From positions 62,001-126,000 of the forward strand of contig NZ_JAHZTC010000015.1 of assembly GCF_019599265.1 (NCBI RefSeq): a stretch of DNA of 64,000 bases, read 5' to 3'. The notes under the pieces are model-generated. The model saw only the letters and a list, made by a program, of their open reading frames with translations, was not told where the DNA came from and ran no database searches. The translations under genes were made by a program, and so were the position numbers. Positions 1 to 64,000 of this stretch are shown here, piece by piece. Origin of the DNA: Pontibacter sp. HSC-14F20. Its GTDB lineage: Bacteria > Bacteroidota > Bacteroidia > Cytophagales > Hymenobacteraceae. Every line of letters starts with the position of its first letter. Positions within the stretch are counted from its first letter, which is position 1.

Positions 1-45
1 CAGCGAGGAAGCAACAGGGCTGATTTAAAGCAAATGACTAAGTAA
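1..45 (+). CDS. 3' end of an upstream gene, possibly nuoI
   Basis: The window opens inside what is probably the gene before nuoJ. Frame 1 reads a charged tail (QRGSNRADLKQMTK) and stops at 45; frame 2 would stop at 28. Which frame is coding cannot be decided from 45 bases. By the usual nuo order, nuoI (the ferredoxin-like subunit) precedes nuoJ, so this is the natural guess, but it rests on gene order only. Confidence 0.3.
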   Translation, partial: QRGSNRADLKQMTK

Positions 46-61
46 ACTGATACTGATAAGT

Positions 62-574
62 ATGTTGTTCTACATATTCGCAGCGCTAGCTATACTTTCG
101 GGAGCCTACATGGTGCTGACGCGGAACCTGCTGTATGCCGGTTTTTCGCTGCTACTTACTTTACTAAGTATAGCCGCCATTTATGTGTTGCTTTTTGCTG
201 ATTTTGTAGCCGTTACCCAACTGATGGTATACGTAGGCGGTGTGCTCGTGCTGATTCTTTTCGGCATCATGCTCAGCAGCCGGGTACACGATAAGTCGGT
301 TATGTCAGAAAATACGAATGTAGGATGGGGCGTTACGATCTCTATGCTCACACTGATCGGGTTAAGTTATACCATCTGGCAGGCAGGTTTCAGTTCACTT
401 CCATGGATTCAACAGGGTGATACCAACGTTTTGGCTGGGCAAAAGAGTACCGTGCAACTTATCGGTATAAAACTGATGACCGACTTTGTGCTGCCTTTCG
501 AGATAGCCTCTCTATTGTTGCTTATTGCGCTTATGGGAGCCGCTTACATCGCCACTGAAAAACAGAACGTATAA
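62..574 (+). CDS. nuoJ: NADH-quinone oxidoreductase subunit J
   Basis: Membrane subunit of respiratory complex I, 170 residues. Five hydrophobic segments are visible, beginning with an N-terminal helix (FYIFAALAILSGAYMV) and a second helix after the RNLLYAGFSLL stretch that is typical of NuoJ. The segment QLMVYVGGVLVLILFGIML matches the conserved helix of the family, and the C-terminal helix before ATEKQNV is also characteristic. It is part of the proton-translocating arm in the inner membrane. Its stop overlaps the nuoK start by one base (TAATG), so the two are translationally coupled. Confidence 0.93.
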   Translation: MLFYIFAALAILSGAYMVLTRNLLYAGFSLLLTLLSIAAIYVLLFADFVAVTQLMVYVGGVLVLILFGIMLSSRVHDKSVMSENTNVGWGVTISMLTLIGLSYTIWQAGFSSLPWIQQGDTNVLAGQKSTVQLIGIKLMTDFVLPFEIASLLLLIALMGAAYIATEKQNV

Positions 575-888
575 TGTTAACCGAGATTCCGTTAGAACAT
601 ATTCTGCTGTTGAGTGCTGCCTTGTTCACGATTGGCATCCTGGCCGTCATTACCAAGCGCCATGCCGTGGTGGTACTGATGGGTATAGAATTGATCTTCA
701 ATGCAGCAAACCTCAACTTAGTAGCCTTCAGCCGTCACGATCCCCAACTGCTGCAGGGCCAGTTGTTCTCGCTTTTCGTTATCCTGGTCGCCGCTGCCGA
801 AGCTGCCGTAGCGCTTGCCATTGTGCTGAAGGTATACCAGCATTTCAAAACAGCAAACCTTAATGAAATTATAAGTAAGGAGGGATGA
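574..888 (+). CDS. nuoK: NADH-quinone oxidoreductase subunit K
   Basis: Small complex I membrane subunit (104 residues, normal family length) with three transmembrane helices. The family motif around the conserved glutamates is clear: VLMGIELIFNAANLNLVAF carries Glu in helix 2, and AAAEAAVALAIVLKVYQ carries Glu in helix 3; both are needed for proton pumping in studied homologues. The gene follows nuoJ with a one-base overlap. Normally nuoL, nuoM and nuoN would follow; here the next genes are on the other strand and unrelated, so the operon ends or was broken at this point. Confidence 0.95.
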   Translation: MLTEIPLEHILLLSAALFTIGILAVITKRHAVVVLMGIELIFNAANLNLVAFSRHDPQLLQGQLFSLFVILVAAAEAAVALAIVLKVYQHFKTANLNEIISKEG

Positions 889-929
889 ATAACTGGTTAA
901 TTCATAATTTTCATTTAGCTAAAGCTTAA
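885..929 (+). pseudogene. Possible stump of the next nuo gene (nuoL start)
   Basis: A near-perfect ribosome binding site (AAGGAGGG, 878-885) sits inside the last codons of nuoK. The only ATG it could serve overlaps the nuoK stop as ATGA, the same tight coupling as nuoJ-nuoK. That frame, however, stops after 14 codons (MNNWLIHNFHLAKA). The arrangement looks like the start of a lost downstream cistron such as nuoL, joined to foreign DNA. This is inference; the ribosome binding site could also be chance purine-rich coding sequence. Confidence 0.3.
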
Positions 930-2219
930 CATCCCCTTAACTAGTACTACGACTTTATAAAAAGTGTCTGATAAAAATTGAAGTATTAGGATAGGTGCAA
1001 GAGTCTCCACATATTTTATAATACTCCAATTATAAGAGGGAACACCTACAATCAAGCACATTAAAGTAAGGAATGATTTGGAATTACTTAAGCTACTGTT
1101 GAGTTGCCTATTAATATAAGCGGAAATACAAACAAAAGTTGAAGGCAATATATCGGTTAAAGTCTGCTTTGGCACTATTAAGAGAATTGCAAATGTCGAG
1201 GAAGTCCATAAGAAAACCCACCGTCCGTAATCCCACCCTAATATAAAAAGTGGAGCCACAGCAAATAATTGAATTATTAAGAGACTTGATAAATGTGCTA
1301 TATTGAAACTTAAAATGGGTTTATAATTTAATATCCTAAAATTGAGGTTATTGATATTTATTAGAATAAAGTAGATAGAACTTATGATAAGTGCCCAAGC
1401 AAAAGGCGCATAGATGTCAAAGTCAAAATTTTTGATTGTGGCGCCAAAATAACTAAGTCCTTCTGCTAGTGTCCACGAAATACCATCAATTGCAGCTGGC
1501 GGTGCCTCGTTTCCCCCTTGTTCAATGGGAAAATTGATGTTATTCCAAGATCTCCATATGCTGGAGGCAATTTTAAGAGTTCCCTTGAAGTATGCTATGC
1601 TAATGAAGGTGATAAAGGCTGGGAGCAATTGCAACGAAGCAATAGAAATATTGTATACAAATGAGCGTGCTTGAGATGTGTATACTTTTTGGTTTCTATG
1701 ATATAGTAAGAGAAATATAAATGGTAAGCCAAAGAATGCAATAGATTCGTGTATTAAAATTCCTATTACTAAAAATAGGTTAACTAGTGCTATAACAAAC
1801 TTGCCACCTTTTGTTATAAAATACATAGCTGCAATAAAGAGCAAAAGCTCTATCACATCTTTTCTTACCCAAAAGTCATTAATGATTGGATTACCGAGAA
1901 AGAATACAAAAGGAAATAGAAAAACAGGGTAGCCCTTGACAATAAAAGATTTTAGAAAGAAATAAATTAAGAACAAATAAGCAATCAGGCTTAATAAAAT
2001 GATGATAAGGTATGGGCTTAGGTGTAAATGTTGAGATATTTGATATAAAATTTCACCTAACAAACCTCTTCTTACAAATCCACCCTGATAATTGATAAGA
2101 AACTCTGTGATATGCCAGCTTTCTTTTTCATAGCCTGCTTTTATACTTCCTAAGAGTCGAATTACAAGTACAAGAACAAATAAAACGTAGAATGCATTAA
2201 TGATTCGATCTCTTTTCAT
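915..2219 (-). CDS. Polytopic membrane protein of a surface-glycan island
   Basis: A 434-residue protein with about ten to eleven hydrophobic segments and short loops. Near the N-terminus it has NYQGGFVRRGLLGE (about residues 43-56), a stretch I associate with uncharacterised polysaccharide-locus membrane proteins, and later a NPIINDFWVRKD loop. The layout resembles polymerase-like or GT-C-like integral membrane enzymes, but no catalytic motif is certain, so no reaction is assigned. It starts 5 bases after the stop of the STELLO-like gene and is the last gene of the minus-strand trio. Base composition is very AT-rich (15 G+C in 60 at 1741-1800), unlike the surrounding chromosome. Its stop codon overlaps the short frame following nuoK. 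Confidence 0.7.
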   Translation of the reverse strand: MKRDRIINAFYVLFVLVLVIRLLGSIKAGYEKESWHITEFLINYQGGFVRRGLLGEILYQISQHLHLSPYLIIILLSLIAYLFLIYFFLKSFIVKGYPVFLFPFVFFLGNPIINDFWVRKDVIELLLFIAAMYFITKGGKFVIALVNLFLVIGILIHESIAFFGLPFIFLLLYHRNQKVYTSQARSFVYNISIASLQLLPAFITFISIAYFKGTLKIASSIWRSWNNINFPIEQGGNEAPPAAIDGISWTLAEGLSYFGATIKNFDFDIYAPFAWALIISSIYFILININNLNFRILNYKPILSFNIAHLSSLLIIQLFAVAPLFILGWDYGRWVFLWTSSTFAILLIVPKQTLTDILPSTFVCISAYINRQLNSSLSNSKSFLTLMCLIVGVPSYNWSIIKYVETLAPILILQFLSDTFYKVVVLVKGMLSFS

Positions 2220-2223
2220 CTGA

Positions 2224-3243
2224 TTAACTTATCTGGCTTACTGGCAGCAGTGATGCAATATCTTTAAGCCATGTTTCAAGCAAACCTAGTTCTGCAGGAT
2301 CTATAATTTCAAGCTCAACTAGTTTGGTGTAGCACACAATCAAATTCTCAGGGATGTTTTTAAGGCCATCTTGTAACTTTAAGTTTTTAAGGCTCTGCAA
2401 TATTAGATCGTTGTTCCTATATCCAGGGATCTCATCCTTGAAATCATTCATTAAATTATGAACGTTTCTTTCTTGACGAACGGTACAGTTGTGAAACAAG
2501 ATAGGCCATCCGCAAGTCCAAGCGATCCGTTGTGCTACAAAAGAGCGCCAGATGTCCGTCATTCTGAAACTGCAGTAAGATGGTAGATATAGTAAAGGAA
2601 AGGCCTCTTTAAACCACGTCGTATTTTGGCTATTGAAGGGACAAAAGGAATTTGCTCCTAATGCAATACTCTTAGACATTTTAAAATAAACTGGTAACGA
2701 CCTGGTTAATCTGTATATCGCATCTACATCAGGGTTTTCATCAGCTAAGCCCTGCTGTATAGGACTTTTTACAAGAGTAGTTTTGCTTAACTTTGGAATT
2801 GCCTCATGTAAGTGCTCTAGAGCAAAGCCTCTTGGCCAAATATTAGTATCGGCGAAATACCTGTAAACATTTGTCCATCCTGTATCTTCCAATAGGTGAG
2901 CCTCAGCCTCAATTAACCTTTCATCCCAAAAAGTTGCTAGTGGTATATTGTCATCATCTGTTTCTACTATAATCTCTGCGCCACTTTCAATAGCTTTTAA
3001 ATAACCAAGGTTCTTGCGCGAGTAATGTCCAACAGGTAGTTTTTCAGCTAAATCAAATGGGAGTTGGCCTTGATCTTCCAGGGAATAGAATTCACAGCCT
3101 TCTAAAGAGAATTCCTTAGGACTAGATATGTCGCCGATTACAATCAGTGGTACTTGGTGACTGACCGCTCTCGCAGCTATTTTTGTCAGAACAGGGTGAC
3201 ACTCATCAGCAATAGATGTAATTACAATGAAAGTTTTATTCAT
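2224..3243 (-). CDS. STELLO-like (DUF288) glycosyltransferase
   Basis: A 339-residue protein beginning with a short beta strand and phosphate-type loop (KTFIVITSIADECHP), followed by KNLGYLKAIESGAEIIVETDDDN. The run of Asp residues TDDDN at about residues 95-99 is the probable metal/nucleotide-sugar DXD site, and the KNLGYLKAI context is the signature I recognise from the STELLO/DUF288 family (eukaryotic and bacterial). There is no signal peptide, so it acts at the cytoplasmic side. It lies between a GT2 gene and a membrane protein gene on the same strand, pointing to lipid-linked or surface-glycan synthesis. The sugar and acceptor are unknown. Confidence 0.75.
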   Translation of the reverse strand: MNKTFIVITSIADECHPVLTKIAARAVSHQVPLIVIGDISSPKEFSLEGCEFYSLEDQGQLPFDLAEKLPVGHYSRKNLGYLKAIESGAEIIVETDDDNIPLATFWDERLIEAEAHLLEDTGWTNVYRYFADTNIWPRGFALEHLHEAIPKLSKTTLVKSPIQQGLADENPDVDAIYRLTRSLPVYFKMSKSIALGANSFCPFNSQNTTWFKEAFPLLYLPSYCSFRMTDIWRSFVAQRIAWTCGWPILFHNCTVRQERNVHNLMNDFKDEIPGYRNNDLILQSLKNLKLQDGLKNIPENLIVCYTKLVELEIIDPAELGLLETWLKDIASLLPVSQIS

Positions 3244-3293
3244 ATGGAGGAATTAGAATACAGGAATTCCAATATGTGTTATAGCCATGACGC

Positions 3294-4025
3294 TTACTTT
3301 ATTGATGGAGCCCTAAATGCTACTCTTTTGGTTACATAGTAAAGTAGTACATAAATAGAGTTTAAAATTGCCTTTCCAGAAACTCTAGGTGATGGTGCTC
3401 TATATTGAATTGGTATTTCGACAAATCGGGTTTTACGAAGAAGGTAGCGAAGTTCCGTTTGGTAAAAATGAGCCTCAGATAGCAGGTTGTAGGATAAGAA
3501 TTTTCTTACTATTTCAAGACTGAACCCTTGAAACCCGGACGTCATGTCATGCATCTTAGTTCCTAATAGTAGATTAGAAAGTAAAGTACCTACTCTTGAT
3601 AAGAAAGTCCTCTTCCAATTTGAATCTACTATAGCCCCCCCAGCAATAAATCGACTCCCAAAGACACAATCATAATCCTTAAGCAATAGAGATAAAAATC
3701 GTGAGATTGCATTAGGATCGTGAGATAGACCGGCATCCATCTCTATGATAAAATCATGTTCTGCCTTAGCTGCAACCTGATACCCACAAATGTAAGCGTC
3801 AACAACATTCCTCGTTTCCGGTGCCCAAACTGTTACAAATCTTGCATCAATGGAAGAGGTGTGTTGGCATAATTGTAATGTTCTGTCCTTGGATGCCTTA
3901 TCTACAATAAAATATACTTGACCGCACTCCAACTGATTCAACACTCCTGCTAGGGTATTCACAAAAGGTTGAAAGTCTTTCTCCTCATTTGCCATTGGAA
4001 TGATAACAGCAAAGTTTTGTCTCAT
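3294..4025 (-). CDS. Family 2 glycosyltransferase (dolichol-phosphate-sugar synthase type)
   Basis: A 243-residue GT-A enzyme. The N-terminus FAVIIPMANEEKDF is the classical GT2 nucleotide-binding strand, and IIEMDAGLSHDPNAI holds the DXD-type metal site. FGSRFIAGG and the later MTSGFQGFSLEIV are features of polyprenyl/dolichol-phosphate mannosyl- or glucosyltransferases. No C-terminal membrane helices are obvious, so it is the DPM1-like soluble form. It is the first gene of the minus-strand trio; 50 bases separate it from the STELLO-like gene. It probably makes a polyprenyl-phosphate sugar used by the membrane protein downstream, an inference from context. Confidence 0.82.
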   Translation of the reverse strand: MRQNFAVIIPMANEEKDFQPFVNTLAGVLNQLECGQVYFIVDKASKDRTLQLCQHTSSIDARFVTVWAPETRNVVDAYICGYQVAAKAEHDFIIEMDAGLSHDPNAISRFLSLLLKDYDCVFGSRFIAGGAIVDSNWKRTFLSRVGTLLSNLLLGTKMHDMTSGFQGFSLEIVRKFLSYNLLSEAHFYQTELRYLLRKTRFVEIPIQYRAPSPRVSGKAILNSIYVLLYYVTKRVAFRAPSIK

Positions 4026-4223
4026 TATTTAGATTGTAGGCGTAAAGATGATTCGACTATTGTCAGGTTTATGAGCGAATTTAAGATAAATATTCGTAAG
4101 GAGTCAAATTTACTATAATTCAGGATTATGCATCCTTATAATGCGTAATAAAGACTTTGGATTACAATACATAAGTAGCATTAAGTAAGATAGATTAGTA
4201 TAAAACTCAAACAGTAGATATAA
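4026..4223. other. AT-rich intergenic stretch upstream of the glycan trio
   Basis: About 200 bases with no coding frame. On the minus strand a TAAATTTG element (4105-4112) fits the Bacteroidota -7 box, but no TTG is placed 19-20 bases upstream, so the promoter call is weak. The stretch also separates the transferred-looking glycan genes from the broken T9SS gene tail. Confidence 0.4.
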
Positions 4224-4591
4224 GTCCGATCTACAAACTATACCTTTCACGACCGCCAACCATTAGTAGGCACTTCCTACTATCGCCTCAAGCAAGTTGA
4301 CGAAGACCTGACTTATACCTACACCAGTGTAATCGCAGTTTCTAATCAGCAGCGAAGTCCGCTGCTTTATACCCTACGCTCGCACAACAGGAGCTAAAAG
4401 TGGAGCTGCCGCTGGCTCACTTAACCTACGATGCGGCCGTGTATGATAAAATGGGTCGCATGGTGCTGCGCCAAAGTCTTATGGGCTTTACCCACTCGTT
4501 AGATGTCAGCCGACTGGGGCACGGGAACTATACCTTGGTACTCTTGAATGAAATGGGGGAGAAGCAGGCACTACGATTTTTGGAGAGATAG
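4224..4591 (+). pseudogene. Decayed 3' end of a T9SS cargo protein (type A sorting domain)
   Basis: Two frames together read as the end of a type IX secretion cargo protein. Frame one (from 4224) gives NYTFHDRQPLVGTSYYRLKQ followed by VDEDLTYTYTSVIAV, the standard linker before a sorting domain, and stops at 4397. Frame two gives ALYPTLAQQELKVELPL, then a domain containing VYDKMGRMVLRQ, GNYTLVLL and a C-terminal arginine (FLER), stopping at 4591. One lost or gained base near 4360-4370 would join them. The 5' part of the gene is absent: an in-frame stop lies at 4221-4223 and foreign-looking DNA lies before it. This is a remnant, not an expressed gene. Confidence 0.8.
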
Positions 4592-4629
4592 CTATACCTG
4601 AAAATAGCTATACCTGCCACATGCAAAAA

Positions 4630-4667
4630 AGCAGAAGGGCCAGCTAGAAATAGCTGGCCCTTCTGCT
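4630..4667 (-). terminator. Intrinsic terminator of the isc operon
   Basis: A perfect 17-base-pair stem (AGCAGAAGGGCCAGCTA and its complement) closed by a four-base loop. Read on the minus strand it is followed by six U residues. It lies 22 bases past the iscA stop, so it ends the isc transcript. Confidence 0.93.
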
Positions 4668-4688
4668 CTGTATAAGTTGCTGTTTATG

Positions 4689-5015
4689 TTAAACGGAGAA
4701 GCTGTCACCGCAACCGCAGGTACGGGAGGCGTTCGGGTTGTTGAAATAGAAGCCCTTGCCGTTCAGGCCGTCCGAAAAGTCAAGTTCGGTGCCCGCCAAG
4801 TATAGGAAGCTCTTCATATCTACCACTACCTTAATGCCTTTGTCCTCAAACTCCTGGTCCATGGGCTTTACTTCATCGTCGAAGTCAAGGTTATAGGAGA
4901 GACCGGAACAACCGCCTCCGGCCACAGATGCGCGCAGGCGAAACGTATCGTCTAGCTGAGCATCCTGCTTCAGCCTCAATACTTTCTCTTTTGCTTTATC
5001 TGATACTGTTATCAT
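4689..5015 (-). CDS. iscA: Iron-sulfur cluster assembly carrier (IscA/SufA/ErpA family)
   Basis: A 108-residue HesB-type protein. The three cluster/iron ligands of the family are present: Cys36 in GGGCSGLSY and Cys100/Cys102 in RTCGCGDSF near the C-terminus. It receives clusters built on IscU or delivers iron and passes clusters to apo-proteins in the cytoplasm. It is the last gene of iscS-iscU-x-iscA and is followed by a strong terminator. Whether it is closer to IscA, SufA or ErpA cannot be told from sequence alone; operon membership favours IscA. Confidence 0.9.
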
Positions 5016-5028
5016 AACATTTCTTTCT

Positions 5029-5436
5029 TTAAGATACCGGATTCAGCACCACACTGAAAACAGTAATCGTGTTCATGTCGCGGCCAAAGTATAATTTGTC
5101 GAGTGCCTCGTACATATTACGGGCCCGGAAGTAGGAAGTATTCAACTCTTTATCTCCATGGGCCATCCACTGCACGGTATACGGACTCTCTTTTGCTTTA
5201 TAACTCTGCACATACTCCCACATCTTACGAAGCGCATCCACTCTATCGTATCCTATTTCTGTGTGAAATAGAAAAGACTGCAGGTGGCGCGGATTTACCG
5301 TAATCAGATCCAGACGCACTTTGTTATTCATCGGTCGGAATTCGAAAAGCAGACTGTCACCGCTTAAGCCTAAGTGGTTCTCAATCTGCTTTTGAATGCG
5401 TGCACTTTCTACATGCACCTCTGTCGTTGACTCCAT
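5029..5436 (-). CDS. Unknown protein encoded inside the isc operon
   Basis: A 135-residue soluble-looking protein that I do not recognise. It has no signal peptide, no membrane helix and no cysteine at all, which argues against direct cluster binding. It is rich in aromatic and charged residues, with an alternating beta-type N-terminal half ([19 protein letters not shown]) and a helical middle ([18 protein letters not shown]). It is packed between iscU (15 bases away) and iscA (13 bases away), so it is co-transcribed with cluster assembly genes. It may be an accessory or partner protein; no function is assigned. Confidence 0.8.
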
Positions 5437-5451
5437 GCGTGAGTCCGGGTC

Positions 5452-5865
5452 TTAGTGGTGAGACTTCGGCATTTCCAAAGCAGGAAGGCCGTTCTTTACT
5501 CTGTAGTCGTTGATGGCAGATTTAATTGCATCTTCAGCCAGCACAGAGCAGTGGATTTTCACAGGCGGCAATGCCAGTTCTTCCACGATGTCCATGTTGT
5601 CGATGGCAAGGGCTTCGTCAACAGACTTGCCTTTCAGCCACTCGGTAGCCAGCGACGAAGAAGCGATCGCAGAACCACAACCGAACGTCTTGAACTTCGC
5701 GTCGGTGATAATCTGGTTTTCGTCAACTTCAATCTGAAGGCGCATTACGTCACCGCACTCAGGTGCACCTACAAGGCCAGTACCCACGCTGTTCTTCGCT
5801 TTATCAAGCGTACCAACGTTGCGTGGATTGTTATAATGGTCGATTACTTTATCTGAATAAGCCAT
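5452..5865 (-). CDS. iscU: Iron-sulfur cluster scaffold protein
   Basis: A 137-residue scaffold on which cysteine-derived sulfur and iron are assembled into [2Fe-2S]. The ligands fall at the same positions as in the E. coli protein: Cys37 with Asp39 (PECGDVM), Cys63 (FGCGSA) and Cys106 (IHCSVLAEDA). The LPPVK chaperone-recognition motif is at 99-103, although no hscA/hscB genes are present in this window. The protein ends in a histidine pair (SHH). It sits directly downstream of iscS, its sulfur donor, in the same operon. Confidence 0.96.
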   Translation of the reverse strand: MAYSDKVIDHYNNPRNVGTLDKAKNSVGTGLVGAPECGDVMRLQIEVDENQIITDAKFKTFGCGSAIASSSLATEWLKGKSVDEALAIDNMDIVEELALPPVKIHCSVLAEDAIKSAINDYRVKNGLPALEMPKSHH

Positions 5866-5955
5866 AGCTATTTATAATTACTAGTTTTTAATGATTAATG
5901 AATAATAAGGGGGAGAACAATCAATCATTATTCATTCTCCATTATTAATTAAACC
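5866..5955. repeat. Intergenic inverted AT-rich repeat between iscS and iscU
   Basis: The 90-base gap holds an imperfect inverted repeat built from ATGATTAATGAATAATAA (about 5890) and TTATTCATTCTCCATTATTAATT (first part at about 5928). Similar AT-rich inverted repeats lie in other intergenic gaps of this window (7691-7803, 35532-35647). It may fold in the iscS-iscU transcript and influence the relative amounts of the two products, but this is speculation. Confidence 0.5.
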
Positions 5956-7170
5956 TTAGTGATCTGCCCACTCAATTGAGTTCAGGTCGATGCCTTCTTT
6001 GAACATCTCCCACAATGGCGACATCTCACGCAGTTTGGCAACAGCCTCTTTCACGTGATTGATGGCGAAATCAATTTCCTCTTCTGTTGTAAAGCGGCTC
6101 AAACCGAAACGCAGCGAAGAGTGTGCAAGGTCGTCACTTAATCCTAACGCTTTTAGCACGTAAGAAGGTTCTAAAGATGCTGATGTACAGGCAGAACCGG
6201 AAGAAACAGCGATGTCTTTTACGCCCATCATCAAGCCTTCGCCTTCTACATACTTAAAGGAAATGTTGGTTACGTGCGGAAGACGGTGCTCACGCGAACC
6301 GTTTACATAAGATTCCTCGATTGTCAGAAGCTCTTTCTCGAGTCTGTCGCGCATAGCTGAAAGACGGGCTGTGTCTTTCTCCATATCCTGTTTTGCAATC
6401 TCGCAAGCCTTACCCAGGCCTACTATACCTGGTACGTTCAGCGTACCAGAGCGCATGCCGCGTTCATGTCCGCCACCGTCCATCTGAGCAGTTACTTTTA
6501 CACGTGGGTTTTTGCGACGTACGTACAGGGCGCCAACACCTTTCGGTCCGTACATTTTGTGGCCAGAGAAAGCCATCAGGTCAATGCCGTCAGCTTCTAC
6601 GTCCACTGGAATCTTACCTACCGCCTGCGTAGCGTCTGTGAAGAACAGCACACCGCGCTTCTTGGCGATGGCAGAGATTTCACGAATTGGCTGAATTACA
6701 CCCACTTCGTTGTTACCATACATGATCGAGATCAGGATGGTCTTGTCTGTAATGGCTTCTTCCAGTTGTTGCAGGTCAATCAGACCCTCAGCGTTTACAG
6801 GCAGGTAAGTTACCTTGCCACCGATTTTTTCGATGTGCTTGCAGGTATCCAACACCGCTTTGTGCTCGGTAGTAGTCGTGATGATGTGGTTACCCTTCGA
6901 AGCGTACATCTCAAACACACCTTTGATAGCGAGGTTGTCAGACTCGGTAGCGCCGGAAGTGAAGATGATTTCTTTAGGCGAACAGTTGATAAGTGAGGCG
7001 ATTTGCTCACGGGCATAGTCAACAGCCTCCTCGGCATGCCAGCCGAATGCGTGGTTACGGGAAGCGGCATTGCCAAACTTGCCAGTGAAGTACGGCATCA
7101 TGGCCTCCAGCACGCGCGGATCAAGCGGTGTAGTGGCGTTGTTGTCTAAGTATATCGGAAATGTTAGCAT
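5956..7170 (-). CDS. iscS: Cysteine desulfurase
   Basis: PLP-dependent enzyme that removes sulfur from L-cysteine and hands it to IscU and other acceptors. It has 404 residues, the normal IscS length. The PLP lysine is Lys205 in [11 protein letters not shown], and the catalytic Cys328 lies in [14 protein letters not shown], a long active-site loop typical of IscS rather than SufS. TEHKAVLD near residue 101 is the conserved histidine that stacks on PLP. It is the first gene of the minus-strand isc operon; no iscR-like regulator lies beside it. The divergent neighbour is an epimerase gene 118 bases away. Confidence 0.96.
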
Positions 7171-7288
7171 ATCACTATTTTTTTATCTCTTTTAATCCTG
7201 TCTGATTAACAGTTGTGAGAAATTATTAGTTTTGAATTCCCTGCAAAATTAACAAAAAAAGGTTACTTAGACTAATTACAAATTGAAA

Positions 7289-7690
7289 ATGGTAAACGTA
7301 GAACATATAGGTATAGCAGTTAAAAATTTTAGTGAGGCAAATGCCCTGTATTTTAAATTGCTGGGCGTAGAACCTTATAAAACAGAGTTTGTGGAGTCTG
7401 AGGCTGTAAACACCTCTTTCTTCAAGGTAGGCGGCACCAAAATAGAGCTTTTGGAGGGCACAACTCCCGATAGCGCCATTAGCAAGTTCATCGAAAAGCG
7501 CGGTGAAGGTATACACCACATCGCCTTTGAAGTGGAAGATATACTTGCCGAAATGGAGAGGCTGAGAGGTGAAGGCTTCACTTTACTGAACGAAACGCCC
7601 AAAAAAGGCGCCGATAACAAGCTGGTTTGCTTTGTGCACCCCAAAAGCGCTAACGGTGTGCTGATTGAACTGACGCAGGAGATTCGGTAA
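7289..7690 (+). CDS. mce: Methylmalonyl-CoA epimerase
   Basis: A 133-residue VOC-fold enzyme interconverting (2R)- and (2S)-methylmalonyl-CoA in propionate metabolism. The metal-binding frame is visible: VEHIGIAV at the N-terminus, GIHHIAFEVEDI in the middle and GVLIELTQ at the C-terminus supply the His/Glu ligands of the two beta-alpha-beta modules. A TTG six bases upstream is in frame, but the ATG at 7289 gives the standard family start (MVNVEHIG). It is transcribed away from iscS and has no obvious partner gene in the window. Confidence 0.92.
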   Translation: MVNVEHIGIAVKNFSEANALYFKLLGVEPYKTEFVESEAVNTSFFKVGGTKIELLEGTTPDSAISKFIEKRGEGIHHIAFEVEDILAEMERLRGEGFTLLNETPKKGADNKLVCFVHPKSANGVLIELTQEIR

Positions 7691-7803
7691 ATGGTTTCAT
7701 GGCTGCATTGTTAAATTGTTGAATTCAGCTAATGTTTCGATTCGAGTATAAGCTCCGAGAGGAACAACCATTTAACCATAAAGCAATTTAACCATCTAAA
7801 ACG
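7691..7803. repeat. Short inverted AT-rich repeat between mce and tsaC
   Basis: The gap contains ATTGTTAAATTGTTGAATTC on one side and two copies of TTTAACCAT (7770-7800 region) on the other, forming an imperfect hairpin. Such gap fillers recur in this window and probably act as bidirectional terminators or dispersed repeats. Confidence 0.4.
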
Positions 7804-8376
7804 ATGAAACACTTTCTGAAGGAGGTACAGGCGGCTGAAGACGAGTTGCTGATTGGCAACGTGATTTTATACCCCACAGATACGGTATGGGGAATTGGCT
7901 GCGATGCCGAAAATGCCAGAGCAGTCAAGAAGATTTTTAAAATAAAGGAGCGAGAAGAGTCGAAGTCGATGATCGTGTTGATGAGCGACGTGGCCATGCT
8001 GCGTCGCTATGTGCGCGATTTGCCGGAGGGCTTCGAAGAACTGGCTGCATTGCAGAAACGACCAACGACCTTTGTCTTGACTGGTGCGCAAAATCTTCCC
8101 CAAGAGCTGATCGCCGAAGACGGCAGCATCGGTATACGCATCGCTAAAGATAAATTCTGCCACCGCCTGATGCAGCAGATTGGTCGTCCGTTGGTGTCTA
8201 CGTCGGCTAATGTGAGCGGTGAGGCTGCCCCAAAAGCTTTCACCGAGATTTCTGACACCATTAAAGAGCGGGTAGACTATATCGTGCAGTGGCGACAGGA
8301 TGAAGACGTGGAGTCGCGACCGTCGCGTATTATTAAGATTGATGAAAGTGGGAAGCAGACGGTTATTCGGGAGTAG
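7804..8376 (+). CDS. tsaC: L-threonylcarbamoyladenylate synthase (Sua5/YciO/YrdC family)
   Basis: A 190-residue YrdC-fold protein that makes threonylcarbamoyl-AMP for the t6A modification at position 37 of ANN-decoding tRNAs. The ATP/threonine pocket motifs are present: LYPTDTVWGIGCDA near residue 21, KIKEREESKSMIVLM with the conserved K-x-R-x3-K-type residues, and PLVSTSANVSGEAAP at about 130. It lacks the extra C-terminal Sua5 domain, so it is the short form. The next gene, also for tRNA maturation, is the CCA-adding enzyme 145 bases downstream. Confidence 0.92.
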   Translation: MKHFLKEVQAAEDELLIGNVILYPTDTVWGIGCDAENARAVKKIFKIKEREESKSMIVLMSDVAMLRRYVRDLPEGFEELAALQKRPTTFVLTGAQNLPQELIAEDGSIGIRIAKDKFCHRLMQQIGRPLVSTSANVSGEAAPKAFTEISDTIKERVDYIVQWRQDEDVESRPSRIIKIDESGKQTVIRE

Positions 8377-8381
8377 GGTAT

Positions 8382-8416
8382 AGGTATAGCATGATCAGCA
8401 TAGACTTGCTATACCT
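8382..8416. repeat. Hairpin made of two inverted AGGTATAGC copies
   Basis: AGGTATAGC (8382-8390) and GCTATACCT (8408-8416) form a perfect 9-base-pair stem with a 17-base loop just after the tsaC stop. Both arms are copies of the 7-mer that is highly over-represented across this window. Confidence 0.75.
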
Positions 8417-8521
8417 TTGTTCCAAAGTCCGTTACCAAATTTTGACTACGCTCTGAATTTATCTCTTTATTTTTGTGCCTCGGGGGCGGTTCTGCATAAT
8501 CCGAGGTTTTGATTTTTCTGA

Positions 8522-9964
8522 ATGGATACAATAAAATTACCAGAGCACCCCATATTTGATACCGTTGCCGCGGCCGCTGCGGAAGTAGGCGTAGATGCTT
8601 ATGTGATTGGAGGCTTTGTGCGTGATTTGGTCCTCAAAAGGCCTTCTAAAGATATAGATGTGGTATGTGTCGGCAATGGCATTGAGCTGGCCGAGTGCGT
8701 ATCGCATAAACTAGCGCATAAGCCAAAAGTATCGGTTTTTAAGAACTTTGGTACGGCCATGCTGCGCTCCGGTGAGTGGGAAGTGGAGTTTGTAGGAGCC
8801 CGGAAGGAGTCTTATAAAGAGCATTCCCGTAAGCCAGATGTAGAAACCGGGACGTTGGAAGATGACCTGAAGCGTCGCGACTTTACTATCAATGCCCTAG
8901 GTATAAGTCTGAACGAGAGCACGTACGGACAGCTGATCGACCGCTTCGATGGGATAAAAGACATGAAGCGCAAAATCATTCGAACGCCGCTGGAGCCAGG
9001 CATTACGTTTTCTGACGACCCGCTGCGCATGATGCGTGCTATACGCTTCGCCTCTCAGCTCAATTTCGATATCGCTCCAGAAACTTTCGATGCCATTATC
9101 GACAACAAAGAGCGCATCAAGATTGTGTCGCAGGAGCGTATTACAGACGAGTTGAACAAGATCGTGCTCTCTCCGAAGCCTTCCTATGGATTCAAATTGC
9201 TTTTCACTTCCGGTCTTTTGCAACTGATCTTCCCGAAAATGGCAGAATTACAGGGTGTGGAAACCGTAAAAGGCAATTCCCATAAAGATAACTTCTACCA
9301 TACCCTGCAGGTGCTCGATAATGTGGCCGAAGTGTCGGATGAGCTGTGGCTGCGCTGGTCGGCCATTTTGCACGACATCGCCAAACCCGATACCAAGCGA
9401 TACCACGAGAAAGTAGGCTGGACTTTCCACGGCCACGAAGAGCGCGGCGCCCGCATGGTGCCCAAGTTGTTCAAAGACCTGAAGCTACCCCTGAACGAAC
9501 ACATGAAGTTCGTACAGAAGTTGGTTCGCCTGCACCTGCGCCCCATTGCGTTGGTAAAAGACACCGTCACAGACTCAGCTATACGCAGACTTCTGTTTGA
9601 GGCGGGCGACGACATTGATGCGCTGATGAAACTGTGCCGCGCCGACATCACCTCCAAAAATGACAGCAAAGTGAAGCGCTACCTGCAGAATTTCGATAAA
9701 GTGGAGAAGCGACTGGTAGAGGTGGAGGAGAGCGACAAACTGCGCAATTTCCAGCCAGTGATCACGGGCGAGATTATTATGGAGACTTTCGATCTGAAAC
9801 CTTCCAAAACGGTAGGGGAGCTGAAAGAGGCGCTGACGGAGGCGATATTGGAGGGAACTGTTAAGAATGAGTTTGAAGAGGCATATACATTTCTTCTCAA
9901 AAAAGGAGAGAAGTTGGGGCTGACAGTCGCAAAGAGACTATCAACAAATAAAAAAGGAGAGTAG
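8522..9964 (+). CDS. cca: CCA tRNA nucleotidyltransferase with HD domain
   Basis: A 480-residue class II nucleotidyltransferase. Residues 30-46 hold the pol-beta signature GGFVRD followed by KDIDVV, with the metal-binding Asp44 and Asp46. RRDFTINALG and DPLRMMRAIRFASQL are the conserved basic and neck motifs of CCA-adding/poly(A) polymerase enzymes, and ILHDIAKPDTKRY near residue 290 is an HD phosphohydrolase domain. It adds or repairs the 3' CCA end of tRNAs. In Bacteroidota single proteins of this design serve as the CCA-adding enzyme; a poly(A) polymerase role cannot be excluded. Its stop codon is inside a perfect palindrome shared with the convergent gene. Confidence 0.93.
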   Translation: MDTIKLPEHPIFDTVAAAAAEVGVDAYVIGGFVRDLVLKRPSKDIDVVCVGNGIELAECVSHKLAHKPKVSVFKNFGTAMLRSGEWEVEFVGARKESYKEHSRKPDVETGTLEDDLKRRDFTINALGISLNESTYGQLIDRFDGIKDMKRKIIRTPLEPGITFSDDPLRMMRAIRFASQLNFDIAPETFDAIIDNKERIKIVSQERITDELNKIVLSPKPSYGFKLLFTSGLLQLIFPKMAELQGVETVKGNSHKDNFYHTLQVLDNVAEVSDELWLRWSAILHDIAKPDTKRYHEKVGWTFHGHEERGARMVPKLFKDLKLPLNEHMKFVQKLVRLHLRPIALVKDTVTDSAIRRLLFEAGDDIDALMKLCRADITSKNDSKVKRYLQNFDKVEKRLVEVEESDKLRNFQPVITGEIIMETFDLKPSKTVGELKEALTEAILEGTVKNEFEEAYTFLLKKGEKLGLTVAKRLSTNKKGE

Positions 9965-9980
9965 CTACTCTCCTTTTTTA
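9949..9980. terminator. Perfect 32-base palindrome, bidirectional terminator holding both stop codons
   Basis: Two 16-base arms meet without a loop (centre GTAG|CTAC at 9961-9968), with A6 and T6 tracts at the outer ends. The palindrome contains the TAG of cca (9962-9964) and the stop of the convergent TraB-like gene (9978-9980), so both coding regions end within their shared terminator. Confidence 0.9.
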
Positions 9981-10859
9981 TTGCAGTGCGCACCGAATGG
10001 CTGGCGCCTGCATTGGAACATGGTTGCGCCCGACTACGGCAAATACCCGTTCTCCCCGCTGCACGGCATCGGTTAGAAGCCTGTACATGTGCAGGTTACG
10101 GTACTCGCTGCTGTGGCGGTTGATGGTATTTGTGAACTTGCCGCCGGTTTTATCTCCATCTTCACGAGGTGTAAACCAGGCAGAAGGAGCCTCCCACCAA
10201 TTGGCCGGCGCTGACCAGTACTTCTCATAAGCTGGTTGCAGCGACTCGATATCGGGCAATACTTTGGCAAAGGCAGGTATAAGGGTGTTAGCTTTTTGGA
10301 GCAATTGCGTAATGGCGGCTTTAATCTGCGATTCATCCATTCCTTTATGTTCTCTCAGCCTGCTTGCCTCCCGAAGTATGTAGAACAGCTTAATTTGTTC
10401 AGGAGTGAAATCATTCCTGGCAATTAAGTAGTTTACCTCTTCTTGTGGGCTTGGTTCCAGCGACAGCGTTTTTATACCTGCAGCCTTTGCCATGAACCTG
10501 ACAAAGCCAGGCTCTCCGAATTTCTGTATCGTTTCCAACTCAGAATCGGCTATACCTCGGTCCGGCCCCTCAAAAAAAGCTAGCGTTGGTTTTTGAAGCG
10601 CCCATATCTGACGCATTTCCAGGAACTGTGGATCGGCGATATGATCAGTATGGGATACGCCAATGTATTGCAGGCTGCCGCCGCTTTTGGCTGTAAGCTG
10701 CAGAGACCACTGTGTTGCAGGAGTTTCCTTCCAGCCAAGATAGGATATTACTTTTTTATCGCAGTCGGTGTAAGCCGGACCCTGTGCCTTTGCTCCTGTA
10801 AAAGTGGTTAATACCGTCGTAGCAATCGTCAGAAAAAGAAAGCTTATATTATTCAGCAT
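9978..10859 (-). CDS. Secreted TraB/GumN-like protein
   Basis: A 293-residue protein with an N-terminal signal peptide (helix SFLFLTIATTVLTTF, cleavage likely after GAKA). The mature part has the paired GxxH motifs expected of the TraB/PrgY/GumN family: IGVSHTDH near residue 66 and VVGRNHVPMQ near the C-terminus, with conserved acidic motifs FFEGPD and LEPSPQEE between them. Family members are thought to be metal-dependent peptidase-like or pheromone-shutdown proteins; no substrate is known here. It is convergent with cca and lies alone between two terminators. Confidence 0.68.
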   Translation of the reverse strand: MLNNISFLFLTIATTVLTTFTGAKAQGPAYTDCDKKVISYLGWKETPATQWSLQLTAKSGGSLQYIGVSHTDHIADPQFLEMRQIWALQKPTLAFFEGPDRGIADSELETIQKFGEPGFVRFMAKAAGIKTLSLEPSPQEEVNYLIARNDFTPEQIKLFYILREASRLREHKGMDESQIKAAITQLLQKANTLIPAFAKVLPDIESLQPAYEKYWSAPANWWEAPSAWFTPREDGDKTGGKFTNTINRHSSEYRNLHMYRLLTDAVQRGERVFAVVGRNHVPMQAPAIRCALQ

Positions 10860-10900
10860 AGTTTTAAGTTGTTCTAACGGACAGGTATAAGAGGAATAGG

Positions 10901-10930
10901 AAAGGGATAAGCAAAACAGCTTATCCCTTT
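10901..10930. terminator. Terminator after the pspC/GIN gene
   Basis: A perfect 12-base-pair stem (AAAGGGATAAGC and its complement) with a six-base loop, 13 bases beyond the stop of the minus-strand PspC gene. T-tracts flank it mainly on the plus side, so it may act in both directions. Confidence 0.75.
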
Positions 10931-10942
10931 TTCGTAGACTTA

Positions 10943-13459
10943 CTACATGCGAGACACCTTGCTGGCGCCTGATACATCAGTTACCACGTTGCTTGGGTTA
11001 CCTTTGTAGCGCACTTTGCTGGCACCTGCAGCATCGGCTCGCAGCGTGTTGGTGGCATGCACATCGGCTGAACACGCACCTACGGCTTCTATCTCTACTG
11101 TGTTGGCAACTAATCTGGTGGCATCTAACTTACTGGCGCCTGCAACATCCATCTCCACGTTATCAGCGCGACCTGTAAAGGTACTTTTAGAAGCACCTGC
11201 AATATCAGCTTTCAGCCTGTTCACATTCACATCCACAAAAGCCTGTGTCGCACCTGTCAGGGCAAGGTTCAGACTACTTGACTTGATGTGACCTATATCG
11301 GCTTTGATGGCGCCGCTCAGGTCGAGGCTGCGCAGCTCAGGTACCGTAATCTGAATCAGCACCGCTTCCTGTTTTTCAAAAAGTCTGATGGTACGGTCTT
11401 CGTGCTCAACTACCAATTCGCTCCCGTCTTTTCTGATTTCGAGCTTTTTCAGGTCATCGACGTTACCATTGGCTGTTACACTGTAGGTGCTGCCCTGCGT
11501 GATTTGCACGTGGTAGGCACCGTTTACTGTAATCGCATCAAAATCACTGAAGTCGTAGGTCTGTTTGTTCGAGCTATACTCCGACTCGTTCATCAGCACG
11601 CTTCCTCCAGCGCCCATTGTAGCGGCGGCATTATATGTGAAATCGCTGTCTGCTACGTCAAGTGTGTCAGATGCGCAAGTGATACAAGCAAGTAGGTTGC
11701 CCTTTACCTGCCAGAGGTTACGCAGGGTTTTCTCGCGGCTATACTCTTCTTCAAAAGCGCTGCTTGGTACCATGCGCAGGAAGTTGTTGGTCAGGCGCAG
11801 TTGCTTGTCCTGCGGTATCATCAAGGTAACATCCATGCGCTGGCTACGGTAAGCTGCCCCGGACGCAAACTCAAAGCTATCGTCGAAGCGGAGTGTAGAG
11901 TCGGTCTGTACCACGCGGTAAGTAACCATACGGGCATTTTCCTGTGCTTCAGCCTCGTTTTTTCCTTTGGCTTTCAGGCGTTGCTGTACATCCAGGTTGG
12001 AGCCAGTGTGACCCTGCACATCAAAATAGATGCGATTTTCATAAGAAGAATTCGTGTTATACCCATCCAGCGTGATAGTAGGGTATGGGCCCACCGGGAA
12101 TGACTGTGTAGTAACCACTTCGCCGGAGCGACGGAAGTTTTCAGCATGCGCCGCAATAAAAGCTATCATGGTGAACAAGCTGATCAGCCAGATTCCGAAC
12201 AAAGACCAACCTACCAAAGGACGCATAAAGAAGCGTTTCGCCAAAAGGCCAATGGATAACAAGATCAGGAACAGGATAGGTATAAGTCCTACAAAAAAAC
12301 CAGCCACCAGTCCGAGCCGGGGAAAGCCCTCCAGAAGAATGGAGGCCGGAAAATCACCTGTACTAATCCAGACCTGATCATCAACTATGCCCAAAGACAC
12401 AAACAGGGAAGTGAAAAGCGCCACGGTCAGGCCGAGGGAAATCACCAATAGGGTAATTCCGGCAGCTACTCTGATCAGTGTAATCAGGACACCAAGTATA
12501 GGTCCCAAACCGCGACCGAGCCAGTTAATCACCTGCGAGATGATGCGAAAAGGAAGCAGCAGTACCTTTGCGGCAGTACTTTCCTCTCCGTTCTGGTCTT
12601 TCATGTTCAGGTTTTCCTTGAGCGTGTGCTCAATACTGGCCAGCGTAACCGGGTTGCCCTGCATTTGCATACGTTCGGTCAGGCTGGCCGCCTCCGGGAC
12701 CGCTACCCAGAGGATAATGTAAGCCAGTATACCAAAGCCGCCCGCAAAAATCAGGGCCAGGAACAAAATGCGGATAACGGCCACATCCACACCGAAATAC
12801 TTGGCGATACCGCTTGCTACACCTGCCAGTTTCTTGTCGTCAGGGTCGCGGAACAGCTTTTTCACCGTAATTTCAGGCAGTGAGTGGTTTACAGGCAGCG
12901 CAATCCAGAGGATGATGTAAAGGATCAGGCCGAAAGAACCAGAGATACCCTCGGTTAGTGGCGTACCTATTACCAGGAACACGAAAATCAGGCGAATCCA
13001 GACAGGGTCTACGTTCAGGTAGTTGGCTATACCTGCCGATACACCGCTTACTACTTTGCGGCTCACGTCGCGGTAAAGGCGTCTTGGTCTGGCTACTGTG
13101 GCTGCCGCTGCACCTCCGGCTTCGGCAAACTCAGGTTCAGGAGCGTTGGTGGTGTATGCTTTTCTGGCGTGTGACATTTCCTCTTCCATCGGCTCCAGTA
13201 TCTCGAAGTCGGTCACATCACCCATCTGTGCGATAAGAGACTGTACATCCTCCATTGTGATAACCTGTTTGCCAGGAGAAAGACGCGTTGAAAAGATCTC
13301 CGCGATACGTGCCTCGATATCAGCTACAATCTCCTCGTGCCCTTCGTAGCTCGAAAAGTAGTGGCGGATAGAGGTAAGATAGCGGCTCAGTTGCTCATAC
13401 CCATCCTCCTCGATGTGGAAGATGATGCCTTGCAGGTTGATATTTATGTTCTTTTTCAT
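10943..13459 (-). CDS. Two-PspC-domain membrane protein with C-terminal GIN (DUF2807) domain
   Basis: An 838-residue envelope protein starting at MKKNININL; the ATG overlaps the padR stop as ATGA, which fixes this start over longer in-frame extensions. Residues 1-95 are a soluble domain often found before PspC in Bacteroidota. Two PspC domains follow (about 126-190 and 200-255), each with a GVxxGIAxYxxVD motif and a hydrophobic segment. Further membrane helices lie at about 320-360 and 380-440. The C-terminal third (about 635-838) is a GIN/head-domain beta-solenoid with repeated AGASK-type turns, probably periplasmic. PspC proteins sense membrane stress; the GIN part may bind other envelope components. 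It is regulated by the PadR protein encoded upstream. Confidence 0.88.
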   Translation of the reverse strand: MKKNININLQGIIFHIEEDGYEQLSRYLTSIRHYFSSYEGHEEIVADIEARIAEIFSTRLSPGKQVITMEDVQSLIAQMGDVTDFEILEPMEEEMSHARKAYTTNAPEPEFAEAGGAAAATVARPRRLYRDVSRKVVSGVSAGIANYLNVDPVWIRLIFVFLVIGTPLTEGISGSFGLILYIILWIALPVNHSLPEITVKKLFRDPDDKKLAGVASGIAKYFGVDVAVIRILFLALIFAGGFGILAYIILWVAVPEAASLTERMQMQGNPVTLASIEHTLKENLNMKDQNGEESTAAKVLLLPFRIISQVINWLGRGLGPILGVLITLIRVAAGITLLVISLGLTVALFTSLFVSLGIVDDQVWISTGDFPASILLEGFPRLGLVAGFFVGLIPILFLILLSIGLLAKRFFMRPLVGWSLFGIWLISLFTMIAFIAAHAENFRRSGEVVTTQSFPVGPYPTITLDGYNTNSSYENRIYFDVQGHTGSNLDVQQRLKAKGKNEAEAQENARMVTYRVVQTDSTLRFDDSFEFASGAAYRSQRMDVTLMIPQDKQLRLTNNFLRMVPSSAFEEEYSREKTLRNLWQVKGNLLACITCASDTLDVADSDFTYNAAATMGAGGSVLMNESEYSSNKQTYDFSDFDAITVNGAYHVQITQGSTYSVTANGNVDDLKKLEIRKDGSELVVEHEDRTIRLFEKQEAVLIQITVPELRSLDLSGAIKADIGHIKSSSLNLALTGATQAFVDVNVNRLKADIAGASKSTFTGRADNVEMDVAGASKLDATRLVANTVEIEAVGACSADVHATNTLRADAAGASKVRYKGNPSNVVTDVSGASKVSRM

Positions 13460-13800
13460 AATTGCTGCGCTTTCTTGTTTTGCATGATGAATTCGGTGGA
13501 AGCTACCAGTTCGCCCCATGTATCCCGGAGCTGGTCCAGAAAAGTGCGACCGGTCTCGGTCAGTGTGTAATACTTGCGGGGAGGCCCGGAGGTAGATTCG
13601 ACCCAACTGTAGTCGAGAAGCCCCGCGTTCTTGAGGCGAGTAAGGAGAGGATAAAGGGTTCCCTCCACTACTATCATCTTGGCAGCTGTCAGCTCCTCCA
13701 ACATATCGGATGCATATACCTCACCACGAGCGATAATCTCCAGGATGCAGAATTCCAGAATTCCCTTCCGCATCTGCACTTGTGTGTTTTCTACTTTCAT
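13456..13800 (-). CDS. PadR-family transcriptional regulator
   Basis: A 114-residue winged-helix regulator starting at MKVENTQVQMRKG. The PadR core is clear: GILEFCILEIIARGEVYASD (helix 1-2), MIVVEGTLYPLLTRL (recognition helix with the TLYPLL motif), and a wing ending PPRKYYTLTETG. A frame extension of 18 codons exists, but it runs into the promoter, so it is not used. It is translationally coupled to the PspC/GIN gene. Such PadR-PspC pairs are common in Bacteroidota, and the regulator probably represses its own operon via the AAGGTACT repeats in the promoter. Confidence 0.92.
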   Translation of the reverse strand: MKVENTQVQMRKGILEFCILEIIARGEVYASDMLEELTAAKMIVVEGTLYPLLTRLKNAGLLDYSWVESTSGPPRKYYTLTETGRTFLDQLRDTWGELVASTEFIMQNKKAQQL

Positions 13801-13823
13801 GATGATTCCGTTTAATGTTGAAG

Positions 13824-13860
13824 CAAAGTTAATAAAAGGTACTATGTAACGCAAGGTACT
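13824..13860 (-). promoter_or_regulatory. padR promoter with a direct-repeat operator candidate
   Basis: On the minus strand TTG (13852-13854) and TAACTTTG (13824-13831) are 20 bases apart, a full match to the Bacteroidota vegetative promoter. AAGGTACT occurs twice on the plus strand (13836-13843 and 13853-13860), one copy in the spacer and one over the -33 element. This is where a PadR repressor would sit. Confidence 0.75.
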
Positions 13861-13911
13861 GTTTAAAAATAATTACGAAACTTTTTTCAAAGAGTTTAAG
13901 TGGCAGCTAAT

Positions 13912-14053
13912 TGTGGATAAAAATGATTATTTTTGGATGCAAAAAAATGCCGCATAAAGTCAACTAATTCAGTTTCTGAAGTGTTAGGAGGCAAATTGCC
14001 ATACCTGGAGAGCGGTAAATTTTTTTTAATCCGAGCGAATAAATTTTTTTTAA
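13912..14053. repeat. AT-rich leader region with two phased T8 tracts and a lone DnaA-box-like 9-mer
   Basis: Non-coding stretch upstream of the porin-like gene. TAAATTTTTTTTAA occurs twice with starts 24 bases apart (about 14016 and 14040), which could bend DNA. TGTGGATAA (13912-13920) matches a DnaA box, but a single copy is expected by chance in about every second window of this size. Confidence 0.5.
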
Positions 14054-14083
14054 GACCCCTGAAGTTACAGTTTACCTGTGCCT

Positions 14084-15178
14084 ATGAACAGATTTACCCT
14101 TTCTATATTTATAGTTGTGCTGTGTTTTGTGAGTGGGGCTGTGCAGGCGCAGGTGTCCACGCCGAAATACAGCAACGAGTTTTTGAACATTGGCGTAGGA
14201 GCCCGGGCGCTCGGTATGGGCAATGTGCAGGTAGCCTTTGCAGACGATGCCACGGCAGGTTTCTGGAATCCAGCCGGTCTTGTTCAGCTTCAGAACAGGT
14301 ATAACATCTCCCTGATGCACTCCGAGCTTTTCGCAGGTATAGCCAAAAACGACTTTGGCAGCTTTGCCATGCCCATTGATTCGAGCAGTGCACTGGCCGT
14401 TTCGGTTATCCGCCTCGGGGTAGATGACATTGTGGACACCCGCCGTCTGCAGAACGAGTATGGCTACATTCAGTACGACAGCATTCGTTTCTTCTCTGTA
14501 GCCGACTATGCCGTACTCTTTTCCTATGCCCGCAAGAGCAATTTGATCGATGGCTTAACACTGGGTGTGAATGCCAAGATAATTTACCGCAACGTGGGGG
14601 AGTTTGCCAATGCCTGGGGTTTCGGTTTTGATGCAGGCGCCCAGTTGCGTCGCGGTACCTGGCAGTTTGGCGTCATGGCAAAGGACGTAACAACCACCTT
14701 CACCGCCTGGACCCACAACGTAGAAGCACTGGAGGCAACTTATCAGCAAACCGGCAACGACCTGCCCGAGAGTACAGCTGAACTCACGCTTCCTCGTTTG
14801 GTGCTGGGAGCAGCCAAAAACTTCACTTTCTCCGATAAAATTACAGGTATACTGGCCACTGATATTGACTTCACTTTCGATGGCCGACGCAATGTGCTCC
14901 TTAAGTCCGACTTTGCCTCCGTGGACCCACATGTGGGGATGGAACTTGCCTATGCCCAGACCGTATTTGTGCGTGGCGGGCTGAACAACTACCAGCAATT
15001 CCGGAATTTTGACGGGGGCATGTCTGCTAAAGTGCAGCCCAACTTTGGGGTAGGCTTCCAGAACAATGGATTGAACATCGATTTGGCGATGTCACGCATC
15101 AACGGAAGCGATGGTAATACGGCCAATGCTGCGGGTCTTTACTCCATTATCATTTCGCTAGGTTATTCTTTCAATTAA
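14084..15178 (+). CDS. PorV/PorQ-family outer-membrane protein
   Basis: A 364-residue FadL-like beta-barrel with signal peptide (FTLSIFIVVLCFVSGAVQAQ). After cleavage the text FLNIGVGARALGMGNVQVAF, then ATAGFWNPAGL, is the hallmark N-terminal plug region of PorV/PorQ proteins, and the barrel ends in a C-terminal aromatic-alternating strand (IIISLGYSFN). An in-frame GTG two codons upstream was not chosen; the ATG gives a normal signal peptide. PorV shuttles T9SS cargo to the PorU sortase. The gene is 28 bases upstream of a PorU2-type peptidase, so the pair is a probable T9SS processing module. Confidence 0.85.
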   Translation: MNRFTLSIFIVVLCFVSGAVQAQVSTPKYSNEFLNIGVGARALGMGNVQVAFADDATAGFWNPAGLVQLQNRYNISLMHSELFAGIAKNDFGSFAMPIDSSSALAVSVIRLGVDDIVDTRRLQNEYGYIQYDSIRFFSVADYAVLFSYARKSNLIDGLTLGVNAKIIYRNVGEFANAWGFGFDAGAQLRRGTWQFGVMAKDVTTTFTAWTHNVEALEATYQQTGNDLPESTAELTLPRLVLGAAKNFTFSDKITGILATDIDFTFDGRRNVLLKSDFASVDPHVGMELAYAQTVFVRGGLNNYQQFRNFDGGMSAKVQPNFGVGFQNNGLNIDLAMSRINGSDGNTANAAGLYSIIISLGYSFN

Positions 15179-15206
15179 AAACATACGGTTTCAAGTTTTA
15201 CAGCCG

Positions 15207-18200
15207 ATGAAAATAAACAGACTCTTCCAACAGTTTTTACTCGTTAGCGTACTCTCATTCGGGTTGCAGGCAGCAGTACAAGCCCAGTCACCGACACCTT
15301 ACGGCAACGAGTGGATTGATTACAACAAAACCTATTATAAGCTCAAGGTAGTTAACACAGGTCTGCACCGCCTCAGCCATGGCTTCCTGGATAGCCTTGG
15401 GCTGGCTGGTACCAACCCGCAACATTTCCAGCTTTTCAGAAGAGGCAAGGAAGTCGCCATTCACGTAGCCGGCGAAGCTGACGGCCGTCTGGACACGCAA
15501 GACTTCATCGAGTTTTTCGGTGAGCGTAATGATGGGCGGTTAGATCAGGATCTTTATAAGAACCCAGCTCATCAGCCACATCAGTTATATAGTCTGTATA
15601 CGGATACCGCTGCTTATTTCCTGACGGTGAATCCAGCCGGCGGCAAGCGCATGCAACAGGTGAATCCTTCGCCTGCAGGGAAAACGCCGGAGCCCTATGT
15701 GTTAAGGAAGGTGACGCAGTATTTTGTGGATCTGTATTATAGTGGAAAAATATATGGTACACCAAAAGCACAACTCGCTTGGATGGATACAGGAGAAGGT
15801 TATTCTGCAACTGGTAGTGCTAGTCCAAAGAACTATAATATTACTTCTGTAACTAACTTAGTCACAACAGGACCAAAACCGTTTGCTCAATTTAACTTAA
15901 TTGGTATAAATGGTGAGACGCAGACAGGACTAATAAATGTGGTGCCGTCTGCAGGAGGGGCAAAACAAGTATCATCCTTTATGTTTGGAGCATATGGACA
16001 CCAGCATATTAATGGTCAGATTGAATTTTCTGATGTTCTAGCTGATGGTAGAGTTACTTTCCAAGTGGTTCCTAACTCAGTCCAAAAAAGTAGTGTTAGT
16101 ATGTCCAACATACGATTAACGTTTCCCCAAAGGCCAACCCTTACGGCAAACTCTATTATATTCTTTACTGATTCTACACGTGCAGTAAACCCTTATTTTG
16201 AAATAGGAACTGCAACAGAAGGAGCGTTTGCTTATGATATATCAGATCCTTTCAATCCTATTCGAATTGAAGGTAATATAAGCGGGAATGGGAAAGGATT
16301 TGTAATTCCAACAAGCTCTAGTATTTCTCACAAAGTACTTATTGCAAATACAGCTAAAGCGTTCAAAGCTGTTGGTAAGTCAGAATTATCACGCTTCCGT
16401 CAGATAACACCCGCAGATCATAACTATATCATTGTTACGAATAAAAGGCTGATGAAAGTAGCTGTAGGTACACAAAGGCCTGCACCGCTGGAATATGCAT
16501 CCTATAGGGCTTCGCCAGCAGGAGGCGGTTATGATACTCTGATGGTGTATATGGATCAGATTGTTAACCAGTTTCATTACGGTGAATTTTCATCGAATGC
16601 TATTCGAAAATTCATGTCCTATATGCTGACATCAGAACGAACTAAACACCTGTTCATCATAGGCAAGGGCATGAAATATGCTCATGGTGATTACAGATCT
16701 TTACGAGATTCACATTGGACAGGCACCCATAATAAGTATAGTTTTTATCATGTCGATGGCAGACATCCCAAAGTGCATGAAATGGATCTGGTTCCCACCG
16801 GTATGTTACCTGCCTCTGATGTTTTCTTTACTGCTGATTTTAGGAACAATCGTTATGCACCCCGCGTGCCCACTGGGCGTCTTCCAGCTACAACTGCAGA
16901 AAATATTATTGCATACTTAAACAAAGTTAAGGAGCATGAAAGCTTACCTGATGGTTTGGAATGGCGAAAGAATATTCTTCATCTAGGTGGAGGGAATGAA
17001 GGATTGCAGTCCTCTACTTATAAAAATTATTTAAATAGCTATAAGGAGATAGCTGAGGGCGTGCATTTCGGTGGAAATGTAACTTCACAATTCTTGCATC
17101 AGGAATCAAGCAATTATCTGAATGTATCTTCTGAGGTCAACTCCGGCCTTTCTTTAATAACGTTTTTTGGTCATAGCTCTACAGAAGTGTCAGATCTTGA
17201 GATTGGCTTAGCCTCTTCTAATGTGCATGGGTATCGAAACAAAGGAAAGTACCCAGTGATATTAATGAATGGCTGCTACAGTGGAGATGCATTTTTCTAT
17301 AATAAAAATTCTTTCGGAGAAGATTGGTTGGTAACTCCAGATAGAGGTGCCGTGTCATTTATGGCAGAGTCATACATAGGTGGGGACTTGCCATTGCATA
17401 ATTTCTCAGAAAGGTTTTATCAGATTGCCTTTGAGGATGCAACTTTTTATGGAAGTACTATAGGTAATATACATGGTGAAACTATAAGACGATTTAACAA
17501 TAGCTCCTCAAATTTGGATGATGTACGCATAGCTACCATGACTCAGATGATTTTGCAAGGTGATCCGGCTGTTAGGCTTTATGCCCCAAGTAAGCCAGAC
17601 TATGCTTTTGAAAATAATAGTTTTTCGGTTAGAGATCTGAATGGAGAAGTTGCTACTTCAGTTTCAGAGCATTTTGTTATAAATGTCAACGGAATCAATT
17701 TAGGTAAGGCAATTTCAGATTCAATAAGTGTCAGTATACAGCGTATACTTCCTGATGGGAATGAGCTAGCACCATTTTCTGTTAAAGCTAAGCCTATTTT
17801 TTATAAAGCCCAGCTAAGACTTGCAGTTCCAAATGTAGATACAAAAGGAGCGGGGATGAATAAATTTATAATTAATTTGGATAATATTAAACAGGTTGAT
17901 GAGCTTAATGAAGACAATAACATAATTCAGGCTCAACACTTTTTACCGAGTTCAGGCATTTCCATTTTATCACCAATGGATTATTCCATAGTAAGTGAAC
18001 CTACTGTCAATTTGATGGTACAATCTACGCAGCTTCGTGCCGAACCCAAGGGGGTGTACTTCGAATTAGATACAATAAATACATTTAACTCTGGACTGAA
18101 AAGGAGCTTTCAGGCTGCTCCAGGTGCTCTACCGGCTTGGCAAGTTTCTTTGCCAATTCAAAATCTGGATACTGATAGCACGGTTTACTTCTGGCGTGCT

Positions 18201-20273
18201 AGGTTTGATAACTTTGCCAAAGGGGAAGATACGGTATGGGTAAGCAGTTCTTTTAGGTATATCAAAGGCAATACAGGAGGATGGTCACAAAGCCATGCTG
18301 GACAATTTACGAAGTCAGTACTTGATAAGACTGTAGTCGATAATAACTCAGGTTGGAATTTCTCTCCTCAGTTCAGTAACATAGAAATTCGAACAATTGG
18401 GGGCGATGTAAGATTTAGGACACCTGATTTTGGAATTTTTATCAACAATGTGACGCGAGTTGATAATGCTTGCGGAGGGTTTATGAGTTCAGCGGCTCCA
18501 AGAATGTATTTTCTGGTGCTAGATAACCTTACATTGGAAGTTGTATCTGTTCCTGGATTTACACCTTGTAGATTTATGGGTGGGCTTTATGAATTTGGAA
18601 ATTTAAATACAGCTACGATACGTGCTACAGTGCAGAGATTTTTAGATGCTGTACCTCAGAATTACTATGTAATTGCAATGAGTGCCAATAGTGTTCCATT
18701 TGAACTGTTTACCCCAGAGTTAAAAGCTGCATTTAATAAACTGGGCTCAAAGCTGATAAACGAAATTAAAACAGGTTATCCATTTGCAATGGTTGGACAA
18801 AAAGGAGCTCCAATCGGCGCTGCTGAGGAAGCTACAGCTGACTTAACAAGTAATGTGCCTCCAATGGAGCAGGATCTCCGATTCATCCACCAGATTAGTT
18901 CATTTAATACCCAAGGCTCCATCACCTCTACCCTAATAGGCCCGGCCCTAAGTTGGGGCAGCCTACATCATAATATAGAAAAGTACAAGAATGGAAACGA
19001 TAGTTATAAGCTGAGCTTGTATGGTGTAAGTCCTGATGGTAACCGTGCCTTGTTAAATGATAATATAACATCAAAATCATTCGACCTAAGCAACGTGAGT
19101 GCCGATCAATATCCAAAACTTCAACTGACGGCAAATTTGACCGACACAGAAGACCGAACTGCTCCACAGCTTAAACAGTGGATGGTTTACTACCAAGCCG
19201 CTCCTGAAGGGGTCATACGTCCAGACTTAGTGGAGGTAAGCGACGATATTATAGCACAGCAAGCAAACCGGGGCCGTATCGAAATGCCGATGGCTTTTCA
19301 GAATGTGACGCCGTATGCTTTCCGCGATTCGATTACGGTGGAGGTAACACTGACTGGGGAAGGTATAGAACCACGCGTATCGCAGTTTAAGATCGGGGCG
19401 CTTGAAGGTAATAAGACGGCAATTTTCGACTATACTATATCGACACTCGAACTGGATGGTAACTACAAGTTGAGCATTTATGTGAACCCACAACTGCAGC
19501 CAGAACAACAATACCAGAATAACATTTATGAAGCGAATTTTGCTGTAAAGTCAAAGTTGCACCCAATTATGGATGTGGCTTTTGATGGGGTACATATCAT
19601 GGATGGCGAGTTGGTAGCACCGAGTCCACTCATCAGCATTACCATGAAGGACGAGAACAAGCATGTTTATCTGGAAAATGCGGATGCGATGGAGGTTTAT
19701 TTAACTAACAATGTTACAAATATATCAGTAGATGTAAGAGAATCTGCAAAGGCAAGTGAATTGCGTGTTTTCCCAGCCGATGAGAAAAATGATTTCCGTT
19801 TTGAATATAAGCCAGAACGTTTAGAAAACGGTATCTATACCTTAGAAGTAAAGGGCAAAGATGCGACAGGAAAAGACTCTGGTAATTCTTCATATAAAAT
19901 CAATTTTGAAGTAGAAAACGAGTCTAAAATCACAAACTTCTATCCATATCCGAACCCTTTCTCAACCAAGACACAATTTATCTTCACCCTGACCGGGGGC
20001 GTCATCCCTGATGATTTCAAAATCCAGATCATGACTGTGACGGGTAAAATTGTGAAGGAGATTATGCGGGAGGAAATTGGGCCGATCCGCATTGGCAACA
20101 ACAAAACAGAATATGCTTGGGATGGTACTGATACCTATGGCGACAAATTGGCTAATGGTGTATACTTGTACCGTGTAGTAATGCCGAAAGAAGCCGAGGA
20201 GATGAAGCACTTCTGGAAGAAAGGAGACAAGGGCTTCGTGAACGGTTATGGCAAGATTTACATTCTTCGATAA
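15207..20273 (+). CDS. PorU2-type type IX secretion sortase (C25 cysteine peptidase)
   Basis: A 1688-residue secreted protein, longer than classical PorU. It has a signal peptide ending AVQAQ, then N-terminal beta domains and a gingipain-like C25 peptidase domain. The catalytic dyad is visible: His656 in FFGHSSTEVSD and Cys690 in MNGCYSGDAFF. Several beta-sandwich (CARDB-like) domains follow, then a FlgD-like/T9SS C-terminal part with YPYPNPFSTKTQF, WDGTDTYGDKLANGVYLYR and a final YILR. It probably removes cargo sorting signals at the cell surface together with the PorV-like neighbour. The central third (roughly 15.8-18.9 kb) is much more AT-rich than both ends, suggesting allelic replacement. 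Confidence 0.85.
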   Translation: MKINRLFQQFLLVSVLSFGLQAAVQAQSPTPYGNEWIDYNKTYYKLKVVNTGLHRLSHGFLDSLGLAGTNPQHFQLFRRGKEVAIHVAGEADGRLDTQDFIEFFGERNDGRLDQDLYKNPAHQPHQLYSLYTDTAAYFLTVNPAGGKRMQQVNPSPAGKTPEPYVLRKVTQYFVDLYYSGKIYGTPKAQLAWMDTGEGYSATGSASPKNYNITSVTNLVTTGPKPFAQFNLIGINGETQTGLINVVPSAGGAKQVSSFMFGAYGHQHINGQIEFSDVLADGRVTFQVVPNSVQKSSVSMSNIRLTFPQRPTLTANSIIFFTDSTRAVNPYFEIGTATEGAFAYDISDPFNPIRIEGNISGNGKGFVIPTSSSISHKVLIANTAKAFKAVGKSELSRFRQITPADHNYIIVTNKRLMKVAVGTQRPAPLEYASYRASPAGGGYDTLMVYMDQIVNQFHYGEFSSNAIRKFMSYMLTSERTKHLFIIGKGMKYAHGDYRSLRDSHWTGTHNKYSFYHVDGRHPKVHEMDLVPTGMLPASDVFFTADFRNNRYAPRVPTGRLPATTAENIIAYLNKVKEHESLPDGLEWRKNILHLGGGNEGLQSSTYKNYLNSYKEIAEGVHFGGNVTSQFLHQESSNYLNVSSEVNSGLSLITFFGHSSTEVSDLEIGLASSNVHGYRNKGKYPVILMNGCYSGDAFFYNKNSFGEDWLVTPDRGAVSFMAESYIGGDLPLHNFSERFYQIAFEDATFYGSTIGNIHGETIRRFNNSSSNLDDVRIATMTQMILQGDPAVRLYAPSKPDYAFENNSFSVRDLNGEVATSVSEHFVINVNGINLGKAISDSISVSIQRILPDGNELAPFSVKAKPIFYKAQLRLAVPNVDTKGAGMNKFIINLDNIKQVDELNEDNNIIQAQHFLPSSGISILSPMDYSIVSEPTVNLMVQSTQLRAEPKGVYFELDTINTFNSGLKRSFQAAPGALPAWQVSLPIQNLDTDSTVYFWRARFDNFAKGEDTVWVSSSFRYIKGNTGGWSQSHAGQFTKSVLDKTVVDNNSGWNFSPQFSNIEIRTIGGDVRFRTPDFGIFINNVTRVDNACGGFMSSAAPRMYFLVLDNLTLEVVSVPGFTPCRFMGGLYEFGNLNTATIRATVQRFLDAVPQNYYVIAMSANSVPFELFTPELKAAFNKLGSKLINEIKTGYPFAMVGQKGAPIGAAEEATADLTSNVPPMEQDLRFIHQISSFNTQGSITSTLIGPALSWGSLHHNIEKYKNGNDSYKLSLYGVSPDGNRALLNDNITSKSFDLSNVSADQYPKLQLTANLTDTEDRTAPQLKQWMVYYQAAPEGVIRPDLVEVSDDIIAQQANRGRIEMPMAFQNVTPYAFRDSITVEVTLTGEGIEPRVSQFKIGALEGNKTAIFDYTISTLELDGNYKLSIYVNPQLQPEQQYQNNIYEANFAVKSKLHPIMDVAFDGVHIMDGELVAPSPLISITMKDENKHVYLENADAMEVYLTNNVTNISVDVRESAKASELRVFPADEKNDFRFEYKPERLENGIYTLEVKGKDATGKDSGNSSYKINFEVENESKITNFYPYPNPFSTKTQFIFTLTGGVIPDDFKIQIMTVTGKIVKEIMREEIGPIRIGNNKTEYAWDGTDTYGDKLANGVYLYRVVMPKEAEEMKHFWKKGDKGFVNGYGKIYILR

Positions 20274-20307
20274 AACATAACCCAATCTTACCGATAACAA
20301 CCATGAG

Positions 20308-21654
20308 TCATCCCGAATTTAGGGATTGATATTGTGTCCAAACATGCATGAGAGCTGTTCGGACGCGGTAAAGCGGCACCAGGGCTTCCTGGTGCCGCTT
20401 TCCTGTTCTATGGCATCCCCACCGGAGCAGCTCCTGGAGCTCTTCTGCCTGCAACAGGCTCAAGAGAAAGGCATACACCACCGAGAGGATCATCATCAGC
20501 TTGAGGCGGTTTTGCCAGAACCAGAGCCGGGGGCTTTCCAGGGCAAGCTCGGATTTGGAGTAACGGAAGGCTGCCTCCACCTGCCAGCCTCTGGCATAGC
20601 AGAAGACCACACGCCAGGCCTTTTTCACATTCGTGACGGGCAGGTTGGTAAGCATATAGAGCGGGGCATGCCCCTTGCTAGGCCTTAGGATGATGAGAAA
20701 GAGCTTCCTTTTGGGCCAACGGGGGTGGAAGACGGGCTGGAAGTAAAGGCCCATGTGGCGCTGGCACCTGCGCGGGGTATCCTTGACCAGGCGTTTGGAA
20801 AGGCTGCGCTTGCCCCTTGCCAGCTGCCAGCAGGGAAGCTGCCGGCCCTGCTCGTCTATCAACGCATACGCTTTGTTCCAGCGCAGGATAAAGTGCTGGC
20901 GACGCGCCAGCAGCTGCTTGAGCCAGGGAGCACCGGCGTAGCCGCGGTCAAAGACGTGGATGACCCGGCGCCCGAAATCTTTCACCGCCTGCTCCAGGCA
21001 CCGCCGCCTGATCGTGGCCGCCTCCTCCCTGCCGCCCTCCAGGCGGGTGCTCCACCACTGGCGGGTGCTCCACCACTGCTGCAGATACAGGCGGGGGGCC
21101 GTGTGCAGGCCCATGAGCAAAAGGCCCAGCCAGTGAAAGCCCGGCACATGGACCGGGCGCTGCAGCGGCGGGTTGAAAAAACCCGGCCGGATGCGCACCA
21201 GCCGGCGAGCCTTGGTGCTGCGGACCGGGCACAGGCCCTAGGCGCCGATGCTTTCGGGCTTCTCCACCACGCTCTCGTCCCAGTGCAGGAGCACGGGCTG
21301 ATGGGACCACTGCTGCATGGCGGCTTTGGCCTGCGCGCGCAGCCAGTCTGAGAGCAGGCCATAATGCCACTTGTCTGAGCGCAAAAGGTTGCTGATGCGC
21401 TTGGTGCCGGCAGGGGCCTTGGCCGGGGTGAGCAGGTAGGCGCCCAGCTCGCTTAGCAGCAGCCCGTGCTGGCGGTGGCGAAAACGAATGATGGACGCTA
21501 CCAGCAGCGAGAAGGTACGGACCAGGCGCCGGTCCAGCCGCGCGTCCAGCATACCGAGCAGGGGGGAGAGAAAGTCCGAGAGCCGGTCGTGGAAAACAGA
21601 GCTAATCCGCTTTATCCTTTCTGCCGGCGGCTGCGTATGGGTAAGTAAATGCAT
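20308..21654 (-). pseudogene. IS4-family transposase interrupted by an in-frame TAG
   Basis: One frame runs from an ATG with a textbook ribosome binding site (AAGGAGG five bases before 21654) to a stop inside the left inverted repeat. It is broken by a single TAG at 21238-21240, after 138 codons. The DDE residues lie on both sides: Asp in LLHWDESVVEKPES before the stop, Asp in IHVFDRGYAG and Glu in YARGWQVEAAFRYSK after it. In the Y-2-R-3-E-6-K signature the Arg position reads Gly. An 18-base in-frame duplication also lies inside. The stop needs one base change from a sense codon, so the element was probably inactivated recently, or relies on readthrough. Confidence 0.88.
21043..21078. repeat. 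18-base tandem duplication inside the transposase
   Basis: GCGGGTGCTCCACCACTG occurs twice back to back, giving the duplicated peptide QWWSTR in the transposase. The length is a multiple of three, so the frame is kept. It looks like a replication-slippage event. Confidence 0.9.
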
Positions 21655-21764
21655 AAAGCCTCCTTTTCTAAAGTGATCTGATACTACTATCACTTACGAA
21701 AAGAAGGCTTTTGCTTTGAAGCAATCCCAATCCTAAAGTTTGGGGTGACTCATGTTTGTTGCGG

Positions 21765-22256
21765 CTATACCTTGCGGCTCAGCTCCTTAAAGGTATAAGC
21801 ATACTTGTTCTTCTCGTCTGGCTTGTGGCTTTCTGCGCTAACTTCCTGCCATTCCTCTTGCTTCAGCTCAGGAAAAAAAATGTCTCCATCAAAGGTATGG
21901 TGCACCTCCGTCAGGTATAATGTATCGATAAAAGGAAGAGCTTGCTTATAGATTTCAGCACCGCCTACAATGCTCACTTGCTCACTGTCCAGTTCTTTGC
22001 CCTTTGAAATCCCTTCTTCCACCGAGTTTACCACGATACAACCTTCCGCTTTGTAGTCTTCCTGACGTGTAACGATGATGGTGGTACGGCCGGGGAGGGG
22101 CTTACCAATGGACTCGAACGTTTTGCGGCCCATGATCATCGGGTGGCCCATTGTTTTTTGCTTGAAGTGGCGCAGGTCAGCAGGCAAGTGCCAGATCAAT
22201 TGGTTGTCCTTCCCGATGACGTTGTTCTCGGCTATGGCGACGACAATGGCTATCAT
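21765..22256 (-). CDS. folA: Dihydrofolate reductase
   Basis: A 163-residue enzyme reducing dihydrofolate to tetrahydrofolate with NADPH. The active-site region is typical: IVVAIAENNVIGKDNQLIWH with the Trp and following LPADLRHFK, then MIMGRKTFESIGKPLPGR (NADPH loop) and SIVGGAEIYKQALPFID (second nucleotide motif). The start overlaps the fmt stop by four bases, so it is coupled to fmt, whose product uses the folate cofactor 10-formyl-THF. The gene is the last of namZ-fmt-folA; the insertion sequence lies 14 bases beyond its stop. Confidence 0.96.
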   Translation of the reverse strand: MIAIVVAIAENNVIGKDNQLIWHLPADLRHFKQKTMGHPMIMGRKTFESIGKPLPGRTTIIVTRQEDYKAEGCIVVNSVEEGISKGKELDSEQVSIVGGAEIYKQALPFIDTLYLTEVHHTFDGDIFFPELKQEEWQEVSAESHKPDEKNKYAYTFKELSRKV

Positions 22257-23188
22257 GCTTGTTCGTTTTTAAAGGTATAGCCTCTGAGTAAATCTTGCAT
22301 CGGCATGCGCTTTTTGCCTTCCATCTGGAGGTCCAGAATATTGAGAGCACCTGCGGCAGTCTGTACGTGCAGATAGGTCTTATTATCCGTCTTGATTTGA
22401 CCAGGTTCCAAGGTATAGGCTGTATCTCCCAGCACTTCCGTCTTGAAAATCTTAAACGTCTTCCCATCGAAACGGGCCCAGGCGGCGGGGTAAGGGGAGA
22501 GGCCACGGATAAAGTCGCGTACCTGATGAGCAGGCTGATTCCAGTTTATTTCGCAGGTCTCCTTGAAAATTTTGGGGGCATGCTTCGTATCGGCAGACGT
22601 TTGCTGCGGCTGTGATTGTACTTCGCTACGCTCGATGGCCTGTACGGTTCGAACGGCCAGCTCAGCGCCTTTGTGCTTCAGCTTTTCGTACATGCTGCCG
22701 AAATCATCCTCCCCCAAAATCGGTACGCGGTCCTGGAAAATCAGGTCGCCGGTGTCGATTTCGTGCTTGAGGAAGAAGGAAGTAACGCCTGTTTCTTTTT
22801 CTCCGTTGATGATGGCCCAGTTGATAGGCGCCGCGCCGCGGTACTGCGGCAACAAGGACCCGTGTATGTTGAAAGTACCCAGTTCCGGCATGGCCCACAC
22901 CACTTCAGGCAGCATCCGGAAAGCTACGATAATCTGCAGGTTCGCCTGGTGGCTGCGCAGTTCTTCTAGAAAAGCCTCTGACTTCAGGTTGGTCGGCTGC
23001 AGCACCGGTATACCTTGCGACACAGCATATTCCTTCACAGGTGATTGCTGTAGCTTCTGGCCACGGCCTGCTGGTTTATCGGGTGCCGTGATGACCGCTA
23101 CTACATTATAGTTGTGTTCGACGAGTGCTTGCAGGGTAGGCACCGCAAAGTCCGGTGTACCCATAAACACGATGCGTAAATCGCGCAT
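22253..23188 (-). CDS. fmt: Methionyl-tRNA formyltransferase
   Basis: A 311-residue enzyme that formylates initiator Met-tRNA with 10-formyl-tetrahydrofolate. RIVFMGTPDFAVPTLQAL at the N-terminus is the family opening, and NIHGSLLPQYRGAAPINWAI carries the formyl-transfer Asn-x-His...site, with the distal Asp in HEIDTGDL. The C-terminal OB-like domain starts near PYPAAWARF. A TTG start four codons upstream is possible but would overlap the namZ stop; the ATG at 23188 begins five bases after it and fits better. It is coupled to folA by a four-base overlap. Confidence 0.96.
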   Translation of the reverse strand: MRDLRIVFMGTPDFAVPTLQALVEHNYNVVAVITAPDKPAGRGQKLQQSPVKEYAVSQGIPVLQPTNLKSEAFLEELRSHQANLQIIVAFRMLPEVVWAMPELGTFNIHGSLLPQYRGAAPINWAIINGEKETGVTSFFLKHEIDTGDLIFQDRVPILGEDDFGSMYEKLKHKGAELAVRTVQAIERSEVQSQPQQTSADTKHAPKIFKETCEINWNQPAHQVRDFIRGLSPYPAAWARFDGKTFKIFKTEVLGDTAYTLEPGQIKTDNKTYLHVQTAAGALNILDLQMEGKKRMPMQDLLRGYTFKNEQA

Positions 23189-23192
23189 GGTT

Positions 23193-24422
23193 CTATTCAA
23201 AATCAGGGTATAGCAAATAGTTTTTGCGGAGCACTTTGTAGTCCGACAAGTTTGGCTCCCAGCTGGCTCTTATCTCCGTCTCTGTTTTGCCGGCAATCAC
23301 TTGCTTGCGCAACTCCGAAGTGCCTGCCAGTTTCTCAAAAAAGTTGTTGAAGAATTTATCCTTGTTCGACGAGTTGTTGTACATCTCCAACAGGTACTTC
23401 AGGGTAAACGGCTGCGCAAACGAAGGGTCAGTCAAATCCATACCGTAGCACTTAACATCTTTATGCGGCGGATCAGTGGCTCCTGGTGTGCTGACAGGTG
23501 TAAACGTGTAGTCCTTCTTCTGGTAGAATGGGGAGCCAATTACTTGAAAAGGTGTAGGCGTGCCGCGACCAACGCTCACGTTCGTTCCCTCAAAGAAACA
23601 GATGGAAGGGTATAGCGCAATGGACTGTGGGTTTGGCAGGTTCGGGGAAGGACGTATAGGCAGCTCATAGGCCATTGTGTGGTCGTAGTTCTCCATTTTA
23701 ATCACGGTCAGGTCGCAGCTTCTCTCGCCTTCCAGCCATTTTTCGCCGTTAATCATCTCGGCCAGTTCGCCCACTGTGAGGCCGTGCACAATCGGAATCG
23801 GGTGCATGCCCACAAAGGACTTGTGCTCCGTCTCCAACACCGGGCCATCTACGTAGTGCCCATTCGGATTCGGGCGGTCCAGCACGAGTATCTTTTTGTT
23901 ATTTTCGGCGCAGGCTTCCATGGCGTAGTGCATAGTGCTGATGTAGGTATAGAAGCGGGTGCCCACGTCCTGAATATCAAACACGAGCACATCGAGGTTC
24001 TGCATTTGCGCTTTCGAAGGCTTCTTGTTGCTGCCGTAAAGCGAGATAATCGGCAGACCCGTTTTGGTGTCTTTTGCGTCTTTGATGTGCGCACCAGCGT
24101 CGGCCTCGCCACGGAAACCATGCTCTGGCGCAAAAATGGTGGTTACTTCCACACCACGGCTAATCAGGGTGTCCACGAGGTGGGTTTTGCCAATCATCGA
24201 CGTCTGGTTCACGACCATACCTACCCGTTTGCCTTCGAGGTGCTTCAGGTACCGGTCGAGTTGTTCGGCACCCAAAGCCAGCGGTTTCTGTACAGGTGCT
24301 TGGGTAGTTTCTTCGGTGGCCGGAGCATTTTGCTCAGCGGCGGTGGCAGGTGCCTGTTTCGGTGCGCAGCTGTTAAAGCTAAGCATAAGGGCACTGCAAA
24401 GTATAGCAAATGGTTGTGTCAT
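23193..24422 (-). CDS. namZ: Exo-beta-N-acetylmuramidase NamZ-like lipoprotein (DUF1343)
   Basis: A 409-residue protein starting at MTQPFAILC, which gives a lipoprotein signal with lipobox SFNSC; an upstream in-frame extension does not. The DUF1343 core is clear: KRVGMVVNQTSMIGKTHLVD, FAPEHGFRGEADAG, LDVLVFDIQDVGTRFYTYI, LDRPNPNG and GTNVSVGRGTPTPFQ. NamZ (GH171) releases MurNAc from the non-reducing end of peptidoglycan fragments in the periplasm, feeding cell-wall recycling. It begins a minus-strand operon with fmt and folA, and its promoter region of 111 bases is shared with the divergent permease gene. Confidence 0.9.
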   Translation of the reverse strand: MTQPFAILCSALMLSFNSCAPKQAPATAAEQNAPATEETTQAPVQKPLALGAEQLDRYLKHLEGKRVGMVVNQTSMIGKTHLVDTLISRGVEVTTIFAPEHGFRGEADAGAHIKDAKDTKTGLPIISLYGSNKKPSKAQMQNLDVLVFDIQDVGTRFYTYISTMHYAMEACAENNKKILVLDRPNPNGHYVDGPVLETEHKSFVGMHPIPIVHGLTVGELAEMINGEKWLEGERSCDLTVIKMENYDHTMAYELPIRPSPNLPNPQSIALYPSICFFEGTNVSVGRGTPTPFQVIGSPFYQKKDYTFTPVSTPGATDPPHKDVKCYGMDLTDPSFAQPFTLKYLLEMYNNSSNKDKFFNNFFEKLAGTSELRKQVIAGKTETEIRASWEPNLSDYKVLRKNYLLYPDFE

Positions 24423-24533
24423 CAGTGTTGGTTTTTCAGGGTCGGGTTTGGAGACTCGCTCGCAAATACGAAAATTTAACAGTCCCGAAGTCAAAATTCA
24501 TACCTATCTTTAAGGCAGTTTAGACGCAAGCGA

Positions 24534-25748
24534 GTGAACGTATCCAAATTCATATCTGATAAGATTTCCGAAGTACAGGCAGGTTCTTTCACCACGTCTG
24601 TGACAAAAATAGCAATTATAAGCATAGCTGCAGGCATTGCCATCATGATTGTGTCATTTGCGATTCTGGAAGGCTTCCGCGACGAGATACGAAACAAGAT
24701 CTTCAGCTTCGGGGCACACCTGCAAATCAGCAAATACGACACCAACAACTCCTTCGAAGGTGCTCCCATCAGCACGGCCACAGGTATAAACAGCACCGAG
24801 GAGATCGCAGGTATACAGCACATTCAATCGTTTGCCCGCAAAACGGCCATCATCAAAACCGACGACGAAGTACTGGGTGTGGTGATGAAAGGCGTGGATA
24901 AAGACTATGACCTGAGTGCCATGCAGGCCAACTTAGACGAAGGCGGAGTAGTTTCATTCTCGGATACCGCTTCTTCTAAAGACGTGATGCTAAGTCGGAA
25001 AATTGCCAACAAACTCCGGCTGAAAGTAGGCGACGAGGCGATTTTCTACTTCATCCAGAATCCGCCGCGAGCCCGAAAACTAAAAGTGGCGGGTGTGTTC
25101 AACACGGGTCTGGAAGAATTTGACGAAGTATTCGTAATCGGCGACCTGCAACTGATTCGTGAACTCAACAACTGGCCCGATACCCTGGTGGGTGGCGTGG
25201 AGATTTTGCTCAAGGATTTCGAGCAGATTGATATGGTGGCTGACCAGGTGTTTGACCAGATGAACTACGACCTGCAGCTCGAGAAAATAACAGACCGGCA
25301 TGCCCAGCTTTTCGACTGGCTGCAGCTGTTGCGCAAGAACGTGGTCATCTTTCTGGTTCTGATCATTTTCGTGGCGACCTTCAACATGGTATCCACCGTG
25401 TTCATCATGATCATCGAGCGCATCAGCATGATCGGCGTTCTTAAAGCCATCGGGGCCACCGACGCCCAAATACGGAAAATCTTCTACTTCCGCGGTCTCA
25501 GCCTGACGCTCAAAGGAATGCTCTGGGGCAACGTCATCGGCCTTGGCTTCTGCGTCGTCCAGTACTACTTCCAGGTCATCCCGCTCGACCCCGAAAACTA
25601 CTACATGGACACCGTTCCCATCAGTTGGAACTTCGGCATCATCATCGCCCTCAACGTGATTACTTTAGTGATGACCATGCTCGCCATTCTTATACCTGCC
25701 GCCATGGTAGCGCGCATTAAGCCTGTACGGGCGATTAAGTTTGATTAA
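24534..25748 (+). CDS. LolC/LolE-type ABC transporter permease
   Basis: A 404-residue permease with the MacB/FtsX topology: one N-terminal helix (IAIISIAAGIAIMIVSFAIL), a periplasmic domain of about 220 residues, and three C-terminal helices beginning VVIFLVLIIFVATFNMVSTV. ISMIGVLKAIGATDAQIRKIF is the coupling-helix motif that contacts the ATPase, and the C-terminus RIKPVRAIKFD is typical. The start is GTG. Family members extract lipoproteins from the inner membrane or perform related envelope work. No ATPase gene is next to it, so the partner is encoded elsewhere; LolC/E identity is likely but not certain. Confidence 0.85.
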   Translation: MNVSKFISDKISEVQAGSFTTSVTKIAIISIAAGIAIMIVSFAILEGFRDEIRNKIFSFGAHLQISKYDTNNSFEGAPISTATGINSTEEIAGIQHIQSFARKTAIIKTDDEVLGVVMKGVDKDYDLSAMQANLDEGGVVSFSDTASSKDVMLSRKIANKLRLKVGDEAIFYFIQNPPRARKLKVAGVFNTGLEEFDEVFVIGDLQLIRELNNWPDTLVGGVEILLKDFEQIDMVADQVFDQMNYDLQLEKITDRHAQLFDWLQLLRKNVVIFLVLIIFVATFNMVSTVFIMIIERISMIGVLKAIGATDAQIRKIFYFRGLSLTLKGMLWGNVIGLGFCVVQYYFQVIPLDPENYYMDTVPISWNFGIIIALNVITLVMTMLAILIPAAMVARIKPVRAIKFD

Positions 25749-25788
25749 GGGGAGAGATATGCATAAGTTAGCATACAAATTATAGAAA

Positions 25789-26279
25789 GTGGAGGGGCCC
25801 TTGTATCAGTATAGTTATCGCTTATGTTGGGGACAGATTTTTAATACCCTTTCAGGTACAGGCCTGCTCGGTGCCGCCTTGTTTCTTATGTTTCGCTTTG
25901 GAATCGATACAACAGGTATAGTTCTTATTGTTGTGTTTCTTGTATTGGGTTTAATTCCACTATTGATTTCATTACATTTTTTATAGTTAGCAAGGGGCTT
26001 TCGATTACAATTCAAGCCGATAAGAGACTTATTGAAATTACCAGAAATGGTGAATTATTTAATCTTACATTCGATGAGCTAATAATTGTTGAATTATATG
26101 AGCACAAAGGATTGGGGCTATATGAATTTGAGTTTGACTTCGTGAGGTACAGGCTTAAAAATGGGAAACATTTTGTTGCTACAAGCTTTATGACCAGCAA
26201 TTACTCTATTCCAAATGATGTGGAACTAAGACTGAAGAAAGTATTCTTGCCAATAATTTGGAAAAGAACTAATCTTTAA
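25789..26279 (+). pseudogene. Small two-helix membrane protein with PH-like tail, broken by a T-tract frameshift
   Basis: The first frame (from GTG 25789) gives YQYSYRLCWGQIFNTL and two membrane helices (GLLGAALFLMF and IVLIVVFLVLGLIPLLISL), stopping at 25986. A second open frame then continues without a start codon to 26279: SKGLSITIQADKRLIEITRN, later YEFEFDFVRYRLKNG and a basic end KRTNL. Adding one T to the T6 run just before the stop (about 25977-25982) joins them into about 160 residues, a layout common for small bacterial proteins with two helices and a PH-like domain. Either the gene is broken in this strain, or the T run is a sequencing error or a slippery switch. Confidence 0.75.
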
Positions 26280-26290
26280 GGAAACAAATA

Positions 26291-26314
26291 CGGCAGCCCA
26301 TACCTGAGCTGCCG
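26291..26314. terminator. Hairpin between convergent genes before mscS
   Basis: CGGCAGC (26291-26297) pairs with GCTGCCG (26308-26314) across a ten-base loop that contains a copy of the TATACCT-type motif's core. It lies between two genes that end toward each other. Confidence 0.6.
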
Positions 26315-26344
26315 TTTCCATTTACAAAGATCTATATCTACAAG

Positions 26345-27202
26345 CTATACCTGCGGCACCGCCTTCGGAGTCTGGCCATTGCTGGCACCACCTATCATCT
26401 CCCTTCTTGGCACCGGCATCTTTATACCTTGCTCTTCAAAGGCTGCCTTGGCACGTTCATTCATATCCCAGAAAAAGGCCCAATAATTTTCTTTTTCTAC
26501 CCAGACTCTCACGCTCAGGGTGAGGGAGTGCTCGGCAAAATTGGTTACCACAATGGCAGGCGCTGGGTCGGTCAACACACGGTTGTCAGCTTGTATCAGA
26601 TTCTGCAAAAGCTGACGCACCTTCCCAATGTCGTTGTTTACCGATACGGCAAAATTGAATTCCACACGGCGGGTCTTCTCGATGGTATAGTTCACCACCA
26701 CGCTGTTGGCCAGCGGACCATTAGGTATAAAAATAGTCTTGTTATCAGGTGTTTTCAACACCGTGTTGAAGATATTGATCATGTCTACAGTGCCGCCCTG
26801 TCCCTGTGCTTCTACGTAGTCGCCCACGCGGAAAGGCTTGATGGTGAGAATCAGCACGCCGCCTGCAAAGTTGGCAAGACTGCCCTGCAAGGCCAGACCA
26901 ATGGCAAGACCGGCCGAGCCGAGTATGGCAATGAACGAGGTCATCTCAACACCCAGTTGGGCAATTACCAGAATAATCAGTAGCACGCGCAGGGCAACGG
27001 CCATGACACTCTTCAGGAACGGGCGCAGTGATACATCCACATCCTTCTTCACCATCAGATTAAACATCATGCGGTTGAGCCAGTTGATGACCCAAAGGCC
27101 AACTAACAGAGTGATAACAGCCACTACCAGGCGCAAACCATAAACCATCACAAAATTAGTAATCGTGGCGCTGTAAGCATCAAAATTGAAAAGGTCAGAC
27201 AT
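26345..27202 (-). CDS. Small-conductance mechanosensitive channel (MscS family)
   Basis: A 285-residue channel starting at MSDLFNF; the in-frame TTG seven codons upstream is less likely. Three helices are visible in the first 110 residues. The pore helix TM3 has the Gly/Ala pattern AILGSAGLAIGLALQGSLAN, and FAGGVLILTIKPFRVGDYVE followed by GTVDMINIFNT is the start of the cytoplasmic beta domain. It opens under membrane tension to release solutes on osmotic downshock. It is a stand-alone gene between two hairpins. Confidence 0.93.
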   Translation of the reverse strand: MSDLFNFDAYSATITNFVMVYGLRLVVAVITLLVGLWVINWLNRMMFNLMVKKDVDVSLRPFLKSVMAVALRVLLIILVIAQLGVEMTSFIAILGSAGLAIGLALQGSLANFAGGVLILTIKPFRVGDYVEAQGQGGTVDMINIFNTVLKTPDNKTIFIPNGPLANSVVVNYTIEKTRRVEFNFAVSVNNDIGKVRQLLQNLIQADNRVLTDPAPAIVVTNFAEHSLTLSVRVWVEKENYWAFFWDMNERAKAAFEEQGIKMPVPRREMIGGASNGQTPKAVPQV

Positions 27203-27229
27203 TCCGGTCAGTTTTGAGTTCAAAAGAAA

Positions 27230-27260
27230 AACTCTGGCACCTTTTCGGGGTACCAGAGTT
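27230..27260 (-). terminator. Terminator after the M23 peptidase gene
   Basis: AACTCTGG and CCAGAGTT pair around a 15-base loop that adds further pairs; on the minus strand the stem is followed by a run of five T. It lies 34 bases past the peptidase stop and before the mscS start. Confidence 0.8.
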
Positions 27261-27293
27261 CAAAGTTGGTTAATTTCTACAGCAAAGGCAAAA

Positions 27294-27995
27294 CTAAGCC
27301 AAATGGCGGCATTTCAGAATCAGGTTTGGGTTCGGGCAAAGGCTCTCATATACAGCTTGTTCAGACAGGCGCGCCACACCCGGATAATCGCCATTTTTCC
27401 CATCCATCGAGCACATTACCTGAAAGTGCAGGTGCGGCGGCCAGTCGCCGTTCACAGGGTAGGGACCTACTTCGGCAATCTTGTCACCTTTACGGAATTC
27501 CTTGCCAACTGACAATCCTTCCAGACAAGCAGCATTCAGGTGTCCATACAAGGTATAGAAGGTCACGCCCTCCAACTCGTGTTCCAGAATAATGGTAGGG
27601 CCGTAGTCACCGAAGTTAGCGTTGTCAGCGAAGCTGTGCACCTTGCCGTCAAGAGGAGCAAACACAGCCGTGCCAGCTGGTAACCAGACGTCTATACCTA
27701 GGTGCAGATCGCGGCTCTCTTCAGCTACGTCAAAGTGTTGGCTGCGGCGGTAGATGAAGCGGTTCTCGAGGTAACCGCCTACCCCGATGGTGGCGTTCTG
27801 TTCCTGCAGCATTTGGTTCACGGCCTTATTAAAGGCTTCGGTGTTACGCAGGTTAGTCTGTTGCAAAAGCTGATTAGCTGCCGTAAAATCAAGACGGCAC
27901 ACGTGTTCGCCGTTCAGGTCCGCATCAAGTACGGGCCCGAAGGCAACAGTGTGCCGTCTCAGAATATTGCTAAGTTTCTTTTCGGTATTCAGCAT
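27294..27995 (-). CDS. M23-family metallopeptidase without a signal peptide
   Basis: A 233-residue protein with the LytM/M23 zinc motifs: HLGIDVW (HxxxD, first ligands), YGHLNAA and PPHLHFQV (HxH). The catalytic domain spans about residues 85-205. The start is taken at MLNTEKKLSN; ten more codons to a GTG are open but unlikely. M23 peptidases normally cut peptidoglycan cross-bridges outside the cytoplasm, yet no signal peptide or membrane helix is seen here, so export by another route or a non-wall substrate should be considered. It follows the AP2-domain gene on the same strand after 46 bases. Confidence 0.85.
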   Translation of the reverse strand: MLNTEKKLSNILRRHTVAFGPVLDADLNGEHVCRLDFTAANQLLQQTNLRNTEAFNKAVNQMLQEQNATIGVGGYLENRFIYRRSQHFDVAEESRDLHLGIDVWLPAGTAVFAPLDGKVHSFADNANFGDYGPTIILEHELEGVTFYTLYGHLNAACLEGLSVGKEFRKGDKIAEVGPYPVNGDWPPHLHFQVMCSMDGKNGDYPGVARLSEQAVYESLCPNPNLILKCRHLA

Positions 27996-28041
27996 GTAAA
28001 AGTGGGGCGGGGAATGTGCCGCCACGCAAGTATAAGAAGAA

Positions 28042-28596
28042 TTATGCTACTTCTTCTACATACTTGGAGAGTGTCTTCAGGCTTTTGGTTTTGCCAAAAA
28101 GCTCCTCGGATTTTTTGCTGTAAGCCTGCGCAGCTTCCTGCAGCGTGTCGAAGGTGCCCAGGTTAATGCGTTGCTTGTTATGGTGAATGATGGCGCGGTA
28201 TTTTTGAGCCTCTTTGTGCACGCCGCGTACACCCAATTTATTTTCCGTTTTTGCTGTGTTGCGCACAATTTTGCAAAGCGGAGCCCATTCCAGGTTTTCG
28301 AGGCGACAGTCGAGCTTGTTGCCGTTCTTGAAATGCACATACAGCTTGATGTTGCTTTCTGGCTTTTCAATCAGCTGTTCGCCAATCATTTTGTGCAGGT
28401 AAATGGTTTCGTTGCGGTACTTGCCGTTTTTCAGCGGCCAGTTCTTCTGAAAGAAGGCGTAACCGTTAGAGTGAATGCGCAGGTGCTTCAAAAAATCAAT
28501 TTGCTGCAGGTAAGCATTGTTTTGAATATACTCGTAAGTGCGGTCGTCCACCATTACGGTTTTTTCACAGTTTTTGAGAGTTAGTTTGTAGAGCAT
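28042..28596 (-). CDS. HNH-like plus AP2-domain DNA-binding protein
   Basis: A 184-residue protein in two parts. Residues 64-105 resemble the HNH fold of homing endonucleases: IYLHKMIGEQL then VHFKNGNKLDCRLENLEW, matching the family pattern VxHxNGNKLDNRxENL except that Cys97 stands where Asn is usual. Residues 121-168 (LGVRGVHKEAQKYRAIIHHN, then INLGTFDTLQEAAQAYSKK) are an AP2/ERF domain, a sequence-specific DNA-binding fold. In bacteria the pair usually marks homing endonucleases; here no intron, intein or phage genes surround it, so it may be a domesticated DNA-binding protein. Function unproven. Confidence 0.8.
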   Translation of the reverse strand: MLYKLTLKNCEKTVMVDDRTYEYIQNNAYLQQIDFLKHLRIHSNGYAFFQKNWPLKNGKYRNETIYLHKMIGEQLIEKPESNIKLYVHFKNGNKLDCRLENLEWAPLCKIVRNTAKTENKLGVRGVHKEAQKYRAIIHHNKQRINLGTFDTLQEAAQAYSKKSEELFGKTKSLKTLSKYVEEVA

Positions 28597-28854
28597 TGGT
28601 GTTTTCAGTAATTGTATGGTAAAGAACGGAATGCGGGGGTCGGTTATTACCCGCCTACAGCACAGGTGCGTACTATGTTACAAATGTGCAGCTTTTTTTT
28701 CATTCAGCGTTCTTTCTGTGTATGATTTGGTTATAATACGTGATTCGTGAAATCGGTTTTAAAAATTACCCGAAATTTTCACTCAACAGCCCAGATTGTC
28801 GTAACTTTCAGTTTGAAACCATGTTTCCCCCTAAAAGACTAGTAATAAAACGAT
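28597..28854. other. Divergent gap upstream of the AP2 gene and paaE
   Basis: 258 bases without a gene. Nothing is clear beyond a TAACTTTC element (about 28801-28808) that partly fits a -7 box for paaE without a matching upstream TTG. No TetR-type CTAACG palindrome like that near 37330 is present. Confidence 0.4.
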
Positions 28855-29940
28855 ATGAGTAGCCCTTATTTCATGCTGAAGGTTGTGGAGATAACCCGCG
28901 AAACCTCAGATGCGATTACGATACACTTAGAACATCCCGATAAAAAACCGATTCCATTCAAGGCAGGGCAATTCCTGACACTTATCATCCCGATTGACGG
29001 AAAGAAAGTCCGCCGTTCTTACTCACTGTGTTGCGCCCCGAACGAGGGCAATCGCCTGTCAGTAACTGTTAAACGTGTAGAAGGCGGTCTGGTTTCTAAT
29101 TATTTGCTTGATAATCTGCAAGTTGGACAGGAAATTGAGGTGATGGAGCCGCTCGGTAATTTTAACTTCGTTCCAGAAGCCGGAAAAAGCCGTCATGTTA
29201 TCCTTTTTGGCGCCGGCAGCGGCATTACACCACTTATGTCCATGCTCCGGGCAACGCTGCGCGAAGAGCCGAATACCATAGTGACTTTGTTGTATGGCAA
29301 CCGCGATGAGGATTCAGTTATTTTCAAGCAACAGCTGCAGGAACTGCAGGCCGCCAATCCGGAGCGCCTGCATGTGGAGTATATCTATAGTCAGCCCAAG
29401 CATGCCTGCGACTACCGCGGCCGCATGAATCAAAGCATGGTGCTGAAGATACTCGAGCGTTTGAAAGTGGCCAAACCAGCTGATGCGCTCTACTACATGT
29501 GCGGACCTGAGGGTATGATGGAAGAGGCCCGCAAAGCCCTGAATGTACTGCATGTGCCTGCCGACCGCATTTTCCGCGAGAGTTTTGTGAGCAACAAACT
29601 GGTGGAGCAGCAGGAGCAGGAGCACCACGGCGACGTTTCCTCATCGAACGATGACGGTGAGATTACCACTCAGACCGTCACTATCATTTACGAAGGAGCC
29701 GAGTACAGCGTGGTGGTAGAGCCGGACCAGACCATACTGGAAGCGGCGCTTGACCAGGACGTAGATTTGCCATATTCCTGCCAGGCTGGTTTGTGTACCG
29801 CCTGCCGTGGCAAGTGCCTGAGCGGAAAAGTACACCTGGACGAACGTGAGGGACTTTCTGACGCCGAACTCGACGAAGGGTATGTACTCAACTGTGTGGG
29901 CCATCCTTTAACCGCTAATGTGGTCATCGAAATAGGCTAG
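28855..29940 (+). CDS. paaE: 1,2-phenylacetyl-CoA epoxidase reductase subunit PaaE
   Basis: A 361-residue flavin/iron-sulfur reductase. The N-terminal ferredoxin-reductase barrel has RRSYSLCCAPNEG (FAD binding), the NADPH domain has FGAGSGITPLMSML and YMCGPEGMMEEA, and a C-terminal plant-type ferredoxin domain has CQAGLCTACRGKCLSG plus a distant Cys in VLNCVGHP, the four [2Fe-2S] ligands. It passes electrons from NADPH to the PaaABC oxygenase. Unusually it is not in the paaABCD operon but 3.6 kb away on the other strand, separated by an M3 peptidase and a lipoprotein gene. Confidence 0.92.
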   Translation: MSSPYFMLKVVEITRETSDAITIHLEHPDKKPIPFKAGQFLTLIIPIDGKKVRRSYSLCCAPNEGNRLSVTVKRVEGGLVSNYLLDNLQVGQEIEVMEPLGNFNFVPEAGKSRHVILFGAGSGITPLMSMLRATLREEPNTIVTLLYGNRDEDSVIFKQQLQELQAANPERLHVEYIYSQPKHACDYRGRMNQSMVLKILERLKVAKPADALYYMCGPEGMMEEARKALNVLHVPADRIFRESFVSNKLVEQQEQEHHGDVSSSNDDGEITTQTVTIIYEGAEYSVVVEPDQTILEAALDQDVDLPYSCQAGLCTACRGKCLSGKVHLDEREGLSDAELDEGYVLNCVGHPLTANVVIEIG

Positions 29941-29965
29941 AATACGACTGTTGTAACTTCAATTT

Positions 29966-30005
29966 AGCTGCGCTATATTTTACATATATAGTGCAGCTTT
30001 TTTTT
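29966..30005 (+). terminator. Terminator after paaE
   Basis: AGCTGC (29966-29971) pairs with GCAGCT (29993-29998), extended inward by CTATAT/ATATAG, and is followed by eight T residues. It lies 25 bases after the paaE stop. Confidence 0.85.
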
Positions 30006-30054
30006 GCACTTTCAGGAGAAGTCTCTATATTACCTTTTCTTTACAGAACCACCT

Positions 30055-31785
30055 ATGAGTAAAACAGAAGCTATGATACAAGTACCCGAACGAAAGAAGC
30101 GGGTTTACCTGTCCGAAGACTTTAAAATAGATAACTGGGAAACAATACAGCCATATTTTGAAGAGCTGAAAAGCCGACCTATCAACTCAGGGGAGGAGCT
30201 GGAAAAGTGGATGAAAGACCGTAGCGAACTCGAGAGCGTGCTCTCTGAAGACCTCGGTTGGCGCTACATCCGCATGACCTGCGACACCCAAAATGAGGAT
30301 ATCACAAAAGCTTTCCAGTATTTCGTATCAGAGATAGAACCCCAAATTGCCCCTTACGACCACGAACTCAACCTGAAGTTGATGCATTCGCCTTACGTAA
30401 ACGGGCTCGACAAAAATAAATACCGCATCTATCTGCGCGGCGTAGAACGTGCACTGGAGATTTTCCGGGAAGAGAATATTCCACTCAACACCGACATCAG
30501 CACCAAACAGCAACAGTACGCCGCCATAACAGGGGCTATGACCGTGACGCTGGACGGCGAGGAGATGACCCTGCAACGTGCCGCCGACCGCCTGAAGCGC
30601 AATGAGCGTGAAGTACGCGAGGAGGCGTGGCGTGCCATACAGGAGCGCCGCACACAGGACCGCCAGAAACTCGACGACCTGTTCGACGAACTGTTAAAGC
30701 TTCGCACGCAGGTTGCCCAAAATGCTGACTTCGACAACTTCCGGGACTACATGTTCGCTGCCATGGGCCGCTTTGACTATACCCCGCAGGATTGCTTTGA
30801 TTTTCATCAGTCCATCGAAGAGACTATCGTGCCTCTGTTGTCAGGTATAGATCACGAACGCAAAGAGAAGCTAGGTATAGCTGACCTGCGCCCGTGGGAC
30901 CTCGACGTAGACCCGAGTGGAAAAGCACCTTTGGAGCCATTTCATTCAGGTGAGGAACTCCTGGAGAAAACGATACAGGTATTCTATAATCTTGACACTT
31001 ATCTCGGCGACTGCCTGGCTACCATGCGCGAAATGGGCCACCTGGATCTGGAATCGAGAAAAGGAAAGGCGCCAGGTGGGTATAACTATCCGCTGGATGA
31101 GATTGGAGTTCCGTTCATTTTCATGAATGCCACTTCGAGTCTGCGCGATGTGATTACCATGTTACACGAAGGCGGCCACGCCGTGCATTCCTTCCTGACC
31201 CGCGACCTGACGCTCAGCGCATTTAAACACCCACCTTCAGAAGTAGCCGAACTGGCATCTATGTCAATGGAGCTGATTTCAATGGACTACTGGGATACCT
31301 TCTTTAGCGATGAAGACGAATTACGCCGTGCCAAACGCACACATTTGGAGAGCGTACTCGAGACCTTCCCGTGGGTAGCTACCGTGGATAAGTTTCAGCA
31401 CTGGCTGTATGAAAATCCAGGCCATACGCAGGAAATGCGCCACCAGGAGTGGCTCAATATTTTCGGGCGTTTTAATCACTTAGAAGTTAACTGGAACGGA
31501 CTCGAGAAGTATAAGCCCTTCATGTGGCAGAAGCAGCTACACATCTACGAAGTGCCCTTTTACTACGTAGAATATGCCATGGCACAGCTGGGAGCTATCG
31601 CCGTCTGGAAGAACTATAAAGAGAATCCTGCCGAAGGACTGGCCGCCTACAAGCGTGCCCTCAGACTAGGTTATACCGTCTCGATTGGCGAGGTATATGA
31701 AGCTGCCGGCATCAAGTTCGATTTCAGCTCGGAGTACATCAAAAGCCTGGTAGATTTTGTGAAAGGCGAAATGGCTAAAATATAA
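30055..31785 (+). CDS. M3-family oligoendopeptidase (PepF type)
   Basis: A 576-residue zinc metallopeptidase starting at MSKTEAMIQ; an in-frame extension into the terminator region is rejected. The zinc site is HEGGHAVHSF (HExxH) near residue 375, with the third ligand Glu in the following helix (SMSMELISMDYW). The long helical N-terminal lobe is typical of thimet/PepF enzymes, which trim oligopeptides in the cytoplasm; there is no signal peptide. The gene stands alone between two terminators and its stop codon touches a palindromic copy of the AGGTATA motif. Confidence 0.93.
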   Translation: MSKTEAMIQVPERKKRVYLSEDFKIDNWETIQPYFEELKSRPINSGEELEKWMKDRSELESVLSEDLGWRYIRMTCDTQNEDITKAFQYFVSEIEPQIAPYDHELNLKLMHSPYVNGLDKNKYRIYLRGVERALEIFREENIPLNTDISTKQQQYAAITGAMTVTLDGEEMTLQRAADRLKRNEREVREEAWRAIQERRTQDRQKLDDLFDELLKLRTQVAQNADFDNFRDYMFAAMGRFDYTPQDCFDFHQSIEETIVPLLSGIDHERKEKLGIADLRPWDLDVDPSGKAPLEPFHSGEELLEKTIQVFYNLDTYLGDCLATMREMGHLDLESRKGKAPGGYNYPLDEIGVPFIFMNATSSLRDVITMLHEGGHAVHSFLTRDLTLSAFKHPPSEVAELASMSMELISMDYWDTFFSDEDELRRAKRTHLESVLETFPWVATVDKFQHWLYENPGHTQEMRHQEWLNIFGRFNHLEVNWNGLEKYKPFMWQKQLHIYEVPFYYVEYAMAQLGAIAVWKNYKENPAEGLAAYKRALRLGYTVSIGEVYEAAGIKFDFSSEYIKSLVDFVKGEMAKI

Positions 31786-31801
31786 GGTATAGCTATACCT
31801 T
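31784..31801. repeat. Perfect palindrome of the AGGTATA motif
   Basis: AAGGTATAGCTATACCTT is an 18-base perfect palindrome made of two inverted motif copies, starting inside the stop codon of the M3 peptidase gene. Confidence 0.85.
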
Positions 31802-31806
31802 CGCGA

Positions 31807-31845
31807 AAGCCCCGTCGTTACCTGCGTGTGACGGTGGGGCTTTTT
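31807..31845 (+). terminator. Terminator after the M3 peptidase gene
   Basis: AAGCCCCGTCGTTAC pairs with GTGACGGTGGGGCTT with one mismatch and bulge, then a run of five T residues follows. A strong intrinsic terminator. Confidence 0.9.
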
Positions 31846-31923
31846 CTTTTTACAGTAAGGTTGCCGTTGTCAGATAGTAGTTCTAGCTTTGTGAGCACAG
31901 TATTAAAACGTGCGCTTACCAGT

Positions 31924-31950
31924 ATTAATCTCTTTGTCGGAGAGATTAAT
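31924..31950. promoter_or_regulatory. Inverted repeat upstream of the NlpE/META lipoprotein gene
   Basis: ATTAATCTCT (31924-31933) and AGAGATTAAT (31941-31950) are perfect inverted arms around seven bases, 43 bases before the start codon. No T-tract follows, so an operator is more likely than a terminator. The protein that would bind it is unknown. Confidence 0.5.
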
Positions 31951-31992
31951 TGCCCTTTCAAGTAGAGAATTTATACCTGTTCGAAAAGAAAC

Positions 31993-33117
31993 ATGAACCC
32001 GCTTAAACTCTTGTTCCCAATAGCGATTTTATTGTTATGCATCGCTGCAGCCTGTACCAACTTGCCAGGCTCTGTTACGCAATCCAACGCACCTATGTCA
32101 AATGCAGAAGTTGCACGGACAGCCATAGGCATGTGGTCGGGCACTATTCCCTGCGCCGACTGCCCGGGGATAGATTATACCTTAGAGCTTCATGCTGACA
32201 GCACCTACCGCGAGCGCATGGTGTACCAAGGGCGCAGTGCGACACCATTCGTACAGTCTGGTCATTGGGGTGTTGGCGATGGCAGAGTGCAGCTAAAAAA
32301 ACAAGGCGTAGGTAATAATCAGTTAGTTATAGAAGGCGAAACGTTGATCATGCTCGATAGTGAAGGCAACAAAATTGAATCGCAACTTGCCGATGCCTAC
32401 CGCCTGGCCCGCCAAAACCCGGAAGAACCAGAGGACAATCCTAGCCTGTGGCGCGAGAAGTATGAGCGGGGTATAGACTTCGCTGCTACCGGTAACGAAC
32501 CATTTTGGTCGCTGGAAATTGACTTAGAAAAAATGATAGAGTTCAAGGCGCTGGATGAAGAGAATGGCAGCGTGCTCACCCCGGTTCCTGCCGCTGAAAA
32601 GCTGGAAGGAGCGGAGGGTATAGTTTATAAAGTGCAAACTGTATCAGGAAATCTGGAAATCCGGCTGGTGAAAGAGACTTGCGTCAACACGATGTCAGGT
32701 CGTAAGTTTCCTTATACTGTAACTGTGTTGAAAAACGATATGGAATACAAAGGCTGTGGCATGTACCTCCGTGACTCCCGCTTAAACGGCAACTGGAATT
32801 TGGTTGAGCTAGAAGGGAAAGCCATTAATATTAAAGATGCTGAACAAAATCAGCCTTTCCTGAACATAGATTTAGCCGAAGGCAGGGTGTCGGGAAGAGC
32901 AGGTTGCAACAGAATAACAGGCAGGCTTGAGCCAATCAGTGACAGAATCAATTTCGGTCCCATCGCCGCAACGAGAATGGCTTGTCTGGATATGGACCTG
33001 GAGAGCCAGTTTTTGCGGGTGTTAAGTGACGCAGAGTTGAGGTATAGCGTAAGTGAAGAAAGTCTGGAATTGTTGTTGGGCGGGAAGGCAGTTGCTGTTT
33101 TCGCTAGGGGAAAGTAA
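31993..33117 (+). CDS. Three-part envelope lipoprotein: NlpE-like, COG3650-like and META domains
   Basis: A 374-residue lipoprotein (lipobox ending IAAAC, mature Cys at residue 21). The first domain (about 45-130) has MWSGTIPCADCPGIDYTLEL, the NlpE copper-stress/adhesion-sensing N-terminal domain with a CxxC. The middle domain carries FAATGNEPFWSLEI, typical of COG3650-type proteins. The last 110 residues (LNGNWNLVELEG to the end, with SGRAGCNRITGRL and TRMACLDMDLE) are a META/HslJ-like domain. These modules usually occur singly or in pairs; the triple fusion suggests an outer-membrane stress or metal sensor. A convergent terminator separates it from paaD. Confidence 0.85.
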   Translation: MNPLKLLFPIAILLLCIAAACTNLPGSVTQSNAPMSNAEVARTAIGMWSGTIPCADCPGIDYTLELHADSTYRERMVYQGRSATPFVQSGHWGVGDGRVQLKKQGVGNNQLVIEGETLIMLDSEGNKIESQLADAYRLARQNPEEPEDNPSLWREKYERGIDFAATGNEPFWSLEIDLEKMIEFKALDEENGSVLTPVPAAEKLEGAEGIVYKVQTVSGNLEIRLVKETCVNTMSGRKFPYTVTVLKNDMEYKGCGMYLRDSRLNGNWNLVELEGKAINIKDAEQNQPFLNIDLAEGRVSGRAGCNRITGRLEPISDRINFGPIAATRMACLDMDLESQFLRVLSDAELRYSVSEESLELLLGGKAVAVFARGK

Positions 33118-33552
33118 GTGGGGTATACCTAGGCTTTCAGGTATACCAAGGGGTATTGTTTTATAGCTTCGCCTGTGCGGCGGGCACTCACTTTTTATCT
33201 TGACATAAAAAGTTAGCAAAAAAATCAAGACTTCCCAAATCGAGGGCCCCTACCCCCACTCGTTGAACGCTCAAACACTGAGTAGTCATTTAAGTGCACC
33301 TGGCTCAGTGATTTATTTCATAGCCTAAAGGGCAAGTTACTCTTGCCATACCTGCCAGTGGTGTTTACTATGGAGCTATACCTAGAAACTGGCAGTAGTA
33401 GAAGTCCCCATTTGAAGGGGACATGGGGATGTTAATCGTACACGAAGATTCCTGTCAATCCGTGGGGTAGGGGCCTTCTTAAATCCAGATTCAAACAAAA
33501 AAATCGCCTGTCGTTTCCAACAGGCGATTTTTTTGTTTTCTTATCAATGCAG
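33118..33552. repeat. 435-base intergenic region with several palindromic repeats
   Basis: No gene. It holds a hairpin of two inverted motif copies (GGTATACCT 33122-33130, AGGTATACC 33139-33147); a block with CTTTTTATCTTGACATAAAA and a following AATCAAGAC stretch (about 33190-33233) that reads like a dispersed Bacteroidota repeat; a REP-like hairpin GTCCCC/GGGGAC (about 33403-33421); and a long-range inverted pair GGCCCCTACCCCCAC (about 33245) with GTGGGGTAGGGGCC (about 33461). It looks like an accumulation site for short repeats between convergent genes. Confidence 0.6.
33497..33534. terminator. Bidirectional terminator between the lipoprotein gene and paaD
   Basis: A7 then TCGCCTGT, an eight-base loop, ACAGGCGA and T7: a perfect stem flanked by A and T tracts, working on both strands between two convergent genes. 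Confidence 0.93.
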
Positions 33553-34038
33553 TTATAGCGGCTTGAACTGCTCAAACATCTGCCGGCAGTCGTTGCAGTA
33601 GTGCATGGAACGGCATAATGTTGGTCCGAAAGGTGTGCGTAGGTCGGTGTTTTCGCTGTCGCAGTAGGGACATTTCGCATGCTCCAGAATGTCCAGATCG
33701 AGAATCAAATCATACTTTGGGGGGGGGGCCAAACCGAATTCCTTTAGGTGCTGACGCCCTTTTTCCGAAAGCTTGTTACTGTCCCAAGGCTGGTCGAAAG
33801 ACATAATGACGGTATGGTTGGTAATGCCATACTTATCCAGAGTGCGCTCCACGTCCTTTTTCATGTAGTCCATGGCAGGGCAACCGGCAAAGGTCGGCGT
33901 CATATTCACCGTCACGTGGCTTTCGTCAGATATAGTCACGCCCGTGATCACCCCCAAATCCACCAGCGACAACACCGGTATCTCAGGGTCCTTCACCTCC
34001 TCCAACAGGATCAATATGTTTTCTTTTGTCAGTTCCAT
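33553..34038 (-). CDS. paaD: Phenylacetyl-CoA epoxidase maturation subunit PaaD
   Basis: A 161-residue protein starting at MELTKEN (an upstream TTG frame start was rejected). The first part is a MIP18/DUF59 domain (VKDPEIPVLSLVDLGVI, later TFAGCPAMDYM), implicated in cluster or metal maturation. The C-terminal part is a zinc ribbon with four cysteines in two CxxC pairs (CPYCDSE and CNDC). It is the last gene of tetR-paaA-paaB-paaC-paaD. Its codons for APPP (33719-33728) are a run of ten C on the coding strand, a homopolymer prone to slippage. Confidence 0.92.
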   Translation of the reverse strand: MELTKENILILLEEVKDPEIPVLSLVDLGVITGVTISDESHVTVNMTPTFAGCPAMDYMKKDVERTLDKYGITNHTVIMSFDQPWDSNKLSEKGRQHLKEFGLAPPPKYDLILDLDILEHAKCPYCDSENTDLRTPFGPTLCRSMHYCNDCRQMFEQFKPL

Positions 34039-34048
34039 GCTTTTACTT

Positions 34049-34082
34049 GTAGACAAAGGACTTAATGACTAAAGACAAAGGA
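34049..34082. repeat. Short direct repeat in the paaC-paaD gap
   Basis: AGACAAAGG occurs at 34051-34059 and 34073-34081, part of a TAGACAAAGGACTTAATGAC-type unit. The same words in inverted form make up the arms at 45957-46097, so this is a dispersed intergenic repeat family. Confidence 0.55.
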
Positions 34083-34140
34083 ATTGACTGTGTTATGTTC
34101 CATCTTATATCCTTTGAAAAACTGTCCATTGTCAAATCAG

Positions 34141-34896
34141 TTACCACTCCGCAGTCGGGTCAATTTTAAACACTTCGGCCATCTCGTCGAGAAGCGGCTG
34201 TAAATGCTCGGTATGCTCGCCGTTGCGACCGCCAAACTTTGGCTCAGTCGTATTCAGATCTGGTAATTTCAAATCAGTCTTTTCAATCACCGCCTGAATG
34301 CGCTCCAGCCACTCGGCTTTCACGGCCTCCTCGCCAGCGTATACGCCAGATTCGATTAACTCCTGTTCGAACTTCGAAGTCTCAAACATACCCAACGCAT
34401 AAGGTATAGCTTCGGTCAAAGAAGACTGCAAACGCAGGATGGCTTCTTCGGTAGAAGAGCCCAGGTTCTTGATCCAGGTGTTGGCGTGCAGTACGTGGTA
34501 CTTCACTTCACCTTTCAGCTTAGTAGTAACTTTGGCAATTGGTTCGTAGCTCGACTGGCTCAGCATCTCGAAACGGATGATCTCGGCGTTGTCGTACAGG
34601 AAGTGACGAATCAAACTGAAGTCGTACTCGCCGTTAGGCAGCTCAACCAACTGGCTGTTGTGAAACTGGTTGGCGTTGCGTGTAAAGGCAACCGTATCCG
34701 GGTCAGTTTCGCCTAGGTCCTGAAGCAAGGTATAGAACGCCAGGCTATGGCCAATTTTATCCTGCGCCATTGATGAGAAGGCAATGTCTTCTTCGAGGAT
34801 CGGGCCGAAGCCTGTCCACTCGGAGTTGCGGTGGCCCAATATCAGTTGGTCGTCGGCCAGTTTGTATAAAAGGTCTTTTATCGCGAGCTCGTTCAT
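34141..34896 (-). CDS. paaC: 1,2-phenylacetyl-CoA epoxidase subunit PaaC
   Basis: A 251-residue ferritin-like structural subunit that pairs with the catalytic PaaA. The family pattern is seen in LILGHRNSEWTGFGPILEED, IAFSSMAQDKIGHSLAFY and LKGEVKYHVLHANTWIKNLG. It begins on the last base of the paaB stop (TAATG), so the two are coupled. In E. coli the A and C subunits form the oxygenase core that epoxidises phenylacetyl-CoA. Confidence 0.95.
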   Translation of the reverse strand: MNELAIKDLLYKLADDQLILGHRNSEWTGFGPILEEDIAFSSMAQDKIGHSLAFYTLLQDLGETDPDTVAFTRNANQFHNSQLVELPNGEYDFSLIRHFLYDNAEIIRFEMLSQSSYEPIAKVTTKLKGEVKYHVLHANTWIKNLGSSTEEAILRLQSSLTEAIPYALGMFETSKFEQELIESGVYAGEEAVKAEWLERIQAVIEKTDLKLPDLNTTEPKFGGRNGEHTEHLQPLLDEMAEVFKIDPTAEW

Positions 34897-35531
34897 TAGG
34901 AGGCAGTCGTTTTGTGTTCTTCTTTATACTTTGTGATTTTGTCCATCACTTTGTAGGCGATGGCTTCGCGGTACTTTTTCTCAGGTATAGTGGTCCACAT
35001 GTCCTTGTCCTCTTCTGCTGACTGCAGTACATGCTTCGATTTCATCACCCAAACATTCACAATCGGGCCTTTCTCGCCGAATTGTTTGCGTGCTTCCTGT
35101 AGTGCTTCCTGATAAGAAGTCGCCATTACACGACCTACATGGGCATGTGCTTTGCCACGTTTCTTGAGGTGAAAGATTTCGTAAGCCTCAACTTCTTCGC
35201 TGCGCTCCGTCGGTTCTTCTACACGCATCATGTCGTACACATTTTCCTGGTCGCCTACATAGGGCGTCACCTGAATGTGTTCAGTGCGGACAATCCAGAG
35301 GCCTACGCAGGTAAATCGGCGGCTATACTGTTCTTTCGCAAACAGGAAAGCCACGTCTTCGTTTGGCGCGTGAACGGGTCCCACATAGGTATGGGCGGCT
35401 CCGTCTTTTTTCTGATGAAAGGCCTCGTATGTTTCAAACTGGTCCAGCTCCTGCTTTGGCTCAATAGCGGGCGCCTCGCCTTCCGGCAGGTTCAGTCGGG
35501 TTACTCTTGGGTCTAATGATTTTAAGCTCAT
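34896..35531 (-). CDS. paaB: 1,2-phenylacetyl-CoA epoxidase subunit PaaB, two-domain form
   Basis: A 211-residue protein with two PaaB-like repeats. The first (about residues 28-95) has FETYEAFHQKKDGAAHTYVG and ends VRTEHI; the second (about 118-180) has EAYEIFHLKKRGKAHAHVG and ends MKSKHV. The E. coli protein is a single domain of about 95 residues, so this gene is a tandem duplication-fusion. PaaB holds the oxygenase complex together; a covalent dimer would change how the multimer assembles. Its stop overlaps the paaC start. Confidence 0.93.
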   Translation of the reverse strand: MSLKSLDPRVTRLNLPEGEAPAIEPKQELDQFETYEAFHQKKDGAAHTYVGPVHAPNEDVAFLFAKEQYSRRFTCVGLWIVRTEHIQVTPYVGDQENVYDMMRVEEPTERSEEVEAYEIFHLKKRGKAHAHVGRVMATSYQEALQEARKQFGEKGPIVNVWVMKSKHVLQSAEEDKDMWTTIPEKKYREAIAYKVMDKITKYKEEHKTTAS

Positions 35532-35647
35532 GCTTCGCTAATTATGAATCAAAAATTAGAAAATAGAAATGAAGTCAAGCCTTTTGAGAGCCACGTACTT
35601 CAAATCAATTTCTAATTCATAATTTCTCATTTCTAATTTGTCATTGG
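35532..35647. repeat. Inverted AT-rich repeat between paaA and paaB
   Basis: AATTATGAATCAAAAATTAG on the left and CATAATTTCTCATTTCTAAT on the right form a long imperfect hairpin in the 116-base gap, inside the paa transcript. It resembles the gap repeats at 5866 and 7691. Confidence 0.5.
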
Positions 35648-36634
35648 CTACGCCAATGGCTTCACATACTTTGCTTTCGGGTTGAGGAGTGCTCTGCGAA
35701 CCCAGGCACCACGCTCTTCGGCGGTGCGGCGCACGGCCAGTCGCTCGGCGTTACAAGGACCGTCGCCGTTTATCACACGCTTGAACTCATCCCAATCCGG
35801 CTCGGTGTATTCCCACTGACCGGTTTCCATGTTCTTCTTCAGTTTCGGGTCTGGCACAGTCAGTCCAAGTTCCCAGATCTTGGGCACATACATGTCGAGG
35901 AACTGCTGGCGGCACTCGTCATTAGAGGCCATCTTCACTTTCCAGCGCATGAGCGTTTCGGTGTGTGTACTCATTTTGTCCGATGGGCCAAAGAAGGTCA
36001 TAATAGGAGGCCACCAGCGGTTGAGTGCAGCCTGAATCATTTCGCGCTGCTTGGATGAGCCGGTTGCCATGTGCACTACAGCGTCGTGCCCATACTTCAG
36101 GTGGAAAGCTTCTTCAGCACAGATACGTTCCAGCGCACGGGAGTAAGGACCGTACGAACCTTTGGCATTGGCCATCTGGTTTACAATCGCGCCCGCGTCA
36201 ATGAGCCATGAAATGATGTTTGAGTCTGCCCAGGTAAAAGCCGGGTAGTTGAACACATTCGAGTACTTGCTCTTTCCATTAATCAGGTCGGTCAGCATTT
36301 GCTCGCGTGTCTTGCCCAGTGTTTCGGCGGCACTATATAATAACTGTGCGTGCCCAACTTCGTCCTGCACCTTGGCCATTTGGGCCATTTTGCGGCGAAA
36401 GCCTGGTGCGCGGGTAATCCAGGTACCTTCTGGCAGCGCACCGATTATTTCGGAGTGCGCGTGTTGCTCAATCATACGAATGAGTTGCTTGCGGTAGAGC
36501 TCGGGCATCCAGTCCTTTGGCTCAATTTTCTCGCCACGGGCGATACGCGCTTCAAACTCGGCCAGCTTTGCAGGGTCTTCAGTCTGCAGGTTGTCGAATT
36601 TGGTAGCTTCAAAAACGTTTCCTCCTCCGTACAT
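35648..36634 (-). CDS. paaA: 1,2-phenylacetyl-CoA epoxidase catalytic subunit PaaA
   Basis: A 328-residue ferritin-fold diiron oxygenase subunit. Diiron ligand helices are visible in [33 protein letters not shown] (ExxH) and [16 protein letters not shown] (ExxH). It inserts one oxygen atom into phenylacetyl-CoA to give the ring-1,2-epoxide, using electrons from PaaE. It is the first structural gene after the tetR regulator on the minus strand, with a hairpin in between. Confidence 0.96.
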
Positions 36635-36666
36635 AATATTTTCAGTTTTAAGGTTTAGTAAAAAGT

Positions 36667-36694
36667 GCCGGACTGTTAAGGTGGTCAGTCCGGC
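36667..36694 (-). terminator. Hairpin between tetR and paaA
   Basis: GCCGGACTG (36667-36675) and CAGTCCGGC (36686-36694) form a nine-base-pair stem with a ten-base loop; on the minus strand a T-rich stretch follows. It could end the tetR transcript or attenuate reading into paaA. Confidence 0.7.
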
Positions 36695-36714
36695 TAAGGT
36701 TAGGTATAGGTAAA

Positions 36715-37287
36715 CTAGTTAAGGTTCGTCTTTAAACCATTCAGCAGCATGGCCGACAGGTTTCCGGCAATCTCCGCCGGTTTCATTTTCCCCTCCGGCT
36801 TGTACCAGGTATGAATCCAGTTCAGGCCTGAGAGAATCGTCAGCACGGCAAACTTCTCATCTGGCACCTGAAACTCACCGCTGGCTATACCTTGGCGGAT
36901 GATTTCGCGGAAGTAATTTTCATATCGGTCGCGCAGGGCCAGAAAATCGGTATGGTAAGGCTCACTTAAGTGGCGCCACTCCTGCAGAAACACGGCAGAG
37001 GCCTCTGTGTTGCGGGTGAGTACCTGCACATGCGCTGAAATAGCGCGTTTCAGTTGTTCAGTGGCGCTGGCATCCTCGTCTTTCACAGCTTCAATCGCTC
37101 CGAAGAACTCTTCTGCCATCCGGAAGCATACCCGCTGCAGAATCTCTTCTTTGGAACGGATATGCGAGTAAATGCTGGCTGCCTCTATGCCCAAGGCATT
37201 GGCCAGGTCACGCATGGAGGTGGCCGAAAAACCTCTGCTCTTGAATAAGGCCGTAGCCGTTTGCTCTATCTGTTCTTTCCTGCTCAA
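36715..37287 (-). CDS. TetR-family repressor of the paa operon
   Basis: A 190-residue TetR regulator with TTG start. The N-terminal HTH is intact: [20 protein letters not shown], then [20 protein letters not shown]. The C-terminal ligand domain (TetR_C-type, with [12 protein letters not shown] and [16 protein letters not shown]) resembles regulators of acyl-CoA-linked catabolism. It is directly upstream of paaABCD in the same direction, so phenylacetyl-CoA or a ring-opened thioester is the likely inducer, as for PaaR proteins. A palindromic operator lies inside its own promoter. Confidence 0.88.
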
Positions 37288-37311
37288 TTATACTTCTAAT
37301 ATAGATAACAA

Positions 37312-37343
37312 CAAATGTAAACAACCTAACGTTCGTTAGCAAA
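37312..37343 (-). promoter_or_regulatory. tetR promoter with operator palindrome in the spacer
   Basis: On the minus strand TTTG (37340-37343) and TACATTTG (37312-37319) are 20 bases apart, a full Bacteroidota promoter. The palindrome CTAACGTTCGTTAG (37326-37339) fills the spacer, with six-base arms around TT. A bound TetR dimer would block the polymerase, giving autorepression. Confidence 0.85.
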
Positions 37344-37604
37344 TAATTTTTACGGAGTTTAAACACCTTGGGTTGAGTTAATATCCGGCTCCTATACCTT
37401 TTCCCTTTACTTGAAATCTAACAGAAGATTAACTGATGACCGCAGGCTGTGTGGAGGACAACTCGACTATTGCCTAAGATTTTGTACCTGTTTTGCTGAG
37501 ACATTCACCTAATTTGCTTATCTTTTTCGAGCATTAGCTATTTGCTCGCGTATACCTGATACCGGCTTGCCGGTGTAAGAAAACCAATTTTAGAAGACAT
37601 TACC
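37344..37604. other. Divergent gap between tetR and the enoyl-CoA hydratase gene
   Basis: 261 bases without a gene. Two copies of the TATACCT motif occur (near 37392 and 37551). No second CTAACG palindrome was seen, so control of the hydratase gene by the TetR protein would have to use the single operator at 37326. Confidence 0.45.
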
Positions 37605-38414
37605 ATGACTGACACAACACAACCACCTATCACGCAAACCATGGATTTCGTGCGCTACGAAGTAAAGGAGCGTGTTGGGTATATCACCCTGACCAGATCT
37701 GAAAAGCGAAACGCCCTGAATGCTGAAATGGTAACCGAACTGAAGCGCGCTTTTGCCGCCGCCGAAGACGACGAAACCTGCAAAGTAATTGTGCTGCGTG
37801 CCGAGGGCAAGGTGTTCTGTGCCGGTGCCGACCTCGAGTACCTGCAGCGCCTGCAGCAATACGACTACCACGACAACCTTGCCGACTCCACCCACCTGAT
37901 GGAGCTCTTCCGTCAGATCTATACCTTAAAGAAAGTGGTGATTGCCCAGGTACACGGGCATGCCATAGCGGGCGGCTGCGGACTGGCTTCCATTTGCGAC
38001 TTCACGTTTACGGTTCCTGAGGCTAAGTTCGGCTACACCGAAGTGAAGATCGGCTTTATACCTGCCATTGTTAAAGTGTTTCTGCTACGCAAAATAGGAG
38101 AGGCCCACGCCAAGCAACTGTTGCTTACCGGCGACCTGATCTCGGCTGCCGAGGCACAGGAATATGGTCTGGTGAATTACGTGGTGCCCGCAGACGAACT
38201 GGAAGAAAAAGTATTTGGCTTCGCCCAAAAGCTTTGCAAAGAAAATTCGCGACAGAGCATGGAGGTGACCAAAGAGATGATAGCCCGTGTGCAGGAAATG
38301 TCGCTGGAAGAGGGCTTGCAATATGCCGCCGAGATGAACGCCGTGGCCCGTGGCAGTGAGGATTGTCAGCGCGGTATTGATGCCTTTTTAAATAAACAGT
38401 CACTGAGTTGGTAG
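37605..38414 (+). CDS. Enoyl-CoA hydratase/isomerase family protein
   Basis: A 269-residue crotonase-fold enzyme. RSEKRNALNAEMV and GKVFCAGADLEYLQRL give the first oxyanion-hole strand, and HGHAIAGGCGLASICDFTF the second; EVKIGFIPAIVKVFLLRKIG follows. It acts on a CoA thioester in the cytoplasm. Position beside the paa regulator suggests a PaaF/PaaG-like role, but methylglutaconyl-CoA hydratases look similar, so the exact substrate is open. The gene is transcribed away from tetR. Confidence 0.83.
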   Translation: MTDTTQPPITQTMDFVRYEVKERVGYITLTRSEKRNALNAEMVTELKRAFAAAEDDETCKVIVLRAEGKVFCAGADLEYLQRLQQYDYHDNLADSTHLMELFRQIYTLKKVVIAQVHGHAIAGGCGLASICDFTFTVPEAKFGYTEVKIGFIPAIVKVFLLRKIGEAHAKQLLLTGDLISAAEAQEYGLVNYVVPADELEEKVFGFAQKLCKENSRQSMEVTKEMIARVQEMSLEEGLQYAAEMNAVARGSEDCQRGIDAFLNKQSLSW

Positions 38415-38458
38415 ATTTCTGTTAAGTTTTCAAAACCATTTGTTAAACTTGTTGTTGG

Positions 38459-38968
38459 ATGAGTATGCTGATGGGGCTTGGAATAATGTTAATCACTTTT
38501 GTAGCGATGGAAGGCGTGGCCTGGGCCATGCACAAGTATGTGCTGCACGGTTTTCTGTGGTTTCTGCACAAGTCTCATCATACGCATCATAAGCACGCCT
38601 TTGAGTGGAATGACCTGTTTTTTGCCTATTATGGAACCCTCGCCATGCTGTTCTTTATTTTCGGCAGCGAGCCCATTGATTATCGGTTCTGGATTGGCGC
38701 AGGCATTACACTGTATGGCGTGGCTTATTTCCTGATACACGATGTTTTCATCCACAGGCGCATCAGGCTTTTTGGTAATACGTCTAATGTTTACCTCAAA
38801 GCCTTAAACATAGCGCATAAAATGCATCATAAGCACACGGCCCGCGACGGCTCAGAATCTTATGGTATGCTGTGGGTGGCACCGAAGTATTTTAGGTCCG
38901 CATACGCAATTCTACAAAAACAACAACAAGGGGAACAGACGTGGCGCAGTACACCATCAAAGAGCTAG
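38459..38968 (+). CDS. crtZ: Beta-carotene hydroxylase (CrtZ type)
   Basis: A 169-residue membrane diiron hydroxylase of the fatty-acid hydroxylase superfamily. Histidine clusters are in place: HKYVLHGFLWFLHKSHHTHH, HDVFIHRR and HKMHHKHTARDG, as in CrtZ. Four hydrophobic segments surround them. It adds 3-hydroxyl groups to beta-ionone rings, making zeaxanthin-type pigments. Its end overlaps the next gene (carH-like) by 28 bases. Confidence 0.92.
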   Translation: MSMLMGLGIMLITFVAMEGVAWAMHKYVLHGFLWFLHKSHHTHHKHAFEWNDLFFAYYGTLAMLFFIFGSEPIDYRFWIGAGITLYGVAYFLIHDVFIHRRIRLFGNTSNVYLKALNIAHKMHHKHTARDGSESYGMLWVAPKYFRSAYAILQKQQQGEQTWRSTPSKS

Positions 38969-39828
38969 AACACCTCTCAGGTATCAAAGCTCATACCATC
39001 CGCATCTGGGAACAGCGCTACAATGTGCTTTGTCCCCAGCGTACCGACACTAACATCCGGTATTACAGCGACGCTGACTTAAAAACACTTCTGAATATCT
39101 CACTCCTGAACGAGCAAGGGTATAAGATATCTAAAATTGCCAGGATGAGCCCCGAACAGCTAAAGCTGACAGTGCAGCAACTGGCCGAACAGGAGAGTAC
39201 AACGCTTTCGCACCACATCAACAACATGGTTACGGCTATGATCGATATGGACGAGGAGCGGTTCGACAAATCATTCTCCACTGTAACCTTGCAACTGGGC
39301 TTTCAGGATGCTATGCTACAGGTGCTATACCCTTTCCTGCATAAGATTGGCATTTTGTGGCAAACCAATAACATAAGCCCTGCGCACGAGCACTTTGTGA
39401 GCAATCTGGTGCGGCAGAAACTTATCGTGGCCATAGACGGGCAAGTGGTGAAACGCACAGAAGACACACCTACCTATCTGCTATACCTGCCGGAAGGTGA
39501 GCTGCACGAGATCGCTTTGCTTTTTATGAACTACCTAATCCGGGCACACCATCATCAGGTGATCTACCTGGGCCAGAACCTGCCTTTTGAAGATCTGAAG
39601 CAAACCTACGAGCAATTGAAGCCCGCAATCATTTGTACGGTTCTGACAATAGTGCCGGAACGGGAGCTCGTGCAGGAATATATTGAGCGGGTGGCAGTAA
39701 CTTTTCCAGATGCGCGTATTTATTTCTATGGCTACCAGGCGCAGCATAGTTTTCTTAAATACCCAAAAAATACGCACCGCCTGAGTTGCATCAACGATTT
39801 TGAAGCGGTGTTGAAAAAAAATATTTAA
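38941..39828 (+). CDS. MerR-type regulator with B12-binding photoreceptor motifs (CarH-like)
   Basis: A 295-residue protein with GTG start and an AAGGGG ribosome site. Residues 1-70 are a MerR winged helix (YTIKELEHLSGIKAHTIRIW, then EQRYNVL). The C-terminal part carries the CarH features: Trp140 followed nine residues later by Glu150-His151 (W-x9-EH, the cap over adenosylcobalamin) and ELHEIA with His189 in the place of the lower cobalt ligand (ExHxxG, Gly read as Ala). Light breaks the cobalamin bond in CarH and releases the DNA. It lies between crtZ and the sigma-crt operon and is the probable light-dependent repressor of carotenoid genes. Confidence 0.85.
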   Translation: MAQYTIKELEHLSGIKAHTIRIWEQRYNVLCPQRTDTNIRYYSDADLKTLLNISLLNEQGYKISKIARMSPEQLKLTVQQLAEQESTTLSHHINNMVTAMIDMDEERFDKSFSTVTLQLGFQDAMLQVLYPFLHKIGILWQTNNISPAHEHFVSNLVRQKLIVAIDGQVVKRTEDTPTYLLYLPEGELHEIALLFMNYLIRAHHHQVIYLGQNLPFEDLKQTYEQLKPAIICTVLTIVPERELVQEYIERVAVTFPDARIYFYGYQAQHSFLKYPKNTHRLSCINDFEAVLKKNI

Positions 39829-39867
39829 AAGTTAAACAGCTCCCTGAAGCAGGGATAGTTCAACAAT

Positions 39868-39900
39868 AAAGGTCAAATCCGATTGGGTTTGGCCTTTTTT
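39868..39900 (+). terminator. Terminator after the carH-like gene
   Basis: AAAGGTCAAA pairs with TTTGGCCTTT (one mismatch) and runs into six T residues. A second small hairpin, TCCCTG-AAG-CAGGGA, precedes it at 39841-39855. Confidence 0.8.
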
Positions 39901-39919
39901 GTTGGGTAAAATTCAATAA

Positions 39920-39981
39920 CCAAGTTTTGTAAACAGTGCTGTTTGTTTACTTTAATTGAAAAAATGATAAACAAAACTTGG
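39920..39981. promoter_or_regulatory. Operator-like inverted repeats upstream of the sigma-crt operon
   Basis: CCAAGTTTTGT (39920-39930) and ACAAAACTTGG (39971-39981) are perfect 11-base inverted arms. Between them lies another related word, TGTTTGTTTAC (39940-39950). The right arm covers the TTG of the promoter. This is a fitting site for the CarH-like repressor encoded upstream. Confidence 0.7.
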
Positions 39982-40008
39982 CTTAAATTTATATATACCG
40001 TATAATTG
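39978..40008 (+). promoter_or_regulatory. Promoter of the sigma-crt operon
   Basis: TTG (39978-39980) and TATAATTG (40001-40008) are 20 bases apart; the -7 element differs from TAnnTTTG at one position. The start codon of the sigma gene follows 30 bases later. Confidence 0.6.
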
Positions 40009-40038
40009 TTTAGTTGTTAAAGATAAAAATTAAACATT

Positions 40039-40548
40039 ATGACGGCAGTAGAATTTTCCAATCATATTCAGTTGGCAGCTGGTTCGTTGAAGCCGGTAGC
40101 TATGAACCTGACCCGCAACGCGGACGATGCCAAAGATCTGGTGCAGGAAACGTTACTTAAGGCGCTCTCTAACCGCGACAAGTTCAACACCGGCACTAAC
40201 CTGAAAGCATGGCTATACACCATCATGCGGAACACGTTTATCAACAACTACAACAAGATAACTAAGCGCAGCAGCAATATTGACAGCACAGAGTATCTGC
40301 AGTACCTAAACACAGACGACAGCTTTGTGACAGTTAACAAAGGCACGGCGGCATTTGTGATGAGTGATATAAAAGCGGCTATTGCCAAATTAAATGAAGA
40401 ACATCGCACGCCCTTTATGATGTATTACATTGGGTATAAATACTTGGAAATAGCTGAAAAACTGAACATTCCGATCGGGACAGTGAAGAATCGCATCCAC
40501 ATTGCCCGCAAGGAACTGAAGAAGTTGCTACAGGTTTATGGCGACTAA
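40039..40548 (+). CDS. ECF-type RNA polymerase sigma factor
   Basis: A 169-residue sigma-70 family protein with region 2 ([21 protein letters not shown], then [18 protein letters not shown]) and region 4 ([20 protein letters not shown]), and no region 1 or 3. No anti-sigma gene is adjacent, which is unusual for this family. It is the first gene of the crt operon and 36 bases upstream of crtI, so it probably drives carotenoid or light/oxidative-stress genes, as CarQ does in Myxococcus. Its own promoter carries the operator-like repeats. Confidence 0.92.
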
Positions 40549-40584
40549 CTACAACTAATGCTGGGATTTTTAGTAAATTTCTAG

Positions 40585-42093
40585 ATGATGTCAAAAAAAG
40601 TAATCGTGATTGGTGCCGGCTTTTCGGGACTTTCGGCCGCCACCAGTCTGGCAGACCAGGGTTACGAAGTTACGGTGCTCGAGAAGAACGCCACTCCCGG
40701 CGGCCGTGCCCGAAGTTTTGCAGAGGCAGGCTATACCTTTGACATGGGGCCAAGCTGGTACTGGATGCCTGACGTGTTTGAGTCTTACTTCAACAAGTTC
40801 GGCAAAACCGTTTCTGATTACTATGACCTCGTGCGGCTCGATCCGTCTTATACCGTAGTGTTTGGTGAGGATGATTTTGTAGACGTACCTGCCTCGCTTG
40901 ACGAACTAAAGGCACTCTTTGAGCAATGGGAGCCGGGTAGCGCCGCCCGTCTTGATAAGTTTCTAGAACAGGCTGCCTATAAATACGAGGTAGGTATTAA
41001 CCAACTCGTCTACAAACCTGGTCGCTCGGTGAGTGAGTTCATGAGTTTGCGCCTACTGCTGGATGTGCTTCGCATGGATGTGTTCCAGTCCATACACGCA
41101 CACATCCGCCGCTTCTTTTCGCATGATAAGATCATCAAGCTGATGGAATTTCCGGTGCTGTTCCTTGGAGCGCTGCCGCAAAACACTCCGGCACTGTATA
41201 GTCTGATGAATTATGCTGACATCATCCTGGGCACCTGGTATCCGATGGGGGGCATGTATAAAATCATCAAAGGGATGGTGCAGCTGGCTAAGGAGAAGGG
41301 AGTCTCATTTCTATACAACCAAGATGTGAAGAAGATTGAGGTGGAGCAAGGTATAGCCCGCCGCGTGCGAACTGCCACAGGTATGTTCGAGGCTGATGTT
41401 GTTGTGGCCAGCGCCGATTACCATCATGTAGAGCGCCATCTATTAGCGCCGGATTTACGGAGTTATACAAACGACTACTGGGACAAACGTGTCATGGCGC
41501 CTTCCTGCCTGATTTTCTACTTAGGTATAGGCAAGAAACTTAACAACCTGCGCCACCACAATCTGTTCTTTGACGAGGATTTTGGGCCGCATGCGCACGA
41601 GATTTATACTGACCCGAAATGGCCGGCCAAACCACTGTTCTATGTGTCGGCCCCGTCAGTAACCGATGCCGGTGTTGCGCCGGAAGATTGTGAGAACTTG
41701 TTTGTGCTGATGCCAGTAGCGCCGGCCTTAGAAGATACCGAAAAATTGCGGGAGCGTTATTACGACCTGATCATGGACCGTCTCGAGCGTCTGACCAAAC
41801 AGGAAGTACGCAGTGCCGTGGTATACAAGCGCAGTTACGCCCACCGCGATTTCATATCTGATTACAATGCCTTTAAAGGCAATGCCTATGGCCTGGCCAA
41901 CACGCTGATGCAGACCGCCCTGCTCAAGCCGAGCCTCAAAAGCAAGAAAGTGAAAAATCTCTACTATACCGGCCAGCTAACCGTGCCGGGCCCAGGTGTG
42001 CCGCCGTCCCTGATTTCGGGGCAGGTCGTGGCAAAGGAAGTGGCGAAGGATTATGCCTTGGCACCGGGTCAGCGATTACCAGTGAGCAATTAA
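40585..42093 (+). CDS. crtI: Phytoene desaturase
   Basis: A 502-residue FAD enzyme that introduces four double bonds into phytoene to give lycopene. The dinucleotide motif VIVIGAGFSGLSAATSLADQ followed by PGGRARSF is at the N-terminus, DMGPSWYWMPDVF follows, and LYYTGQLTVPGPGVPPSLIS is the C-terminal FAD motif of carotenoid desaturases. Two adjacent ATG codons (40585, 40588) are possible starts. It lies between the sigma gene and crtB, 15 bases from the latter. Confidence 0.96.
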   Translation: MMSKKVIVIGAGFSGLSAATSLADQGYEVTVLEKNATPGGRARSFAEAGYTFDMGPSWYWMPDVFESYFNKFGKTVSDYYDLVRLDPSYTVVFGEDDFVDVPASLDELKALFEQWEPGSAARLDKFLEQAAYKYEVGINQLVYKPGRSVSEFMSLRLLLDVLRMDVFQSIHAHIRRFFSHDKIIKLMEFPVLFLGALPQNTPALYSLMNYADIILGTWYPMGGMYKIIKGMVQLAKEKGVSFLYNQDVKKIEVEQGIARRVRTATGMFEADVVVASADYHHVERHLLAPDLRSYTNDYWDKRVMAPSCLIFYLGIGKKLNNLRHHNLFFDEDFGPHAHEIYTDPKWPAKPLFYVSAPSVTDAGVAPEDCENLFVLMPVAPALEDTEKLRERYYDLIMDRLERLTKQEVRSAVVYKRSYAHRDFISDYNAFKGNAYGLANTLMQTALLKPSLKSKKVKNLYYTGQLTVPGPGVPPSLISGQVVAKEVAKDYALAPGQRLPVSN

Positions 42094-42108
42094 CGCACCA
42101 GTAAAACT

Positions 42109-42942
42109 ATGGATTTATTTAAAGACACCTGCCTGAAGTGCAGCAAGCTGATTACCGAGGCGTATAGCACATCGTTTACACTCGGCATCAGGACGCTGCA
42201 CCGTAAATTCCACGACCCGATCTACGCGATCTATGGCTTTGTGCGCTGCGCCGACGAGATTGTGGACACTTTCCATGACTACGACAAGCGCAAACTGCTT
42301 GACCAATTCAGCCAGCAGACTTTTGAAGCCATTGAGCAGGGTATCAGTCTAAACCCCGTGCTGCATGCTTTTCAGTGCGTGGTGAATGAGTACAAGATTG
42401 ACCGTGCCTACATTGAAGCCTTCCTGAAGAGCATGGCCATGGATCTGGACGACCACGTGTATGATCCGGCCCTGTATAAAGAGTACATTTATGGTTCGGC
42501 GGAAGTAGTAGGGCTGATGTGCCTGAAAGTATTCTGCGAAGGAGATGAAGAACAGTTTGAGCGGCTGAAGAAACCAGCCAGCAGCCTGGGAGCTGCCTTC
42601 CAGAAAGTGAACTTCCTGCGCGACATGCAGAGCGACTTTAAGGACCGGGGCAGGGTGTACTTTCCGGCCGTGGACATACACACGTTCAACAATGTGTGCA
42701 AAGCGCAGATAGAGGCTGACATTGCAAAAGACTTTGAGGACGCCTATGCCGGCATACTGGCTTTGCCCCGTTCGGCGCGCATGGGCGTATACCTGGCCTA
42801 TGTCTATTATCAGAAGCTTTTCCGGAAAATCAAAGGGCTGCCGGCAACCCATATCTTAAATGAGCGCGTAAGAGTACCTGATAACACAAAGTTTGCCTTA
42901 CTTTTAGGCTCCTATGTCAGGTACCAACTAAACGCCATCTAA
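42109..42942 (+). CDS. crtB: Phytoene synthase
   Basis: A 277-residue trans-isoprenyl diphosphate synthase joining two geranylgeranyl diphosphates. The first Asp-rich region is VRCADEIVDTFHDYD and the second is LRDMQSDFKDRGRVYFP; SFTLGIRTL near the N-terminus is typical. It is the entry enzyme of the pathway, coded directly after crtI. Confidence 0.96.
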   Translation: MDLFKDTCLKCSKLITEAYSTSFTLGIRTLHRKFHDPIYAIYGFVRCADEIVDTFHDYDKRKLLDQFSQQTFEAIEQGISLNPVLHAFQCVVNEYKIDRAYIEAFLKSMAMDLDDHVYDPALYKEYIYGSAEVVGLMCLKVFCEGDEEQFERLKKPASSLGAAFQKVNFLRDMQSDFKDRGRVYFPAVDIHTFNNVCKAQIEADIAKDFEDAYAGILALPRSARMGVYLAYVYYQKLFRKIKGLPATHILNERVRVPDNTKFALLLGSYVRYQLNAI

Positions 42943-42946
42943 CCAC

Positions 42947-43483
42947 GTGAAGAATAGCTTACAAATACTTTTCATTTTTCTGTTTTTTAGTTTTACCGCG
43001 CTGGCTGATAATTCCAGAGATTACAAATTGTCAGTGCTGCGCGTGCAGTTCGTGGAGGCCAGCAAAGACAGCAGGGCCGGCCGCGATTTTCATAAACTGA
43101 TGAGCAACTACGAGGACAACAACCCTGTGGTACTGGCCTACAAGGCGGTTTCTGAGGCGATTATGGCCAAGCATGTCTGGAACCCTTACATGAAGATGAA
43201 GCATCTGCAGAAGTCTTCTGAGATATTTGAAGAGGCGGTGAAGCTCGACGCTTTGAGCCCCGAAATACGGTTTCTGCGCTTCACGGTAGAGCATTATGTG
43301 CCGCGCTACCTTAACCTGAGCAAAAACCTGCAGGACGACAAAGCTAAGATCATCGCTGGTCTGGAACGTCACCCGAAATCCGGCTTGTCTAACGACATGG
43401 CCCGCGATATTCGCGCTTTTATGCTGACGAAAGACCATTGCACCGAACAAGAAAAACAAAGACTCAAACGCATACCGATTTAA
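42947..43483 (+). CDS. Secreted protein of unknown function within the crt operon
   Basis: A 178-residue protein with GTG start and a signal peptide (LQILFIFLFFSFTALADN). The mature part is helical and rich in charged residues; EDNNPVVLAYKAVSEAIMAK, then HLQKSSEIFEEAVKLDALSP resembles tetratricopeptide-like helices. It has one cysteine and no metal motif that I recognise. It is four bases after crtB and six before the cyclase gene, so it is translated with the pigment enzymes. A periplasmic role in pigment placement is imaginable but not supported directly. Confidence 0.82.
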   Translation: MKNSLQILFIFLFFSFTALADNSRDYKLSVLRVQFVEASKDSRAGRDFHKLMSNYEDNNPVVLAYKAVSEAIMAKHVWNPYMKMKHLQKSSEIFEEAVKLDALSPEIRFLRFTVEHYVPRYLNLSKNLQDDKAKIIAGLERHPKSGLSNDMARDIRAFMLTKDHCTEQEKQRLKRIPI

Positions 43484-43489
43484 ACCCTG

Positions 43490-44188
43490 ATGCCGCTATA
43501 CCTATACCTGAACATTTTCACCATCCTGTTCCCGCTGCTGCTCTCCTTCGACAGAAAAGTGGCTTTTTACAAGAACTGGCCATACCTGTGGCCGGCCATC
43601 CTGATCAACGCAGGGCTATTCATCATCTGGGACGAACTTTTCACGCAGGCAGGTATATGGGGCTTTAATCCGGAGTATCTGGTGGGCATCTATCTATTTA
43701 ATCTGCCCCTCGAAGAAGTGCTTTTCTTTATCACGGTGCCTTACGCCTGCGTCTTTATTTACGAGTGCCTGAACGCCTACATCACCAAAGACTTGTTGCA
43801 GCCTTACGCTAAGGGTATCACCTTTGTGCTTATACCTGTGCTTTTGTTTCTGGCGGTTTTCAATCTGGAGAAACTCTATACCTCCATCACCTTTACTTTG
43901 CTGGCGGCCATGCTGGGCGCCCACTACTACTATTTCAATACCCAAAAGCTGGGGCGCTTTTATCTGGCTTATGTTGTGCACCTTGTGCCGTTTTTGCTGG
44001 TGAACGGTGTGCTTACTTATCTACCCATTGTCTGGTATAACAATAGCCACAACCTGAATCTGCGCATTGTGTCTATACCTGTCGAGGACTCTATGTACTC
44101 CATGCTGATGCTTTTGATCACGATTTCGATTTACGAAGGCTTAAAACAGCGTTTTGCTGTTAAACAATATCAACCTTTGGCTGTATAA
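43490..44188 (+). CDS. Lycopene beta-cyclase, membrane (CrtYc/d) type
   Basis: A 232-residue protein with about seven membrane helices and two copies of the small lycopene cyclase domain. The repeat signature is LYLNIFTILFPLLLSF and, in the second half, FYLAYVVHLVPFLLVNGVL; WGFNPEYLVGIYLFNLPLEE followed by VLFFI in the first half and IPVEDSMYSMLML in the second carry the conserved acidic residues. It closes the ends of lycopene into beta-ionone rings. This fused form replaces the heterodimeric CrtYc-CrtYd of Gram-positives. Confidence 0.9.
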   Translation: MPLYLYLNIFTILFPLLLSFDRKVAFYKNWPYLWPAILINAGLFIIWDELFTQAGIWGFNPEYLVGIYLFNLPLEEVLFFITVPYACVFIYECLNAYITKDLLQPYAKGITFVLIPVLLFLAVFNLEKLYTSITFTLLAAMLGAHYYYFNTQKLGRFYLAYVVHLVPFLLVNGVLTYLPIVWYNNSHNLNLRIVSIPVEDSMYSMLMLLITISIYEGLKQRFAVKQYQPLAV

Positions 44189-44194
44189 AGGTAT

Positions 44195-45046
44195 ATGCGA
44201 AACCTTCAAGTCACCATCGATTCTAACTCAGGCTTTTGCTTCGGCGTGGTCTATGCCATTCAAATGGCCGAAGACCTACTCGACGAGCAGGGGTATCTCT
44301 ATTGCCTGGGCGATATCGTGCACAACGACGTGGAGGTGGAGCGGCTGCAGAAACGTGGCCTGCGCATCATCAATCATGACCAACTGCGGGAGCTGCGCGA
44401 TGAAGCCGTACTAATTCGCGCCCACGGCGAACCACCCGCCACCTATCACATGGCATTGCAGAATAACCTGACCTTGGTAGATGCTTCCTGTCCGGTAGTG
44501 CTTAAGCTGCAGAATCGCATCAAGACATCATACGACAAAGACGAGCGCATCTTTATTTATGGCAAGCACGGGCATGCCGAAGTGATGGGACTTTTGGGGC
44601 AGACGAGCAACAAAGCAGTGGTGTTCGAAAATCTGGATGAGTTGATGCAGCACGAGTTGCCGTCAAAAATTACGCTCTACAGCCAGACCACCAAAAGCAC
44701 CAATAACTTCTACAACATCAAAGACACGCTCGAGCAAAAAGGCTACGAAGTAGACGCCAACGACACCATCTGCCGACAGGTATCCAACCGCGACAAAGAC
44801 CTGCGCAAGTTTGCTGCGCAGTTTGATAAGATTATCTTCGTGTCGGGCACCAAGTCGAGCAACGGCAAAGTGCTCTATCAGGTATGCAAAGACACCAACC
44901 CGGCTACCTACTTTGTCTCGAAAGTAGGGGAAATTCAACCTGAGTGGTTTGCCGACGACGACAAAGTGGGAATCTGCGGTGCTACTTCTACACCCATGTG
45001 GCTGATGGAGGAAGTGCGCGATTTATTGCTGCGGGGAACTGTTTAG
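44195..45046 (+). CDS. ispH: 4-hydroxy-3-methylbut-2-enyl diphosphate reductase
   Basis: A 283-residue [4Fe-4S] enzyme of the MEP pathway forming IPP and DMAPP. The cluster ligands are Cys15 (SGFCFGVVYAI), a Cys in VDASCPVVLK and a Cys in TICRQVSNRD; GKHGHAEVMGLLGQT and the C-terminal GICGATSTPMWLMEEV are also conserved. Its presence directly after the cyclase gene couples isoprenoid supply to pigment synthesis. Confidence 0.95.
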   Translation: MRNLQVTIDSNSGFCFGVVYAIQMAEDLLDEQGYLYCLGDIVHNDVEVERLQKRGLRIINHDQLRELRDEAVLIRAHGEPPATYHMALQNNLTLVDASCPVVLKLQNRIKTSYDKDERIFIYGKHGHAEVMGLLGQTSNKAVVFENLDELMQHELPSKITLYSQTTKSTNNFYNIKDTLEQKGYEVDANDTICRQVSNRDKDLRKFAAQFDKIIFVSGTKSSNGKVLYQVCKDTNPATYFVSKVGEIQPEWFADDDKVGICGATSTPMWLMEEVRDLLLRGTV

Positions 45047-45243
45047 TCAGTTATAGCTAAGCTGCCATAAACAAGGTATAGCCGCAAGTAAAACAGGTAT
45101 AGCTAAAGCTCAAATTTTTAGTAGTACAGGCGAATCCAACCTGGCAAATGCAGGTATAGCACGAGATAGACGGCTGGATAAACCACCACGTAATATTGGT
45201 AATTAATCCCGTCCTTTGTCAAATTAGCTTTTGTCAGAAAACC
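45047..45243. repeat. Intergenic gap with four AGGTATAG copies
   Basis: 197 bases between ispH and crtW. The AGGTATA motif occurs in the same direction near 45075, 45096 and 45152, and again just inside crtW near 45274. No other structure is evident. Confidence 0.6.
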
Positions 45244-45933
45244 ATGGCGAAGACAATCAAAAGAGATAACAGAGGTATAGCAATCGCAGCCATTATCGTG
45301 GCGTGCTGGTTTGGCCTGCTCGTATACCTGCTGCGCTTTCCGGTTGATTTCGCCTCGCCACTGTCATACCTGTTTCTGTTGCTGCAGATGCACCTGTATA
45401 CCGGGCTTTTTATTACCGCCCACGACGCCATGCACAGCGTAGTCGCTCCCGGTCGACCTAAACTGAATCGCTTTATCGGTACCGTTACCGCTTTTCTCTT
45501 TGCTTACAATTGGTACCCGAGGCTCTTGCCGAAGCATCACCAGCATCACAGGCATGTAGCTACTGAGGAGGACCCGGACTACCATCATGGTTCCTTCTGG
45601 CCTTGGTACTACAGCTTCCTGAAAAACTACATCACCTGGTGGCAGATCGTGCTGATGGCCATTACTTACAACGTTCTCCAGCTGTTTTTCCCGCTTGAGA
45701 ATGTGGTGATGTTCTGGATGGTGCCTGCCATACTGGCTACGTTTCAATTATTCTATTTCGGTACCTACCTACCACATCGCGGTGAGCACGCGCCTGATAA
45801 CCGGCATAAGTCCGGCACGCAGTCCAAGAACCACCTGTGGGCATTTGTGAGTTGCTACTTCTTTGGCTACCACTACGAGCACCACGACAAGCCCTACCTG
45901 CCGTGGTGGCAGCTGTACAAAGCGAAATCCTGA
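45244..45933 (+). CDS. crtW: Beta-carotene ketolase (CrtW-like membrane desaturase family)
   Basis: A 229-residue membrane enzyme starting at MAKTIKRDN. Its three histidine boxes are ITAHDAMHSVV, LPKHHQHHRHVA and YHYEHHDKPYLPWWQLY, the last ending in the CrtW-type PWWxL motif. It adds 4-keto groups to beta-carotene or zeaxanthin. The identification as ketolase rather than another desaturase relies on the histidine-box context and the crt neighbours. Confidence 0.87.
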   Translation: MAKTIKRDNRGIAIAAIIVACWFGLLVYLLRFPVDFASPLSYLFLLLQMHLYTGLFITAHDAMHSVVAPGRPKLNRFIGTVTAFLFAYNWYPRLLPKHHQHHRHVATEEDPDYHHGSFWPWYYSFLKNYITWWQIVLMAITYNVLQLFFPLENVVMFWMVPAILATFQLFYFGTYLPHRGEHAPDNRHKSGTQSKNHLWAFVSCYFFGYHYEHHDKPYLPWWQLYKAKS

Positions 45934-45956
45934 AGGATTTTGACAACGGACCATTA

Positions 45957-46097
45957 GACGAAGGACAAAAGACTTTAAATATAGAAAAGGCCTACTTCTG
46001 GCAGTGCAGGAGTAGGCCTTTTCATATTTTGTAAACTTCAGGGATTAAAAAGAAGGTGCGCTTAGCGCTCTACTAACAAAGTCCTTTGTCCTTCGTC
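45957..46097. repeat. Nested inverted repeats with internal terminator
   Basis: Outer arms of 20 bases, at 45957-45976 and 46078-46097, match at 19 of 20 positions in inverted orientation. Inside lies a strong hairpin AAAAGGCCTACT (45985-45996) with AGTAGGCCTTTT (46011-46022), a bidirectional terminator between convergent crtW and the HMA gene. The arms belong to the repeat family also seen at 34049-34082. Confidence 0.85.
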
Positions 46098-46121
46098 AAA
46101 AAAATCCTTTCTCAAAAAACC

Positions 46122-46472
46122 CTAGTGCGCGCCAGCTTCTTTGCGGCAGCAATCGTCCAGCTTGTTGTAGGCACGCGGCGTAGCGGGCTTGTCGTCTGCA
46201 TCGTAGCCGGTGTCGTTCACCGCCTTGCGGATCTTGTCTTCGTTGGTTTTTTTAGGATCAAAGGACACTGTCAGCATTTTTGAATCCACATCCAGGTTCG
46301 ATTTTTTAACGCCTTTCTCGTAAGCCATCGCTTTTTCCAGGCTCTTTTTGCACATGTCGCACACGGCTGACGTCTTGATTTGGATTGTTTTCTCGTTGCC
46401 ACTCTGAGCCTGTGCGCCGAGCGCTGCCAAGAGCATCACAAATACTAAGCTGAGGTTTCTGAAGATTTTCAT
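46122..46472 (-). CDS. Periplasmic heavy-metal-associated (HMA) domain protein
   Basis: A 116-residue protein with signal peptide (SLVFVMLLAALGAQAQ). The HMA fold has the metal-binding pair Cys38-x-x-Cys41 in SAVCDMCKKSLEKAM, and an extra CC pair near the C-terminus (LDDCCRKE). It should bind Cu(I) or a similar soft metal in the periplasm. It follows the TonB receptor gene on the same strand, so it probably takes metal delivered by that receptor. Confidence 0.88.
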   Translation of the reverse strand: MKIFRNLSLVFVMLLAALGAQAQSGNEKTIQIKTSAVCDMCKKSLEKAMAYEKGVKKSNLDVDSKMLTVSFDPKKTNEDKIRKAVNDTGYDADDKPATPRAYNKLDDCCRKEAGAH

Positions 46473-46557
46473 AAGGAGATTTATTATTGGTGAATGTTAA
46501 TGTATGATAATGATTTTTCTATGTAAAAGCTGATGGAGCTGTGCAAATGATGTGCCG

Positions 46558-48780
46558 CTACTCAATCTTGAAACGTATACCTGCATAAATTACTCTGCCA
46601 GTGATCGGTCCCCATACCATGCTGGTATCGAATTCAGGGCCGAAGGGATTATCAGCTCCCCTGATGGCATCTGGCTGTCTATAGTTCAGCAGGTTTTCGC
46701 CGCCCACATAAATTTCCCAGCGCTTGAAAGCCCGCGACACCTGCCCGTTCAAGGTATAGAAAGCGTCCGACTTCCGGACGTCTACTTTCCCTCCGTGGCC
46801 TTCCATGTAAGCCAATGGCATTTGCCCGAAAAACTGCGTAGTCAGGTCAGCGCGCCACTTGTCGAAAGGAGTGGCAAAGCCGAGGTTCACAAAAAAGCGG
46901 TGTTGTGGAATCATGGGACGTTGCTGCAAAACACCGTTATAGGCAGTCTGCACATCGAAATATTTATAAGCCGTCTTCACGTCAAAACCTTTCAGCACCT
47001 CGTACTGAAGTTCTGCCTGGAAGCTGCGTGAGAAGGAGCGACCTTGTAGGTTATAAAATTCCACCTGGTTGGCACTGCTATACATGTCGGCCACCACCTG
47101 GTTCTGGAACGTGGTGTAGTAATAGTCGGTGATGAAAGCGCCTGGACGACCGCCCAACTCAAAGTACTGTGTAAAGGATCCGCCCACATTCCAGGCTTTC
47201 TCCGGCTCCAGCGCCTCCCGGAACGTAAAAGCACGGTTACTAACCAAGGCCGCTGTGTTCTCCGAAATCGGATTAGCTATCCGGAAGCCTTTGCCTGTCG
47301 CCACCCGAAAAATGGTGTTAGGGGTGAGGTCATACTTCACATTCAGGCGCGGGGTGAACACAGTGCCGTAAAGGTTGTGAAAATCAGTTCTTGCGCCGGC
47401 CACAATGGTCAGGTTCTCGGCATTGTTGAAAATGTATTCTGCGAAAATACCCGGCACGCGTTCCGTTCTTGCCAACCTGGTTTGCTCCAGTCGCTCTGTA
47501 TAGTCATCGTATAGAAAGCTGGCACCCACTTTATAGGTATGGCCCGTGTGCCCGATGATGGACTGGAAGATGAAGCGCAGGTCGCCCGTGTTCTGCTCCC
47601 CGTTGTACTGCCTGCGGCCATAAAGGGAGTTGAACTTATGGTGCACGCCCGAAGTGATGAGGCCCAGGCTCTGGTATGGCCTTCCGGGGAAGATATAGGA
47701 GGTCTTGTTAAAGAAAGACAAACGGCCGGTCTCGGATTCGGTGCCATAATGCTGCGTCGGGCTCACGGCTTCACCTTTCACATAATTCATCTGTCCGCCC
47801 AGTTTTGTTTCGCGCAAGGCATTAAAACCAAACTCTGACACCCAGGTATCGCCGTGGGTATATTTCCACTTGTTGTACACGTTGTGGTGCGTACCCAGTG
47901 CCAGGTCCATGAACCCGTCCTTGTTGCGGTCCACGCGGTTGCCCAGGTGGTCGCTGTGCAGCATCAGAAGCGTGCTCCACTTCGGGTTCACCTGCGCCGA
48001 CACGTTCAGGTTGGCATCAAACTTGGCCAGGCTGTTACCATACAGGTTCAGGTAGAGGCGTTCGGTTTTCTCCGGGTCCCGCAGCTTCACGTTCACCTGT
48101 CCCGAAATTGACTCATACCCATTCAGTACCGAACCCATCCCTTTAATAATGTCGATGGATTCGATATAAGTGCCTGACAGATAATTGAGACGGTAGGGAG
48201 TAGACAGGCCGCGCAGGGCGGGTACGTTGTCGGTGGTGAGCAAGGTATAGGAACCGTCCAGCCCCAGCATCTGGATTTGTTTGGCGCCAGAAACTGCGTC
48301 GGTTGTCGTTACTTCCACAGAGGCATTTGTTTCAAAACTTTCGGCCAGGTTACAGCAGGCCGATTTCTCCAGGTCGCGGGTTGTGATGATCTGTGAGTTG
48401 GTGGGAGTGAGGGCTGAGTAGCGCGTTTGCTGTCCCTCCACCACGACTTCTTTTAGAGAGCCGGTGGATGTGAGCGCGACAGTAATATTGGTTTTGCCGC
48501 TGACGTTTATAGTGTCCGGCTTATACCCTAGGTATGAGACTATGATCTCGGGTGTAGCAGCATCCGCCAGTTGCAGCGTGAAGTTACCAGCAGCGTCGGT
48601 AGAAGTGCCTTTGGTGGTGCCTTTCCAGACCGAGCTGGCCCCGATAAGCGGGGAATTGTTGGTTTTGTCTACCACTCTGCCTGTTAGTTGCTGGGCAGTG
48701 GCAGGGTATAGGATACTTATAAATAATGCGAACGTTCCGAAAGCACGGTATAGGTATCGCAAAGCGTTATTGAAAATCAT
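46558..48780 (-). CDS. TonB-dependent receptor, probably for a metal
   Basis: A 740-residue outer-membrane receptor. Residues 30-110 are a carboxypeptidase-regulatory-like domain (TGRVVDKTNNSPLIGASSVW), then a plug with KSACCNLAESFETNASVEVT and MLGLDGSYTLLTTDNVPALR, and a 22-strand barrel ending with IYAGIRFKIE. The CC pair in the plug and the neighbouring HMA and Cys-rich proteins suggest copper or another soft metal as cargo. The signal peptide is at the N-terminus (FGTFALFISILYPATAQ). Confidence 0.9.
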   Translation of the reverse strand: MIFNNALRYLYRAFGTFALFISILYPATAQQLTGRVVDKTNNSPLIGASSVWKGTTKGTSTDAAGNFTLQLADAATPEIIVSYLGYKPDTINVSGKTNITVALTSTGSLKEVVVEGQQTRYSALTPTNSQIITTRDLEKSACCNLAESFETNASVEVTTTDAVSGAKQIQMLGLDGSYTLLTTDNVPALRGLSTPYRLNYLSGTYIESIDIIKGMGSVLNGYESISGQVNVKLRDPEKTERLYLNLYGNSLAKFDANLNVSAQVNPKWSTLLMLHSDHLGNRVDRNKDGFMDLALGTHHNVYNKWKYTHGDTWVSEFGFNALRETKLGGQMNYVKGEAVSPTQHYGTESETGRLSFFNKTSYIFPGRPYQSLGLITSGVHHKFNSLYGRRQYNGEQNTGDLRFIFQSIIGHTGHTYKVGASFLYDDYTERLEQTRLARTERVPGIFAEYIFNNAENLTIVAGARTDFHNLYGTVFTPRLNVKYDLTPNTIFRVATGKGFRIANPISENTAALVSNRAFTFREALEPEKAWNVGGSFTQYFELGGRPGAFITDYYYTTFQNQVVADMYSSANQVEFYNLQGRSFSRSFQAELQYEVLKGFDVKTAYKYFDVQTAYNGVLQQRPMIPQHRFFVNLGFATPFDKWRADLTTQFFGQMPLAYMEGHGGKVDVRKSDAFYTLNGQVSRAFKRWEIYVGGENLLNYRQPDAIRGADNPFGPEFDTSMVWGPITGRVIYAGIRFKIE

Positions 48781-48845
48781 CTTTCTTATTCGTTTAAATC
48801 TTGAGCATGCAGGTATAGCACCAACGCCGTAGGTTGCAGCAAAGA

Positions 48846-49265
48846 CTAAACGATAAGCATATGCAGCCGATGGAGCAGCTGAATGCCATAGAGAGGGGGA
48901 GAACTGTCGGAATAGGTGAGAATGCGCTGGTCGGTGGCAACAGTCGGGGACCAGGTGTTAAAAAGTGGTGTGAATGCTAAAGCAAAAAATACCGGAACCT
49001 CAAGCGAGAGTGTTTTGATCGAAGAGACCGGTTCCAGTTTTTCGAAAGACAATTCTGTCGTGCAGCAGTCGTCTTCGTCGGTTTGCTGTTCATCATGCTC
49101 CTGCGAATCCGGTTTTTCACAGCAGCCATCCATTGCCTCCTGGGAGGCTGGCGTTCGCAGGCCAGTCATCAGGCACAGTTGCTCACTCAGGGCCACGCCA
49201 AAAGAGCCCAGCAAAATGCTCAGCGTCAGCAGCAATGTAACCGTATGGCGGATGGTCTCATTCAC
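48846..49265 (-). CDS. HYC_CC_PP-family small secreted protein
   Basis: A 139-residue protein with GTG start and N-terminal helix (TVTLLLTLSILLGSFGVA). It has the Cys-pair pattern of this family: EQLCLMTG, DGCCEKPDS and DDCCTTE, then the late SPPLYG motif. Such proteins accompany TonB receptors and HMA proteins in Bacteroidota and probably bind metal in the periplasm. It is first in the minus-strand set, 65 bases before the receptor gene, and divergent from mraZ. Confidence 0.78.
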   Translation of the reverse strand: MNETIRHTVTLLLTLSILLGSFGVALSEQLCLMTGLRTPASQEAMDGCCEKPDSQEHDEQQTDEDDCCTTELSFEKLEPVSSIKTLSLEVPVFFALAFTPLFNTWSPTVATDQRILTYSDSSPPLYGIQLLHRLHMLIV

Positions 49266-49269
49266 AGCA

Positions 49270-49364
49270 CAAATATACGGATATTCCTCCCACTTTTACC
49301 ACAAACTTTATCCACTCGCGGGATGGTGCCCCACTTTGTCCCACATTCTCCACTTTGTCCCACT
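49270..49364 (-). promoter_or_regulatory. GTGG repeats and -7 element upstream of the HYC_CC_PP gene
   Basis: On the minus strand TATATTTG (forward 49270-49277) fits a -7 box; transcription would begin at or very near the GTG start. GTGGGA-type words lie on this strand with 10, 10 and 9-base spacing (forward CCCAC starts near 49330, 49340, 49350 and 49359), and GTGGTAAAAGTGGGAGG (about 49287-49303) nearly repeats the word at the mraZ promoter. MraZ may act here too. Confidence 0.55.
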
Positions 49365-49492
49365 TTTGCCGAAAACAGGCTGCAGGAGACGCTTACTGTT
49401 CCGTGTTTATGGTGTAAATCACTGATGTTCAAATAATTGCAATATATTGACTCTCGTATATTAGTAAAAGGTGATATTTTCTGCAAATAAAC

Positions 49493-49564
49493 TTATCCGC
49501 AAAATGCAGGTCCAAAATGTGGATAATGTGGATAAGTGGGGTGGATAACCATAATTTATCCACA
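49493..49564. promoter_or_regulatory. Cluster of five DnaA-box-like 9-mers
   Basis: TTATCCGCA (49493-49501), TGTGGATAA (49518-49526 and 49527-49535), GGTGGATAA (49540-49548) and TTATCCACA (49556-49564) all lie within 72 bases. Three are exact matches to the TTATCCACA consensus in either orientation; two differ at one base. An AT-rich stretch (about 49430-49490) adjoins. Confidence 0.75.
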
Positions 49565-49566
49565 AA

Positions 49567-49590
49567 GTGGTAAAAAGTGGGAGATTGTGG
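49567..49590 (+). promoter_or_regulatory. mraZ: MraZ box: three GTGG direct repeats with 10-base period
   Basis: GTGGT, GTGGG and GTGGT begin at 49567, 49577 and 49587, exactly one helical turn apart and directly upstream of the -33 element. E. coli MraZ binds TGGG-type repeats with this period upstream of its own gene, so autoregulation is expected. Confidence 0.8.
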
Positions 49591-49620
49591 TTGCGAGCTT
49601 TTGTTGTTTCGTTACATTTG
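49591..49620 (+). promoter_or_regulatory. dcw promoter
   Basis: TTG (49591-49593), 19 bases, TACATTTG (49613-49620): a full match to the Bacteroidota vegetative promoter, with a predicted leader of about 30 bases to the mraZ ATG. Confidence 0.85.
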
Positions 49621-49658
49621 TATACTCCGAAAACTATACGGACTCAACTGTCATATAC

Positions 49659-50126
49659 ATGAACTTCCTGTCTGGCGAATACGAATGCAAGATTGATCCG
49701 AAGGGAAGGTTGGTTTTACCTGCAAAGATAAAAACCAACTTGCCGGAGGCGTCGGGCAATCATGTCGTGCTGACAAGGGGCTTTGAACCTTGCCTCGTGC
49801 TCTACCCGAAATCGGAGTGGAAGACGATTTACGACAAGGTGGCGGGTCTGAACGAGTTTAATGAGGAGTACCGCCAGTTTCAGCGCAATTTCTTCCGTGG
49901 CAACACAGAGATTGAGCTGGACGGCACCGGCCGTTTCATCGTGCCCCGCACCATGGCCCGCTTTGCCGATCTGGAGAAAGAGGCGATTGTGGTGGGTTTG
50001 GGTAACCGTGTTGAGATCTGGAATCCGGACAGGTATGAAGATTTCCTGATCAAGGACCAGCAGAGTTTCTCGCAACTGGCCGAGAAGTTTTTAGGCGATA
50101 AACCGGCTGCAGAGCCTATGCTATAA
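49659..50126 (+). CDS. mraZ: Transcriptional regulator MraZ
   Basis: A 155-residue protein starting at MNFLSGEYECKID; an upstream open frame of 41 codons crosses the promoter and is rejected. It has two SpoVT/AbrB-like swapped-hairpin domains, with DPKGRLVLPAKI in the first and DGTGRFIVPRTMARF in the second, the DxxGRxxxP motifs of the family. It binds the repeats upstream of its own gene and sets dcw expression; overproduction is harmful in E. coli. The stop overlaps the rsmH ATG. Confidence 0.96.
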   Translation: MNFLSGEYECKIDPKGRLVLPAKIKTNLPEASGNHVVLTRGFEPCLVLYPKSEWKTIYDKVAGLNEFNEEYRQFQRNFFRGNTEIELDGTGRFIVPRTMARFADLEKEAIVVGLGNRVEIWNPDRYEDFLIKDQQSFSQLAEKFLGDKPAAEPML

Positions 50127-51028
50127 TGGAATACCACAGACCAGTCATGCTGCAGGAATGCATCGACGCGCTGGAAATTAAACCAGACGGCGTGTATGTG
50201 GATGTGACATTTGGCGGCGGCGGTCACTCAAAGGTAATCGCCAGCAAGCTGACAACCGGTCAGCTTTACTCGTTTGATCAGGACCGCGACGCGGAGGAAC
50301 AGTCGAAGAAGATCGACAGCCCGGCCTTTACGTTTGTGCGAGCCAACTTTCGGGATCTGAAAAAGTACCTGCGCCTCTACAAAGTGAAAGAAGTAGACGG
50401 CATTCTGGCTGACCTGGGGGTGTCGTCGCACCAGTTTGACGAAGCTGAGCGCGGATTCTCGACCCGCTTCGATGGTCCGCTGGACATGCGCATGGACCCG
50501 GAGTCAGGTATACCGGCAAGTGAGGTGGTAAACACCTACAGCCAGGAACAACTGCACAAGATCTTCGGGATCTACGGCGAAGTGAAAAACGCCAAAACAC
50601 TGGCCGGCGTGATTGTGTCGCAACGCGCCCGCAAGCCGATTGAAACGATTGGCGAGTTTAAACTAGCCATCAGCTCCTGCACCCCGCGCGGGAAGGAGAA
50701 TAAATACCTGGCGCAAGTGTTTCAGGCGCTTCGCATCGAAGTAAACGACGAGCTGAAGGCGCTCGAGGAAATGCTGGAGCAGGCGGCCGAAGTGCTCAAA
50801 CCCGGCGGACGACTGGTGGTGATGTCTTACCACTCACTTGAAGACCGGCTGGTGAAGAACTTCATAGGCAAGGGCAAATTCTTCGGGGAGGTGGAGAAAG
50901 ACCTGTTCGGTAACGAGAAAAAACCTCTCGACGCCGTCAGCCGCAAACCGATCACAGCTTCCGACCAGGAATTGCTAGAGAACAGCCGCTCACGCAGCGC
51001 CAAACTAAGAATCGCAGAGAAGAGATAG
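50126..51028 (+). CDS. rsmH: 16S rRNA (cytosine-1402-N4) methyltransferase
   Basis: A 300-residue SAM-dependent methyltransferase. YVDVTFGGGGHSKVIASKL is the SAM-binding loop, DGILADLGVSSHQFDEAERG follows, and VVMSYHSLEDRLVKNF is the conserved C-terminal motif. It modifies C1402 of the ribosomal P-site. It overlaps mraZ by one base and begins the enzyme part of the cluster. Confidence 0.97.
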   Translation: MEYHRPVMLQECIDALEIKPDGVYVDVTFGGGGHSKVIASKLTTGQLYSFDQDRDAEEQSKKIDSPAFTFVRANFRDLKKYLRLYKVKEVDGILADLGVSSHQFDEAERGFSTRFDGPLDMRMDPESGIPASEVVNTYSQEQLHKIFGIYGEVKNAKTLAGVIVSQRARKPIETIGEFKLAISSCTPRGKENKYLAQVFQALRIEVNDELKALEEMLEQAAEVLKPGGRLVVMSYHSLEDRLVKNFIGKGKFFGEVEKDLFGNEKKPLDAVSRKPITASDQELLENSRSRSAKLRIAEKR

Positions 51029-51075
51029 CGAATGCAGAAATAGATTAACAACAGCGAAGTAACCTAAACCTAACT

Positions 51076-51513
51076 ATGGCTCCTAACCTTATGACTAAGA
51101 CAGCTGCCGCACCCAAGGGCAACACGCTGCGCGTGAAGCGGGAGGAGAAGGTGAAGCCGGAGGTGAAGGCCAGAAAGAAGGGGTTCAGCCTGTTCAAGTG
51201 GCTGGACAAGTACACCAATGTTGATTTTCTGTTTCAGGAAGGCGTGCCGACCAAGTACCTGCCGCACGTACTTTTCCTGACAGGTATAACACTCTTCTAC
51301 ATCGGCAACACCCACTACGCCGAAAAGACAATCCGCAAAATTGCCAAGATCAAAGTAGAGACAGAAGACTTACGGGCGGACTATACCACCCTGAAGTCAG
51401 ATTATATGGGCGCCAGCAAGCAGTCTGAAGTGGCGCGCAACGTGGCACCGCTGGGCCTGGTTGAAAGTTCATCTCCACCTTATCAAGTAGAAGTTGCGGA
51501 AGATGAATATTAA
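51076..51513 (+). CDS. ftsL: FtsL-like divisome protein
   Basis: A 145-residue single-pass membrane protein: basic N-terminal tail, one hydrophobic helix (LPHVLFLTGITLFYIGNTHY) and a coiled-coil-like stretch (AEKTIRKIAKIKVETEDLRA), then a proline-rich end. FtsL activates the septal synthase FtsWI with FtsB and FtsQ. Sequence similarity in this family is low; the call rests on topology and position between rsmH and ftsI. The C-terminal end overlaps the ftsI start by 11 bases. Confidence 0.88.
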   Translation: MAPNLMTKTAAAPKGNTLRVKREEKVKPEVKARKKGFSLFKWLDKYTNVDFLFQEGVPTKYLPHVLFLTGITLFYIGNTHYAEKTIRKIAKIKVETEDLRADYTTLKSDYMGASKQSEVARNVAPLGLVESSSPPYQVEVAEDEY

Positions 51514-53602
51514 GAAATCCATCGTACTGCGTGTTCGGATCGTGTTTTTGCTGGTCTGTCTGTTTGCATGTGCTATCGTGTACAAAATTGTGCAGATACA
51601 GGTGCTGGACGGCACCAAGTGGAAGCAGATATCGAAGGAGCGTCGCATTCGTTACCAGCCGGTGCCGGCTACCCGTGGCAATATCTACTCCGACAACGAG
51701 AGCATATTGGCCACGTCGCTGCCGTTTTACCGCGTGGCTTTTGACCCGGCTATTGCCCAGGCAGAGACCTTTAACACAGGTATAGATTCGCTGGCTATGA
51801 TGCTGTCGCGTTTCTACAAAGACCAGTCGCCGGAGTATTACCGTCGCAAGATCAAGAATGCACGGCATGCCGGCAGAAGGTATATAAGACTGAACAGCCG
51901 CCAGATCAACTACCAGGAGAAGAAGATGATGGCAAGCTGGCCGATCTTCCGGGCGGGCAAGAACAAAGGCGGGGTGATTTTCGAGAAAGTCGAAAAGCGC
52001 TTCAAACCTTTCGGAATGCTGGCAGAGCGGACGATCGGGTTTATTAACGAAGATAAGAATGGCGCCGGCTTGGAATATAGCTATAACGGCGAGTTGGCGG
52101 GCACCGATGGGGAGGCCCTTTTTGAGCGTATAGCAGGCGGCAACAAACCAATCTACGACGGTACGGAAGTGGCCCCGCAAAACGGGTACGATATCAAAAC
52201 GACCATCGACATCAACTTGCAGGATGTGGCGGAGAATGCGCTGTACAAGGCGCTGGTAGAAAAGAATGCCGACTACGGTTGCGTGATCCTGATGGAGGTG
52301 AAAACAGGTGAAATCAAAGCGATGGCCAACCTGGGGAAAACCAAAGGAGGTTACATCGAAGACTATAACTATGCCGTTGGTAACCAAGGACGTACGGAGC
52401 CTGGGTCTACCTTTAAACTGGCTTCAATGCTGGCATTGTTTGAGCATTCCGATGTAGAACTGACTGACACGGTGGACACGGGCGACGGCCGTTACCGCAT
52501 CAAGAATACGACCATGACCGACGTAAAAATAGGCGGGTACGGTAAACTAACGACGCAGGAGGTGTTTGAGAAATCATCTAACATAGGTATAGCAAAACTG
52601 ATTCAGGATAACTTCGGCGATAATCAGCAGGCTTTTGTAGACTACCTGCACAAGTTCGGATTGAGCAGCACACTGGGTTTCCAGATGGACGGCGAAGCAA
52701 GACCTTACATCAAAGATACAAGTGATAAAACATGGTATGGTACATCCCTTACCTCCATGTCGATTGGTTACGAAATGAAGCTGGCCCCGCTGCAGACGCT
52801 GGCCCTTTATAATGCTGTGGCCAACAATGGCGTGAAGGTGCAGCCGATTATCGTGAAAGAGATTCGCCGGGCCGATCAGGTGGTGCAGACCTTTCAGACG
52901 CGCGTGCTGAACGAGCGGATTGCATCGGAAGAAACCATCAAAAAAGTACGGACAATGCTGGAGGGTGTGGTGCAGAACGGTACCGCCAAAAATTTACGCA
53001 ACGCCGACTATAAAGTGGCCGGCAAAACCGGAACTGCCCGCAAGGTGAAAGATGGGAAGTATGTAAGACTGTACTCAACTTCATTTGCCGGTTATTTTCC
53101 GGCCGACAACCCGAAGTACAGCTGTATTGTGATTATCGACAGTCCGAGAGGGGTGAATGTATACGGCGGCGATGTGGCCGCTCCGGTGTTTAAAGAGGTG
53201 GCTGATAAAGCCTACGCCCGCGACCTGGCCATGCACCAGCCGCTGCGCGCCCGTGTGGTGCCGAACAAAGAAAGCCTGCCACAAGTGAAAGCCGGCAGCT
53301 TCGACGACCTGAGCCTGATCCTCAACAAGATCGGTGTCAGCAACCACTCCACCGCTACTAATGACGATGAGTGGGTGCGCGTAACGCCGCAAATGCGCTC
53401 GCTGAAGTTTGAGCCGCACCCGGTAAGGGGCGGGCAGGTGCCCGATGTAACCGGTATGACACTGCGCGATGCGCTGTTCATCCTGGGCAACCAGCACCTG
53501 AAAGTGAATGTGGAAGGTATAGGCAAGCGTGTGGTGAAGCAATCGGTGCAGGCAGGCACTGAAATTAATAAAGAGACTAAAATTACAATTGTACTGAGCT
53601 AA
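51503..53602 (+). CDS. ftsI: Septal transpeptidase FtsI (PBP3) with PASTA domain
   Basis: A 699-residue class B penicillin-binding protein starting at MNIKKSIVL (an in-frame TTG three codons upstream is less likely). It has one N-terminal membrane helix (VRIVFLLVCLFACAIVYKI), a pedestal domain, then the transpeptidase: EPGSTFKLAS (SxxK), KSSNIG (SxN) and VAGKTGTARK (KTG). The last 70 residues (GGQVPDVTGMTLRDALFILG) are a PASTA domain, more usual in Gram-positives but known in Bacteroidota division PBPs. It cross-links septal peptidoglycan with FtsW. Confidence 0.95.
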   Translation: MNIKKSIVLRVRIVFLLVCLFACAIVYKIVQIQVLDGTKWKQISKERRIRYQPVPATRGNIYSDNESILATSLPFYRVAFDPAIAQAETFNTGIDSLAMMLSRFYKDQSPEYYRRKIKNARHAGRRYIRLNSRQINYQEKKMMASWPIFRAGKNKGGVIFEKVEKRFKPFGMLAERTIGFINEDKNGAGLEYSYNGELAGTDGEALFERIAGGNKPIYDGTEVAPQNGYDIKTTIDINLQDVAENALYKALVEKNADYGCVILMEVKTGEIKAMANLGKTKGGYIEDYNYAVGNQGRTEPGSTFKLASMLALFEHSDVELTDTVDTGDGRYRIKNTTMTDVKIGGYGKLTTQEVFEKSSNIGIAKLIQDNFGDNQQAFVDYLHKFGLSSTLGFQMDGEARPYIKDTSDKTWYGTSLTSMSIGYEMKLAPLQTLALYNAVANNGVKVQPIIVKEIRRADQVVQTFQTRVLNERIASEETIKKVRTMLEGVVQNGTAKNLRNADYKVAGKTGTARKVKDGKYVRLYSTSFAGYFPADNPKYSCIVIIDSPRGVNVYGGDVAAPVFKEVADKAYARDLAMHQPLRARVVPNKESLPQVKAGSFDDLSLILNKIGVSNHSTATNDDEWVRVTPQMRSLKFEPHPVRGGQVPDVTGMTLRDALFILGNQHLKVNVEGIGKRVVKQSVQAGTEINKETKITIVLS

Positions 53603-55068
53603 TGCAGCTACTCCAGGACATATTGAAAGACGTAACCGTGCTGGAGAGCCACGGCCCGCTGAACGTGCAGGTCGAGTCGATCACGTTCGACTCGCGCCAG
53701 GTACGTGAAGGGGTGCTGTTTGTGGCCATGCGCGGGGTGCAGGTAGATGGCCATGACTTCATGGCGAAAGCTGCGGATGAGAAAGCTGTTGCAATTGTTT
53801 GCGAAAAATTACCGGCAGAACTGGCCGAAGGTGTTACTTATATCCAAGTAAAAAATAGCGGTCAGGCCTTAGGCTTGATGGCTTCTGCGCTTTACGGCCA
53901 TCCTTCCCGCAAACTGAAACTGGTGGGCGTAACAGGCACCAACGGCAAAACTACTTCGGTGACCTTGCTGCACAAGCTGTTCCGCGAACTTGGTTATCAT
54001 GTGGGTATGATCTCCACGGTACAAAACCAGGTCGACGAGGAGATTATACCTTCCACGCATACCACACCAGATGCTGTGTCGCTGAATGCCTTGCTGGACA
54101 AGATGGTGAAAGCCGGTTGTGCTTACGCTTTTATGGAAGTGAGTTCGCATGCCATGGTGCAGCAGCGTGTGGCAGGTATAGCTTTTGCCGGCGGCGTGTT
54201 CACCAACATCACCCACGACCACCTCGACTACCACGGCACCTTCGACGAGTACATCAAAGCCAAGAAATCTTTCTTTGATATGCTGCCAGCAGGGGCTTTT
54301 GCGCTGATCAATGCAGACGACAAGCGGGGCCCGGTGATGGTGCAGAACACCAAAGCCGACGTGCGTTACTTCTCGCTGCGTAAAATCACTGATTTCAAGG
54401 CTCGCCTGATCGACAACACACTGCAGGGCTTGCACCTGGAAATAGACGGACACGAGATCTGGGCGAAGTTGATCGGAGCATTCAATGCCTACAATTTGCT
54501 TGGTGCATACGGGGTGGCGGTGTTGCTTAATGAAGATCCTGTAGAAGCCCTCACCGTGCTATCGAGTCTGAATACGGCAGCGGGGCGCTTCGATTACATT
54601 GTGTCGGAGACGGAGCAAATAACAGGTATAGTGGACTATGCTCACACACCAGACGCGCTGGAGAATGTACTGAACACCATTCAGCAGATCCGTACGCCAC
54701 TGCAAACGGTGATAACAGTAGTTGGCTGTGGTGGTAACCGCGACGCAACGAAGCGCCCGGTGATGGCCGACATTGCCTGCCGCCTGAGCGACAAGGTGAT
54801 TTTGACGTCGGATAACCCGCGTTTCGAAGAGCCGCAAGCCATACTGGAAGACATGCAGAAAGGGGTGAAGCCGCTCGACTTCAAGAAGACGCTGAGCGTG
54901 CTGGACAGGAGAGAGGCCATTCGCACGGCTTGCATGCTGGCTGGCAAAGAGGACATCATTCTGGTTGCGGGCAAAGGGCATGAGACTTACCAGGAGATAA
55001 AGGGTGTGAAATACCCATTCGACGATAAACAAGTGCTGCAGGAAGCCCTGCAACAGCTTGGTAAATAA
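53602..55068 (+). CDS. murE: UDP-MurNAc-tripeptide ligase (meso-diaminopimelate adding)
   Basis: A 488-residue Mur ligase. LVGVTGTNGKTTSVTLLHKL is the ATP loop; ANITHDHLDYHGTFDEYIKA-type sequence (TNITHDHLDYHGTFDEYIKA) is the catalytic centre with the carbamylated-Lys region nearby. LTSDNPRFEEP contains DNPR, the motif for meso-diaminopimelate rather than lysine. It adds the third stem residue in the cytoplasm. Its ATG overlaps the ftsI stop (TAATG). Confidence 0.96.
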   Translation: MQLLQDILKDVTVLESHGPLNVQVESITFDSRQVREGVLFVAMRGVQVDGHDFMAKAADEKAVAIVCEKLPAELAEGVTYIQVKNSGQALGLMASALYGHPSRKLKLVGVTGTNGKTTSVTLLHKLFRELGYHVGMISTVQNQVDEEIIPSTHTTPDAVSLNALLDKMVKAGCAYAFMEVSSHAMVQQRVAGIAFAGGVFTNITHDHLDYHGTFDEYIKAKKSFFDMLPAGAFALINADDKRGPVMVQNTKADVRYFSLRKITDFKARLIDNTLQGLHLEIDGHEIWAKLIGAFNAYNLLGAYGVAVLLNEDPVEALTVLSSLNTAAGRFDYIVSETEQITGIVDYAHTPDALENVLNTIQQIRTPLQTVITVVGCGGNRDATKRPVMADIACRLSDKVILTSDNPRFEEPQAILEDMQKGVKPLDFKKTLSVLDRREAIRTACMLAGKEDIILVAGKGHETYQEIKGVKYPFDDKQVLQEALQQLGK

Positions 55069-55108
55069 GACAAACTTAAAGAAGTCAAAGGAAACGATTA
55101 CTGAATAA

Positions 55109-56329
55109 ATGCTTTACCACCTCTTTACATACCTTGACCGTGAATACGACCTTTTGGGGGCGGGTGTATTTCAATACATCTCGTTCAGGGCAGGTATGGC
55201 AACGCTTACCTCACTACTGATTGCGATGATTTTTGGCGGCCGCTTGATCAAAATGCTGCAGCGCAAACAAGTAGGTGAGAGCATTCGCGACCTTGGTCTG
55301 GAAGGCCAGATGGAGAAGAAAGGCACCCCGACCATGGGTGGTCTGATCATCCTGTTGGCTATTTTGGTACCAACGCTTCTCTTTGCCCGTCTGGATAATA
55401 TTTACGTGCTCCTGATGATCGTTTCGACGGTTTGGCTAGGGCTGATCGGCTTTCTGGATGACTACATCAAAGTGTTCAAAAAGAACAAAGAAGGACTGGC
55501 CGGAAAATTTAAGGTACTGGGTCAGATTGGCTTAGGAATTATTGTGGGTTTGACCCTATACTTTAGTGACGATGTTGTCGTAAGACAGTACATTTTCACC
55601 GATGGCTCTACCTCCGCCGTGAACGCCACGAGCAAATGGGTAGACATCAAATCCATGATCACAACCATTCCTTTCCGCAAAAATAACGAGCTCGATTACT
55701 GCAATCTGTTTTCATTTGCCGGTCCGCTTTTTTCTGACTGGTCGTGCTACCTGTACATCCCGTTTGTGATTCTGGTGATCACGGCGGTGTCCAATGGCGC
55801 TAATATTACTGACGGCATCGACGGTTTGGCAGCTGGAACATCGGCTATTATCGGTCTCACGCTGGCGATTTTTGCATGGGTATCCGGTAACACCATTTTT
55901 GCGGACTATCTGGACATCATGTTCATCCCGAACTCAGGTGAGCTGACCATTTTCGCACTGGCCTTTGTGGGAGCCTGTGTGGGTTTCCTGTGGTATAACT
56001 CGTATCCGGCCCAAGTGTTTATGGGCGACACAGGTAGTCTGGCCATTGGCGGTATCATTGCGGTGATGGCTCTGATCGTGCGCAAAGAATTGCTTATACC
56101 TATCCTGTGTGGCATTTTCCTGATCGAGAACCTATCGGTGATGCTGCAGGTGAGCTACTTCAAGTATACAAAGAAGAAATACGGTGAAGGCCGGCGCATC
56201 TTTAAGATGTCGCCGCTGCACCACCATTACCAGAAAAACGGCTACCACGAATCCAAGATCGTCTCGCGCTTCTGGATTGTGGGCATCATGCTGGCGATTT
56301 TGACATTGGCAACCCTGAAACTGCGATAG
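55109..56329 (+). CDS. mraY: Phospho-MurNAc-pentapeptide transferase
   Basis: A 406-residue integral membrane enzyme with about ten helices that loads phospho-MurNAc-pentapeptide on undecaprenyl phosphate to form lipid [21 protein letters not shown] holds the catalytic [21 protein letters not shown] the NxxNxxDGxDGL motif and [12 protein letters not shown] the histidine-rich loop. An insertion of about 30 residues follows FSDDVV, as in other Bacteroidota enzymes. Confidence 0.97.
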
Positions 56330-56334
56330 GAACG

Positions 56335-57678
56335 ATGAAACTAGCGATACTCGGAGCGGGAGAAAGTGGCGTTGGGGCAGCATTGCTGGCCAAAGCGAAG
56401 GGGCTTGATGTGTTCGTGTCCGACATGGGGCAGATCAAAGAGGTATACAAAGCCAAGTTAGCAACAGCGGCTATACCTTACGAAGAAGGTACCCATACCT
56501 TCGAGCGTATTCTGGAATCGACCGAGATCATTAAAAGCCCGGGTATACCTGAGAAGGCGGCCATTATTCAGGAAGCGATCAAAAAGGGGATTCCGGTGAT
56601 ATCGGAGATCGAGTTTGCTGGCAGGTATACCGATGCGAAGTTCATCTGCATCACGGGCACCAACGGCAAGACCACGACTACCTTGCTGACTTACCACTTG
56701 CTCAAGAACGCAGGTATAAACGTGGGACTGGCCGGTAACATCGGTGAGAGTCTGGCCGAGAAAGTGATTGACAACAAACACGAGTACTACGTGGTCGAGC
56801 TGAGCAGTTTTCAACTCGACAACATGTACCAGTTCAAAGCACATATTGGAGTACTGTTAAATATTACGCCAGACCACTTAGACAGGTATGGCTATGACCT
56901 AAACAAGTACGCTGCATCAAAGTTGCGCATTGCGCAGAACATGAGCGGCGCGGACTATTTTATCTACAACAACGATGATGATACTATCCGTAATGCGTTC
57001 GATTCTGCGGCTTTTGGCGGAACCACAATCCCATTCTCGCTCCAAGCAGCGACAGGTGCGAAAGTACTATGTGAAGGGACGCATGTTAAAGTAAAGGTGA
57101 AGTTTTTCGAAGGCGATATCGATGCTTCGCGCTCTGCCCTGATCGGCAAGCACAACCAGTACAATACCATGGCTGCCGTGACGGTCGCCAAGCTGCTGGG
57201 TATAGAAGACAGCCGGATTGAAAAGGGGCTGGAAAACTTTGAGAACGCCGAGCACCGCTTGCAGGTGATCACGGTGTCGAGGGAAGTTACCTACATCAAT
57301 GACTCGAAAGCAACCAACGTAGAAGCCGTTTATTATGCTCTGGAAGGTATAAAGCAGCCGATCATCTGGATTGCAGGCGGCGTGGACAAAGGCAATGACT
57401 ACAGTGTATTGACCGGGCTGGCCAAAGAGAAAGTGAAAGTGCTGGTTTGTCTGGGCAAAGATAACGACAAGCTAAAGGAGGCATTTGGGCGCATTGTACC
57501 GGTAGTGGTGGAGACAACTTCGATGGAATATGCCGTGCGAATGGCCCGCCTGTTGTCGACGCCGGGCGATGTGGTGCTGTTGTCACCGGCTTGCGCCAGT
57601 TTCGATTTGTTCAACAATTACGAGCACCGGGGGCAGCGCTTCCGGGAGGCCGTAGAAAAGATAGTTTTGAAAAAGTAA
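56335..57678 (+). CDS. murD: UDP-MurNAc-L-alanine:D-glutamate ligase
   Basis: A 447-residue Mur ligase. The N-terminal Rossmann domain has LAILGAGESGVGAALLAKAK; ITGTNGKTTTTLLTYHLL is the ATP loop; LNITPDHLDRYGYDLNKYA and NDSKATNVEA are the central and C-terminal motifs. It adds D-glutamate as second stem residue. It follows mraY after five bases. Confidence 0.97.
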   Translation: MKLAILGAGESGVGAALLAKAKGLDVFVSDMGQIKEVYKAKLATAAIPYEEGTHTFERILESTEIIKSPGIPEKAAIIQEAIKKGIPVISEIEFAGRYTDAKFICITGTNGKTTTTLLTYHLLKNAGINVGLAGNIGESLAEKVIDNKHEYYVVELSSFQLDNMYQFKAHIGVLLNITPDHLDRYGYDLNKYAASKLRIAQNMSGADYFIYNNDDDTIRNAFDSAAFGGTTIPFSLQAATGAKVLCEGTHVKVKVKFFEGDIDASRSALIGKHNQYNTMAAVTVAKLLGIEDSRIEKGLENFENAEHRLQVITVSREVTYINDSKATNVEAVYYALEGIKQPIIWIAGGVDKGNDYSVLTGLAKEKVKVLVCLGKDNDKLKEAFGRIVPVVVETTSMEYAVRMARLLSTPGDVVLLSPACASFDLFNNYEHRGQRFREAVEKIVLKK

Positions 57679-57704
57679 GTTTTTAATTTTTAGCCAAAGG
57701 TAAT

Positions 57705-58853
57705 ATGATCAAGCAGTGGTTACAGCGAAACCTGAAAGGGGACGCAGTGCTTTGGGGCATCGTGCTGATGTTCTCGCTTATCAGTATGGCAGTCGTGTAT
57801 TCGGCTACCGGTACCCTGGCGTACAAGCAAAAAGACGGTAATACCGAGTACTTCCTTTTCAAACATTCTTCGCTGATCTTTATTGGTCTGGCCTTCATGT
57901 GGCTGGCACACAAGATCGATTACCGCTATTATTCCCGATTATCACTGGTGGCCCTTATTCTGGCCGTGCCACTATTGCTCTATACCTTCTTCTTCGGTTC
58001 GAACATCAACGAGGCATCGCGCTGGATTACCATTCCGGTGATCAACCAGACTTTCCAGCCTTCGGATTTAGCGAAACTGGCCCTGATCTCATACCTGGCC
58101 AGTATGCTTTCCAAGAAGCAGAACCATCTGGATGACTGGAAGCGTAACTTGTTGCCGATCTTCGCTTGGACCGCTTTTATCTGTGCACTAATCGCCCTGA
58201 CGAACACATCGACAGCGGTATTGCTTTTCCTGACCAGCCTCTTACTGATGTTCATCGGACGCGTGCCGATGAAATCACTGGCAGTTTTTGTAATAGCAGG
58301 TGCTATGTTGGGTGGTGTTGGCCTGGCAGCCGGTCAGCGTCTGGGTACTGCAGTCAGTCGGGTTGAAGCCTTCTTTGACGAATCAGAAACAGCTTTCCAG
58401 CTGGAGCAATCTTATATCGCGATCGCAACTGGCGGCGTGGTGGGCAAGGGCCCCGGCAACAGCGACCAGCGCGATATTCTGCCGCACCCATATTCGGATT
58501 TTATCTATGCGATCATTCTGGAAGAGTATGGTTTGATGGGAGGTGTGTTAGTGCTCTTCCTATACCTGGCTTTGCTCTACCGCGGTCTTGTTACAGTCAC
58601 GAAAAGTAACGGTGCCTTCGGCGGTTTGCTGGCAGCCGGTCTGAGTTTCAGCCTGGTCTTGCAAGGTATGATCAACATGGGCGTAGCCGTTGGGCTGGGT
58701 CCGATTACGGGTTTGCCGTTGCCACTCCTGAGTATGGGTGGTACATCTTTGATTTTTACGGGTATCTCCATCGGGATCATCCTGAGTGTGAGCCGCACAG
58801 TGAAGGCCGAAGAGACATTGGGTTCAACCGCTAAAGTGACGGCAAATGCCTGA
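57705..58853 (+). CDS. ftsW: Septal peptidoglycan glycosyltransferase FtsW (SEDS family)
   Basis: A 382-residue polytopic SEDS protein with about ten helices. FQPSDLAKLALISYLASMLS and VVGKGPGNSDQRDILPHPYSD hold the family motifs, including the catalytic Asp of the periplasmic loop, and LPLPLLSMGGTSLIFTG is the last conserved helix pair. It polymerises lipid II at the septum with FtsI. RodA is similar, but the place in the dcw operon argues for FtsW. It overlaps murG by eight bases. Confidence 0.95.
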   Translation: MIKQWLQRNLKGDAVLWGIVLMFSLISMAVVYSATGTLAYKQKDGNTEYFLFKHSSLIFIGLAFMWLAHKIDYRYYSRLSLVALILAVPLLLYTFFFGSNINEASRWITIPVINQTFQPSDLAKLALISYLASMLSKKQNHLDDWKRNLLPIFAWTAFICALIALTNTSTAVLLFLTSLLLMFIGRVPMKSLAVFVIAGAMLGGVGLAAGQRLGTAVSRVEAFFDESETAFQLEQSYIAIATGGVVGKGPGNSDQRDILPHPYSDFIYAIILEEYGLMGGVLVLFLYLALLYRGLVTVTKSNGAFGGLLAAGLSFSLVLQGMINMGVAVGLGPITGLPLPLLSMGGTSLIFTGISIGIILSVSRTVKAEETLGSTAKVTANA

Positions 58854-59958
58854 TCCGCAGCGTCCATATCGTTTCATCATCAGTGGTGGCGGCACCGGCG
58901 GGCATATTTACCCGGCCATTGCCATTGCCAACCAGATCAAGGTGGTGCACCCTGATGCGGAGATATTGTTTGTGGGAGCAATCGGGCGTATGGAAATGAC
59001 ACGCGTGCCGGAAGCGGGGTATAAGATTGTGGGTCTCTGGATCAGCGGATTGCAGCGTCGCCTCACACTGGACAACCTCTCTTTCCCCTGGAAAGTGATC
59101 TCCAGTATCCGGATGTCGCATAAGATCATCCGCGATTTCAAACCCGATGCTGTGGTGGGCGTGGGAGGATATGCAAGCGGGCCGCTTTTGTATGCTGCCA
59201 CCGCTAAAAAGATACCGGCGCTTGTGCAGGAGCAGAACTCTTATGCAGGTATAACCAACAGGCTGTTGGCGAAGCGGGTGCAGAAGATTTGCGTGGCTTA
59301 TAACAACATGGATGCCTTCTTCCCGGCTGAAAAGCTAGTGCTGACAGGCAACCCGGTTCGAAAAGACATCATGGAGCTCGATGGCAAACGCCGCGAGGCC
59401 TTGCTGCACTTCGGACTGACCTCCGAAAAGAAAACTATACTGGTAATAGGCGGAAGCCTGGGTGCCAGAACAATAAACCAAAGTATAGCCGCAGGTTTGC
59501 AGCAGGTCGCAGAGGCTGGTTATCAACTGATCTGGCAGACGGGCAGAGCATTTTATCTGCAGGCGCAGGAACTGGAGAAGCCGTTTACCAACGAAGGTAT
59601 ACGCGCTTTCGATTTCATCCGGCAGATGGATCTGGCCTATGCCGCTGCCGATGTGGTGGTGTCCAGAGCCGGAGCGCTTTCGATTTCAGAACTTTGCCTG
59701 GCCGGAAAACCAAGCATACTGGTGCCTTCGCCGAATGTGGCTGAAGACCATCAGACTAAAAATGCCATGTCGCTGGTGCAGGAGCAGGCTGCCCTGTTGG
59801 TACGTGATGTAAATGCACAGCAAGAGCTTATACCTGCTGCATTGAAGCTGGCAGGAAATGAGGCAGAGCAACATCGTCTGTCGCAGAACATACTGAAACT
59901 GGCGCGGCCAAATGCCGCTGTTGATATTGTAAACGAACTGTTAAAGTTGATCAAGTGA
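58846..59958 (+). CDS. murG: UDP-GlcNAc:lipid I N-acetylglucosaminyltransferase
   Basis: A 370-residue GT28 enzyme making lipid II on the inner membrane face. ISGGGTGGHIYPAIAIANQI is the first Gly-rich loop, VVGVGGYASGPLLYAA the second and VIGGSLGARTINQSI the third; SRAGALSISELCLAGKPSIL binds UDP-GlcNAc. The start overlaps the ftsW end and the stop overlaps the murC GTG start. Confidence 0.97.
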   Translation: MPDPQRPYRFIISGGGTGGHIYPAIAIANQIKVVHPDAEILFVGAIGRMEMTRVPEAGYKIVGLWISGLQRRLTLDNLSFPWKVISSIRMSHKIIRDFKPDAVVGVGGYASGPLLYAATAKKIPALVQEQNSYAGITNRLLAKRVQKICVAYNNMDAFFPAEKLVLTGNPVRKDIMELDGKRREALLHFGLTSEKKTILVIGGSLGARTINQSIAAGLQQVAEAGYQLIWQTGRAFYLQAQELEKPFTNEGIRAFDFIRQMDLAYAAADVVVSRAGALSISELCLAGKPSILVPSPNVAEDHQTKNAMSLVQEQAALLVRDVNAQQELIPAALKLAGNEAEQHRLSQNILKLARPNAAVDIVNELLKLIK

Positions 59959-61349
59959 GACTGGAAGATTATAGCTATATCTATTTCCTTGGCATCGGCG
60001 GCATCGGCATGAGTGCCATCGCCCGCTGGTTCAATGCCCGGGACCTTCCGGTATGGGGTTACGATAAAACGCGCACTCCACTCACCGGGGCGCTGGAGCA
60101 GGAGGGTATTCGGGTGCATTATGAAGATGATGTGAACCTGTTGCCACACAAAATACTGGAGAACAAGGAAACTACTTTGGTTGTGCTTACGCCGGCTATA
60201 CCTGCCGATCATACCGAATGGGCTTACCTGAAGGAGCAGGGCTATACCATCAAAAAACGCTCGGAGGTGCTGGGCATTATTACCGCTTCGGCCTATACCG
60301 TGGCAGTGGCCGGTACACATGGCAAAACGACCACTTCCTCCATTGTGACGCATTTGCTGCATGAGGGCGGCGTGGATTGTTCTGCTTTCCTGGGAGGTAT
60401 AGCCACCAACCTCAACTCGAACTTGTTGATCGGTAAAGGAACGGCTGAGAAAGAGACGATTGTGGTGGAAGCCGACGAGTATGACCGCTCTTTCCTGACG
60501 CTATACCCAGACATCGCTATCGTGACGTCGGCTGACCCCGATCACCTCGATATCTATGGTGATAAAGAGGAGATGATCCGGACTTTTCAGAAGTTCATCA
60601 GCCAAGTGAAGCCCGGCGGTTACCTGATTTTGCACAGCGCCACCGATCCGCAATTACTTGAAAAAGTGCAGGACGGCGTAAGTGTAATCCGTTATAGTTT
60701 GAATGAAGGCGAAAGCCATGTGCAACAGCTTGAGATACAGGGCTACAGCTTTTGTTTTGACGCTGTAATACCCTTCGGTAACATAGCCCGTCTGAAGTTG
60801 GCTTTGCCCGGATATCACAATGTAGAGAATGCACTGGCCGCCCTTATAGCTGGTCAGATCATGGGTGTGTCAGAAGACAAACTGCGGGAGGCGATGGCGA
60901 CTTACAGAGGCGTGAAGCGTCGTTTTGAAATTGTGTACGAAGGGCAGGGCAAGGTATACGTTGACGACTATGCGCATCACCCCAAAGAGATTGATGCATT
61001 TATGACATCTTTGCGTGCCATTTACCCAGCTAAAAAGCTGACAGTGGTGTTTCAACCGCATTTGTTCAGCCGTACCCTCGACTTTGCAGCCGAATTTGCA
61101 CAGAGTCTGAGTGCGGCCGACGAACTGATACTGCTGGATATATACCCGGCACGGGAAAAGCCAATTGAAGGCGTGACTTCAGAAATGATTTTAGGTCTAG
61201 TAAATGGTCCTAAAAAAAGACTTTTGCACAAAGAGAACGTGGCGGCTTATTTAGCCGAAAACGCTGATTTTGAGGTGCTGGCGACAGTGGGAGCCGGAGA
61301 TATTGATACGTTAGTGAAGCCTATAAAAAATATTTTAGAAAATAACTGA
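59955..61349 (+). CDS. murC: UDP-MurNAc:L-alanine ligase
   Basis: A 464-residue Mur ligase with GTG start, GTGA overlapping the murG stop. YFLGIGGIGMSAIARWFNAR is the N-terminal UDP-binding motif, AVAGTHGKTTTSSIVTHLL the ATP loop, VEADEYDRSFLTLYPDIAIV and the DDYAHHPKEI segment the conserved later motifs. It adds the first stem residue, L-alanine. Confidence 0.97.
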   Translation: MRLEDYSYIYFLGIGGIGMSAIARWFNARDLPVWGYDKTRTPLTGALEQEGIRVHYEDDVNLLPHKILENKETTLVVLTPAIPADHTEWAYLKEQGYTIKKRSEVLGIITASAYTVAVAGTHGKTTTSSIVTHLLHEGGVDCSAFLGGIATNLNSNLLIGKGTAEKETIVVEADEYDRSFLTLYPDIAIVTSADPDHLDIYGDKEEMIRTFQKFISQVKPGGYLILHSATDPQLLEKVQDGVSVIRYSLNEGESHVQQLEIQGYSFCFDAVIPFGNIARLKLALPGYHNVENALAALIAGQIMGVSEDKLREAMATYRGVKRRFEIVYEGQGKVYVDDYAHHPKEIDAFMTSLRAIYPAKKLTVVFQPHLFSRTLDFAAEFAQSLSAADELILLDIYPAREKPIEGVTSEMILGLVNGPKKRLLHKENVAAYLAENADFEVLATVGAGDIDTLVKPIKNILENN

Positions 61350-61350
61350 T

Positions 61351-62112
61351 ATGGGCTTGAATAGTAAAATAAAATCTTTAATTTTTGCATGTTGTAGCGT
61401 TGTCACCATAGCCGCACTTGCAGGATTTGCTTCTTCTCGCCAAAATGAAAAAAAGTGTGAGAAAGTGTCAATAAATATTGATAATGAGTACAACAATTAC
61501 TTTATTGGGGAAGAGGAAGTAAGAGACCTCCTGACCCGTGAAGGTGAGCGAAAATTAGAAGGTTTACCAAACCAGCAGATCGACCTGAAAAACCTTGAAA
61601 AGCGCATCGAAGCACATAGTTTTGTAAAGGAAGCGGAGGTTTTTAAAGGGTTGGATGGAAACATACAAGTAAGCATAAAACAAAACAGGCCTATAGCTAG
61701 AATTATACGACCAGATCAGGATGTCTACATCGATGCAGAGGGTAATATGCTGCCCCTTTCCGAAAGATACACCGCTCGTGTGATACCCATTACGAAAACC
61801 CAGTCCGGCAGACCGTTCGGCCGGGATTTCTTCCAGGATTCTACAGGCCAGGCCTACCTTTCCTTGCTCCGTTTCATTGAAACCGATCAGTTCTGGAAAG
61901 CCCAGTTAGCCCAGATGCATATCGATGAAAAGGGCAAAGTTTCTTTTCTGCCGCAGGTAGGAGAGCACACCATTGAGTTTGGAGAACCAAATGAGATGGA
62001 TCAAAAGTTTAAGAAGTTGATGGTCTTTTATAAGGAAGTGCTGCCCGTGATGGGCTGGGATAAATATAAGAGAGTCAATGTGGAGTACGAAGATCAGATA
62101 ATTTGTGAATAA
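61351..62112 (+). CDS. ftsQ: Cell division protein FtsQ
   Basis: A 253-residue bitopic protein: short cytoplasmic tail, one helix (SLIFACCSVVTIAALAGFAS), a POTRA-like domain (ISIN to KRIEAHSFVKEAEVF) and a beta domain ending with the C-terminal VNVEYEDQIICE. The family is weakly conserved; position between murC and ftsA and the topology support the call. Local composition is more AT-rich than in its neighbours at the 5' end. Confidence 0.9.
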   Translation: MGLNSKIKSLIFACCSVVTIAALAGFASSRQNEKKCEKVSINIDNEYNNYFIGEEEVRDLLTREGERKLEGLPNQQIDLKNLEKRIEAHSFVKEAEVFKGLDGNIQVSIKQNRPIARIIRPDQDVYIDAEGNMLPLSERYTARVIPITKTQSGRPFGRDFFQDSTGQAYLSLLRFIETDQFWKAQLAQMHIDEKGKVSFLPQVGEHTIEFGEPNEMDQKFKKLMVFYKEVLPVMGWDKYKRVNVEYEDQIICE

Positions 62113-62124
62113 CATATACAGCAT

Positions 62125-63420
62125 ATGCAGAACGACAAAATTGTAGTAGGCTTGGACATCGGCACAACCAAAGTTTGCGCACTTGTTGGTCGGAAGAATG
62201 AGTATGGGAAGCTGGAAATTCTTGGGATGGGCAAAGCCACCTCGGAAGGCGTGGTACGCGGTATTGTCAGCAATATCGACAAAACCGTGGAAGCGATCAG
62301 AAAAGCAGTTCAGCAGGCCGAAGATCAGGCGAGCATCAACATCAAGGTAGTGAACGTGGGTATTGCCGGGCAGCACATCAAAAGCCTGCAGCACAATGGC
62401 AGCATCACCCGGCAGTTGACCGACGATGAAATTACAATAGAAGATGTAAACCGTCTGACAAACGACATGTACCGTTTGGTGACGCCTCCAGGGAGTGAGA
62501 TCATCCATGTGATGCCGCAGGAATACAAAGTTGACTACGAAGAAGGTATAACAGATCCGGTAGGTTACTCAGGTGTGCGTTTGGAAGGCAACTTCCATAT
62601 CATCACTGCGCAGTCAAATGCGATCAGCAACATCAACAAATGCATCGCCCGTGCCGGACTGGAGATTGATAACCTGATTCTGGAACCGCTTGCTTCGAGC
62701 ATGTCGGTACTGAGCGATGAGGAGAAGGAAGCAGGCGTGGCACTGGTTGACATTGGCGGTGGCACAACTGATCTGGCTATCTTCAAAGACAATATTATCC
62801 GCCATACCGCAGTTCTTCCTTTCGGGGGCAATATTATCACGTCCGACATTAAGCAGGGTTGCATGGTAATGCAGAACCAGGCCGAGCAGTTGAAAGTGAA
62901 GTTTGGCAAGGCAATCGCCGACGAAGCTTCTGATAATGAGATCGTTTCGATCCCGGGCCTGCGCGACCGTACACCGAAGGAAATTTCTCTAAAGAACCTG
63001 GCCTACATTATTGAGGCGAGAATGGAAGAGATCGTGGAACTGATCTACTCAGAAATTGTTCGTTCAGGGTATAGCAACAGCCTGGCAGCAGGTATAGTGA
63101 TCACCGGTGGCGGCGCTCAGCTCCAGAACTTGGTGCAACTGGTGGAGTACATCACAGGTATGGATACCCGCATTGGCTATCCGAACGAGCACCTGGGTAA
63201 GTCCAAGATCGATGCGGTGAAGAGCCCGATGCACGCAACGGGTGTTGGCCTTGTACTGGCTGGTTATCAGTCGCTTGACCAGCGCGAAGAGAAGCATGTG
63301 GAAGTGCAGCAGCAGGAAGTATACAATAAAGTAGTAACCAAAACAGCTGCCAAAGAAAACAGCAGCAGCAAAGGATTTCTCGACAGAATCAAAGGTCTTT
63401 TGTCCGACGATATCGATTAG
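62125..63420 (+). CDS. ftsA: Cell division protein FtsA
   Basis: A 431-residue actin-like ATPase that anchors FtsZ to the membrane. VVGLDIGTTKVCALVGRKNE is phosphate loop 1, LVDIGGGTTDLAIFKDN phosphate loop 2, and GIVITGGGAQLQNLVQLVEY the adenosine motif. The C-terminus ends with an amphipathic helix (KGFLDRIKGLLSDD) that inserts into the membrane. It is 46 bases upstream of ftsZ. Confidence 0.97.
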   Translation: MQNDKIVVGLDIGTTKVCALVGRKNEYGKLEILGMGKATSEGVVRGIVSNIDKTVEAIRKAVQQAEDQASINIKVVNVGIAGQHIKSLQHNGSITRQLTDDEITIEDVNRLTNDMYRLVTPPGSEIIHVMPQEYKVDYEEGITDPVGYSGVRLEGNFHIITAQSNAISNINKCIARAGLEIDNLILEPLASSMSVLSDEEKEAGVALVDIGGGTTDLAIFKDNIIRHTAVLPFGGNIITSDIKQGCMVMQNQAEQLKVKFGKAIADEASDNEIVSIPGLRDRTPKEISLKNLAYIIEARMEEIVELIYSEIVRSGYSNSLAAGIVITGGGAQLQNLVQLVEYITGMDTRIGYPNEHLGKSKIDAVKSPMHATGVGLVLAGYQSLDQREEKHVEVQQQEVYNKVVTKTAAKENSSSKGFLDRIKGLLSDDID

Positions 63421-63466
63421 TTAGAAGCATAATTATTAGAAACCCATAATAGCAGGAGATTTTAGT

Positions 63467-64000
63467 ATGACATCAATGTACAGTTTTGACCTGCCGTCTA
63501 GCGGTAAGTCCATCATCAAGGTGATTGGCGTCGGGGGCGGAGGTAGCAACGCGGTGAACTTCATGTACGGCCAAGGCATCAAGGATGTAGAATTCGTGAT
63601 TTGCAACACGGATATGCAAGCCTTGAAAAGCAGCAGCGTACCTAACAGACTTCAGATTGGCCTGAACCTGACCGAAGGTCTGGGAGCCGGAGCCAACCCT
63701 GAAAAAGGAAAACACGCCGCCCTTGAAAGTAAGGAGGAAATTCGTGAGTTACTCAGCAACGATACCAAAATGGTATTTATCACGGCTGGTATGGGTGGTG
63801 GTACAGGTACTGGTGCAGCGCCTGTTATTGCTAAAGTTGCTAAAGAACTGGGCATTCTGACAGTAGGTATCGTGACGGCGCCGTTTGCTTTCGAAGGCCG
63901 AAAGAAAAAGATTGCCGCAGAAAACGGTATCAAAGAACTTAGCGAAAACTGCGACACGATCCTTGTTATCCTCAACGACAAGCTGCGTGAGATGTTTGGT
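63467..64000 (+). CDS. ftsZ: Cell division GTPase FtsZ, cut by the window end
   Basis: The first 178 residues of the tubulin-like division GTPase. IIKVIGVGGGGSNAVNFMYG is the first nucleotide motif and ITAGMGGGTGTGAAPVIAKV the tubulin signature (GGGTGTG); ICNTDMQAL and GLGAGANPEKGKHAA also match. The frame is open at the last base; the rest lies beyond the window. A ribosome site AGGAGA precedes the ATG. Confidence 0.97.
   Translation, partial: MTSMYSFDLPSSGKSIIKVIGVGGGGSNAVNFMYGQGIKDVEFVICNTDMQALKSSSVPNRLQIGLNLTEGLGAGANPEKGKHAALESKEEIRELLSNDTKMVFITAGMGGGTGTGAAPVIAKVAKELGILTVGIVTAPFAFEGRKKKIAAENGIKELSENCDTILVILNDKLREMFG

Follow-up and report, generated by a model that had tools for sequence, protein, structure and literature searches.

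The dcw promoter of Pontibacter and its close relatives carries a compound operator that, judged from its sequence and its strong conservation, is real, and in which a cluster of putative DnaA boxes runs directly into an array of MraZ-type repeats and a promoter. It probably represents a new variant of the DnaA-regulated division promoter, and we consider it likely that DnaA and MraZ bind there side by side, the expression of the dcw cluster being tied in this way to the state of DnaA. The window (the whole stretch of DNA analyzed, 64 kb in length) is part of a draft genome of 97 contigs. In it, mraZ, the first gene of the dcw cluster, lies on the plus strand at 49659-50126 (PF02381, E 1.2e-31) and is directly followed by rsmH (50126-51028; ORF list and Pfam). 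A 139-aa ORF without a Pfam match is divergently oriented upstream (48846-49265, minus strand).

A 9-mer scan of the region upstream of mraZ located three exact copies of TTATCCACA and two 9-mers with one mismatch within 72 bases (49493-49564), in agreement with the original prediction. Boxes b1 (49518-49526) and b2 (49527-49535), both exact and on the minus strand, abut one another and make up the direct tandem pair that had been described. Box b3 (TTATCCACC, one mismatch) lies at 49540-49548 on the minus strand, and the exact box b4, on the plus strand at 49556-49564, touches the MraZ-type repeats. The remaining 9-mer, b0 (TTATCCGCA, one mismatch; 49493-49501, plus strand), is weak and probably minor. 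The window contained four exact copies of TTATCCACA. Across 100 shuffles the mean was 0.47 and no shuffle reached four, in line with the earlier estimate of fewer than one copy by chance. When one mismatch was allowed, the whole window showed no enrichment (48 found, 56.8 expected), so the signal resides in the cluster and not in the total. Genome-wide, 43 exact copies were counted, compared with 27 for the reversed control pattern, and the mraZ site was the only one with two exact copies within 500 bp in the genome match list, as judged by eye. The AT-rich stretch reported beside the boxes was also found, with 74% AT at 49429-49498 against a window mean of 52%.

The boxes had been said to be followed at once by three GTGG repeats with a 10-base period. 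These repeats occupy 49567-49590 within a proximal MraZ-type array on the plus strand (49564-49591), and the first GTGG starts two bases past b4. Being direct, of GTGG type, and upstream of mraZ with this period, they have the arrangement of an MraZ operator. A triple GTGG with a 10-base period occurred once in the window and in none of 100 shuffles; the sole other example in the genome (G000:C97:18-41; L002) is at a contig end, just before an ORF labelled IstB-like by eye. Bacteroidota promoters have the consensus TTTG / TAnnTTTG. A motif match to this consensus was found on the plus strand at 49591-49620, composed of TTG at 49591-49593, 19 nt, and TACATTTG at 49613-49620. The description of this promoter as perfect was too strong: it is of the Bacteroidota type and has TACATTTG, but its upstream element reads GTTG instead of TTTG.

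Relatives for the locus comparison were the best 80 of 311, and an alignment of 54 rows was made with the window and 53 loci from outside Hymenobacter (L003-L055), belonging to Pontibacter, Botryobacter, Adhaeribacter, Rufibacter, and Sabulibacter. Over stretches of the block 49518-49591 the commonest base reached a mean frequency of 0.93-0.98 in the 54 rows; the corresponding values in the flanks were 0.56 (49400-49450), 0.61 (49450-49490), 0.59 (49503-49517), and, downstream, 0.67 (49592-49608). Conservation of the boxes upstream of mraZ, one of the checks proposed with the original prediction, was thus observed for the whole block. Box b4 was identical in 54/54 rows and b1 exact in 51/54, while b3 appeared mainly as TTATCCACC (27 rows), TAATCCACA (16), and TTATCCACT (7). 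Box b0 was weakly kept, mostly as TTATACCCA (19 of 54 rows), TTATCCGCA (10), and TTATCCCA (7). Box b2 was exact in 37/54 rows, and in 13 of the 17 others the sole difference was in the fifth base, the position left free in TTATNCACA.

These changes in b2 bear on a rival explanation, namely that a reader other than DnaA, either an extended MraZ assembly or some further regulator, recognizes the 9-mers, and that their likeness to DnaA boxes is incidental. Boxes b1 to b3 do contain GTGG, as the MraZ repeats do. However, their GTGG motifs follow one another at steps of 9 and 13 bases, versus the 10-base period of the MraZ repeats, and b4 has the opposite orientation; moreover, in the 13 rows mentioned the fifth-base change breaks GTGG yet keeps TTATNCACA, which indicates that what is preserved in b2 is a DnaA-type box rather than an MraZ repeat. 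We consider another reader unlikely, although it deserves some weight. With DnaA as the preferred reader, the boxes show two features expected at a DnaA-regulated promoter: TTWTNCACA boxes near the mraZ promoter exceed chance, and in the 54 rows their register relative to the promoter and to the MraZ-type repeats is conserved. Because of this register, a direct link between DnaA and the division operon is the supported one of the three options initially offered (the others being a replication-initiation-like element and a titration site), and the constant arrangement of the four boxes, the MraZ array, and the promoter suggests that dcw transcription is controlled jointly. A close pair of boxes was present in 50/50 genomes of the same genus, counting any locus (in G486 the sole match is away from mraZ).

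A second MraZ-type array, inverted with respect to the first, is a new observation at this locus. A repeat scan identified it on the minus strand at 49288-49376, about 195 bp upstream, with its GTGG repeats facing the proximal array. The motif CCAC-N6-CCAC was present within 700 bp upstream of mraZ in 37/37 loci (window included) and in 17/17 loci of the two sets, with frequencies in shuffles of 0.5 and 0.9%, respectively; it was also found in 7/27 Hymenobacter loci, at another distance. The distal array was retained in 54/54 rows, and its rightmost repeat lay 192-196 bp from b4 in 46/54 rows (185-243 across all 54), the sequence in between being poorly conserved; with no neutral indel control, this fixed spacing is only suggestive. 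A divergent promoter-like motif of the 139-aa ORF, TATATTTG, adjoins the distal array on the minus strand (motif match; 49270-49277, corresponding to L083 1112-1119). Homologues of the divergent 139-aa ORF were found in 25/36 and 12/17 relatives. In the other 16/53 no homologue was found by tblastn, and the distal array was present in all 16, so that a role as operator of the divergent gene alone was discarded. Four of these 16 relatives had no minus-strand ORF of at least 60 aa starting between -900 and -200, and the minus-strand ORFs in the other 12 may be spurious.

Box-like 9-mers at mraZ are also present in several other families of Bacteroidia. The 220 bp upstream of mraZ were compared in 190 loci with dinucleotide shuffles as control, leaving out L083, which is the window itself, and L214 and L230, which are duplicates of L094 and L111. 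A further 14 loci were inspected separately outside this set. The phylum-level loci were chosen among the matches listed, out of 371 matching genomes; f-numbers designate families, and genus g2 was taken as Hymenobacter. TTWTNCACA was found in 36/36 upstreams of Pontibacter and Botryobacter (2.67 expected) and in 17/17 of Adhaeribacter, Rufibacter, and Sabulibacter (1.17 expected). It also occurred in 11/11 of f5 (0.69 expected), 6/6 of f67 (0.41 expected), 4/8 of f4 (0.41 expected), 1/1 of f10, 1/1 of f61, 1/3 of f63, 1/4 of f8, and 3/27 of f7 (2.06 expected). Outside the class, where families were sampled one to three times each, it appeared once each in f15 (of 2), f52, and f54. No TTWTNCACA was found in the 220-bp upstreams of f2 (0/7), f58 (0/4), and f64 (0/3), nor in those of 33 Hymenobacter loci (27 named and 6 of g2), which retain a GTGG/ATGG array.

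In f7 a relaxed 9-mer, TTWTNNACA, touches the MraZ repeats in 25/27 loci (0.09 expected), mostly as TTATYAACA, and in f6 TTATHAACA lies about 12 bases before the array in 8/8. TTATYAACA in these two families may be bound by DnaA or by another protein. Their 9-mers, mostly outside TTWTNCACA, favor the reading by another protein, as does the finding of the f7 pair before an HU gene in the five places inspected. The same families (f7 with TTWTNCACA in 3/27, and f7 and f6 with mostly TTATYAACA) count against DnaA, and so do Hymenobacter, f2, and f58, which manage without TTWTNCACA at mraZ, and the abutment of b1 and b2 without a gap.

As a separate observation on these 9-mers, a TTATYAACA pair with a 20-base step was detected in 11/15 f7 genomes searched, with 4 matches of the reversed control over 16 genomes. 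The five places inspected, in which the pair precedes an HU-like gene, were L313, L318, L319, L320, and L321, and in each of these genomes the same 9-mer touches the MraZ array. In G609 (f67) the divergent neighbor of mraZ is itself an HU-like gene. The label HU-like was assigned by eye.

By the presumed residue numbering, the DnaA protein encoded in the genome of the window keeps R399, D433, H434, and H439, while positions 435 and 423 are occupied by Ser and Lys. The four kept residues speak for DnaA as the reader of the boxes, and Ser435 and Lys423 count against it. The roles of the base-contact residues of DnaA are described in the available text of PMC7561715 and PMC5742627. Of 30 loci chosen for comparing the residues, all but three gave the DnaA motif directly; of these three, L284 and L292 were read in the separate inspection and L302 was left out. 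In f7, genomes with TTATYAACA had Ala435 in 19/19 cases and those with TTATCCACA had Ser435 in 2/2; one f7 genome (G029) had Ala without a TTATYAACA-type box. Covariation between DnaA residue 435 and base 6 of the mraZ box was considered and dropped as evidence because of counter-examples in other families: f6 had Ser with TTATHAACA in 8/8, G045 (f10) had Ala with TTTTCCACA, G363 (f4) had Ser with TTTTCAACA, and in G609, whose DnaA has Ser, the HU gene is preceded by TTATCAACA.

The original prediction had also offered the cluster as a replication-initiation-like element and proposed a GC-skew plot to locate the origin. Skew was calculated from twenty stretches each of two near-complete relatives, G520 and G462, with 2 contigs each. 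In G520 the switch from minus to plus was at 4.15-4.45 Mb, with the cumulative minimum at 4,229,050, and mraZ with the same element was at about 2.52 Mb, some 1.7 Mb from the switch. In G462, where the switch was at 3.85-4.15 Mb, mraZ and the same element were at about 2.51 Mb. The skew plot thus placed the switch away from mraZ in both relatives, and the mraZ block was discarded as a replication origin. In 280 kb around the G520 minimum there was no dense cluster of TTATCCACA, so the data do not confirm that the origin in this genus uses TTATCCACA as its box, a point that also counts against DnaA as the reader at mraZ. G118, which had been sampled for the f7 motif, showed an irregular skew and gave no origin call. 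That the mraZ block is nonetheless an origin or an origin-like element has almost no probability in our estimation. It would agree with the AT-rich stretch that adjoins the box cluster (57-84% AT, mean 70%, in L003-L055, and 74% in the window) and with the skew within the window, which is weakly positive on the left, falls slightly around 42-48 kb, and turns strongly positive from mraZ onward. However, the AT-rich sequence is poorly conserved (0.56-0.61), and the skew pattern is in keeping with a long operon of co-oriented genes that begins there.

Being away from the origin, the mraZ box cluster shares this feature with a datA-like titration site. The third option, a DnaA titration or DnaA-reactivating site lying at mraZ by chance, could call on this position of the clustered boxes and on the existence of other clusters in the relatives. 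Among 17 second sites fetched (L167-L183), 14 were beside an HDAC-like gene, 2 were at nuoN/aspS-like genes, and 1 was elsewhere; G462 has a cluster between nuoN-like and aspS-like genes (L147), and G520 has one at 4.75 Mb (L132 9830-10025). These gene labels were assigned by eye. The counterpart of the 4.75-Mb cluster in the genome of the window contained no boxes, allowing up to one mismatch, and upstream of dnaA box letters were few and scattered in 25 loci and uninformative. A mere titration sink is disfavored by the fixed distance of the boxes to one promoter and by their kept position relative to the MraZ array, and the boxes at mraZ are few compared with the 43 exact copies in the genome. 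We regard a chance location of such a site as very unlikely, and titration may be a side effect of the mraZ block. In E. coli, datA is a box cluster away from the origin. The Pontibacter cluster is alike in its location and, unlike datA, is tied to a promoter; datA is named in the available text of PMC5742627.

Coming back to joint control by DnaA and MraZ, the layout allows a mechanism to be proposed. DnaA would likely occupy b1 to b4, which precede the expected transcription start by about 60-110 bases, and MraZ the three GTGG repeats between b4 and the upstream element of the promoter. Since the two kinds of sites touch and their register is kept, the proteins probably compete or cooperate, and dcw expression would respond both to DnaA, through its amount or its nucleotide state, and to self-control by MraZ. 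DnaA might act as an activator, an anti-repressor, or a co-repressor with MraZ, and would less likely cover the promoter. The position of the boxes upstream of the promoter makes activation, or relief of MraZ repression, somewhat likelier than direct blocking. With the distal inverted array, bridging between two MraZ assemblies may become possible, and the loop formed in this way would enclose the DnaA cluster.

Several known systems share parts of this arrangement, as far as the available texts of the sources describe them. In B. subtilis, DnaA is bound in vivo at the ftsL promoter (Goranov 2005, cited in PMC8203912 and PMC11019786). Both cases place DnaA or its sites at a dcw-type division-gene promoter; unlike at ftsL, the candidate boxes of Pontibacter adjoin an MraZ array directly and recur in several genera, and binding of DnaA to them is predicted. 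In Caulobacter, DnaA acts at the ftsZ promoter (PMC8203912), likewise a case of the replication initiator as transcription factor of a division gene, although in another phylum and at another gene, and no MraZ array is mentioned in the text available. E. coli has three DnaA boxes within ftsQA, reported there to be without action on ftsZ transcription (PMC8203912); these are also inside the dcw cluster but in coding sequence upstream of ftsZ. MraZ boxes at the mraZ promoter of E. coli and Mollicutes (PMC8475190) are direct repeats as in Pontibacter, where, unlike in those bacteria, DnaA-type boxes are joined to the array and a second, inverted array lies about 195 bp upstream of it. A search of the open-access literature turned up no description of a fused DnaA/MraZ operator, nor of DnaA boxes upstream of the mraZ gene of Bacteroidota.

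How bacteria coordinate division with the initiation of replication has yet to be settled, and the fusion of likely DnaA sites to the main division operator over several genera suggests a direct and testable link between both processes. Hymenobacter, which belongs to the same family and lacks the boxes, offers a natural control for a clean test. Tentatively, and with less than even confidence, the observations could be extended to a dcw switch common to much of the class Bacteroidia, in which DnaA would bind beside MraZ, with a loop between two facing MraZ arrays in the Pontibacter group and a loss in Hymenobacter. In f7 and f6 the place of DnaA might then be taken by a DnaA whose box has shifted or by some other factor linked to replication, and the f7 factor might also read the HU promoter, a part of the proposal that we hold just as tentatively. 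If this wide reading were true, the replication initiator would directly set the expression of division genes, and Hymenobacter would represent a natural loss.

Two minor observations concern mraZ and its surroundings. A MraZ match was not found in 48/88 genomes of the order, including all sampled members of f3, f59, and f66, nor in the f25 genomes among the matches listed in the phylum search; these missing matches may reflect loss or divergence past the reach of the search. Beside the dcw cluster, the minus strand at 46122-49265 encodes in a row an HMA-domain protein, a TonB-dependent receptor, and a small ORF with paired cysteines, which are perhaps a metal-related operon.
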